This document shows positions 1 to 39,457 of a DNA stretch of 39,457 bases, in pieces; within the stretch, counting starts at the first letter, position 1, and every line of letters starts with the position of its first letter. Where the stretch lies: the NCBI GenBank assembly GCA_021399395.1, contig JAAFKJ010000156.1, positions 1-39,457 of the forward strand, read 5' to 3'. The DNA is from Candidatus Heimdallarchaeota archaeon (GTDB lineage: Archaea; Asgardarchaeota; Heimdallarchaeia; Heimdallarchaeales; Heimdallarchaeaceae). The translations under genes were made by a program, and so were the position numbers. The notes below the pieces were generated by a model, which was not told the origin of the DNA, did not search any database, and worked only from the letters and a program-made list of their open reading frames with translations.

Positions 1-792
1 TACGTCTGCGGCAATTTGTGATTCCCAAACGTTAGAAATTTGTGCTCTGGCATATAGTGATCCATAAACTCCTTGCATCCATAGACCATCATAGAATGAT
101 TCTTGGACATAAGTGTTCCATTCTGCAAGATTTGCAGGAATAGCATATGTGATTGAGTTGTCTGCTGGGTCATCCCAGAATTCATAACGATCAGAACCTG
201 CACCTAACAAGAGACCGTCAATACCGAGTAATCCTTCTTTCATACCGAAGAGTGATTTTGGATAAACCAACACAATGTCTGGCAGATCCTCATAGAGAAT
301 TGCTTGCATTTGTTGACCATAAACAATCTGTGCGGCTTGGTCCAATTCTGTTAGATAGCTGTTTAATATACCGTCATAAACAGGATTGATGTATTGATAG
401 AAGTTGTCTCCGAATGGGACTAAACTTGCTGAGTCAAATAGACCAGTTGGATCCCAATCAAGACCCCATGACCACCCTACAAAGAGTATGTCGAAACCAC
501 CTTCGGCATAAGTTGGGATGTAATCATAGTCAATTAATGGATAGGACCAGGTACGAGGACCGATGTTTCCCCATCCAGTAGATTCATGGAAGTCTACACC
601 AATACCAATTTTTGGTAATTGATTTTCCATGAGTAATGACCATTGATTTCTTGCGGCGCTTGTATTAGGTGATAGTAAGTTTATTGAGAAAACTTCTACA
701 ACCTCAGTATCGGCGGCATTTACTTGCCCCATGAAAACTGACAACGCAAACAGAAAAATTAGGCCATAACCTAATAGTGTTTTTTTCTTCAT
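1..792 (-). CDS. ABC transporter substrate-binding protein (family 5-like), C-terminus beyond the window
   Basis: The minus-strand frame is open from an ATG at 792 to the left edge, giving 264 codons with no stop. It begins with a signal peptide: MKKK, a hydrophobic run to about residue 24, then VNAA. The mature part has features of peptide/oligopeptide-binding proteins: a segment with ENQLPKIGIGVDF, where such proteins carry their 'leaf-binding at equivalent site' region, and the late-domain phrase FDILFVGWSWGLDWDP. It should be an exported, membrane-tethered binding protein feeding an ABC importer, with substrate unknown. GGTG sits about 10 bases before the start and is a plausible ribosome site. 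The 252-base gap upstream suggests its own promoter, although ABC genes on the same strand lie just upstream. Because no stop is present it is easily missed. Family confidence is good; substrate cannot be inferred. Confidence 0.8.
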   Translation of the reverse strand, partial: MKKKTLLGYGLIFLFALSVFMGQVNAADTEVVEVFSINLLSPNTSAARNQWSLLMENQLPKIGIGVDFHESTGWGNIGPRTWSYPLIDYDYIPTYAEGGFDILFVGWSWGLDWDPTGLFDSASLVPFGDNFYQYINPVYDGILNSYLTELDQAAQIVYGQQMQAILYEDLPDIVLVYPKSLFGMKEGLLGIDGLLLGAGSDRYEFWDDPADNSITYAIPANLAEWNTYVQESFYDGLWMQGVYGSLYARAQISNVWESQIAADV

Positions 793-831
793 TATTTTAT
801 TCACCTTTTCAAAATTCCACTTTATGTTTAC

Positions 832-868
832 CATGTTAGTGGAAGCGAGAAAAAGGTGCCCTAACATG
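832..868. promoter_or_regulatory. Inverted repeat upstream of the binding-protein gene
   Basis: CATGTTAG (832-839) and CTAACATG (861-868) are perfect 8-base inverted arms separated by 21 bases. They lie 40-76 bases before the start of the minus-strand binding-protein gene, where an archaeal promoter would be, so an operator is possible. The rest of 793-1044 holds no gene I can support: the frame on the plus strand at 876-1061 is hydrophobic low-complexity without family features. Confidence 0.35.
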
Positions 869-1044
869 TTAATAAGTGTTTTGGGTTACGATTTTAATAA
901 TTAGGAGCGTTTTTCCCATTCTAATAATTGGACTGAATTTTTTTCTTTTTTTTCAAGTTGATAAATTTACTAACGATAGGAACGTTTCAAGTACTAGTTT
1001 TGCAAGAAGAGTGCTATTCCCATTTATGGAAGTAGTATTATTTG

Positions 1045-1506
1045 TCATGGAAGTAAACTGATAAGCCTCAAAATCCCAAAAAGAATCAACCCATAAAAGA
1101 GTATAAACATTCCCCCAAGGTAATATGTGAATGAATTAAATGTGGCTTCTCTAAAACTATCTCCAGTCAAAGGATCTGATCCCATAAATCTCTCTTTAAT
1201 ATTTGAAATAAAGACCGATTGACCAAAATTCCCAAGACATGCTCCTATGAAGATAACTAGTCCAGCTTCACCAAAGAATACATATTGCATAAAATATAGG
1301 ATGAACAGTGTTTCTGAATCAAACCCGAAATAGAAAATCAAGAATATAATAAAATTAATGAAAATAAAAACCATAGACGATAGGAAACCTAAGAGAAGTA
1401 TTCTCATCCAATTGACCTTAATGGTCTTTGTTGTATTCTCTTTCTCTTCATCTTGTTTTATTTCGTCAACCTCTTTTTCGAGCCAAGGTTTTTTTCTCTG
1501 ATTCAT
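1045..1506 (-). CDS. Small polytopic membrane protein, unknown family
   Basis: A 153-residue protein with a charged, Lys/Glu-rich cytoplasmic head (residues 1-30) followed by about four hydrophobic segments, near 31-58, 62-80, 80-92 and 118-150. No motif identifies a family. Its ATG overlaps the stop of the upstream ABC ATPase gene by four bases, so the two are almost surely translated from one message and the product is probably a membrane partner of that ATPase. A linker near residues 95-112 (RFMGSDPLTGDSFREATFNS) resembles a cytoplasmic loop. It is too short to be a complete MacB/FtsX-type permease. A Yip1-like membrane protein is an alternative that I cannot confirm. Confidence 0.6.
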   Translation of the reverse strand: MNQRKKPWLEKEVDEIKQDEEKENTTKTIKVNWMRILLLGFLSSMVFIFINFIIFLIFYFGFDSETLFILYFMQYVFFGEAGLVIFIGACLGNFGQSVFISNIKERFMGSDPLTGDSFREATFNSFTYYLGGMFILFYGLILFGILRLISLLP

Positions 1507-2579
1507 TTTGTACCCTTTGTGTGCGTTATAGTTTCAGAGCAATATGGACAGAATTTTGCAGTGTGACTTACACGCTTTCCACACATTGCACATGTTACAA
1601 CGTCTTGTCCATTATTGTAAAGGTTTGGGTCAAAGACAGGGGTAAGAATTATACTGTCATCTTTTGTGGTAATAGTGAAATGTTTAGGGTCATTAACTAC
1701 ATTTAGAATATACTTTGGAATAGCCAATCTATTCTGCCTGTCTATCTCTAATAATCTACTCTCTTCAAGTTTCCTTAAAACAATCTCTCTACCATGACGA
1801 CCAATTATAATACCGTCTCGCAATTCAAGGATTCTATCTGCTCTTGAAGCTACTTGCTGCGAGTGTGTAACAATACAAAGTGCTATTCCGAGTTCTTTGT
1901 TTATCCTATCAAATAAATCAAGAATGCTTTCAGCTGTGACAATGTCTAAATCTCCTGTAGGTTCATCACCAATCAATATTCGAGGATTGGTTATTAATGT
2001 GGTTGCAATTGCAGCTCGTTTTTTTTCTCCTCCAGACAAGGTATCCTCTCTCTTATCTCGTTTTTCCCATATATTTAGAAATCTAAGAAGAAATTCAGAA
2101 CGCTTCTTTATAACACTTGGATTAATTCCAGCATAGTGACCAGCTAATTCTATATTTTCTTTTACAGTTAAATGAGAAAGTAACCTACTATCTTGAAAAA
2201 TAACTCCAGCAAAAGAACGTCTTGCCCTAATGATTTCTTCCAATGAAGATTTTGTAATGTCTTTGGAAAGATCCTTCCAGAACACTTTGCCAGATGTTGG
2301 TTTTATTATCCCCGCAACTGTATTAACCAATGTGGTTTTACCAGAACCACTTGGACCTATTAGAAAGACTTTTTCTCCAGGATTCACCTTAAATGATACT
2401 CCTCTGAGTGCTTGTGTTTCAATTTTTCCCGTTTGATAGATTTTGATAACGTCTTCTGCAATTAGTAGAGGAATATTTTCATCTCGCTCTTTAGCAGTTA
2501 AGCCTTCTTGAGTATTATGTGCAGCAGTAGCCATTCTTAACAACAACAGCAAACAATAGACACTAATAAAATTGTCCAT
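1503..2579 (-). CDS. ABC transporter ATPase (LolD/MacB-like) with C-terminal zinc ribbon
   Basis: A 358-residue ATP-binding subunit. Walker A is GPSGSGKTT (75-83), Q-loop Gln at 129, signature LSGGEKKR (181-188), Walker B ILIGDEPTGDLD (201-212) and H-loop His 239. The DEPTGDLD form and the LIAEDVIKIYQTG opening are typical of the MacB/LolD/FtsE group, which drives export or mechanotransmission rather than solute import. Residues 260-325 form an extra domain, and the tail carries Cys 330, 333, 344 and 347, a four-cysteine zinc ribbon that is unusual for this family. The annotated start gives a hydrophobic leader of 15 residues; the ATG at 2534 (residue 16) is a plausible real start. It overlaps the next gene by 4 bases and lies 96 bases after the gene for a 328-residue membrane protein. 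Confidence 0.88.
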   Translation of the reverse strand: MDNFISVYCLLLLLRMATAAHNTQEGLTAKERDENIPLLIAEDVIKIYQTGKIETQALRGVSFKVNPGEKVFLIGPSGSGKTTLVNTVAGIIKPTSGKVFWKDLSKDITKSSLEEIIRARRSFAGVIFQDSRLLSHLTVKENIELAGHYAGINPSVIKKRSEFLLRFLNIWEKRDKREDTLSGGEKKRAAIATTLITNPRILIGDEPTGDLDIVTAESILDLFDRINKELGIALCIVTHSQQVASRADRILELRDGIIIGRHGREIVLRKLEESRLLEIDRQNRLAIPKYILNVVNDPKHFTITTKDDSIILTPVFDPNLYNNGQDVVTCAMCGKRVSHTAKFCPYCSETITHTKGTK

Positions 2580-2642
2580 CTATCAAACCCTTTCTGGGAA
2601 ATCAAAAAATTTACATCTACAACTCAAAATATTGCGCAAAGA

Positions 2643-2667
2643 CAAAAAAGAAGAAGGATTATCCTTC
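2643..2667 (-). terminator. Hairpin plus T-tract after the 328-residue membrane protein
   Basis: On the minus strand, just after the stop at 2676, GAAGGAT and ATCCTTC form a tight perfect inverted repeat (2653-2667) followed by TTCTTTTTT. This is a terminator-like arrangement, and in archaea the T-tract alone may be enough. It suggests that the ABC ATPase gene downstream has its own promoter or depends on readthrough. Confidence 0.5.
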
Positions 2668-2675
2668 ATTTGTGA

Positions 2676-3662
2676 TTAATCCAAACTTAAATCTGGTTCT
2701 TTTCTTGATTCAATGAAATTACTGAACCATCGATAAACAAAATTCTTATTTTTCCATATACCATCAAGATTTCCAATAATCAAGAATACTAAATAAACTA
2801 CGAAAAATGGAATAAGATAAAGTAACCACAAAGTTATTGCTACTCCAAGTGGGTGATACTGACCTGGGTGTGCCTTATCTCCTTCAGTCTTATATTGCGT
2901 ACCATATATTATAAATTCATTCAACGTTCTGTCTACGAATAACGAATAAAATAAACCAATAAACTCCAGAGTGATATTTCCAGTCATTAAAGCCATTTGG
3001 ATCCCTATTATCAAACTACTTATGGCAATTACAAGTAGAAATTTTGTAGCGCTTGGAAGAAATTTGGTTTTCTTAACTTTTTTGAACACAATGAAATTAT
3101 ATGATCCTGAAACCACTGCGCCTAGAATGATCGGCATCATGACTAACCAAATATATGTTTTTGTCCACTTTGGTTGTGCTGGGTTAATTAACTCCTGTCC
3201 CCAAACATCATCATTGCTAAAGAATCTTTGTAATTCATTGAAATCTTGTTCCTCTACTGGCAAACCTCCATTTTGGAAGAATCCACTATCTTTCAATAAA
3301 AATAGTCCCCATCCAAGTATTAATACAAACATTGGAGCAAAGAACCATACTAGAAAGGGCGTTGTCACAAATCTTAAGGCTGAATCTTGACCATTATTCA
3401 ATCCATATGTTAGAAAAACATCTATCCAATATCCAGGCCCCTCAAAAAATTTACCTCCTCTTAGAGTGTTTGTTATACCCATGATAAGAAAGCTGATGAA
3501 CCACGTACTCAAAAGATAAATGCCAAATGGTGAGTGTATCTTTTTTCCAAAAAACTTACCAGTTGCTTTTGACCAGTCTTTCCATACTTCTTTTTGTGTT
3601 CTAGGACCTAATTCTGTTGAACTTAATTCACTTTTATCTACTTCAGTATTATTAGATTCCAT
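2676..3662 (-). CDS. Polytopic membrane protein, possible ABC-associated permease
   Basis: A 328-residue protein with a hydrophilic head (1-45) and about six membrane segments, near 46-65, 108-126, 170-192, 205-226, 230-250 and 275-302, and a charged tail. I do not recognise a family. There is a loop of about 40 residues (125-168) with many acidic and aromatic residues. It is the first gene of a minus-strand run leading to an ABC ATPase, a small membrane protein and a substrate-binding protein, so a transport role is inferred from context only. Residues 85-105 (NGQDSALRF) and the loop at 255-275 carry conserved-looking polar residues. A terminator-like hairpin follows the gene, so the link to the ATPase is not certain. 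Confidence 0.6.
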   Translation of the reverse strand: MESNNTEVDKSELSSTELGPRTQKEVWKDWSKATGKFFGKKIHSPFGIYLLSTWFISFLIMGITNTLRGGKFFEGPGYWIDVFLTYGLNNGQDSALRFVTTPFLVWFFAPMFVLILGWGLFLLKDSGFFQNGGLPVEEQDFNELQRFFSNDDVWGQELINPAQPKWTKTYIWLVMMPIILGAVVSGSYNFIVFKKVKKTKFLPSATKFLLVIAISSLIIGIQMALMTGNITLEFIGLFYSLFVDRTLNEFIIYGTQYKTEGDKAHPGQYHPLGVAITLWLLYLIPFFVVYLVFLIIGNLDGIWKNKNFVYRWFSNFIESRKEPDLSLD

Positions 3663-3803
3663 AGTGGTTCCATTTTGCTCATTACAATAAACATTTTAAA
3701 TCTTTTCTCTCCATGCTGGAAATTTTACGTTAAAAGAAAAGCTTCAACCCAAATCCTTTAAGTGTGTTAATTTTTGAGATTTTTAGTGCTTTGAGGATTA
3801 ATC

Positions 3804-5237
3804 ATGACTGAAGAACACACTTTAACACTTACTAGTTGCGGTATAGATGTTGGAACTACTACCTCTCATCTAATATTTTCCAAGTTAAAACTTGAAAAGA
3901 TATTTACTCAGAGAGGAATTAAGTTTGAAGTAACTGAGAGAGAAATATTATACAGAAGTCGTATAATACTAACACCACTTATTGATGGACTGAATATCGA
4001 CTATCTAAAACTTGTTGAATTCATAAAAAACGAATATCAACAAGCTAATGTCTCTATCGACGATATTGATACTGGAGCAGTTATTATTACTGGTGAAAGC
4101 GCAAAGAAAGAAAATGCTGAAGAATTGGTCAAATCCCTCGCACATAAAGCAGGGAAGTTTGTCTGCGCTGCAGCAGGACCAAATTTCGAATCAGTTATTG
4201 CTGCAATGGGATCCGGAGCTGCTCTTTACTCAAAAGATTCAAAGAAGACTGTAATTAATATCGATATAGGTGGTGGTACTTCTAACATTGGCATTGCTAA
4301 AGATGGAGAGATTATTGATGCAGCTTGTGTTAATGTAGGTGGTCGATTATTGGCTTTTGATGATGAGAATAAAATTACTCGTATCGAAGCACCAATAAGG
4401 AATTTAGAGGATAAAATTGGTGTCACATTTGATTATGGTATGGTTATTTCAGAAGATCAAAAGAAAGCCATGGCAAAAATCCTTGCAGACAGTTTATTCG
4501 AAGTTCTAAATAAAAACATCAAAACAAAGATTGCTCAAAATCTTTTGATGACAAATCCAATTGAATTTGATGGTGTAATCGATGAAATGATTTTTTCAGG
4601 TGGAGTTGCTGAATATATTTATGATAAAACAGATGCTGATTTTGGTGATTTAGGAAAATACCTTGGAGAGGAAATAAGAAAAATAGTAGACAAACAAGGC
4701 ATAGTGCTTCATGAACCTCAAGAACTAATAAGAGCTACAGTTATAGGTGCAGGTCAGTATACTCTTCAGGTTTCAGGTGTTACAACTCATATTTCTGATT
4801 CTGAGCTTCTTCCAATTCATAATATACCGGTCTTAGAACCAAAATTGAATACAAAAGATATCACTATAGAAAATGTAAGAAAAGCGATTTTGAAGAGTTT
4901 CAATCTTTTCGATGTTGTTGAGGGAGAACAATCTGTCGCCCTTTCTTTTAAAGGAGCAATTGGGGGTTCTTATGCCGGACTAACAACTTTTGCAAAAGGA
5001 GTTGTAAGTGCTGTTCCAAAAACTATTGAAAGAGAGATGCCGCTTATAATGATTTTTGACAGAGATATAGGTAATTCTGTGGGCAATGTAATGAAAAGGG
5101 AAACAGATGCAAAAGAGAACATTATCTCTGTAGATGAAATAAATGTACAAGAGGGAGATTTTATCGATATCGATAAACCCAAAGCTGGTGGGCAAGTTGT
5201 GCCCGTCGTTGTGAAATCGTTAGTTTTCTCTAATTAG
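3804..5237 (+). CDS. eutA: EutA-like ethanolamine ammonia-lyase reactivating factor
   Basis: A 477-residue ASKHA-fold ATPase close to the usual EutA length. SCGIDVGTTTSHLIFSKL (11-28) is the first phosphate loop; VIITGESAKKENAEEL (93-108) and FVCAAAGPNFESVIAAMGSG (119-138) are EutA hallmarks; INIDIGGGTSNIGI (151-164) is the second phosphate loop. EutA exchanges damaged adenosylcobalamin in ethanolamine ammonia-lyase (EutBC) for intact cofactor. No eutB, eutC or microcompartment gene lies in the window, so either the partner is elsewhere or the protein reactivates another B12 enzyme. The start is supported by GAGG about 8 bases upstream. It is a single transcription unit divergent from the ABC locus and converges on gamma-glutamyltransferase with 5 bases between the stops. 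Confidence 0.87.
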   Translation: MTEEHTLTLTSCGIDVGTTTSHLIFSKLKLEKIFTQRGIKFEVTEREILYRSRIILTPLIDGLNIDYLKLVEFIKNEYQQANVSIDDIDTGAVIITGESAKKENAEELVKSLAHKAGKFVCAAAGPNFESVIAAMGSGAALYSKDSKKTVINIDIGGGTSNIGIAKDGEIIDAACVNVGGRLLAFDDENKITRIEAPIRNLEDKIGVTFDYGMVISEDQKKAMAKILADSLFEVLNKNIKTKIAQNLLMTNPIEFDGVIDEMIFSGGVAEYIYDKTDADFGDLGKYLGEEIRKIVDKQGIVLHEPQELIRATVIGAGQYTLQVSGVTTHISDSELLPIHNIPVLEPKLNTKDITIENVRKAILKSFNLFDVVEGEQSVALSFKGAIGGSYAGLTTFAKGVVSAVPKTIEREMPLIMIFDRDIGNSVGNVMKRETDAKENIISVDEINVQEGDFIDIDKPKAGGQVVPVVVKSLVFSN

Positions 5238-5242
5238 AAAAC

Positions 5243-6856
5243 TTACCAAGCAATAGCTAATCCATCTGCTCGAGGACTAGAACCTCCACAAAGTACACCG
5301 GTTTTTGGGTTTCGAGTTATAATCTGCCCTCTACCAAATAAGCTTCTGGCAATTCCTGAAGTTGGAATTACTTCATGACCCATTCTACTTAAAGTACTCA
5401 TAGTTTCAACAGATATTCCTTCTTCTAAGGCTACTTTTCCGCCACTAGTTCCATCTCTTATACAGAATCTTGGTGCATTAAGAGCTTCTTGAGGATTCAT
5501 TCTGAAGTCTACCATGTTCATAATAACTTGGGCATGTCCTTGTGGTTGGTTGAAACCACCCATTACGCCGAAGCTGGCATAAAGTTCTCCATCCTTTGTT
5601 GCCATTCCAGGAATAATTGTGTGATATGGTCTTTTATTTGGTTCTAGAACATTGGGGTGTCCTGTTTCCAATGTGAAATTGGCACCTCGATTTTGTAGTG
5701 TGAAACCACACTCTTGTGGTACTAATCCTGTTCCAAATCCCATGTAGTTTGAGTTAATAAAACTGCAAGCATTACCTTCTTCATCTGCAACTGAGAAGTA
5801 TACTGTATCTGAACTAGCAAAAGGTGATCCTTTCTGAACATCAATTGAGGTTTTTGTGAGATCGATTAATTTTCTTCTTTCTGCAGCATAAGGTTTCGAT
5901 ATTAACTCTTGAATGGGTACATCTACAACAGCTGGATCTGCAACATACCACCTTGTATCTGCAAAAGCTATTCTCATAGCTTCAATCAGAACGTGCAAAT
6001 ATTCAACTGATGAATGCTTCATATCTGCAACATCAAACCCTTCTAGAATGTTGAGTGCAATAAGTGCGGTTATTCCTTGACCATTTGGTGGAATTTCAAA
6101 AACATCCACTCCTCTATAGTTGGTTGAAATGGGGTTGTCAAAAGTAGTATGGTGATTTTTTAAATCATCCAAAGACATTACGCCATCTAGTGATTGAATT
6201 AAATCTACAATGGCATTTGCGATTCTTCCTCCATAGAAACCACTTTTTCCTTGTTCAGCTAGAGACCTAAATGTTTGTGCCAATGTGGGGTTTTTCATTA
6301 TTTCTCCTTCTTTTGGAGCTTCACCATTTCGTAGTATCTCATCTCCATATGGTCCTCTCTTAATTAGGGTTTCACTCCTTTTCCATGCAAGTGCAGTAAA
6401 AGGTGCAACGGGAAAACCACCTTCTGCAAGCTCTATTGCTGGCGTCAAAACTTCTTCTAGTTTCATTGTACCGAATTTTTCAATTGTATCTGCCCAGCCA
6501 GCAGCTGCTCCAGGAACCGTAATGGTATGAATACTAAGAGGTGGTAATGAACCAGTAATTCCTTGGTTTTTCAGAACATCGAGGTTCAGTTCACTAGGAG
6601 ATCTACCACTTCCATTTAATCCAGATACTTTCTTGTTTTCATTATCAAAGAATAGACAAAAACAATCTCCACCTATTCCAGTTGAACTAGGTTCTGTAAC
6701 ATTCAATGCTGCTGCCGTTGCTACAGCTGCATCAGCTGCATTACCGCCTTTTTGTAAAATTCTCATTCCTGCTTCTGAAGCTAAAGGTTGACTTGAAGCG
6801 ACCATACCTCGTCTACCATAAACAGGTGCTCGGTAACTATTGAAACGTAAACTCAT
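5243..6856 (-). CDS. ggt: Gamma-glutamyltransferase (Ntn-hydrolase), cytoplasmic type
   Basis: A 537-residue proenzyme that cleaves gamma-glutamyl bonds (glutathione or gamma-glutamyl peptides) or transfers the glutamyl group. The N-terminal part has GGNAADAAVATAAALNV (37-53) and the TGIGGDCF segment (59-66). The expected autocleavage site is before Thr 351 in DTVYFSVADEEGN, which becomes the catalytic N-terminal nucleophile of the small subunit. The following FGTGLVPQECGFTLQNRG matches the substrate-binding loop. There is no signal peptide, unlike secreted bacterial GGT, so it resembles the YwrD-like group. It lies 30 bases downstream of the APH-like kinase on the same strand and probably shares its transcript. 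The family is widespread in bacteria and patchy in archaea. Confidence 0.92.
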   Translation of the reverse strand: MSLRFNSYRAPVYGRRGMVASSQPLASEAGMRILQKGGNAADAAVATAAALNVTEPSSTGIGGDCFCLFFDNENKKVSGLNGSGRSPSELNLDVLKNQGITGSLPPLSIHTITVPGAAAGWADTIEKFGTMKLEEVLTPAIELAEGGFPVAPFTALAWKRSETLIKRGPYGDEILRNGEAPKEGEIMKNPTLAQTFRSLAEQGKSGFYGGRIANAIVDLIQSLDGVMSLDDLKNHHTTFDNPISTNYRGVDVFEIPPNGQGITALIALNILEGFDVADMKHSSVEYLHVLIEAMRIAFADTRWYVADPAVVDVPIQELISKPYAAERRKLIDLTKTSIDVQKGSPFASSDTVYFSVADEEGNACSFINSNYMGFGTGLVPQECGFTLQNRGANFTLETGHPNVLEPNKRPYHTIIPGMATKDGELYASFGVMGGFNQPQGHAQVIMNMVDFRMNPQEALNAPRFCIRDGTSGGKVALEEGISVETMSTLSRMGHEVIPTSGIARSLFGRGQIITRNPKTGVLCGGSSPRADGLAIAW

Positions 6857-6886
6857 GTTAAGATGATTTCTGGGTATAAAATAAAT

Positions 6887-7708
6887 CTATTGCTGAAAGA
6901 ACTCGTTTAACCTCTGGTAAAAATATATTCTTTCCCATTCTATTTCTTTAATTCCATACTCATTAAAGAAGGATTCAACCCATTCTTCTCCGTAGTTGTA
7001 TCCTATACTCCAGGCAACAGCTGCAAGATCAAAATATCTGTCGTTTACTCCACCATACGGCCAATCAATAAAACCGCTTAATTGTTCATCTCTAATGAGA
7101 ATATTTGGAAGACAATAATCTCCATGTGAAAAAACAAGATCAAATTCAGTTGGTTTGATTCTAACTAGTTCTTCAAGCAACTGTTTTGGTTCTTTATCTT
7201 TCCACCTTTCATCAAATTGATTAGGATCAATATCGCCCTTTTGTAATCTAGCTTTAGCGAATTCTATCATATTATTAGGATTATTATCAATTGGACACTC
7301 TTTTAGATTGATAGAATGTATCATTTTTAATCCTTCAGCAAGTATTTTGATATTAGTAATCTTTTCATCATCTGTTTTAGCAATGTGAGAGTTCGTCCCC
7401 TCTACTTCTGACAACAGTAGGAATTCTCTCTCTTCTGCTATGTCAAAGTAAAGAACCGTTGGTACAGGCAGTTTCCTCTCTAACCATTCTAAGATGGTTT
7501 TTTCCTTTTCTAGATTGAAATCCGATTTTGGTTGGTTTATTTTAAGATAAAGAATTTCTTGATCGCGAGTAAGTTTGAAAACGAATGTTCCGGAATATCC
7601 AAAAGTATTGTCTTCCCAGTTGAAATCTTTTATCAACTTCTCTAATTCTTTTGGGAAATTAAATGTCAAATCCTTCTTATCGGCCATCAAAATCAGCTGG
7701 TAATTCAT
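6887..7708 (-). CDS. Aminoglycoside 3'-phosphotransferase-like kinase
   Basis: A 273-residue protein of the APH family. Lys 56 in LYLKIN should bind ATP; WLERKLPVPTVLYF (75-88) matches the hinge of APH(3') enzymes; LVFSHGDYCLPNIL (191-204) is the catalytic loop with Asp 197 and Asn 202; SGFIDWPYGGVNDRYFDLA (211-229) holds the metal-binding Asp 215. The C-terminal YGIKEIEWERIYFY also follows the APH(3') pattern. Family members phosphorylate aminoglycosides or other small hydroxylated molecules. An archaeal ribosome is mostly not the target of such drugs, so another substrate is likely. The ATG at 7687 (residue 8) is an alternative start. The gene precedes gamma-glutamyltransferase by 30 bases, suggesting an operon and perhaps a shared small-molecule pathway. 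Confidence 0.85.
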   Translation of the reverse strand: MNYQLILMADKKDLTFNFPKELEKLIKDFNWEDNTFGYSGTFVFKLTRDQEILYLKINQPKSDFNLEKEKTILEWLERKLPVPTVLYFDIAEEREFLLLSEVEGTNSHIAKTDDEKITNIKILAEGLKMIHSINLKECPIDNNPNNMIEFAKARLQKGDIDPNQFDERWKDKEPKQLLEELVRIKPTEFDLVFSHGDYCLPNILIRDEQLSGFIDWPYGGVNDRYFDLAAVAWSIGYNYGEEWVESFFNEYGIKEIEWERIYFYQRLNEFFQQ

Positions 7709-8022
7709 TTTTACGCTTAAATTGTTTTGGACATGGCAAATAGTTAATCATAGGATAGTAGGAAACAGATATTTAGTATTAATTTTGGGCTTTGTTTTCA
7801 AGCGATATAGAAGATAAATGAACTAACACTTAGAGGAGCCCACTCAGTCTATAACACTTTAACGAATATTGTGCAATTTTTTAAACGCACTACCCTAGCT
7901 TGTAAGATTGATTGAAAAACATGCAAAACCTATTCTTCTAGTAAGGAGATATATCCAAGAAGCAATCTAATAATAAGGTAGGGGTTAGCTGTTGCTGGTT
8001 GAAAAGATTCGTTAAAGGTGGA
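7709..8022. other. Intergenic stretch with no supported gene
   Basis: I see no convincing reading frame or RNA gene in these 314 bases. It must hold the promoter of the APH-like kinase on the minus strand and the 3' end of the 112-residue gene's transcript. Short AT-rich runs such as TTTTTTAAA near 7879 are possible TATA boxes but are not decisive. Confidence 0.5.
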
Positions 8023-8361
8023 TTATTTACAGTAGTTGAAAAACTTCTCATAAATTATTATCATTGAATTTACAATGTGGTTCCAATTATCTTCATTTAT
8101 ACCACTATCTATATTCTCCAAAATCTGGTTTACTTCTGTTGTTATATCAATTTTGCAGAAGATTTCCATCTCTCCAATTAAGACTTGCAAAAGATTCCTT
8201 AGATGACACTTTCGCTGTGTTAAGCCCTGTTTAAGTTTTAAAATTTCACAGAAGACCTCACTCATTTTTCTTAGTTTTACTTTGGTCATTAAAATATGTA
8301 AAGAAGGATCGGATTCCGAATTTTCTCTGTATTTTTCTAGAAGTTCCATGTCACCAATCAT
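8023..8361 (-). CDS. Hypothetical 112-residue helical protein divergent from TetR
   Basis: A small protein without recognisable family features. It looks all-helical, with heptad-like leucine spacing (residues 5-55) and three cysteines (38, 53, 69). No signal peptide or membrane span is seen. It is transcribed away from the TetR gene, and its promoter side contains an AT-rich TATA-like block (8408-8417 on the complementary strand) next to the TetR-type palindrome at 8424-8440. It is therefore a likely regulatory target of that repressor. The alternative ATG at 8349 (residue 5) is equally possible. The protein could be a small ligand-binding or adaptor protein; no function is claimed. Confidence 0.55.
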   Translation of the reverse strand: MIGDMELLEKYRENSESDPSLHILMTKVKLRKMSEVFCEILKLKQGLTQRKCHLRNLLQVLIGEMEIFCKIDITTEVNQILENIDSGINEDNWNHIVNSMIIIYEKFFNYCK

Positions 8362-8407
8362 TTTTCACACCATTTGAGTGAACGCTGTTTTTCCCCTTTG
8401 TTAGGTA

Positions 8408-8455
8408 TTTATAAATATTGTTAAATGAACAACGTTCATTAAAAAAATTTATTTA
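8408..8455. promoter_or_regulatory. Divergent promoters with palindromic TetR operator
   Basis: AATGAAC-AAC-GTTCATT (8424-8440) is a perfect 7-base inverted repeat with a 3-base centre, typical of TetR-family operators. It is flanked by TTTATAAATA (8408-8417, TATA-like for the minus-strand gene) and TTTATTTA (8448-8455, about 25 bases before the TetR ATG at 8477, implying a nearly leaderless message). The placement next to both boxes fits repression of both genes, including autoregulation. Regulation is inferred, not shown. Confidence 0.65.
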
Positions 8456-8476
8456 GTATAACCCCTACACATCTCG

Positions 8477-9115
8477 ATGACTCAAACTAGAGCAAGATCA
8501 AAAGAAGCAAAAGAACAGCAAGTTCAAAAAATCATTGAAGAAGCACGTAACCTGTTCATAGAAGTAGGGACAAGGGGTTTCAGCATGAGAGCACTGGCAA
8601 AAAGGCTTGATATGTCCCAAGGTAATCTTTACAACTACTGGTCTAGTAAGAGACAACTCTGGTATGAAATTGTTAAGAGGGATTTTGCTGATTTTGAAGA
8701 TGAAATCACGAAGATAGTTACATCACATGAAGGGACAGTTCTAGACTTACTTGAGAATCTAGCCGATTTCTATTTTGATTTTGCTGAATCTAATTATCGT
8801 AGATATCAGATAATGTTTGTTATTCCTCCTCCACCAACAGACTCTTCAGAATCGGAAGCTGACAAATTCGAACCTCAATCAATTAATATGCTTCTAATGC
8901 TAGTTGAAAATGCTATTACTGAAATGAATATTGAAAATGTCGATACCAAGAAATTTGCTTTATATTTGTGGACTGTGATACATGGAACAGTACTAATTAC
9001 AAATACTATCTTGTTTGATCAAAGATATGATGCAGCTGTTTTTGGAAGTAAAAAAGACTTTCGCGAGTATGTGAAAAATCAAATTAAGAATCAATTAGAT
9101 ACCGTATTCTCGTGA
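8477..9115 (+). CDS. TetR/AcrR-family transcriptional regulator
   Basis: A 212-residue regulator. Residues 12-60 form the TetR DNA-binding domain: the region QKIIEEARNLFIEVGTRGFS leads into MRALAKRLDMSQGNLYNYWS, the helix-turn-helix with the usual G-x-L-Y-x-Y-W pattern. The C-terminal 150 residues are the ligand-binding and dimerisation part and diverge too much to predict the ligand. A palindrome 37 bases before the start matches the expected operator. The nearest co-regulated candidate is the divergent 112-residue gene. TetR repressors normally release DNA on binding a small hydrophobic or xenobiotic molecule. The start is well supported by the domain beginning and by the TATA spacing. Confidence 0.92.
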   Translation: MTQTRARSKEAKEQQVQKIIEEARNLFIEVGTRGFSMRALAKRLDMSQGNLYNYWSSKRQLWYEIVKRDFADFEDEITKIVTSHEGTVLDLLENLADFYFDFAESNYRRYQIMFVIPPPPTDSSESEADKFEPQSINMLLMLVENAITEMNIENVDTKKFALYLWTVIHGTVLITNTILFDQRYDAAVFGSKKDFREYVKNQIKNQLDTVFS

Positions 9116-9143
9116 TCAAACTTATTTAATTACACAAAAATCC

Positions 9144-9162
9144 CATTCTAATTATTAGAATG
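9144..9162. repeat. Palindrome 28 bases after the TetR stop
   Basis: CATTCTAA-TTA-TTAGAATG is a perfect 8-base inverted repeat with a 3-base centre. It sits just past the TetR stop with no T-tract on the plus strand, so it is either a weak termination hairpin or a second operator. It differs in sequence from the TetR palindrome at 8424. Confidence 0.45.
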
Positions 9163-9204
9163 AATGGAATAATTAATAAGTGTCTGACAAGTGAAAAGAA
9201 TTAA

Positions 9205-9402
9205 GGTGCAGGAAGGAAAATTGAAATTAGTCCGTCCAATGTCTTGCAAAAAGAAACTCATGAAACCTTCCGCACCAATTTCCCTTCTGAAGAAGATTTT
9301 TGTTCACATTTTTCAAATGTTGGCGTTGTAAATGGTATTGTGCCAATATTACAAATAATTAATAAATCACTTAACACAGTATTCTTGGTTAAGACGATAT
9401 AA
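9205..9402 (+). other. Open frame without ATG, possible gene remnant
   Basis: This frame stays open for 65 codons between stops at 9202 and 9400 and has protein-like composition (for example FRTNFPSEEDF and VGVVNGIVPILQI) but no ATG; TTG at 9244 could start a 52-residue product. It may be a decayed gene or chance. The remainder of 9116-9425 is the promoter area for the following 59-residue frame. Confidence 0.2.
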
Positions 9403-9425
9403 CCTTAATCTACGAAGGCGAGAAT

Positions 9426-9605
9426 ATGGAAGAAATAAAACGAGAAGATTTACTCCGTCAACTTAATGAAAAATCGGATCCCTTACGAATTATCAATGAT
9501 GACGCTGTAGATTTCGTACTTTGGAAGCTGAATGAGATAAAACAAGAAATTGGATTGAGGTTAAAGAACCGAGAAGAAAAAACTGTTTTGAAAGATAGTG
9601 CTTGA
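9426..9605 (+). CDS. Putative 59-residue charged small protein
   Basis: The frame runs from an ATG at 9426 to TGA at 9603-9605. The product starts MEEIKREDLLRQ and is rich in Lys, Glu and Asp with regular hydrophobic spacing, as in a helical small protein; a Trp lies near residue 33. AAGGCGAG is 6-13 bases before the ATG and can serve as a ribosome site, and an AT-rich stretch lies upstream. No family is recognised. It is between the TetR gene and the M28 peptidase, 39 bases before the latter's start, and may be co-transcribed with it. The frame is short enough to be chance, but composition and the ribosome site favour a real gene. Confidence 0.45.
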   Translation: MEEIKREDLLRQLNEKSDPLRIINDDAVDFVLWKLNEIKQEIGLRLKNREEKTVLKDSA

Positions 9606-9644
9606 GATATTCAAATTTATAAATAAGTACTAATTTTAGAGGTC

Positions 9645-10847
9645 ATGACTTCCTTAATGGAACCTATTGAATATATTTGTGAGAATTTTGGTCCAAGAAT
9701 TACAGGAACAGAAGCTGATCATAAAACATGTGATTACATAGAAGAGAAGTTCAAAACTTACACATCTAATGTAGAAACAGAAACCTTCCCTGTGGTTGGT
9801 AGGGCATTACAGAATCTAACTCTCTTTCTTGTCTGGGGTTATTGCATTTCAGTAGTAAGCTACTTCTTTCTCGCACCTTTAGCTATAGTTCTAGCAACAC
9901 TTATGCTGTTGGTTTATTATCTTGCTCGATTTAAAGATAAGAATCTAGTTAATCTATTGGTAAAAAAGGATGAAACGAAGAATATCATAGCTCAGTTTGA
10001 TGCTACAGAAGAGAAGAAAACTACTTTGATTTTTAGTGGCCATCATGACTCAGCTTTTCATATGCCTTTATTTGAAAAAAATGTAAAACAAATAGCATTT
10101 ATACAAAACTCTGCAATCTTTGGTATCGGAATGTTAGTAATAGCTAGTATTTGGAAGTCTATCTATTTCATACCTCAAATTAATCCTCCATTGTTCTTAT
10201 TTTCATATAATCTAGGATCTCTTACAGTCAGTTGGTATATTTTTCCAGATGTCATCTTTATCTTGGCTTTGATTGGATTGGTCTTTGGGTTTTACTTCTT
10301 GAAGAACATGGTAACCAAAACACCAGTGTTTGGAGCAAACGATAATCTAACTTCAGTCAGTATGCTTTTCGGATTAGGTGAGTATTTGAAGAAGAACCCT
10401 CCAAAGAATGTAGAGATTAGATTGATTTCATTTGGTGCAGAAGAACCAGGTTTAGTTGGTAGTAAATTCTATGTGGATAAAAGAGTTCAAGAATTAGAAA
10501 ATACTGTGAATATAAATTTTGAAACACTTGGAAGTGGTACATTAGGGATTCTCCTAAAAGAAAAGGATAACAATGTACAGCATGATGCTGCTTTTGTATC
10601 CCATATTCAAGAAATCGGAAGAAAACATGGTTTCGACCTACCCTCAAAAATGATACATTTTGGTAACACTGATGCGGGAAGTTTTACTAAAAAGAAGATT
10701 CCTGCTACAACTATATTCTGTTATGGGGAAGATGATGTTTTTGACTTATGGCATTCTACAAGAGATGTTTTTGAAAATCTAGATGGAAAATTATTGCAGA
10801 AAGCTTTTGATTTAACAATAAAAATAATTGAAGAATATGATCAATAA
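9645..10847 (+). CDS. M28-family zinc aminopeptidase interrupted by membrane helices
   Basis: A 400-residue co-catalytic zinc peptidase of the PgcP/Iap-like M28 group. Ligand candidates in order are His 133 and Asp 135 in SGHHDSAF, Asp 233 in GANDNLTS, Glu 266/267 in FGAEEPGL, Glu 293 in NFETLG and a late His in LWHSTRD. Unlike the usual soluble enzyme, hydrophobic segments near 57-76 and 77-96 come before the first zinc motif, and two more near 150-171 and 202-220 separate it from the second. The enzyme thus appears membrane-embedded, with the catalytic face assembled from loops. It probably removes N-terminal residues from peptides. ATG at 9645 is preceded by a TATA-like TTTATAAATAA about 20 bases upstream, so a leaderless message is likely. 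Its stop lies 8 bases from the convergent PHP gene's end. Confidence 0.85.
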   Translation: MTSLMEPIEYICENFGPRITGTEADHKTCDYIEEKFKTYTSNVETETFPVVGRALQNLTLFLVWGYCISVVSYFFLAPLAIVLATLMLLVYYLARFKDKNLVNLLVKKDETKNIIAQFDATEEKKTTLIFSGHHDSAFHMPLFEKNVKQIAFIQNSAIFGIGMLVIASIWKSIYFIPQINPPLFLFSYNLGSLTVSWYIFPDVIFILALIGLVFGFYFLKNMVTKTPVFGANDNLTSVSMLFGLGEYLKKNPPKNVEIRLISFGAEEPGLVGSKFYVDKRVQELENTVNINFETLGSGTLGILLKEKDNNVQHDAAFVSHIQEIGRKHGFDLPSKMIHFGNTDAGSFTKKKIPATTIFCYGEDDVFDLWHSTRDVFENLDGKLLQKAFDLTIKIIEEYDQ

Positions 10848-10855
10848 GGATCATC

Positions 10856-11923
10856 CTAATTCTTCTTTTTTATTTTGAATAATTCCTTTTCCTTTATTAC
10901 TTGAACAAGTTTTTTTAATAGAAATAATAGGACTTCAACTACGATAAAGATACCATAAATATATCCTAGAAGCGTTCCAAAAAGTGCTCCGAGTATGCCA
11001 CTCGCATACATATCATCGAATAATTCTCCAATTTTTATCAAAGGATAGAAAGCAATGTAAGTGGGATTGATTACATGTTCAATAGGGTAGGGGGATGGAA
11101 TACCAGTAAAGATGAAACCAGTTTGTCTAGCCTTTATTTCATTGAAAATCGCTTCTTCTGTAAATTCGGTTGCATTAAGCGTAGTCCAACAATAAACTGG
11201 TTCAGGAGCATGCATATCTGTACCAGTAATCATTCCCAAACCATTGTCTAAACAGAAATAGTAAGACTCATTGTCGTAAGTATTCCAATTAACAACTTCA
11301 ATATAATCAATACCCCAATCAAACAATTGTTGACGAGAAGGGTGATTGGTAGTGTAATCTTGTGACCATGGAATATGATTGACAGTAACAACGCCACCTA
11401 AATCGTGAGTAGCTTGAATGAAATCCTGTATTTCCTCATCTGTGGGAGTGTAAGTATAAGCTTCAAAGGTGATCAATGTCTCATATTGTACCTGAGTAAC
11501 ATCGGGAGGTAAAATTATGTTCATATGGATTCTGTCAGTGGTCCACTCAAGACCTGTAAGTACTTTGATGGTATCATTGAATTCTTCTCTCGCAATTAGT
11601 TTGATTTCTTCAACATTATCAAATGTATTATGGTCAGTCAGAACCATAGCATTAAAACCCATAGAGATGTGCCATAAAATATTCTGTCTGGGGGTCAAAA
11701 ATCCGTCAGAAGCAAGAGTGTGAGAATGAGGATCTAAGAGGATGTTCCAATTAGAATGATTATATTCGGGAACATAACTAAAATCATCCCAGTCAGAATC
11801 AGTGTACTTGTATTTAGGATGGCCGGTAAAAGCAAAAGGAATAGAAACACCAATTATTAACCAGGTTAGAAGATTGAGGATAAGAAAGTGCTTGAGATAT
11901 TTCATCAAAGTGGACTTTTTCAT
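10856..11923 (-). CDS. Membrane-anchored PHP-domain phosphoesterase-like protein
   Basis: A 355-residue protein if begun at the ATG at 11923 (or 349 from 11905). A membrane segment (12-33) is followed by a PHP metal-binding domain: DPHSHTLASDG (64-74) with His 66 and His 68, LTDHNT (95-100), GLEWTT (124-129), VNHIPWS and ITGTDMHAPEP. A hydrophobic segment near the C-terminus (about 315-345) and a basic tail follow. PHP proteins are metal-dependent phosphoesterases. The domain would face outside if the first helix is a signal anchor. Longer starts at 12082 or nearby would run through the tRNA gene at 11965-12106 and are rejected. It converges with the M28 peptidase; its promoter must lie between 11924 and the tRNA or the tRNA transcript must extend into it. 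Confidence 0.83.
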   Translation of the reverse strand: MKKSTLMKYLKHFLILNLLTWLIIGVSIPFAFTGHPKYKYTDSDWDDFSYVPEYNHSNWNILLDPHSHTLASDGFLTPRQNILWHISMGFNAMVLTDHNTFDNVEEIKLIAREEFNDTIKVLTGLEWTTDRIHMNIILPPDVTQVQYETLITFEAYTYTPTDEEIQDFIQATHDLGGVVTVNHIPWSQDYTTNHPSRQQLFDWGIDYIEVVNWNTYDNESYYFCLDNGLGMITGTDMHAPEPVYCWTTLNATEFTEEAIFNEIKARQTGFIFTGIPSPYPIEHVINPTYIAFYPLIKIGELFDDMYASGILGALFGTLLGYIYGIFIVVEVLLFLLKKLVQVIKEKELFKIKKKN

Positions 11924-12003
11924 TAAAATCAAATTTCTGGTAGTTGAGGATTGTAAAAAAGTTTTGGTAGCGCCGACTAGACTTGAACTAGTGATCTTCG
12001 GGT

Positions 12004-12034
12004 TTTTCACTTCAGAACACGCAAATTCTGAAGA
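12004..12034 (-). other. tRNA-iMet intron at canonical position 37/38
   Basis: A 31-base insertion follows A37. It contains the hairpin CTTCAGAA/TTCTGAAG around an 8-base loop, as expected for a bulge-helix-bulge intron cut by the archaeal tRNA endonuclease. The exact edges may shift by one base because A/T runs flank both ends. Confidence 0.8.
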
Positions 12035-12055
12035 TATGAGCCCGACGGGTTTTCC

Positions 12056-12088
12056 ATGCTTAGGGATCATATGGAAAAACATCCATAT
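12056..12088 (-). other. Second tRNA-iMet intron in the D loop
   Basis: Removal of 33 bases leaves the D loop AAGTTGGAAA, the same length as the archaeal initiator AGCCTGGATA. The insert contains the perfect hairpin ATATGG/CCATAT, and the alternative pair TTTTCCAT/ATGGAAAA reaches into the 3' exon. The boundary can slide by one T (89/56). Non-canonical intron positions are known in some archaeal tRNAs. Confidence 0.7.
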
Positions 12089-12135
12089 AACTTACCCCAC
12101 GGCGCTATCTCTATGGCAATTCTTTTGTTATTATT

Positions 12136-12143
12136 CTTTTAAA
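12136..12143 (-). promoter_or_regulatory. TATA box of the initiator tRNA
   Basis: TTTAAAAG on the minus strand lies about 30 bases before the mature 5' end, correct for an archaeal tRNA promoter that starts transcription a few bases upstream of the tRNA. Confidence 0.5.
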
Positions 12144-12239
12144 TCTTTGTTTTGGGTAGAACTCTTTCTTAGCTGAGTTTAACGAAAAATATCCTTTTTG
12201 TTTGTTTAGCGTAGAATTTAATTACTTTTCAACGAATAT

Positions 12240-13583
12240 TTAGTTTGTTTGTATTTTGACTTCTATCCCTTTCTTAACTAAATTTCTAAAAAAAATTCTT
12301 TCAAAAACCGGTTCTTCAATTATCCTTCCAAAGTTAATGATTAATTTATCTTTGTAGCTTACCATCGCGGTTCCAACTTTATTCACTGGTACTTGCGCAG
12401 GAACGAATTCAAACTCTTCAATATATTCTTCCAGCTCCTCAGGAACTGTTATTTTTCCCAAGTTTGTTAGAACTGTAGAGTAGAGAGTTGTTCCTATCCT
12501 AAAATACCCTTTTTGACCAAAAAACTTCTTTACCATCAAAGGAGTCAAGCGCAAGAACAACATGTTTTCATTTTCTACATTCTTATGAATGTGTGTCATG
12601 AAATACTTTGGATTAACTTCTTTTTTCATATAATGGTGAACTTGCTTAACTATCTCCTCAAACGAATAGTAACCCAATCTGGGATCTATTCCTGGAGTTA
12701 CATAAAGTGAAAAATTTCTCATTGTTTTGGAGGGGTAAATATTCCGTAAGTTCACTGGAATCATTACTCGAATAGGACGAATATGTTTCCTCCTCAGATT
12801 TTCTGGAAAACTAAAAACTAATTCATGCAACGATTCAATAAGAATTGCTGCAATATACTCTGTTAAACTTATTTTGAGTTCTTTTGCTTTTTCTAGTACT
12901 TGCTTAACTGGCATTATTCCTTTAGTAATATGATATTTACCAATTTTCATCCTTTTGAAAGGTAGTCGGAATGCTTTGGCATCTAATTTACGGCTTACTT
13001 TGATTTTCTTATCGAATCTTCTGTATGCATCCTCATATTCCTCAAGAATTGGGGTTTGATCAGGTCTGAGTATGTCTTTCCAGTCTTTAACCTTGACTCC
13101 TTTGAGACTAAGATATTCTCCTAATAATGCTTTTAGGAACGTTTTACCTCCTGTACCATCAGTTAAACAGTGATGAAATTCAACAGCAATTCTTCTTTTG
13201 TAAACCTTCACGCGGAAAGGGAATACACCCTTCTGAGTTATAGGCATGAATTCATTGGGATATTTTGTATCCCTCATAATCTTAGGAAATGACATATTAG
13301 TTTCCCAAAAATGCCAAAAAAATCCTGTTTTCAGGTTAATTCTAAAAAATGGGAAGCGAACTATTATCCGATTAAGAGCTCTCTGTAAAATAGTTGTATT
13401 AATTGGTTCTTTTAGGGTTACTGCCAATCGAAAAACTTGAGGTACTCTTGGAGAAGCAATTAAACTGAATCCAGTGGCTGCATTTTCTAGTCGATGCCAC
13501 TCTTCATCTCTCTCACTCATTCCTATTTGTAAATTATTTTCTGTAGCTGAGGAGTGACTAGAGGATGTTGTATTTCCTATCAC
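12240..13583 (-). CDS. Condensation-domain/alcohol acetyltransferase-like acyltransferase
   Basis: A 447-residue protein of the CoA-dependent acyltransferase superfamily. The catalytic HHxxxDG motif is FHHCLTDGTGG (136-146, His 137/138, Asp 142, Gly 143). The N-terminal half starts with the ATGFSLIASPRVPQVFRLAV strand region and AL-NRIIVRFPFFR (69-81); the second half has ITKGIMPVKQVLEKAKELKI and VMIPVNLRNIYPS, typical of the PapA/AATase group. Such enzymes move an acyl group to a hydroxyl or amine of a metabolite or lipid. It lies 21 bases after the gene for a zinc-ribbon membrane protein on the same strand; these two families often pair in bacteria. The ATG at 13520 (residue 22) is an alternative start. 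Substrate unknown. Confidence 0.82.
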   Translation of the reverse strand: MIGNTTSSSHSSATENNLQIGMSERDEEWHRLENAATGFSLIASPRVPQVFRLAVTLKEPINTTILQRALNRIIVRFPFFRINLKTGFFWHFWETNMSFPKIMRDTKYPNEFMPITQKGVFPFRVKVYKRRIAVEFHHCLTDGTGGKTFLKALLGEYLSLKGVKVKDWKDILRPDQTPILEEYEDAYRRFDKKIKVSRKLDAKAFRLPFKRMKIGKYHITKGIMPVKQVLEKAKELKISLTEYIAAILIESLHELVFSFPENLRRKHIRPIRVMIPVNLRNIYPSKTMRNFSLYVTPGIDPRLGYYSFEEIVKQVHHYMKKEVNPKYFMTHIHKNVENENMLFLRLTPLMVKKFFGQKGYFRIGTTLYSTVLTNLGKITVPEELEEYIEEFEFVPAQVPVNKVGTAMVSYKDKLIINFGRIIEEPVFERIFFRNLVKKGIEVKIQTN

Positions 13584-13604
13584 CTATTTTCAACTCTTCT
13601 TCTT

Positions 13605-14357
13605 CTAAATTCTTAATCTCTTCCTTATCCCAGCAACTTTTTGTAAATCTACAACCCGTGCAATCCTATAATGCACGTATAATAAGAACCCTCCAACTAG
13701 AGTTAATGGGATAGCTACATAAAGAGACCAAGCTAGTGCTAATTCACCTGCTAAAAAGCTCACAATTGTAAGATCAAGACCTAAATTTAGTAAAGCAATA
13801 CCGAACAGAACATAAGCGGCAGTGTTGAACCCTTTCTTTTTCGATTTCATTGAAATTAGAACCACTAGACTAACAATTATTGAAGTAAGTCCAATAATAG
13901 GAAAAGCTAATCTATATAGCCAATCAAATGTCCAGTTATCAAAAAGATCTATTAGTGTTAGGAACACCATTAGAGAAAGAACTTCACCTACAACTATCAA
14001 AATAGGTCTGTCTGATAAAAACAATGGAAAAGTTGCTAACGCCCAAGCTAGAAACAAAGCGGCCATAGGAAACTTTGCCCAAACTAGTCTTGCGTTGTGA
14101 TCAATTATTATGTTTATGATCATTACAATTAGAAATGGTACAGCTAGTGATACACTTACTATCTCCCATGCTACCAATCGCTTTTGTTTTCTATCCATCT
14201 TGGTTTCAAGTAATGATTCTACTTCTTGAGGATAATCTTGAATATCTTTGTCTATTAGTTCTCCATTTTTTTGTATTGAAGATAAACACAATGGACAATT
14301 TACCACTGCTGAATCAACTTCAACACCGCAATTAATACAATATGCCATTTCATTCAC
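13605..14357 (-). CDS. Zinc-ribbon multi-spanning membrane protein (DUF6320-like)
   Basis: A 250-residue protein. An N-terminal zinc ribbon has Cys 7, 10, 21 and 24 (YCINCGVEVDSAVVNCPLC). After a hydrophilic linker come about six to seven membrane helices (60-240) with short loops and a basic C-terminus. The arrangement of ribbon plus membrane domain next to an alcohol-acetyltransferase-like enzyme is the pattern I recall for DUF6320; that assignment rests on memory of the family and not on a search. It is first in a two-gene operon. It may anchor or regulate the acyltransferase, or supply its substrate at the membrane. The ATG at 14348 (residue 4) is equally suitable as a start. Confidence 0.7.
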   Translation of the reverse strand: MNEMAYCINCGVEVDSAVVNCPLCLSSIQKNGELIDKDIQDYPQEVESLLETKMDRKQKRLVAWEIVSVSLAVPFLIVMIINIIIDHNARLVWAKFPMAALFLAWALATFPLFLSDRPILIVVGEVLSLMVFLTLIDLFDNWTFDWLYRLAFPIIGLTSIIVSLVVLISMKSKKKGFNTAAYVLFGIALLNLGLDLTIVSFLAGELALAWSLYVAIPLTLVGGFLLYVHYRIARVVDLQKVAGIRKRLRI

Positions 14358-14567
14358 TAGTACTTACTTTATTCTGCTACAATCCAGACAACTACCACTC
14401 TTTAAATAATGTTTCCTCGAAACGAAGAGCTGTTTGTAATTTCGTTATTAATGAACTACTTTTAAACATCTTTTACATGCAGAAGATTGAGAATCATACA
14501 AAAAAACAGCGTAAAGATTTCTGTTTTATGGAAAACTTCATAACTTTTTAAGAGTTACTTATATTGA

Positions 14568-15407
14568 ATGTTAGTTGAATCAGATAAATCTCGTTATGTA
14601 CACAAAGTAAGAGCAAGAATCTCTACTATTGTTCTCTTACTAATAATCGATGCTATTGTGTACTATGTTCCTTATCGGAATGAAGTCTATATTGGAGATT
14701 TATTTGGTCTATCCTTGTGGCTCTACTTTGGGATCTTGAATGGCATACTTATGATACTCGTTTATGTATTCGTTAAAGGTGAAGTTGTTTTTGATTTTTC
14801 TACTAAACAGATTTCTTTTAGCGAATTTAAGAAAAGCAATTCTTGGGAATTTGCTGATCTTTGGGGAATCTATTTTCTAGCTTATGATGGAGACTATTTG
14901 ATTAGGATTAGAACACATAGATTACGAACTCTCGATGTTCGAATGAAATTTGAAGAAGCATACCATATAGTAGATGAATTCAAAAAGGCTGGTATTAACC
15001 TTACAACTATTAGACCCGATCCTCCAAAACGTCTTTCAAAATCATTTCCTCTCCTCTTATCCAGATATGAGAAGAAGAAAATTAAAGAATTCAATCCTGA
15101 GATACTTGACTGGTATCGAGGAATAACCCTGAAAACCAAGCTCATCTCTATCACCTTAGCTCCTTTCCTTTACGTACTAGGTGCTACATTGATAGTACGA
15201 ATCCCCTTTCTTCTAGCAGGTTTAACTACTACTAAGGGAATTGTTTCGTTTATTTATGGACTAACTGTGTTCATTCTGTTTGATGGAGGTCTGTATCTCT
15301 TATTTGGTATTTCTGTATTTGTTTTAATTGCCAAACAGATATCAAAATTTTCTTCTCACCCTCAATCTAAAGAAAATCCCGATGTAACTAAAGAAGAGCA
15401 AAGTTAA
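14568..15407 (+). CDS. Membrane protein with internal PH-like domain, unknown
   Basis: A 279-residue protein with two membrane helices near 17-36 and 44-68, a cytoplasmic region of about 100 residues, and two more helices near 185-210 and 220-250. The stretch 70-140 (GEVVFDFSTKQISFSEFKK and following) alternates strands and ends in a helix, EEAYHIVDEFKKAGI, reminiscent of bacterial PH-like domains that sit beside membrane helices; this is a resemblance only. TATA-like CTTTTTAAG is about 20 bases before the ATG, so the message may be leaderless. It is divergent from the acyltransferase pair and 24 bases before the THUMP gene, perhaps in the same transcript. No function is claimed. Confidence 0.55.
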   Translation: MLVESDKSRYVHKVRARISTIVLLLIIDAIVYYVPYRNEVYIGDLFGLSLWLYFGILNGILMILVYVFVKGEVVFDFSTKQISFSEFKKSNSWEFADLWGIYFLAYDGDYLIRIRTHRLRTLDVRMKFEEAYHIVDEFKKAGINLTTIRPDPPKRLSKSFPLLLSRYEKKKIKEFNPEILDWYRGITLKTKLISITLAPFLYVLGATLIVRIPFLLAGLTTTKGIVSFIYGLTVFILFDGGLYLLFGISVFVLIAKQISKFSSHPQSKENPDVTKEEQS

Positions 15408-15431
15408 TTTATACAATGGAAATGTTTTACC

Positions 15432-15986
15432 ATGCATGAATTCTCAGGTTTTATTGGATCTTGCGCAAGAACACTCGAGAGAAACTCTTCTAGTGAAATT
15501 TATTATCTCCTAACAGAAATCTTGGATTGTAAAGATGTCTCTGTTTCTCCAATAACAGCTATTGCTGGTTTAACCCTTACTTCTTTTGATGAAGACTCTT
15601 TGATAATAATTGATAGAATTCAAAAAGAAATTGAAGAAGACAACTCAGTTTTGCAATTTACTCTCAAACTTGTACCTATCCAATATCGAATACCTTCTTC
15701 ATTAGAAGGTTTGAAAGAATTTTCTTCCTTCTTTGCAGATCAAATACAAGAGGACGATACTTGGAAAATTAACTTGCGCCGTCGTCACTCAGCATTAGAA
15801 CGGGAAGATATAATTACAACCCTTGCTTCAGAGATTAGTAAAGGTAAAGTTTCGCTTGAGAATCCAAAGTATTATCTGATCGTTGAAGTTGTAGGAAAAT
15901 GGACCTATCTAGCATTATCCACTATACCTGAATTAGCTCTTTCTAAATATATTGAATTAGAAAACATAGATGATTTCAGGTTCTGA
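15432..15986 (+). CDS. THUMP-domain RNA-binding protein (Tan1-like)
   Basis: A 184-residue protein. Residues 73-160 match a THUMP domain: LKLVPIQYRIPSSLEGLKEF (78-97), WKINLRRRHSALEREDIIT (111-129) and VSLENPKYYLIVEVVGKWT (140-158). The first 60 residues form the ferredoxin-like half that usually precedes THUMP. With no methyltransferase or other catalytic domain, this resembles stand-alone Tan1-type proteins that bind the tRNA acceptor end and help the acetyltransferase Tan1/Kre33 partner make N4-acetylcytidine. It lies 24 bases after the preceding membrane protein gene, and convergently faces the histone-fold gene. The family call is firm; the tRNA acetylation role is inferred. Confidence 0.8.
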   Translation: MHEFSGFIGSCARTLERNSSSEIYYLLTEILDCKDVSVSPITAIAGLTLTSFDEDSLIIIDRIQKEIEEDNSVLQFTLKLVPIQYRIPSSLEGLKEFSSFFADQIQEDDTWKINLRRRHSALEREDIITTLASEISKGKVSLENPKYYLIVEVVGKWTYLALSTIPELALSKYIELENIDDFRF

Positions 15987-16059
15987 TGTTTTTAGAAAGA
16001 AAAAATAAAAAAAGAAAGATTAAAACTTTCGTTTAGCTCTTTTTAGGTCTCTGGCTAAT

Positions 16060-16230
16060 TTAAAGGTCTCTTGCGGAAACTGTTTTTCTTCCATTTGCTT
16101 TAGCTCTACCAGCTGCTTTCTTAACTAGAACAGCTATCTTTTCATCTAAAGCTTTTAGAAGATCTCCACCAACCTTGTAATCGCCGAGTTCTTTGACATA
16201 ATCTCTGATTTTTGATTGAACAATCATCAT
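16060..16230 (-). CDS. 56-residue histone-fold protein
   Basis: The frame from ATG at 16230 (or 16227) to TAA at 16060-16062 encodes a product that begins MMIVQSKIRDYVKEL. It has three helical segments: 4-14, 20-42 (VGGDLLKALDEKIAVLVKKA) and a short C-terminal helix after the loop RAKANGRKTVSARDL (42-56). The loop-strand phrase NGRKTVSARDL and the central helix are those of small archaeal histone-fold proteins of the DUF1931/face-to-face type. It would bind DNA as a dimer or tetramer with surface lysines and arginines. It is too short for common ORF filters, so it is easily missed. It converges with the THUMP gene. Function beyond DNA binding is not inferred. Confidence 0.78.
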   Translation of the reverse strand: MMIVQSKIRDYVKELGDYKVGGDLLKALDEKIAVLVKKAAGRAKANGRKTVSARDL

Positions 16231-16262
16231 TTTACTCGTACTTCTGTCGGTTTTTACTTGCC

Positions 16263-16298
16263 TAGGGGGCTAGTATGTTAATAACTTGCTTCCCCCTA
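16263..16298. promoter_or_regulatory. GC-rich inverted repeat before the histone-fold gene
   Basis: TAGGGGG (16263-16269) and CCCCCTA (16292-16298) are 7-base inverted arms with a 22-base spacer, unusually GC-rich for this window. They lie 33-68 bases before the start of the minus-strand histone-fold gene, near its probable TATA box TTTTTAATA (about 16297-16305). This fits an operator or a leader hairpin. Otherwise 16231-16532 holds no gene: the minus-strand frame at 16262-16492 has no family features. Confidence 0.4.
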
Positions 16299-16461
16299 TT
16301 AAAAACCTTTTCGGTAATGTCGAGAAATTTTCGTATTACACACTCTCTAATTGAAGAATTCGTTAAAAAATATTTTTTTACGTCGTAAAAATGCAGTTTT
16401 TTGGCTTTAGAAGGTATTTCGCTCTGAAAGTGCCACAATGTGTTGTTTCTGGCTGTATTAT

Positions 16462-16490
16462 AAAACTTTAAAAGCAACCTAAAAGGTTGC
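16462..16490 (-). terminator. Probable terminator of the aminotransferase gene
   Basis: GCAACCT/AGGTTGC (16474-16490) is a perfect 7-base hairpin with a 3-base loop, 43 bases after the aminotransferase stop. It is followed on the minus strand by TTTTAAAGTTTTA. The U-rich tract after a stable stem fits termination of the minus-strand transcript. Confidence 0.55.
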
Positions 16491-16532
16491 ACTAATTTGC
16501 AATAAAAGTATGAAAAAAAGACGATTTTTACT

Positions 16533-17810
16533 CTATAAATTTTCCTTGAGTAAATTACCTAGTTTTCTTACACCTACATCAATCAAATCCGGTGGTAAAA
16601 ATGAATATCCTATTCGCATACCCCCGGTGATAACTTTCAAGGGTTCAATCTCTCTTGCTTCTGGATCATAAGAGTGCCCAGTTGGTGGATAGAAAGCTGC
16701 ACCAGGTACAACTAGAACGTCATTTGGATGAAGAATCTCTTGATTGAATTTTCTTACATCAAATGTATAAGCTTGCTCTCCTTTAGGTTGCCACCAGATA
16801 AAAAATCCACCAGTTGGATTGGTGAAATCTCCCTCTGGAAAAGTTTCAAGAAGAGCTTGGTATGCAGCGTCTTTCTGATCTTTGTATTTTTGAACTATGA
16901 TTGGTAATTGTTCATCAATATATTTGCCATAATAAATTTCAGCAATTCTTTGAGTAATTGTGGGAGTACATAAATCGATATAACCCTTGGATTTTTCTGC
17001 TTCAGAATGTAAGAAATCAGGAAATAAAGAATATCCCAATCTTAATGGAGCTGCTTCTTTAGATGTAGAAGAAGTATAAATGACTCTGCTATTGTCTTTG
17101 TCCAATGTTTTCATCGATGGTCTTTTTTGTTCAAATTGTATTTCTTTGTAAGCTGAATCAGCAATGACTATCACATCATGTTGCTCAGCAATATTGAACA
17201 ATTGCTCCCTTCTCTTTATGGGTAGGGTGGTTCCTTTTGGATTATCACTATCTTCAACAACATAGAGGATTTTTACTTTTTTCCCAAATTCTTTCTCAGC
17301 TTTGATTATTGTGTCCTCAACATATTCTGGAATCAAACCATCTGCGTCAGTTGGAGCTGTAACCACATGACCGCCTACTTTGACAACAGTAGTAACAAAC
17401 CCTAAGTAAGCCGGAGAAGGAGTAACGACTATGTCGCCAGGATTTATCAAAGTATCAAGTGCTAGGTAGACGGCTTGTTGAGAACCTGTAGTTATCAATA
17501 TTTTTTCCCAATCTTCTGCTCCACTTATGATATCGATGCCATCTCTTCTATGAATTCTTTCAGCTAAAACTTTACGAAAACCAGGGTCACCTGCGGTTTG
17601 ACCATATTGAAACTCATTGATAACATTTTGAGAATCTGAGTCATAATAGTCTGCTAATTCTCTTAAAATTTCAGGAAATATTTTAGTTGGAAGATTTCCT
17701 GGTAACCCACCAGCTAGGTAGTATTTTGTCTTATTTTTTAAAAGTCTTCGAATTTCGCTCTCAGGGACTTCTCGTGTCCAGTCTGCTAGAACTTCTCTTA
17801 TCGGATCCAT
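16533..17810 (-). CDS. PLP-dependent aminotransferase, class I/II (LysN-like)
   Basis: A 425-residue fold-type I enzyme. AGGLPGNLP (33-41) is the substrate loop, YGQTAGDPGFRKVLAERI (69-86) the core opening, TTGSQQAVYLALD (107-119) the phosphate-binding region, Asn 190-Pro 191 in DSDNPKGT, Asp 218 and Tyr 221 in ADSAYKEI, and the PLP lysine is Lys 251 in TSSTSKEAAPLRLGY. The order and the GGLPG loop match the 2-aminoadipate/MocR-like branch, whose members transaminate 2-aminoadipate, aromatic or branched-chain amino acids. The substrate cannot be fixed from the sequence. It stands alone on the minus strand, divergent from the reductase gene by 125 bases; TATA-like GTATTTAAG precedes the start. 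No lysine-pathway gene is near. Confidence 0.87.
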   Translation of the reverse strand: MDPIREVLADWTREVPESEIRRLLKNKTKYYLAGGLPGNLPTKIFPEILRELADYYDSDSQNVINEFQYGQTAGDPGFRKVLAERIHRRDGIDIISGAEDWEKILITTGSQQAVYLALDTLINPGDIVVTPSPAYLGFVTTVVKVGGHVVTAPTDADGLIPEYVEDTIIKAEKEFGKKVKILYVVEDSDNPKGTTLPIKRREQLFNIAEQHDVIVIADSAYKEIQFEQKRPSMKTLDKDNSRVIYTSSTSKEAAPLRLGYSLFPDFLHSEAEKSKGYIDLCTPTITQRIAEIYYGKYIDEQLPIIVQKYKDQKDAAYQALLETFPEGDFTNPTGGFFIWWQPKGEQAYTFDVRKFNQEILHPNDVLVVPGAAFYPPTGHSYDPEAREIEPLKVITGGMRIGYSFLPPDLIDVGVRKLGNLLKENL

Positions 17811-17935
17811 TTTAACACATCACTTAAATACGTATTCTAAAACTGTATTTTTCTAATTTAGTTTATCTAAAAAACTTTCCCTACCGCTATGTTAACTTGA
17901 GTTAAATTTTTCAATTACCACAACTTTATGAAACC

Positions 17936-19105
17936 ATGGAAGAACCCAAGATAGCTATTGTGGGTGGTGGACCAGCTGGACTTCAAGCTGCAATAACTGT
18001 AGCTAAACAAGGATTTCAACCAGTTGTTTTTGAAGAACACCAACGAATAGGCTCTCCTATTCAGTGTGGGGAAGGAATGAGTCTTAAAGCTTTCCATGAT
18101 TTTTCTATTCCCACAACAAACAACGAGTTTTGTGTGAGAGAACACAAACAATGTCAATTGGTTTTTCCATCAAATAAAATACTATATGGCGACATACATG
18201 CCTTCATGATAAAGAGAGATAGTTTTGACCAATATTTAGCCAACAAAGCGATAGAAGCTGGTGCAGAGATTAAGACCAACACAAAGATTTTGGAAATAAG
18301 AAGGAAACCTGAAGGCTCAATTATTAAGTTAAAAGGACAAGATAAAACAACTTACTTTTCCCACTTTTTGATTTTAGCAGAAGGAGCAAGGGCTAAATTA
18401 GCTCAAAATCTCAGTTTTTCCTCTCCCCAATTGATTAAAGCTTTTGAATACAGAATTGAGGGAGAATGGGGTGAGGATTTGGAATTTCATTTCGATGCCC
18501 AAGATTATCCTTCTGGTTACTGTTGGATTTTTCCCAGAGACAATGAAACGAATGTTGGAATAGTTACAACAGCCAAACAAATGAAAACTAGATTAGATTC
18601 TTTTTTGAAAAAGAAGAAAATAAAAGGAAAAATAGTTAAGAAAATTGGAGGTGCAATTCCAATGAAAGGTCCCGTGAGTAAATTGGCTTCCAATAATATC
18701 GTTCTTGCAGGTGATACAGCTGGAATGGTAAATCCAATTTTTTATGGGGGGATAAGAATCGGAATGACAAGTGGTAAATTTGCAGGAAAAGTAGGAGTTG
18801 AATATCTTACTAGTTTAGAGGAAGGGACCGAATACTCAACACAGCAATACTCACAATATTTAAGTCAATTACAGTTTATGCAAGATGTTAATTTGAAATG
18901 TCACAATTTTTTCTATAGCAGATCTAATTCTTTTCTCACAAAATTGGGTAAAACTTTTGATAAGAAGTCAATTAATCAAATAACTGGATGGGAAAAAGCA
19001 AAGATTTTTGGAAATCTTCTCAAAAATCCTTCTTTGTTGAAATATCCTAGAGGATTGCTTAGGATATATCTTGGTTTTAAGATAGCCCGTGATTGGGGGT
19101 TTTAA
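17936..19105 (+). CDS. Geranylgeranyl reductase-family flavoprotein
   Basis: A 389-residue FAD enzyme. IAIVGGGPAGLQAAI (7-21) is the dinucleotide-binding loop, followed by FEEHQRIGSPIQCGEGMS, the conserved Cys-Gly-Glu region. VLAGDTAGMVNPIFYGGIR (about 252-270) is the second FAD motif, with the late GxR-rich segment. Such enzymes saturate the geranylgeranyl chains of archaeal lipids, or isoprenoid quinones. The domain around 120-220 is the catalytic beta-sheet. It opens a plus-strand run of rpoN, rps2 and isoprenoid genes; the location agrees with a role in membrane-lipid synthesis. It is divergent from the aminotransferase. The exact substrate, phospholipid or prenyl phosphate, is not determined. 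Confidence 0.87.
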   Translation: MEEPKIAIVGGGPAGLQAAITVAKQGFQPVVFEEHQRIGSPIQCGEGMSLKAFHDFSIPTTNNEFCVREHKQCQLVFPSNKILYGDIHAFMIKRDSFDQYLANKAIEAGAEIKTNTKILEIRRKPEGSIIKLKGQDKTTYFSHFLILAEGARAKLAQNLSFSSPQLIKAFEYRIEGEWGEDLEFHFDAQDYPSGYCWIFPRDNETNVGIVTTAKQMKTRLDSFLKKKKIKGKIVKKIGGAIPMKGPVSKLASNNIVLAGDTAGMVNPIFYGGIRIGMTSGKFAGKVGVEYLTSLEEGTEYSTQQYSQYLSQLQFMQDVNLKCHNFFYSRSNSFLTKLGKTFDKKSINQITGWEKAKIFGNLLKNPSLLKYPRGLLRIYLGFKIARDWGF

Positions 19106-19160
19106 ACTATCGACAATCATAATAGTTAAATGTATGATTTGAAAGGAATGATTGTCTGAA

Positions 19161-19352
19161 ATGATTATTCCAGTAAGATGTTTTACCTGTGGTACTTTGA
19201 TTGCTGATAAATGGGATGAATTCGTAAAGAGAATTGATGAAGGAGAAAATCCTCAAAAAATTCTTGACGATTTAAATGTAAAACGATGGTGTTGTAGAAG
19301 AATGCTTGTTTCACATACAGATTTAATTGAGGATTTCTTGCCTTTTACTTAA
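19161..19352 (+). CDS. rpoN: DNA-directed RNA polymerase subunit N
   Basis: A 63-residue subunit (Rpo10) that helps assemble the alpha-like D/L platform of archaeal RNA polymerase. [18 protein letters not shown] is the diagnostic start; zinc ligands are Cys 7, Cys 10, and the CC pair in KRWCCRRML (around 44-45). The ATG at 19161 is preferred over the TTG at 19152 because the family begins with [18 protein letters not shown] upstream may aid initiation. In several archaea this gene lies with rpoK, enolase and rps2; here only rps2 follows, after 116 bases that carry a fresh promoter. Confidence 0.95.
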
Positions 19353-19389
19353 TCTGTACAAAACAAATACTCAACTAACTGAACAGAAA

Positions 19390-19463
19390 GTTTTTAATCA
19401 AACCACTTGAGGTCTAATTGCTTACAATGCGGGAATAACCCAAATCATACACAAACTGAGGAT
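19390..19463 (+). promoter_or_regulatory. Promoter and ribosome site of rps2
   Basis: TTTTTAAT (19391-19398) is TATA-like, about 70 bases before the start. TGAGGAT (19457-19463) ends 5 bases before the ATG at 19469, a good Shine-Dalgarno match. Confidence 0.45.
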
Positions 19464-19468
19464 ACAAG

Positions 19469-20104
19469 ATGTCAGAGGAAATAGAAGAAACCACTGAAGA
19501 AGAAGCGTTGTTAATACCTCGTGATACCTATCTAGTTTCAGGTATCCACATAGGAACAAGTGTTTGTACAAAGTATATGGCGCCTTTCAAATATAGAGTC
19601 AGAAATGATGGTATATATGTTTTAGATGTAAATGCCACTGATGAAAGAATTAGGATTGCTGCTAAATTCTTGAGTCGTTTTGAACCATCAAAAGTAGCAG
19701 TTTTTGCAACAAGACAATATGCTTCCGTTCCTAGTACAAAAATGGCTAGACTGGCAGGTTTCAAAGTAATCCCTGGAAGATTTATCCCTGGTACATTGAC
19801 TAATCCTTCATATGAAGGTTATATTGAACCAGATGTAGTTATTCTAACAGATCCAAGAGCAGACAAACAATCTTTAACTGAAGCTGCTTCAAGAGGGATA
19901 CCCATAGTTGCATTATGTGATACAGATAATGTTACAAATAATGTGGATTTGGTTATTCCAGTAAATAACAAAGGTAGAAAATCATTAGCTCAAGTTTATT
20001 ATCTACTAACCAGAGAAATACTCAGGGCTAGAGGGGAACTTAATGAGGCTGAAGACTTACCAGTTACAGTTGATGACTTCGCTTTCAAGCTTTTAAAGGA
20101 TTAA
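19469..20104 (+). CDS. rps2: 30S ribosomal protein S2
   Basis: A 211-residue S2 protein of the small subunit. An acidic head (EEIEETTEEEALL) precedes the conserved core: YLVSGIHIGTSVCTKYM (22-38), YVLDVNATDERIRIAAKFL, VAVFATRQYASVPSTKMA and IPGRFIPGTLTNP, then EPDVVILTDPRADKQSLTEA and GIPIVALCDTDNVTNNVD. The length and form are archaeal/eukaryotic-like. Its gene precedes mevalonate kinase by 59 bases, an association common in archaea. TGAGGAT supplies the ribosome site. Expression is probably high and constitutive. Confidence 0.96.
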   Translation: MSEEIEETTEEEALLIPRDTYLVSGIHIGTSVCTKYMAPFKYRVRNDGIYVLDVNATDERIRIAAKFLSRFEPSKVAVFATRQYASVPSTKMARLAGFKVIPGRFIPGTLTNPSYEGYIEPDVVILTDPRADKQSLTEAASRGIPIVALCDTDNVTNNVDLVIPVNNKGRKSLAQVYYLLTREILRARGELNEAEDLPVTVDDFAFKLLKD

Positions 20105-20163
20105 ACTCCTTTTTTTCCTTACTTTTGAAAAAGGTTTTTTATGCACAATTTCTATTTGTGTTT

Positions 20164-21135
20164 ATGGTTGCCGATTCTATAAAGTTCTCAGCTCCAGGTA
20201 AAGTAATACTTTTTGGAGAACATTCTGTTGTTTACGGGCATCCAGCAATAGCTGCAGCTATTGGTCTTAGAGCATTGTGCGAAGTGACAAGGTCAAATGA
20301 AGAAACAATAACTATTTCCGCTCCTATGCTTTTTTCTGATCAAACATTCACTATTTCTGAGAAAAGTATTGTTCCTACAGAATTAGAATCATTCAAACAC
20401 ATTCTCCTTCTACTAAGTAGGAGTCATGAAAACGGTTTCATTCCAAAAGTAGAACTGTCTTCTAGTATCCCTCCTTCTGCAGGTTTAGGTTCAAGCGCTG
20501 CAACAGCTGTCTCTCTTACAGCTAGTCTTTTAGAATTTTATGGACATGACCATGATCTTGAAACAATTAATGATATTGCCTTTGAATCAGAAAAAATAAC
20601 TCATGGTTCTCCTTCAGGAATAGATAATTCAATCTCAACTTACGGCGGGGGGATAATTTACGAAAAAGGAGTTATAACTCCTTTAACTTCAAAGATTCCT
20701 TCATCCACACTCGTTATTATTGATAGTGGGATTCCTAGACAAACAAAGAAGCTTATAGAAAAAGTCCAGAAGAAGAAAGACGTTGAACCTAAAAATGTAC
20801 AAACCATTTTTAACAAAATAGAGGATATTACTTTGGATGCAAAGAAGTATTTAGAATCAGGAAATATTAGGCAAGTTGGAAATTTAATGAATGAAAATCA
20901 TGAATTGCTTGAGAAACTAGATGTTGGTATTCCCTTCATAAGCAATATTGTGGATTTCATTGATAAAACCGATGCTCTTGGAAGGAAGTTGACAGGAGCT
21001 GGAGGAGGGGGTAGTGTGATAGCTCTGTATGATGATTATGAATATGCAAAAGATGTTGTTTCAGACTTCGTAATCAATGGGTTTGATGCATATCTTACGA
21101 ATATATTTGAAACTGGTGTTAAGATTGAAGAATGA
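20164..21135 (+). CDS. mvk: Mevalonate kinase
   Basis: A 323-residue GHMP kinase that phosphorylates mevalonate in isoprenoid synthesis. FSAPGKVILFGEHSVVYGHP (8-27) is motif 1; SIPPSAGLGSSAATAVSL (101-118) is the ATP-binding loop; SPSGIDNSIST (149-159) contains the catalytic Asp 154; KLTGAGGGGSVIALYD is motif 3. The ATG at 20164 is chosen over the upstream TTG at 20125, because the latter adds a non-conserved hydrophobic head and lies before the probable TATA box TTTTTTATG (20132-20140). The message may be leaderless. Its end overlaps the next gene. The pair with isopentenyl phosphate kinase indicates the modified archaeal mevalonate route. Confidence 0.94.
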   Translation: MVADSIKFSAPGKVILFGEHSVVYGHPAIAAAIGLRALCEVTRSNEETITISAPMLFSDQTFTISEKSIVPTELESFKHILLLLSRSHENGFIPKVELSSSIPPSAGLGSSAATAVSLTASLLEFYGHDHDLETINDIAFESEKITHGSPSGIDNSISTYGGGIIYEKGVITPLTSKIPSSTLVIIDSGIPRQTKKLIEKVQKKKDVEPKNVQTIFNKIEDITLDAKKYLESGNIRQVGNLMNENHELLEKLDVGIPFISNIVDFIDKTDALGRKLTGAGGGGSVIALYDDYEYAKDVVSDFVINGFDAYLTNIFETGVKIEE

Positions 21136-21928
21136 ACAAATTGATATCATAAAAATTGGTGGCTCAATAATTACAAACAAAAGTGAATATCGAACCTTGA
21201 GGAAAAAACAGTTATTGTTACTTAGCAAAGAACTTGCAAAATGGGAAAAAAAATGTATAATTATTCATGGAGCTGGTTCTTTTGGACACACAGTTGCCAA
21301 CCAATACTCAATCCATTTAGGTTTTAGTAACCAAAATCAACTAAAAGGAATACTTCAAATTCGAAAAGATATGCTTGAGTTAACAGAAGCTGTAACTCAT
21401 TCTTTAGTTGAAAACGGCGTGAATGCTCTTAGCTTTCAGACAAGTGCGATAGTTTTCGAGAATGAAGGTGGATTCTCTTTTCATTTCAATCCAGTGAAAA
21501 AGGCGTTATCTCTGGGTTTTTGTCCAATTCTATCAGGTGATGTTTTATTTACAGAAGCCAAAGGATTTAGAATTTTCAGTGGTGATGCTCTAATACGTTT
21601 GCTTGTTCAACACTTTGATGTTGGTAGAGTGATATTCATTTCTGATGTAGATGGATTATTTCTGCAAGATCCCGAAACTAAAGAAGATAAACTAGTGAGT
21701 TCTCTAACCACAAATGACTTTGAAAATGTAGAAATAGGTGAGTTAAACCAAGACGATTCAAAAGATGTAACAGGTGAAATGAGAGGTAAAATCGAAGAGA
21801 TTAAATCTATATTAGAGCATACATCTGAAGTGATTCTTGTAAATGGTTTTCATCCAGAACGATTGACATTGGTTCGTGAAGGAGACAAATTTGTAGGTAC
21901 GACAATAATTAACGAAAATTCTACCTAA
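21125..21928 (+). CDS. ipk: Isopentenyl phosphate kinase
   Basis: A 267-residue amino-acid-kinase-fold enzyme that turns isopentenyl phosphate into the diphosphate, the last step of the archaeal mevalonate variant. IIKIGGSIITNK (8-19 from this start) is the phosphate-binding opening, and IIHGAGSFGHTVANQY carries the family's substrate His. VIFISDVDGLFLQDPETK and VTGEMRGKIEEIKSI are the ATP-side motifs. No ATG suits the conserved opening. I chose TTG at 21125, 11 bases inside the kinase gene before it; GTG at 21116 is possible, and an ATG at 21077 adds a non-conserved head. The overlap suggests translational coupling with mevalonate kinase. Confidence 0.9.
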   Translation: MKNEQIDIIKIGGSIITNKSEYRTLRKKQLLLLSKELAKWEKKCIIIHGAGSFGHTVANQYSIHLGFSNQNQLKGILQIRKDMLELTEAVTHSLVENGVNALSFQTSAIVFENEGGFSFHFNPVKKALSLGFCPILSGDVLFTEAKGFRIFSGDALIRLLVQHFDVGRVIFISDVDGLFLQDPETKEDKLVSSLTTNDFENVEIGELNQDDSKDVTGEMRGKIEEIKSILEHTSEVILVNGFHPERLTLVREGDKFVGTTIINENST

Positions 21929-21946
21929 AGATAAGTCTTTTAAACT

Positions 21947-21962
21947 AAACGAGATTTCGTTT
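21947..21962. repeat. Small inverted repeat before L7Ae
   Basis: AAACGA-GATT-TCGTTT lies 43-58 bases before the L7Ae start, beside the TATA-like runs TCTTTTAAAC and GTTTTATACC. It could be part of the ribosomal operon's promoter. Confidence 0.3.
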
Positions 21963-22004
21963 TATACCTAATGAAGGCATTATTTTAGGTGCCCGAGGTG
22001 AAGA

Positions 22005-22367
22005 ATGATGTATAAGAAATTCGATATTCCTGAAGAAGTTGTTAAAGAATCTCTAAGTATTCTAGAAACTTCTGCTAAATCTGGCAGAATAAGAAAAGGA
22101 ACAAATGAGGTTACTAAAGTCATTGAAAGAAAAACAGCACAGCTTGTTTATATCGCTGAAGATGTAAATCCTCCTGAAATAGTAATGCACTTACCTCTTT
22201 TATGTGAAGAGCAAAACATAGCATATACCTTTGTCGCAACAAAAGACGATTTAGGAAAAGCCGCTGGTTTAAAAGTTGGCTCAGCATCAATTGCTATTGT
22301 AGATGGTGGAGAAGCTAAACAAGCACTAAAAGGTCTAAATAAAAAGCTAGCAGAACTTAAGAAATAA
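22005..22367 (+). CDS. rpl7ae: Ribosomal protein L7Ae
   Basis: A 120-residue kink-turn-binding protein that serves in the large ribosomal subunit and, in archaea, in C/D and H/ACA RNPs and RNase [21 protein letters not shown] (26-45) is the RNA-binding segment, with [18 protein letters not shown] and [20 protein letters not shown] diagnostic. GAGGTGA sits just before the ATGATG start. It opens a tight set with S28e, L24e and NDK, the usual archaeal order. L7Ae is known to control its own mRNA through kink-turns in some archaea; no clear kink-turn is visible here. Confidence 0.96.
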
Positions 22368-22381
22368 GCTTGGTGATCAAC

Positions 22382-22600
22382 ATGAGTAGAGATGAAGATG
22401 AAGCTATTCCTGCCGAAGTTATTCAAGTATTAGATAGAACTGGCAGTGTAGGAGAAGTAATCCAAGCTAGAGTAAAAGTGCTAGACGGTAGAGATAAGAA
22501 CCGTATCTTAACTCGTAACCTTAAAGGACCCGTGCGAAAAGGAGACGTAATAATGCTCCGTGAAACAGAAAGAGAAGCTAAGAAAATTAGAAGAAGGTAA
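22382..22600 (+). CDS. rps28e: 30S ribosomal protein S28e
   Basis: A 72-residue small-subunit protein with an OB-like fold. The diagnostic parts are [20 protein letters not shown] (12-31), [19 protein letters not shown] and the tail [19 protein letters not shown] acts as a ribosome site just before the ATG at 22382; the frame also includes non-ATG codons from 22370 but they only extend through that site. It is 14 bases after L7Ae and 10 before L24e, clearly one operon. Confidence 0.96.
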
Positions 22601-22610
22601 GTGATTAACA

Positions 22611-22799
22611 ATGCCAAGAACACAAAAATGCTCATACTGTGGAAAAGATATAGAACCTGGGTGTGGGATGTTGTTCATCCAAAGAACTGGTTCCGTGCTC
22701 TATTTCTGTTCAAGCAAATGTAAAAAATCTCAACTAGTCCTAAAAAGAGATCCTAAGAAACTCAAATGGACAGAGAGATACGAAAGAAAAATTATGTAA
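22611..22799 (+). CDS. rpl24e: 50S ribosomal protein L24e
   Basis: A 62-residue zinc-finger protein of the large subunit. Cysteines at CSYCGKDIEPGCG (7-19) and FCSSKCKKS (32-40) form the C4 site, followed by DPKKLKWTERYERK. It is 10 bases after S28e. A T-rich stretch follows the stop (22800-22860), including CTTTTTATTTTCTTTTATTTT, probably ending much of the ribosomal transcript before NDK. Confidence 0.96.
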   Translation: MPRTQKCSYCGKDIEPGCGMLFIQRTGSVLYFCSSKCKKSQLVLKRDPKKLKWTERYERKIM

Positions 22800-22930
22800 T
22801 TTTTCTACTCTTTTTATTTTCTTTTATTTTATTTACTTTAGATTATTTCTTTTTATATTCTATTTGAATGAGATTTTGTGGTCGTAACAATTAATTTTTA
22901 TTGTAATAATTAAGAATCATTACAGAAATA

Positions 22931-23392
22931 ATGGTGATAAATTTGGAAAGAGAATTTATAATGATTAAACCTGATGGGGTTCAAAGAGGAATTGTTGGGC
23001 AAGTTATTCAAAGGATTGAAAATGTAGGTTTTAAGATTATAGGGTTGAAAATGATTACTGTTACAATGCAGCAAGCTGAAGAACATTATGCAATTCATAA
23101 AGGAAAACCATTCTACAACGGGCTTTTGGAATACATTACTTGTGGTCCTGTAGTTGCCATGGTTGTAGAAGGAAAAGATGCAGTTAAAATAACCAGAAAG
23201 ATTGTGGGAGCTACAAATCCTGCAGAAGCAGAACCCGGGTCAATAAGAGGGGATTATGCTCTAGAAATAGGACGAAACATTATCCATGCTGGTGACTCAC
23301 CAGAAAATGCAATTGTTGAATATAAAATCTATTTTGATGAAGAAGAATTTACTAACTATTCAAAAATAGATGAAAAATGGTTATACGAATAA
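22931..23392 (+). CDS. ndk: Nucleoside diphosphate kinase
   Basis: A 153-residue enzyme that equalises nucleoside di- and triphosphates. EREFIMIKPDGVQRGIVGQV (6-25) is the opening; GPVVAMVVEGKDAV, the Arg-rich GSIRGDYA and NIIHAGDSPENA follow, the last with the phosphorylated His at about 118. The 131-base spacer before it is T-rich and has its own TATA-like runs. In many archaea aIF5B comes next; here it is about 5 kb away because of an inserted block. Confidence 0.95.
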   Translation: MVINLEREFIMIKPDGVQRGIVGQVIQRIENVGFKIIGLKMITVTMQQAEEHYAIHKGKPFYNGLLEYITCGPVVAMVVEGKDAVKITRKIVGATNPAEAEPGSIRGDYALEIGRNIIHAGDSPENAIVEYKIYFDEEEFTNYSKIDEKWLYE

Positions 23393-23513
23393 GTGTTTGA
23401 TAAGTTACAAAAAATATCTGTCAAACCAATTTCTTTTTATTTATTTTATTTAGCTAAATATTCTTCTAATTTCATCCAAAAGATATTAAAGAATAATACT
23501 GAGACTAATATCT

Positions 23514-24296
23514 ATGAGCTCCGGAAACCAGAAAAAACCTATAAAAATTGGAAGGGATACATGGCGACATAGGCTTTTAAAAGAACTGGATATAAAAAAG
23601 AAGAAAAAAGAATGGTTAATTTCTGATACAAATTTAACTTCTTTTGCAGTTCATAGCGCTACAAATGAACTGATAGAAAAAGAACTTATTAAAAAAGTCG
23701 AAGAAAAAGATGAAATCTTCTTCATGAGAACTAGTTTGGAGTATGAAGTAGTTGAACCTAAAAAAAAGAAGAATTCAGTGGAAGGAGAATCTTGGATAGA
23801 TGAATTACTAGAAGAAACAGAGGAAATGGAAGATAAAGCTGTTTTACCTCTCCATGGGTTAAGTTTGGCTGCCAAGCATGAGCAAATGATAAATTCTTCT
23901 AAGAATTCCATTATTTTAATAAATCCATTTCTCGATAAGAATAATCTTTATGATGCTATTTTTCGAAAAACCAAAACCAAAACCAATGTGAATATGCTTC
24001 TAATAACTCGTCCAACAAGTAGAGTAAATCGAGATAATAGAAAGATTCATCAGCAGATTATTGATGCTTTTGTTGATAGTGAAAATGCAAAAGTCTTCAC
24101 GAATGACTACTTACATGCAAAAATCTTGTTAGTGGATAAAAATAAAAGCTTGATATCTTCAATGAATTTTACACGATCTGCGATTAGTAGTAGTAAGGAA
24201 TTTGGAATCTATACAGAATCCAAAAGTGTTGTCAATTCTATTATAATTTTTATAAATATGATAAGTGAAGATATGACTTCAATTGTAAATGACTGA
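23514..24296 (+). CDS. PLD-like protein with N-terminal helix-turn-helix-like part
   Basis: A 260-residue protein. Residues 16-75 look like a winged-helix region (TWRHRLLKELDIKKKKKEW, later NELIEKELIKKVEEK and a beta hairpin). Residues 115-235 form a phospholipase-D-like fold with one HKD motif: His 201, Lys 203 and Asp 208 in LHAKILLVD, then SSMNFTRS (215-222) and Glu 229. One HKD motif means an active enzyme would be a dimer, as in Nuc-type DNA endonucleases or KAP-like proteins. Phospholipid, RNA or DNA could be the substrate. It is the first gene of the block inserted between NDK and aIF5B. A TATA-like AAGATATTAAAGAAT precedes it by about 20 bases. Confidence 0.78.
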   Translation: MSSGNQKKPIKIGRDTWRHRLLKELDIKKKKKEWLISDTNLTSFAVHSATNELIEKELIKKVEEKDEIFFMRTSLEYEVVEPKKKKNSVEGESWIDELLEETEEMEDKAVLPLHGLSLAAKHEQMINSSKNSIILINPFLDKNNLYDAIFRKTKTKTNVNMLLITRPTSRVNRDNRKIHQQIIDAFVDSENAKVFTNDYLHAKILLVDKNKSLISSMNFTRSAISSSKEFGIYTESKSVVNSIIIFINMISEDMTSIVND

Positions 24297-24336
24297 CCTA
24301 TATTCTTAAGATTGGATTTTATTCATTTTATTTTGT

Positions 24337-25110
24337 TCAATCAAACCAATCTAGAAAACTGTTGAGATAATTACGTACTTCTTCAAACCCATGAGTCTCT
24401 GCAATATTGTCTAATTTAAAAATCTCATTGAAAACTTCTTCAGATGTTATTGCAGGAAAGAATGGACGAGCTTTGATATAAGAACGTAATTGTTTGCTGA
24501 ATATCATCGAACGATCGTATTCCTCAAAACTTTGCACTAATAGAAAATGGTTCATATAATTTATGATATTTTCAGGTGAAGATAATTTTTCAACCAATCT
24601 CTCTTTTGATCTTCCCCAAAATTCAATAGCTTTATCCATTCTTCTAAGTATTTGTTTTCGTAATTTTTCTAATAATTTAATTCGAGTTTCAAGTGAAATA
24701 CAGTTTACTTTTTTTCTAATATCTTGCAGATTATTATTCCAGTTATAATCATAATCCCAGTCTTCTAATTGCACAAAGAATGTATCATCATCATCATTTG
24801 TTGGATTGATAACTCCTTGCAATCCTTCTATGAAATCTGCGTGATGGGTATGAGCATATACATCGATCGTTTTGAATAACTCTTCTAAATGAAATAAACC
24901 AATAATTGATGTGATTTGTGTGTGTAGATCGTATAAGTCACTTGATTCCTCGGCATCTATGAATGAGGTAGGCTTGTTTTGATCAAATTCTCCACTTTCT
25001 CTAGCAATCTCTCTTTGAATCTGGACTCTTAAGTTATTTAACTCTAAGAATGAGGGGGTTATATTTTCATATTCCTCATCACAAAAATCTTGTTCTATCA
25101 TAAGTTTCAC
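24337..25110 (-). CDS. Hypothetical acidic, helical 257-residue protein
   Basis: No family is recognised. The protein is acidic with many aromatic residues, and a central low-complexity patch (TNDDDDTFF and DWDYDYNWNNN) separates an N-terminal helical part from a basic helical part (RIKLLEKLRKQILRRMDKAIEFWGR). No signal peptide or membrane span is seen. It converges on the PLD-like gene (40 bases between ends) and is divergent from the 1016-residue gene with 167 bases between. The ATG at 25101 (residue 4) is an alternative start. Its place suggests a partner or regulator of its neighbours; nothing more can be supported. Confidence 0.55.
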   Translation of the reverse strand: MKLMIEQDFCDEEYENITPSFLELNNLRVQIQREIARESGEFDQNKPTSFIDAEESSDLYDLHTQITSIIGLFHLEELFKTIDVYAHTHHADFIEGLQGVINPTNDDDDTFFVQLEDWDYDYNWNNNLQDIRKKVNCISLETRIKLLEKLRKQILRRMDKAIEFWGRSKERLVEKLSSPENIINYMNHFLLVQSFEEYDRSMIFSKQLRSYIKARPFFPAITSEEVFNEIFKLDNIAETHGFEEVRNYLNSFLDWFD

Positions 25111-25277
25111 TAGTGAATCTGTAGTTTGGTATATAAACCGATGAAAATCTAAGCTATTTAGTTGGTTGGTTTTTCTCTAGTTTATATTTCAATTTCAGTA
25201 TTATTGTTATAGAATGACTTTATCATTTTCTTCAACTTTTGAAGATTCAGATTATGTATTTTATAGTGGTTTTAATT

Positions 25278-28200
25278 ATGACAGATACAATTAATTTAGA
25301 GAAAAAATGTAAGAAAAAAGAACTTGAGAGTATGCAAGCAGAAATAGCAGAAGAGTTGGAAAACATAAAACAAATCAAGAAATCTCTTCAAAAATTAACA
25401 AAAACCAACAAGAAGGATAAGAAACAACAAAGAATATCCTTAGTTGAAGACAATGAAATTGTGAAGTTTAAGAATGATGCTCAATATAAAATTGTGAAGG
25501 AAGATGATTATGACATTTCTTCAAAATTCTCTATGGAGAAAAAAACAAAAATGAATCACCCTTCTAACGCATCAATTCTTCATCCCAAGCAATATAAAAC
25601 AGTTTTTACTCTTGATGCAAGCCTTGATTTGGTATCCTATGCAAGAAAAAATACTGCTGATGGGACAAGTTTTTCAATATTCACTAAAGATCTAATAGAT
25701 TATCTAAACTTAGACTGCAATTCATCATTTGATTACATGATCGAAGCCTTACAAAGAATCATTGCGGATGACACGATTCTACTCAATCCTGTATTTAAAA
25801 AACTTTCAAAGAATAGGCTCACCGAATATATTGAAATACTCTCTGAATCAAAAGGATTAACTTCATTATATAAAGAAAAGCTCACAGAATTGTTTCTTCT
25901 TTTATCTGCCTTTACATATAGTGGTCCTGCAAATCATCCTAGTATACGAAAAGTGAAAGATTACCTTAGTGAGGATAATTTAGTCTGTGGAATCAACCAT
26001 GCAAAAAGTGTTCAAGGTTTTGATCAAATGATTATAAAAGTTGAACAAGGCTTAGGCTTTAGAAAATTAGAAATCGTTAATCCTATTGAATTTAAATATC
26101 GTTACAAGAACCATCTATCTTGGCAAGTTCCATCTCAAACTTATAATCCTAAGATATTTGAAATGTCAATACAGCAAATATTGGAAACTAGGGAAAGAAT
26201 TGGTGCATATCTTATAGATAAATCAGGTTTTCAGATTTATGATCCTAAATCTAGTTTTGGAAGATTCTTAGCTGAAACCAGAGGTAATGCAGCTATTATT
26301 AAAATGGCTCAATGGAATCTTCAATTAAACGTTATAGCTGAACAATGGACAAAACTACCTCAAAACGCTGGACTTCTTTATCCTTTGCATGAGATAGTAC
26401 CCAATTCTGGCGGAAAATCTCTTCAGAAGTGCCTTGAATTAGTTCTATATGAACAATTTAGATTAGAAGCTCTTGCAGAAAGTGAATTTATAATCAATTA
26501 CAAAGGAAACCTGCAGGGAAGATATTCTAATCACCCTATCCTCAAAAAGACTTTTGAGTTTATAGCTCAAGGTGTAATAAAGAAAAGAGAAATATTGGGG
26601 GGGGATTTTAGAGTTGATGATAAAACTGCTAAGGGCAGCGAAGTCGTAGTATTTCATCCTGATTTTGTAGATGGGCTAGAAATAAGAGAGTACATTACTT
26701 TTCCTTTGATTGAAGACAATAATTTTATGAGTTTTCTTGACTTCAATCCAACAAAGTATCGAATATATATCTCAAATCAAGTGGATGATATTATAACCAG
26801 TGACAATGAAATAATTGTTTGTTCTACTGAATTCTACAAGAATTTCAAACAGTATCTATGTGGAGAAATAAAGACTAGATTTGTAAATGATATTCGAGAT
26901 AATCTAAGATTGTTAGGATGGAATGGAATTGTATCTGATGATTTTGAGTTCCAACACGATGTGTCTTTTATTACATCAACCCCAACTCCCAAAGACTATT
27001 TTGATAAATTCTCGGGAGCGTATCGTTTTCATGATAATTTACACAAACTCAAAGCTGAGCACCATATTCTTGGTGTTGATTATGTTAATTGTTATGCTCT
27101 TAGACCTAACGCTGATGTGAATAAACACGTCACTAGTAATTGGTTTGTAAATTTAAGTACCAATTTTCATAAAGAACGGATTCCTTTATCCTCAGTTAAA
27201 ATTGAAAAAGATATTGAAGATCCCTTCCTTGATTTAACAGAAACTTATGGTCTTAATATCCCTAATCCAGAATGGGAAGGTTACGGAATGTTGACAGTTA
27301 ATACTTATCTTTGTTCTGGAGAATATGGTGTAAAGACTGTATATTTAGAAAAACTGGAAACTGAATCTGCGGACTTGATGAAGGATTTACCAAAAGAATA
27401 TGCTCATGAGACCATTCTTCAGCGATATGACATTTTTACTGAGTCAAAGAATCTTTTTAGTCGTGAAAGTATCTATACTACACGGGATTATACAAAATCA
27501 ATTTCGAAGATTTCAAAAAGAAAAGTTACAAATGAAATTAGAGCAGAATATCTAACAAGACAATCTTTTGATGGTATATCTGATGAAACAGAACTTCTTG
27601 TTACCCTCATTAGAAAAGATGGAAAAAATAAACGCTTTGTACGTGATGGGACTGATTTACTTATAATGGATTCTTCTATTATGGTTCATCGAGATCAGAT
27701 AAACTATTTCCCTTTGGTTAGAAAATATTCAAACAAGAGTACAGGTTCTTCAAGATACAGGTTCGAGATTCATACTTCAAATCCGGATGTTCTCCAATCT
27801 CTTAAAAATAATCTACTAGAATGTCCGTGGATTTCAGATCGAGGATATAAGGGTGTTGAAATTAATTTTTCTGGTTGGATGAACAGATTATCAAATAGAA
27901 ATACCAACTCTCATAAATCAGATCAAACTATACAAGTTTCTTTTAATGCTTTTGAAACTTTATGGCTTTTAATATACACTGCAAGGAGTATGAATGAGCT
28001 TGAGACTGAACTTTTTTTGGATTTCTTAAACCATTATAACTTATTAATTGCTTCTGGACAGCATAAAAAAGCATCATTGCTTTGGCCATCTGAATCAGAA
28101 GAATTATCTCTCTGTAATTTCAGAAAAATCTATTCTTTTGGTTTAATGGGTTCTTCTATGCAAAGGTACAAACATCGAATTATCTATGAGGTTAAGAGTA

Positions 28201-28328
28201 ATGAATTCATGAACTTTCTTGATTTGATATATAAGAAATGTATGCAATTGTTAATGTATTCTGGTAAAAAACCATATTTGAAGTGGGTTAGGAATTTTAT
28301 GCAAGAGCTTGGTAATATATTATATTAA
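25278..28328 (+). CDS. 1016-residue protein of unknown family
   Basis: I do not recognise this protein. The start ATG at 25278 follows an AT-rich promoter (TTTTATAG about 15 bases before), and upstream TTG at 25239 adds only a hydrophobic run. Residues 5-50 are Lys/Glu-rich and coiled-coil-like (ELESMQAEIAEELENIKQ). Residues 90-1016 look globular, with mixed helices and strands and many aromatic and charged residues; no Walker, HKD, zinc or protease motif is visible, and there is no membrane span. Possible low-similarity repeats were not found by eye. It ends 55 bases before aIF5B, with which it may not share a message because a TATA-like region precedes that gene. The size and lone character suggest a lineage-specific effector or scaffold protein. 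Confidence 0.7.
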   Translation: MTDTINLEKKCKKKELESMQAEIAEELENIKQIKKSLQKLTKTNKKDKKQQRISLVEDNEIVKFKNDAQYKIVKEDDYDISSKFSMEKKTKMNHPSNASILHPKQYKTVFTLDASLDLVSYARKNTADGTSFSIFTKDLIDYLNLDCNSSFDYMIEALQRIIADDTILLNPVFKKLSKNRLTEYIEILSESKGLTSLYKEKLTELFLLLSAFTYSGPANHPSIRKVKDYLSEDNLVCGINHAKSVQGFDQMIIKVEQGLGFRKLEIVNPIEFKYRYKNHLSWQVPSQTYNPKIFEMSIQQILETRERIGAYLIDKSGFQIYDPKSSFGRFLAETRGNAAIIKMAQWNLQLNVIAEQWTKLPQNAGLLYPLHEIVPNSGGKSLQKCLELVLYEQFRLEALAESEFIINYKGNLQGRYSNHPILKKTFEFIAQGVIKKREILGGDFRVDDKTAKGSEVVVFHPDFVDGLEIREYITFPLIEDNNFMSFLDFNPTKYRIYISNQVDDIITSDNEIIVCSTEFYKNFKQYLCGEIKTRFVNDIRDNLRLLGWNGIVSDDFEFQHDVSFITSTPTPKDYFDKFSGAYRFHDNLHKLKAEHHILGVDYVNCYALRPNADVNKHVTSNWFVNLSTNFHKERIPLSSVKIEKDIEDPFLDLTETYGLNIPNPEWEGYGMLTVNTYLCSGEYGVKTVYLEKLETESADLMKDLPKEYAHETILQRYDIFTESKNLFSRESIYTTRDYTKSISKISKRKVTNEIRAEYLTRQSFDGISDETELLVTLIRKDGKNKRFVRDGTDLLIMDSSIMVHRDQINYFPLVRKYSNKSTGSSRYRFEIHTSNPDVLQSLKNNLLECPWISDRGYKGVEINFSGWMNRLSNRNTNSHKSDQTIQVSFNAFETLWLLIYTARSMNELETELFLDFLNHYNLLIASGQHKKASLLWPSESEELSLCNFRKIYSFGLMGSSMQRYKHRIIYEVKSNEFMNFLDLIYKKCMQLLMYSGKKPYLKWVRNFMQELGNILY

Positions 28329-28383
28329 TTTAATTTGTTCTTCATTAGGGAACTTTAATAATAATTTATTTTTCTTTAATTTA

Positions 28384-30186
28384 ATGTCAATAGAATTGAA
28401 AGATGGTAAAAGGATAAGAAGTCCAATTGCAGTGATACTAGGTCACGTTGATTCAGGGAAAACCAGTCTTTTAGACAAAGTTCGTGGTACAGCTGTACAG
28501 GCCAGAGAAGCAGCAGGAATAACACAACACGTAGGAGCTAGTTACTTTCCGATGACGACAATTAAGGAAGTAACTCAGATATTACTAAAAAAAACACCTA
28601 TTGACTTTCAAATCCCTGGACTATTGATTGTTGATACACCTGGACATGCTGTTTTTACAAATTTAAGGAAGAGAGGCTCATCAGTTGCCGATATTGCTAT
28701 TTTGGTAGTTGATTGTTTAAAAGGATTTCAAGCTCAAACGTATGAAAGTATGGATATTTTACGTTCACGTAAAGTCCCTTTCATTGTAGCTGCAAATAAA
28801 ATTGACCGTATTTCTGCATGGAAAGGCATACCTAACTCTATATTCATCGAGAGTTATGAGAAACAAAATCCTAAGGCAAGTGCAGATCTCGATAATCGTA
28901 TCTATGAGATTATGGGCGAGTTAGCAGAAATGGGTTTTGAGTCAGATAGGTATGATAGAGTAAAGGATTTCCGTAAGAAAATTGCTATTGTTCCAACAAG
29001 TGCAAAAACAGGAGAAGGAATACCTGATCTATTTCTAGTTCTCGCTGGGCTTACTCAGCAATTTATGATGGAGAAACTCGAATATAGTGAGGGACCTGCA
29101 AGTGGAACTGTTCTAGAAGTCAAAGATGTCGAAGGTCTAGGAACAACAGCAGACGTCATTATTTATGATGGAGTTATTTCAAAAAATGACAAAATTGTTG
29201 TTGGTGGTAGAGAAGGTGCAGTGCTATTAAAAGTACGAGCCTTGTTGGAACCCAAAGACCTAGATGAAATGCGAGACCCTCGTGATAAGTTTAAAAATGT
29301 TGATTCTGCGTATGCGTCAGCTGGAATTAAAATTAGTTCTCCCGGTCTTGAAGTTGCATTAGCTGGAGCACCTTTAAAGGTCGCACTGCCTGGCAAAGAA
29401 GATGAAATCCTAGAAGAAGTCAACTCGGAATTAGAAGGCTTTAGAATTGAAACTAAAGACAATGGTGTCATAGTTAAAGTTGATACGCTAGGAAGTCTTG
29501 AAGCTATTGTTGATATGTTAAGAGAAAGAAATATTCCTATACAAAAAGCAGATGTCGGTGATGTTACTAAAATTGATGCTATCGATACTGCAATAGTAGC
29601 AGATAAAGCTCCAGAATATGGTGCAATATTGTGTTTCAATGTTTCAATTTTGCCTGATGCTCAAGAAGAAATTGAAGTTAGTGACCTTAAGGTCTTTGAA
29701 GATAGAGTTATTTACAATCTCATTGATGATTTTGAAAGATGGATGATTGATCAGAAAGAAGCTATCAAAGTAGGTTCTCTCAAAGATATAAAAATGCCAG
29801 CTAAAATCGTGCTCCTACCTAACCATACCTTCCATGCTAGTAAACCTGCGATTGTGGGTGTTGAGGTTCTTGGGGGTAAAATTAGTCCTGGTCAGATGTT
29901 AATACGTGAAGATAACAGAAGGGTTGGTAGAATACGTCAAATTCAAGATAGTCAAGAAACCGTTCAAGTTGCTGGAAAAGGAAAACAAGTTGCTATTTCA
30001 ATTAGAGGTCCTACAGTAGGGAGACAAATAAACGAAGAAGATGTCTTATATGTAGACATTCCTGAAAGACACGCTGTATTATTAATGAGAAAATATCGCG
30101 ACATGATAACAAATGATGACGCAACAATCCTTGAAGAACTAGCAGAAATAAAGAAGAAGCATGCCCACAAATTCTGGGGTTGGTAA
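28384..30186 (+). CDS. infB: Translation initiation factor aIF5B
   Basis: A 600-residue GTPase that joins ribosomal subunits and positions initiator tRNA. G1 is GHVDSGKT (20-27), G2 GITQHVG (45-51), G3 DTPGH (84-88), G4 NKID (138-141), G5 SAKTGEG (about 206-212). Domain II begins near 230, domain III near 330, and domain IV follows RNQ-type segments to KHAHKFWGW at the end. The ATG at 28384 matches the domain start; the upstream in-frame extension to 28309 overlaps the 1016-residue gene and is non-conserved. In archaea it usually follows NDK; here it is separated by the insertion. A T-tract at 30221-30227 may end its transcript. Initiator tRNA-Met, its ligand, is also in this window. Confidence 0.96.
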   Translation: MSIELKDGKRIRSPIAVILGHVDSGKTSLLDKVRGTAVQAREAAGITQHVGASYFPMTTIKEVTQILLKKTPIDFQIPGLLIVDTPGHAVFTNLRKRGSSVADIAILVVDCLKGFQAQTYESMDILRSRKVPFIVAANKIDRISAWKGIPNSIFIESYEKQNPKASADLDNRIYEIMGELAEMGFESDRYDRVKDFRKKIAIVPTSAKTGEGIPDLFLVLAGLTQQFMMEKLEYSEGPASGTVLEVKDVEGLGTTADVIIYDGVISKNDKIVVGGREGAVLLKVRALLEPKDLDEMRDPRDKFKNVDSAYASAGIKISSPGLEVALAGAPLKVALPGKEDEILEEVNSELEGFRIETKDNGVIVKVDTLGSLEAIVDMLRERNIPIQKADVGDVTKIDAIDTAIVADKAPEYGAILCFNVSILPDAQEEIEVSDLKVFEDRVIYNLIDDFERWMIDQKEAIKVGSLKDIKMPAKIVLLPNHTFHASKPAIVGVEVLGGKISPGQMLIREDNRRVGRIRQIQDSQETVQVAGKGKQVAISIRGPTVGRQINEEDVLYVDIPERHAVLLMRKYRDMITNDDATILEELAEIKKKHAHKFWGW

Positions 30187-30200
30187 GTTTCCGAGATAAC

Positions 30201-30208
30201 TTTATATA
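30201..30208 (+). promoter_or_regulatory. Strong TATA-like box for a possible RNA
   Basis: TTTATATA lies after the aIF5B stop and about 25-30 bases before the hairpin at 30231, the spacing expected in archaea. It would drive transcription into the convergent gap. Confidence 0.45.
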
Positions 30209-30230
30209 TTTAGTTAGCGATTTTTTTACT

Positions 30231-30290
30231 GGCTGAGTGTATGTTTTTCAACCTACTCAGCTAGTTCCGGAGAAACCTGGGAGGGTTTCA
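30231..30290 (+). ncRNA. Candidate small structured RNA after aIF5B
   Basis: Two stems are visible: GGCTGAGT/ACTCAGCT (30231-30262, 15-18-base loop, one G-T closure) and GAAACC/GGTTTC (30274-30291, 6-base loop). They begin about 25 bases after a strong TATA-like box in the gap between convergent genes. The segment is not protein-coding and is richer in GC than its surroundings. No known RNA family is recognised. A structured 3' end of the aIF5B mRNA is an equally possible reading. Confidence 0.35.
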
Positions 30291-30292
30291 TT

Positions 30293-31657
30293 TCAAACCT
30301 GAGATGACCTCTTCCACCATTTTTCAATTATTTCATAACTTGTTTTTTTCTGTAAATTATATCTTCGAAATGGTTTAACAAGATGCCTTTGAGCTTGTTC
30401 TGGTGGAATTATTAGTTTCTTCTTAATGTCTCTTTCAAGAATCTTAAGTGTTTTTACCATATTCTTATCTTTGTAACCACAGCTTCTGCACTTATACCCC
30501 TTCAGATATCCATCACTTGTCATCCTTTTGGAACACTTAGGACATAATGGTGCTTCTTCTTTATAATATTCTGATAGAAAGACTATCTCACATTTTTCTA
30601 GGTGTACAGAATGTTTCTTGAATTCCTCTTTGTATTTTACCCCACCATATGCAATAATCCTGTCTTGAGGAATTAGTTTTTTTATAGTCTTCTTGAAATT
30701 CTTACTAGGTTCAAATGCGGCAATATCAACTTCCTCACCGTTGACGCAAATTTTCCCCTTAAAGAAAACATGCCCACCAGTAATTGTAATAGGTCTTTCT
30801 AGGACTTCTACTTCACCTTTGAATACACTATAGTTCTCAGCTTTTGAATCTGCATATTTGAAGTGTTGGTCTGTTCCTTGATTTGTTCGAAAAACACAAT
30901 ATCCACCAATCGGTTCTTCTACCTCTATTAGTGAAAAAGCTTCTAGAACATCTTGGGGAGTCTCTCCTCGTATTCCAAAGAATACTGGGTCTTTACCTGC
31001 TGGACAGATGAGAACCTTGTTTGTTTCTGAATCAATATTATTGAATACTTTAGGAGCTAATTGTTGATCCATTTCATGTACGGATTTTTCATTAATCCGT
31101 CTCTTTGATCCAATGAATTCTTCTGTTCTATATGCAAGTAATTCAAATGTAAAGTCTTCCTTCTCTGGTTCTAATAGATTCCCTATTGCAGCTAGCCCTC
31201 CTATTAATCCTCTACCATTTCCTTTTGAAAAATGAAAAAGACAAAATCGCTCTGCTAATTCTTTTGCTTCTAGTATCGATATATTTTTTACTAGAGCTCT
31301 TAACGCAAACTCTTGGATCTCCTTTGAAATTTCTCCTTCAATGATAACTAATCCAGGATTGGTGTTTTCATCCATATGATAATGCTGCTCAACCTGTTTC
31401 TGAATAATCTGCTTGATATATGCAATATTTTCTCGGTCTATCTCTACTGTTATGCTAATGGAACCATTTCCTCTAGTTTTCCAAGGAATGTTAGGGTTAT
31501 TTCTGATTAGTTTTGGGTAATCTAAGAAATTACAGTGATTCGAAATGCTATCTATTATAGCTAGAGCTAGATAAGTTGTACATCCTCCTCTCAAAGAGTC
31601 TGTATCGTCAAAACCAATATAAATCACTGTTTTATTATCTAATTCCAATTTGGACAA
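30293..31657 (-). CDS. tiaS: tRNA(Ile2) 2-agmatinylcytidine synthetase TiaS
   Basis: A 454-residue enzyme that attaches agmatine to C34 of tRNA-Ile2 so that its CAU anticodon reads AUA. VIYIGFDDTDSLRGGCTTY (11-29) is the diagnostic kinase-like opening; IPWKTRGNGSISITVEI follows; a C-terminal zinc ribbon has LCPKCSKRM and KGYKCRSCGYK. The tail is basic, as in tRNA-binding domains. It is the last gene of a minus-strand operon after the Phr-like regulator, 29 bases between. The only tRNA here with CAT anticodon is the initiator, which is not its substrate. It may be co-transcribed with stress genes by chance, or because stress operon readthrough serves it. Confidence 0.93.
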   Translation of the reverse strand: MSKLELDNKTVIYIGFDDTDSLRGGCTTYLALAIIDSISNHCNFLDYPKLIRNNPNIPWKTRGNGSISITVEIDRENIAYIKQIIQKQVEQHYHMDENTNPGLVIIEGEISKEIQEFALRALVKNISILEAKELAERFCLFHFSKGNGRGLIGGLAAIGNLLEPEKEDFTFELLAYRTEEFIGSKRRINEKSVHEMDQQLAPKVFNNIDSETNKVLICPAGKDPVFFGIRGETPQDVLEAFSLIEVEEPIGGYCVFRTNQGTDQHFKYADSKAENYSVFKGEVEVLERPITITGGHVFFKGKICVNGEEVDIAAFEPSKNFKKTIKKLIPQDRIIAYGGVKYKEEFKKHSVHLEKCEIVFLSEYYKEEAPLCPKCSKRMTSDGYLKGYKCRSCGYKDKNMVKTLKILERDIKKKLIIPPEQAQRHLVKPFRRYNLQKKTSYEIIEKWWKRSSQV

Positions 31658-31686
31658 ATAAAAATAAGAAAAGTAAATTTAAGGGA

Positions 31687-32418
31687 TTAGATTGAGTACC
31701 AAACTTCTCCGTTCCTATCAGTTTCTATTCTGATTAGTTCAGTTTTTTCTGCGATATACTGTAATCTTTCTCCTAAATCTCCTCTCCACAACCTCATTTT
31801 CCTCGCAAGTGCAGTTAAAGAAACCTTATTCTCTGGTTGATTTATTAAGACCTTGAAAATGCTGCGAATAACAATCCTATCATTGTAATCATAAACTGTT
31901 TTTTCAATTATATTGTTAAAACGAGAAAAGGCTTCATTTATTTCTTGCACATAATTTTTCCTTTGCTGATTAAGTTTTGTTATTTCTTCTGCTTTTTCTT
32001 TAATACTTTCGCGAATTTCAGAAAGCTCTTTTGTTATTTGACTGCGTATCTTTTCTTGTTTTTTGATGTGTTCTTCTTTAAGTTCAACAACTGTTTCATC
32101 AGTCGGGACATACTTGACATCGAATGTGTTTTGACCAACATCGATAATTAATGAAAAGGATTGATTCAATTTTGCATACTTTCTTGTCGGTCCTTTGTCA
32201 CTGTCTCTTTCTATCATTGAAACAATTCCTAATCCCTCGAGTTCTGATAAATACTTTGCAATTATTCTAGGGGAAATATCTAAAAGACGAGATAACTGAA
32301 AAGAATAGAGATCTTCTTCTGATAGTAACTCTAGAATCCTGCGTCTAGTCGAATTTGATAAGAAATCTAGTAATTCAAAAACATCCAAATCTCTGTTCTG
32401 ATCATTTTTTCCTAACAT
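31687..32418 (-). CDS. Phr-like winged-helix regulator with coiled coil
   Basis: A 243-residue protein. Residues 13-80 form an ArsR-type winged helix (LDFLSNSTRRRILELLSEED, then SRLLDISPRIIAKYLSELEG and the wing near DKGPTRKYAKLN). Residues about 108-170 form a coiled coil (EKIRSQITKELSEIRESIKE and so on). A second winged-helix-like part fills 185-243. The first two parts and the STRRRILELL-...-TRKY pattern resemble the archaeal heat-shock repressor Phr, known to control hsp20 and an AAA+ ATPase. This gene lies 32 bases after cdc48, in the same operon as hsp20, so negative feedback is plausible. The extra C-terminal domain is not known from Phr as I recall it. Confidence 0.82.
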   Translation of the reverse strand: MLGKNDQNRDLDVFELLDFLSNSTRRRILELLSEEDLYSFQLSRLLDISPRIIAKYLSELEGLGIVSMIERDSDKGPTRKYAKLNQSFSLIIDVGQNTFDVKYVPTDETVVELKEEHIKKQEKIRSQITKELSEIRESIKEKAEEITKLNQQRKNYVQEINEAFSRFNNIIEKTVYDYNDRIVIRSIFKVLINQPENKVSLTALARKMRLWRGDLGERLQYIAEKTELIRIETDRNGEVWYSI

Positions 32419-32450
32419 CTTTTACACCTCAAAAGTTAAGGTTATAGGGG

Positions 32451-34682
32451 TTAAACAAACCCCATATCCTTTTTAATGGCTTCTTTTCGCATGTCTTTCC
32501 CAACAGCAGTAACTCTTTCTTCTGAAGGTTTAGTTTGTTCTAGTGCTTCAGCTAAAACAGCTTGAGTGATTTTACAATCACATTTTTCAACATCAAATTC
32601 CTTACTTTCTTCGATATCTTCACCATGTTCCAGTACGTAGTTTCGTATTGCTATCAGTTTGCTTTCACTGCATACAGAAGCAATATCTGCACCTGAATAT
32701 CCTTCTGTATCTCGTGCAAGATCTTCTATATTCACATCATCTGCTAATGGAGTATCTTTTAGATGGATTTCGAAAATTTGTTTTCTACCTTCTTGATTTG
32801 GAGATGTCACTTTAACCAATCTATCAAATCTACCCGGTCTTAGGAGCGCAGGATCTACCATGTCTGGTCTATTAGAAGCGGCAATAACTACAACATTTCT
32901 TAATTCTTCAAGACCATCAAGTTCTGTAAGTAGTTGACTAATGACTCTCTCTGTTACTCCTGAATCTGAACTTCTACCTCTTACTGGAGTGATTGAATCT
33001 ATTTCATCTAAGAATATTATACAAGGAGCAGCCTGTCTTGCTTTTCTGAATATCTCTCTGATTGCTTTTTCACTTTCTCCTACCCATTTTGATAGAACTT
33101 CTGGACCTTTAACAGAAATGAAATTTGATTCAGATTCATGTGCTACTGCTTTTGCAATAAGTGTCTTTCCTGTCCCTGGTGCCCCATATAGTAGAATCCC
33201 CTTAGGTGCCTGAGCTTTCATTGTTTTATACAAACCTTTGAATTTCAATGGCCATTCAACAGCTCTTCGCATTTCTTTCTTTACATCGTTAAGACCACCT
33301 ATGTCTTCCCAAGAAACATCGGGAATTTCTACAAATACTTCTCTTAAAGCTGAAGGTTCTATTGTCCGTAATGCATTTTGAAAGTCTTGATTCCTAACAT
33401 CGATTTTTTGCAGAACTTCCATAGGTATTTCTTCATCCTCTAAATCTATGTCTGGGAGAACTCTTCTCAGAGACTGCATCGCTGATTCTTTCACCAATGC
33501 TGTCACATCTGCACCAACAAAACCATGAGTCATATCAGCTAGTCTGTTTAGATCAACATCTTCAACTATTGGCATTCCTCTTGTATGTATCAATAATATC
33601 TCATAACGCCCATCTCTATCAGGTATTCCTATTTCTATCTCTCTGTCAAATCTACCTGGTCTTCTCAGAGCAGGATCAATGGCATTAACTCTATTTGTGG
33701 CACCAATAACAATAACTTGACCTCTATCTTCAAGACCATCCATTAGTGCTAGAAGCTGAGCAACAATACGGCGTTCAACTTCACCAGTTACTTCTTCTCT
33801 TTTTGGAGCTATTGCATCTAGTTCATCTATAAACAATATACTTGGGGCATTTTCAGCTGCTTCTTTGAATAAATCACGTAATTTTTGTTCAGACTCACCA
33901 TAAAACTTGGACATAATTTCAGGCCCTGAAAGGACATAGAAACTAGCTTCGGTTTCATTAGCTACCGCTCTTGCTAGTAATGTTTTTCCTGTCCCAGGCG
34001 GACCATGTAGGAGAACACCACTTGGTGGTTCAATTCCAAGTCTTTTGAATAATTCTGGATGTCTGAGTGGTAATTCGATCATCTCTCTTACTCTTGAAAT
34101 TTCTTCAGTTAAACCACCTATGTCTTCGTAAGATATACGTTTAACATCTGCAGCTTTAACGTCATCCCATGGTTTATCACTTATCTGGATGTTTGTTTCA
34201 GATGCCATAATAACTGCATCAACAGCTGGTGTAACAGATGCTACACCTAGAAATATTTTCTTAGACATACCTAAACCAATAGGGATAATGTCTCCAGTAG
34301 TAAGAACCCTGTCTTCAAGAGTTTGTTTTAACCAAACATCAAATCCTTTAACCTGAACCTTCTCAGTTGGAGCGAAGATGATTTTTCTAGCTTTTGTTGC
34401 TGATGATTTTTCGATTGCTACCCTATCATCAATCCCAACTTCAGCATTCATTCTAATCATTCTATCTAATCTGATGACATTCTTACCAAAATCTTCAGGA
34501 ACCCCACGCCATGCTCGAGCATAAGTTTTCTTACTCCCCTCGATGCTGACAATATCTCCAGTTCCAATTTCTAGAATATCTGCAATATCTTGAGAGATTC
34601 TAACTATTCCTCGTCCTACATCTCTTTGTAGGGCTTCTTTTACACGTAAACTTTTTCTTTTGTCTTCTTCTGTCGCTGACAT
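32451..34682 (-). CDS. cdc48: Cdc48/VAT AAA+ ATPase
   Basis: A 743-residue double-ring unfoldase. The N domain (1-185) has the DPBB part with [19 protein letters not shown] and a CDC48 domain 2. D1 Walker A is GPPGTGKT (227-234), Walker B ILFIDELD (282-289), and arginine fingers in [11 protein letters not shown]2 Walker A is GAPGTGKT (500-507), Walker B IIFLDEID (about 564-571), arginine finger near [10 protein letters not shown]. It pulls substrates for degradation by the proteasome or refolds them. It is 23 bases after hsp20 and precedes the Phr-like gene. The C-terminus ends GFV, not the HbYX motif used for proteasome docking. Confidence 0.97.
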
Positions 34683-34705
34683 TTTATATCACCATAATTG
34701 AAAAA

Positions 34706-35365
34706 TTAGTTGATGGGAATATCAGTTTCATTCCCATTTCCGCTTTCAAGAAGTTTCAATTTGACTTCTAGAATACCATGCTTCATTGAAGCAGAAATCT
34801 CTTTGTCTTGATCAATTCTGTATGGAATTGGGATTTTAGTGTCAATCTGTTTTTTACTATTATCTGCTGATAAGAATAATTGTTGCTTTACCAATTTAAG
34901 TTCCACATCTTCCTTGCTAAAACCTGGCATCTCTACGATAAGGTATAATTCATTATTTTCCTTGTCAACTTGAAGATCATAAGCAGTTTCATAATCCTGT
35001 TTTTCTGTTTGTTTTTCTGTTACCTTATGGTCGCCAGAAATCAGCACTGGTTGCGAAACTTCTCCTATTAACTGACCTAAACTTGGAAAAATACTTGCGA
35101 ATCTTTTTAGTGACTGTCTAAAAGCATCCTCATTCCAATTGAATGACTTCTCTAGATTACCGATTCTATCAAAGAATTCCTTACCATAATCCTCTGGAAT
35201 ATCACCAATCTCTCTATATTCTTCCTTACCTTCCTTGTCTCGGTTAAAATCGTACCCGTATTCTTTTTCTACGCCATTGAAATTGGAGTAGAACCTCACA
35301 CTTCTGAATTCTTCACTAAATCCCTTAGGAAATTCATCTTCTTCATTTTTGTCCTTTTTATTCAT
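34706..35365 (-). CDS. hsp20: Small heat-shock protein, Hsp20 family
   Basis: A 219-residue holdase with an unusually long, acidic N-terminal arm (1-110; EEDEFPKGFSEEF, DRDKEGKEEYREIGDIPEDY). The alpha-crystallin domain covers about 125-212: ELYLIVEMPGFSKEDVELKL, then QQLFLSADN and HGILEVKLKLLES. It protects proteins from aggregation and is the first gene of the operon with cdc48. Its promoter has inverted half-sites (35383-35419) and TATATAAA at 35437-35444, so stress control is likely. No C-terminal IXI motif beyond DIPIN is clear. Confidence 0.9.
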   Translation of the reverse strand: MNKKDKNEEDEFPKGFSEEFRSVRFYSNFNGVEKEYGYDFNRDKEGKEEYREIGDIPEDYGKEFFDRIGNLEKSFNWNEDAFRQSLKRFASIFPSLGQLIGEVSQPVLISGDHKVTEKQTEKQDYETAYDLQVDKENNELYLIVEMPGFSKEDVELKLVKQQLFLSADNSKKQIDTKIPIPYRIDQDKEISASMKHGILEVKLKLLESGNGNETDIPIN

Positions 35366-35382
35366 TTAATTCACATCTCCCA

Positions 35383-35444
35383 GTATTGCACTTTGGGTAT
35401 TGGACTTTTAGTACAATACTATGAGTCACAAACTGATATATAAA
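35383..35444 (-). promoter_or_regulatory. hsp20 operon promoter with repeated GTATTG operator
   Basis: TATATAAA (35437-35444) is TATA-like, so the start of transcription falls near 35412. There, GTATTG (35397-35402) and CAATAC (35414-35419) form an inverted repeat with an 11-base spacer, and a further GTATTG lies at 35383-35388, with GTATTG[C/G]ACTTT repeated in direct orientation. Binding here would block initiation, as for a Phr-type repressor. It does not match the Pyrococcus Phr site as I recall it. Confidence 0.55.
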
Positions 35445-35512
35445 TGTATCGCTTATTAAAATCTTCCTCTATTTTAAGAAAAAATAAATAACAAGATACG
35501 AATGTTCTATCT

Positions 35513-36088
35513 ATGGATAAAAACAGATGTTGGGGAAGCAAAGATGATTTAGCTAGAGCATATCATGATGAAGAATGGGGTGTTCAAGTGCATGATGATA
35601 GAGTTCTTTTTGAGTTTTTAATTTTAGAAGGAGCTCAAGCAGGATTAAACTGGATGACCATATTAAGAAGAAGAGAAGGGTACAAGTTTGTCTTTGATAA
35701 CTTTGATTACAAAATTATAGCAGAATATGATCAAAAAAAGATTGATAAATTAATACAAGATGCGAGGATTATAAGAAACAGATTGAAAATCCAATCAACT
35801 ATTCTTAACGCTAAGGCTTTTCTTGAAATTCAAGAAGAGTTTGGTTCATTTGATAAATATCTGTGGGATTTCATAGATAACAAACCGATTATGAATAATT
35901 TTACGGATTGGAAGGAAGTACCTGCAAAGACAGAACTATCAGATATAATATCAAAAGATCTTAAAAAAAGAGGAATGAAATTTGTGGGTAGCACTATCAT
36001 GTATGCTTACATGCAGGCTGTGGGGATGGTCAATGACCATCTTGTAACTTGTTTCCGACATAAGGAAATCACTCATGACACTAGTTAA
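35513..36088 (+). CDS. tag: DNA-3-methyladenine glycosylase I
   Basis: A 191-residue base-excision enzyme of the HhH-type Tag family, which removes 3-methyladenine. RCWGSKDDLARAYHDEEWGV (5-24) and LFEFLILEGAQAGLNWMTIL (32-51, with Glu 39 and Trp 47 of the active site) are signatures. The late NDHLVTCFRH has the zinc ligands His 176 and Cys 180 region. Its stop region overlaps that of the convergent alpha/beta hydrolase by 8 bases. It is divergent from hsp20. The family is mostly bacterial, so transfer is possible. Confidence 0.92.
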   Translation: MDKNRCWGSKDDLARAYHDEEWGVQVHDDRVLFEFLILEGAQAGLNWMTILRRREGYKFVFDNFDYKIIAEYDQKKIDKLIQDARIIRNRLKIQSTILNAKAFLEIQEEFGSFDKYLWDFIDNKPIMNNFTDWKEVPAKTELSDIISKDLKKRGMKFVGSTIMYAYMQAVGMVNDHLVTCFRHKEITHDTS

Positions 36089-37811
36089 TAGGTAACAGAA
36101 TGGATAGTGTCCATGCAAACATAAGTGCATTGAACAAAGCACCTGATCCTACCGATTTCGTTTTTTCATAGAACCATAATGTAGCAACTGAATAGATTAG
36201 GAACAAGGGTAGGAGCATGATTATGAATTGCATACTAAAACCAAGAAAACCTGTAAACAGCTGAAATCCGGAAATCAACATTGGTACATACTGTATAAAC
36301 AGAACCAAAATTAAAGGTAATAGTTTCAAACTTGTTACTTGAGTTGCACTCCATAGTTTTGCGTTTCTCTCTCTGCTTCTAAGCTTCTTTTCATAAATTC
36401 CTACTGAAATGAATCCGTCCATTATAAAGTAGATAAACATGAAAGGAACAAGTACTAGAAACATCAATGCTCTCATTCCTGTGAACTCACTGAAAAGAGG
36501 AACCATAAGCTTCATGCTAATTCCTGGTATTTGCTCAAGAATAAGATCTAGACTGAACATTATTAAGAAGCAATTTACGGCCAGTAACAATGTTCTCCAG
36601 TTTGATAGTTTCTTCACCAAATGTCTAAGAATTTCCGCAGTTCCTAGTTTTTTATGTTTCAATTTAATACGTATGAAAATTATCAAAGCACCTACAATTG
36701 ATAGAGATAACACCCAGAAAATAGATGTAAACCCTAATGAAAGTGGTAGTATGATTGCTCGCATACCAAACAATAAGATAGGTGGAACAAAGAGAATCAG
36801 ATGTAAAAAGCTCCATGTTGTTCCAATACTCCAGAAACCAAATACAGATTCAAGGTCAATGTTATCTTTACTTTCTTCTTCCTTCTTTCGTCTGAAGAAC
36901 TCAAATTCCATACCTATATTTGAGAGTGGTATGAATAGACCTGCAAAGATAAAAAATCCAAAGAAGATGGATATATCTCTATATGGATATAGAACCTCCT
37001 TATTTTCATCTATAATTCCGAAAGAATTTGCCATCCAAGAAACAGATTCGTTAATATAATCTCCACTTATTGGCTCAAAAAGATGAGTGGTTTTTGGAGT
37101 TATAAGTTTTCTAGCAGTTCCGTTTGTAAAGTTCCCATATAAAACACCAACCTCTATTGTTTCAGTTGTTCCAAAAACAGGTTGAAGGATATCATTAACC
37201 TCTTGTAAATCAAATAACGCATCATATTCACCAATTACAACTAGTAAATTACTGGGAGACGTTTCATTCAGTTCTCCATAAATTATTAGACTGCTATTTG
37301 AGTAAATCCCTCCTAAGAAGATATGGGCTCTAACTCCATCCTCGATGATAGAAGTAGCTCTGATGGCTCCAACACCCATACTATGACCAACTAAACCAAT
37401 ATTGCTGGAATTTACATAATCTAAAGATTTCAAGTAACGGACTGCTGCTGCTGCTCCGAGAGTAGGGTCATCTTCGGAATCAAGCGTACTAACTGTACCA
37501 CCATGTCTAAGTGCATCTATTGATAATGCAACAATACCATTTCTTGCGAGTTCCAATGCTAATGCAGTCATCGGTTCTTTCGCATTCATTGAACCATGAA
37601 CCAAAACTACTGCTGGTAAATTTGTAAGTGTTTCAGCATTTTTTGGTTCATATAAATACCCTGCAATTGAAATGTTTTCTTCTTGTATTCTAACTGATTG
37701 AACATTCACGTTTCCGAAATCTGTATTAAATAATTGTGCAAAAATAATAACTACACTAAGCAAAATTATAGTTGCACCGAGTGTAAGCAGGGATTTATAG
37801 ATTTTCTGCAT
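36081..37811 (-). CDS. Alpha/beta hydrolase fused to multi-helix membrane domain
   Basis: A 576-residue protein. A signal-anchor helix (8-28) leads to an alpha/beta hydrolase domain (42-275): oxyanion VLVHGSMNA (69-77), nucleophile GLVGHSMGVGA (139-149, Ser 144), acid in VIGEYDALFD (about 195) and His in TPKTTHLFEP (about 240). From 285 there are about eight membrane helices in a C-terminal domain, with a cytoplasmic loop of charged residues (RRKKEEESKDN). The hydrolase would face outside, perhaps acting on lipids or peptides, with the membrane part as anchor or transporter. It overlaps tag by 8 bases at the 3' end. Family function is otherwise unknown. Confidence 0.8.
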   Translation of the reverse strand: MQKIYKSLLTLGATIILLSVVIIFAQLFNTDFGNVNVQSVRIQEENISIAGYLYEPKNAETLTNLPAVVLVHGSMNAKEPMTALALELARNGIVALSIDALRHGGTVSTLDSEDDPTLGAAAAVRYLKSLDYVNSSNIGLVGHSMGVGAIRATSIIEDGVRAHIFLGGIYSNSSLIIYGELNETSPSNLLVVIGEYDALFDLQEVNDILQPVFGTTETIEVGVLYGNFTNGTARKLITPKTTHLFEPISGDYINESVSWMANSFGIIDENKEVLYPYRDISIFFGFFIFAGLFIPLSNIGMEFEFFRRKKEEESKDNIDLESVFGFWSIGTTWSFLHLILFVPPILLFGMRAIILPLSLGFTSIFWVLSLSIVGALIIFIRIKLKHKKLGTAEILRHLVKKLSNWRTLLLAVNCFLIMFSLDLILEQIPGISMKLMVPLFSEFTGMRALMFLVLVPFMFIYFIMDGFISVGIYEKKLRSRERNAKLWSATQVTSLKLLPLILVLFIQYVPMLISGFQLFTGFLGFSMQFIIMLLPLFLIYSVATLWFYEKTKSVGSGALFNALMFAWTLSILLPIN

Positions 37812-37861
37812 GCGGACAGAATAAAGTATAGCTAAATAAAAAACTTATCCAACAAAATGAG

Positions 37862-38533
37862 TTAATCCAGTGGCTTCTTTAGTTCAGTATAGATGGTTTT
37901 GATCCGATCATAGAAACCTTTTGTGTGATAAGTATTGCTAATTTTCAGTTTGTATTTATCATAATGATGTCCCCATTCATGTATCAATGTTCTAAGAAAG
38001 GTTTTTGGCGCTACATATTTCTGGGTTTTAGCTGTTCTACTATATACTGAGATTGAATGTCTTTTCACTTCTTCCCCTCTTGACTTATACACACCATAAT
38101 ACTGTCCCCCTCTCCTTGTCAACCTTCTTTTACCACCGGTATAAACACTAAGTTGAGGTAACTTGTAAATACGATTAAGCTCAGCTACCGTTTCGTTTGA
38201 GTACTCTTTTATTGCTTCTTCATCGCCATTTTTTAGCGCTTCTGCTAAAAATTTAACTGCTATATGCAGAATTTTTGCATTTCTGTTAGGGATGAGTTGA
38301 ATAGCAGTATTTTGAGATTTTTCATAATCCCCAGTTTGTGAAGAGGACCATTCTCTAGCGCTTTGTTTTGGCTTTTGTTTTGGAGGTTTCATTTTTGGAG
38401 TTAGAAGTGAATAGGGGACCCTAAATGTAAGAGTTGATGTTTCAACTGTCACAGTTTTTTTGTTCATTCTTTTTATTGTTCCTTGTAGAATTTCTCCTTT
38501 ATATGGGAAACTAACTTGTTTTATGTCTTTCAT
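37862..38533 (-). CDS. SprT-like zinc metalloprotein with SH3-like head
   Basis: A 223-residue protein. Its C-terminal part has the zinc motif TLIHEWGHHYD (182-192; His 185, Glu 186, His 189) and a possible third ligand in TYHTKGFYDRI (201-211). This layout with a close C-terminal helix matches SprT-like or Gly-Zn metallopeptidases. The head (1-45) is KOW/SH3-like (PYKGEILQGTIKRMNKKTV). A Lys/Gln-rich linker and a basic region (KRRLTRRGGQYYGVYKSRG, 135-153) suggest nucleic-acid association. SprT-like proteases cut DNA-protein crosslinks in eukaryotes; that role here is speculative. The neighbours are an APH-like kinase and a hydrolase with about 50-70-base gaps, possibly one operon. Confidence 0.7.
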   Translation of the reverse strand: MKDIKQVSFPYKGEILQGTIKRMNKKTVTVETSTLTFRVPYSLLTPKMKPPKQKPKQSAREWSSSQTGDYEKSQNTAIQLIPNRNAKILHIAVKFLAEALKNGDEEAIKEYSNETVAELNRIYKLPQLSVYTGGKRRLTRRGGQYYGVYKSRGEEVKRHSISVYSRTAKTQKYVAPKTFLRTLIHEWGHHYDKYKLKISNTYHTKGFYDRIKTIYTELKKPLD

Positions 38534-38602
38534 AAACCAATCTCACTTTAGTTACTCTTTGTTAATCTTTAATTTCTGTAATTCTCAAATAATATGGAAA
38601 TC

Positions 38603-39457
38603 TCAACTTCTTAAAACTGACTGAATGAATTCTTCCACACCAGGAACTGCTATTCCTGCTACATCTTTTACAAGTGAAATAACATAATTCAAATGTGGGA
38701 GAGAATCTAAAATTTGTTGTTTTGCCTCTTCCCGCATACCTGATGTTTCTGATCCATGTTTGAAAAGAATCATAATGTCCATCAATCTTCTAAGTGCTGA
38801 TAGAACCTCAAAGAACTCTATATGTTCCGTTTTTGAACCTTTGATATTCTCATAAGTTTCCAAAATCATATCCCTAATCTCCCTTGATGTATAAGCTCCC
38901 GTTAAGAGAAGCGTCCATCCAAGATCTTCTCGATAATCTCCTACAGAACAAGCTGGCCAATCGATAACATATGCTTCTCCTTCATTCGAAATCATTATGT
39001 TGTGGGGATGAAAATCTCCATGGTTTATAGATAATTCAACTTTTATTCCGTCGTTGTTTTGCATTAACCAGTCTAATATTGGTTTTAATTCTGGAAGTTT
39101 TTTCTCCTTTAATCTAATTCTAGTTTTAGTTAGATTATCTGCAATTAGGTTGCTAGGGTTTTTCAATACATTTTCGCTGCTATCTGTTCGAAGAATTTTC
39201 CAATCTAAACGGTGTAGTTTCACAAATAAGTTGCAAATAGGTAATATGAATTCATTTTGTAATTTCTCGTAATCTTCTTCTTGTAATGTTTTAAAGAAAT
39301 CGTCTCCCATATCTGATCCCTTTATTCTGTCCATTATTATGAAAGAATTATCGAGAAAACTGTTATCCAATTCAAGAATGTGTGTTTTTGGTACAGGATA
39401 ACCAGCATCGTAAAGAGCTATTAGCGAACTAAATTCTCGCTTTGTTTTATTCTGGGA
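38603..39457 (-). CDS. APH-family phosphotransferase, N-terminus beyond the window
   Basis: The minus-strand frame stays open through the right window edge; the TTG at 39370 is an internal codon and not the start. The partial protein includes FSSLIALYDAGYPVPKTH near the edge, the hinge FIIMDRIKGSDMGDD, the catalytic loop LSINHGDFHPHNIMI with HGD and Asn, and VIDWPACSVGDYREDLGWTL with the metal-binding Asp. The family phosphorylates small molecules such as aminoglycosides, choline or methylthioribose. It differs clearly from the APH(3')-like gene at 6887-7708, so the two are not recent copies. The substrate is unknown. Confidence 0.85.
   Translation of the reverse strand, partial: SQNKTKREFSSLIALYDAGYPVPKTHILELDNSFLDNSFIIMDRIKGSDMGDDFFKTLQEEDYEKLQNEFILPICNLFVKLHRLDWKILRTDSSENVLKNPSNLIADNLTKTRIRLKEKKLPELKPILDWLMQNNDGIKVELSINHGDFHPHNIMISNEGEAYVIDWPACSVGDYREDLGWTLLLTGAYTSREIRDMILETYENIKGSKTEHIEFFEVLSALRRLMDIMILFKHGSETSGMREEAKQQILDSLPHLNYVISLVKDVAGIAVPGVEEFIQSVLRS

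What the first reader, a model, noticed from the sequence alone, without database searches (positions are those of the whole stretch)
11965..12106. Initiator tRNA-Met carries two introns, one in the D loop
Seen: removing 31 bases at 37/38 and 33 bases in the D loop leaves a perfect 78-base initiator tRNA with A1:T72 and three G:C pairs. Known: 37/38 introns are common in archaea, whereas D-loop introns are best known from particular crenarchaeal lineages. Two in a start tRNA gene is unusual, since initiation depends on it. Both introns have self-complementary hairpins.
Basis: partly seen in the sequence, partly recalled or inferred. Interest (0 to 1): 0.7.

Follow-up and report, generated by a model that had tools for sequence, protein, structure and literature searches.

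The report
Twice-interrupted start tRNA gene in Heimdallarchaeota
The only start-codon tRNA gene found in this Asgard archaeon (a relative of the lineage that gave rise to eukaryotes) is broken by two small introns that its tRNA-cutting enzyme can probably remove; close relatives have lost one or the other, so the arrangement is real and evolving quickly, but it belongs to a known kind of archaeal gene.

Summary
Confirmed. On the minus strand, 12106..11965 encodes an initiator tRNA-Met with a 33-nt D-loop intron (14/15) and a 31-nt 37/38 intron; in-silico splicing gives a perfect 78-nt tRNA with encoded CCA. The boundaries are fixed by congeneric species that lack one intron or the other while keeping a near-identical mature tRNA. 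Both junctions have bulge-helix-bulge geometry with cuts after the second bulge base (UA^A/AA^G and UA^U/AA^A). At the D loop the central helix is 4/4 in all 11 species that have the intron, the inner hairpin shows compensatory changes, and the outer helix is missing: a relaxed (HBh') motif. The genome encodes catalytic and structural EndA subunits, the former with the loop lysine linked to cleavage of relaxed motifs, and RtcB ligase. No second initiator gene was found here or in 17 congeners. The window is from a Heimdallarchaeote. Two introns in an initiator tRNA are not unusual among Asgard archaea: 12 of 67 other Asgard initiator genes have both a 5'-half insert and a 37/38 intron. New detail: several intron losses within one genus, and one relative whose D-arm intron appears to have moved to 20a/21. 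Splicing itself is inferred, not shown.

The parts
12093..12106 (-). exon 1 of tRNA-iMet (nt 1-14: acceptor 5' strand, U8, G9, D-stem 5' strand, A14)
   Evidence: sequence; boundary fixed by congeners that lack the D-loop intron
12060..12092 (-). D-loop intron, 33 nt, position 14/15 (U13A14^A ... AA^G15), hairpin UUAUAUGGA..UCCAUAUGA
   Evidence: present in 11 species of the genus, absent in 6 with a near-identical mature tRNA; compensatory changes in its helix; BHB geometry
12062..12065 (-). intron CCCU, the 3' strand of the BHB central helix, pairing G9-G12 (12098..12095) of exon 1
   Evidence: minimum-energy fold and explicit BHB test, 4/4 pairs in all 11 species
12035..12059 (-). exon 2 (nt 15-37: D loop and stem 3' strand, anticodon stem 5' strand, CUCAUA; anticodon CAU at 12038..12036)
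12004..12034 (-). anticodon-loop intron, 31 nt, position 37/38 (U36A37^U ... AA^A38), hairpin CUUCAGAA..UUCUGAAG
   Evidence: absent in G006, G016, G017; BHB central helix 3/4 pairs, inner helix 6/6, outer helix (anticodon stem) 4/4
11965..12003 (-). exon 3 (nt 38 to 73 plus encoded CCA)
12138..12144 (-). TATA-like element (AAAGATTTAAAAGA context), 38 nt upstream of A1, conserved in the genus
   Evidence: a (T/C)TTAAAAG motif stands about 34-38 nt upstream in the congeners; a T-run follows the gene

Best explanation
This is the functional, single-copy initiator tRNA-Met gene of a Heimdallarchaeote (Asgard), interrupted by two protein-spliced archaeal (BHB) introns. Shown by sequence: the D-loop intron pairs its CCCU with G9-G12, so in the minimum-energy fold of the precursor the 5' strand of the D stem is held by the intron; two bulges, UA^A and AA^G, mark the cuts. 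The 37/38 intron can pair with U33-A35 and is marked by bulges UA^U and AA^A. Inferred: the two EndA subunits assemble as (alpha-beta)2 and cut both sites; the D-loop site, which lacks an outer helix, is the relaxed kind that needs such an enzyme. RtcB then joins the exons, the D stem and anticodon loop take their mature pairing, and the introns leave as small, probably circular, RNAs. The introns look dispensable: the 14/15 intron was probably gained once at the base of the genus and lost several times, and the 37/38 intron is older and was also lost more than once.
For: In-silico splicing gives a 78-nt canonical tRNA-Met. Members of the genus have both introns (8), only the D-loop one (3), only the 37/38 one (6), or the 37/38 one plus a D-arm intron elsewhere (1, G020), all with near-identical exons and conserved promoter positions. 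D-intron helix: 96% of cells paired, 9 cells with changes on both sides, 0/500 shuffles as good, 37-57% paired when slid. D-loop BHB geometry identical in all 11 species. One initiator anticodon arm in every genome of the genus where the gene was found. EndA pairs in 21 of 23 family genomes, one subunit found in the other two; catalytic Tyr/His/Lys and the lysine aligned with A. pernix K44 present in 21/21 catalytic subunits; structural partner; RtcB. [quoted passage not shown]
Against: No RNA data: cleavage, ligation and circles are inferred. The outer helix of the D-loop BHB is mostly unpaired, and the window gene's 37/38 central helix has one C.A mismatch. The genome is 82% complete, so a second copy is not strictly excluded, and three congeners yielded no initiator gene at all. 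EndA assembly is inferred from two separate genes. Numbers of losses depend on weakly supported nodes in one subclade (support 59-60).
Confidence: 0.93

Rival explanations
1. The 37/38 element is an ordinary intron, but the D-loop insert is a retained expansion: the tRNA works with a long D arm.
For: The insert folds into a stable hairpin on its own; no RNA evidence of its removal was available.
Against: It is absent without a scar in six congeners whose other bases are near-identical. Its CCCU pairs G9-G12, which the mature D stem needs, and its ends keep bulges UA^A/AA^G in all 11 species. A retained insertion would be expected to disturb the D-loop/T-loop contact (general knowledge).
Confidence: 0.04
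2. The gene is a decaying pseudogene or assembly artefact and a normal initiator gene sits elsewhere.
For: The window's genome is a draft, 82% complete in 201 contigs.
Against: Exons are perfect; promoter and terminator-like T-run are conserved. Anticodon-arm and 3'-half searches find one initiator gene per genome in 18 members of the genus. The sister species G018 has introns at the same two places in a 701-kb contig, and compensatory changes show selection on the intron helix.
Confidence: 0.02
3. The introns are kept for a function, such as a folding checkpoint on the D stem or intron-dependent modification of the anticodon loop or of G15 (the archaeosine site next to the 14/15 junction), not as passengers.
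For: The precursor fold hides G9-G12 until splicing and the 37/38 intron can pair with the anticodon loop; introns recur in these places across Asgard families.
Against: Each intron has been lost repeatedly within one genus with the exons unchanged, so neither is needed for an essential step.
Confidence: 0.12

Closest known systems
Multi-intron tRNA genes of Atabeyarchaeia and Freyarchaeia (Asgard; PMC11291895)
   Same: Asgard hosts; [quoted passage not shown] several per gene
   Different: There 92-95% of tRNA genes have introns; here roughly a third do. Whether their initiator genes have this layout is in supplementary tables that could not be read here
Non-canonical BHB introns of Thermoproteales and other Thermoproteota (PMC4090602)
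   Same: Relaxed BHB motifs in the D arm beside a 37/38 intron; (alpha-beta)2 EndA; intron transposition proposed there
   Different: Different phylum; D-arm sites named there are 20/21, 22/23, 25/26 'etc.', whereas this intron is at 14/15
Disrupted archaeal initiator tRNA genes: split in Nanoarchaeum equitans (37/38), permuted in Thermofilum pendens (PMC3218864)
   Same: An essential initiator gene is disrupted and must be rejoined during maturation
   Different: Here the gene is in one piece, in normal order, with two cis introns
Aeropyrum pernix (alpha-beta)2 EndA (PDB 3P1Z)
   Same: Separate catalytic subunit with the same Tyr/His/Lys and loop lysine
   Different: The loop was described as Crenarchaea-specific; it is present here in Heimdallarchaeota

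Membership tests
archaeal BHB tRNA intron | central 4-bp helix flanked by 3-nt bulges, with cuts after the second bulge base at both junctions | tested here: met
   D loop 4/4 in all 11 species; 37/38 3/4 with a C.A mismatch in the window's gene
strict hBHBh' motif at the D loop | outer helix h adjoining the 3' bulge | tested here: not met
   outer positions mostly unpaired (1-2 of 4); hence relaxed HBh'
archaeal BHB tRNA intron | removal gives a canonical tRNA | tested here: met
   ARAGORN tRNA-Met, full cloverleaf, 78 nt
archaeal BHB tRNA intron | excision in the cell, ligated exons, excised (circular) intron | not testable with these tools
   no transcript data held
initiator tRNA-Met | A1:U72 and three G:C pairs 29-31:39-41, anticodon CAU | tested here: met
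   sequence; a separate elongator-type tRNA-Met gene exists at G000:C106
(alpha-beta)2 splicing endonuclease | two separate paralogous subunits, one catalytic and one without the full catalytic triad | tested here: met
(alpha-beta)2 splicing endonuclease | heterotetramer assembly and cleavage of relaxed BHB | not testable with these tools
   inferred from homologues (PMC6379350)
pseudogene | broken exons or another intact copy in the genome | tested here: not met

The most novel reading that the evidence does not exclude
The D-loop intron of the initiator gene is mobile: in relative G020 a homologous intron (24/32 identical to the 14/15 intron of G009/G021, sharing an exact 17-mer) sits at 20a/21 instead, with its central-helix strand changed so that it pairs with the new exon. 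This would mean recent relocation, possibly across species, of a tRNA intron inside one essential single-copy gene.
Probability: 0.5. Interest if true: 0.55.

Novelty: new member of a known kind. Interest (0 to 1): 0.4.

Why it matters
Standard scans miss this gene, so such genomes could be annotated as lacking an initiator tRNA. A single genus in which two introns of an essential gene come and go, with intron-present and intron-absent versions of otherwise near-identical genes, is a clean natural experiment on how archaeal tRNA introns are gained, lost and moved. It also places a splicing endonuclease of the broad-specificity type, with the loop called Crenarchaea-specific, in Heimdallarchaeota, an Asgard lineage discussed as close to the origin of eukaryotes.

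Tried and rejected
ARAGORN with relaxed scoring placed a hit on the right span but as tRNA-Phe, among 282 mostly spurious hits. A 32-nt D-intron boundary was my first reading and was dropped when intronless congeners fixed it at 33 nt. A second initiator-like hit in G016 does not read as a tRNA. The first regular expressions for the Asgard survey and for intron parsing were wrong and were redone. Two papers on EndA specificity were not held.

Full report
WHAT IS THERE. The gene is on the minus strand, 12106 down to 11965. It reads exon 1 (14 nt), D-loop intron (33 nt), exon 2 (25 nt), 37/38 intron (31 nt), exon 3 (39 nt, CCA encoded). Spliced in silico it is 78 nt and scores as tRNA-Met(CAT) with a full cloverleaf. 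It has A1:U72 and the three G:C pairs of an initiator. The precursor folds far better than shuffles (z = -5.6).

WHOSE IT IS. The archaeal IF-2/IF5B protein in the window is 87% identical to that of Candidatus Heimdallarchaeota isolate CSMAG_1225 and 73-78% to other Heimdallarchaeota. The genome is a 2.8-Mb draft, 82% complete.

BOUNDARIES AND REALITY. A 3'-half pattern for initiator tRNA, searched in the 23 genomes of the family, found 20 initiator genes: 18 in the genus and one in each of two sister genera. In the genus, eight have both introns, three only the D-loop one, six only the 37/38 one, and G020 has the 37/38 one plus a D-arm intron elsewhere; exons are near-identical throughout. 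The intronless sequence GGGGTAGCRTGG fixes the D-loop intron at 33 nt here, between A14 and G15. An independent pattern for the anticodon arm again found one exact match per genome (one two-mismatch hit was examined and does not read as a tRNA; the others were not examined). A TATA-like element stands about 34-38 nt upstream in the congeners and a T-run follows the gene. A pseudogene or artefact is therefore very unlikely.

SPLICE SIGNALS. In 10 of 11 minimum-energy folds the D-loop intron forms a helix after a 3-nt bulge UAA, with G9-G12 paired to the intron's CCCU or CCUU. An explicit test of the canonical geometry (4-bp central helix, 3-nt bulges, cut after the second base) gives UA^A, 4/4 central pairs, 6/6 inner pairs tested, and AA^G, in all 11 species. 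The outer helix is mostly absent, so this is a relaxed HBh' motif. At 37/38 the window's gene has UA^U, three of four central pairs (C32.A mismatch), an inner helix, the anticodon stem as outer helix, and AA^A. Across ten distinct D-intron sequences, 96% of cells pair, four pairs change on both sides, no shuffle of 500 reaches the paired percentage or covariation score, and slid versions pair in only 37-57%.

MACHINERY. Both EndA subunits were found in 21 of 23 genomes of the family, one subunit in the other two. The catalytic one resembles the Aeropyrum pernix catalytic subunit (PDB 3P1Z); Tyr125, His133, Lys164 and the loop lysine 44 (A. pernix numbering) are conserved in 21/21. The other is about 180 aa and, in its alignment with the M. 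jannaschii enzyme, has no histidine at the catalytic position (my reading of the alignment). Two separate subunits of this kind mean an (alpha-beta)2 enzyme, by homology. Such enzymes cut relaxed BHB motifs, and in A. pernix the loop lysine is needed for that (PMC6379350). RtcB ligase is present. The mechanism is thus complete on paper; cleavage and ligation were not observed.

EVOLUTION. On a tree of rpoB, aIF5B and EndA the 14/15 intron is scattered. With one gain at the base of the genus, five losses are needed; three are robust (G010; G005+G015; at least one in the G004/G011/G014/G020 clade), the rest hang on nodes with support 59-60. The 37/38 position is also occupied in the sister genera and was lost in G006, G016 and G017. 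G020 carries a D-arm intron at 20a/21. It shares an exact 17-mer with the 14/15 introns of G009 and G021, and the exact 17-mer occurs only at those three places in 23 genomes. Aligned, 24 of 32 bases agree; 2 of 20,000 random introns with a matched hairpin score as high. Its central-helix strand differs and pairs 3/4 with the new exon. Relocation is the simplest reading, but it rests on one draft genome.

HOW UNUSUAL. Of 67 initiator genes parsed from other Asgard families, 26 have an insert in the 5' half (mostly D arm), 36 have a 37/38 intron, 12 have both and 17 neither. Best-scoring positions include 7/8, 14/15, 15/16, around 17-20, and near 22 and 25, so D-arm introns seem to have arisen several times. 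One gene of another family (G069) has the same 14/15 site and the same bulges. The sample is limited to genes matching the 3'-half pattern, so it is a survey, not a census. Published work already reports intron-rich, multi-intron tRNA genes in other Asgard lineages (PMC11291895) and disrupted initiator tRNA genes in other archaea (PMC3218864). No paper in the searched library was found that describes this gene or the turnover in this genus; most subscription papers are not held.

VERDICT. It is a new member of a known kind, made more useful by within-genus turnover and one probable relocation.

Noticed in passing
L071 (G020:C10), D arm of tRNA-iMet: D-arm intron at 20a/21 instead of 14/15, 24/32 identical to the 14/15 intron of G009/G021: a probable intron relocation.
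   Followed up: partly
L040 (G000:C28:6873 onward): tRNA-Phe(GAA) with an insert in the T loop, apparently a non-canonical intron; ARAGORN misses it.
   Followed up: no
L230-L233 and L243 (families f13, f20): Asgard initiator genes with 58-89 extra bases before the anticodon, suggesting two or three introns in the 5' half.
   Followed up: no
L227 (G069, family f11): Initiator tRNA intron at the same 14/15 site with the same bulges UA^A/AA^G in another Asgard family; independent gain or an old site.
   Followed up: partly
window 6887-7708 (-): Protein over the NCBIfam cut-off for APH(3') aminoglycoside phosphotransferases, in an archaeal genome.
   Followed up: no
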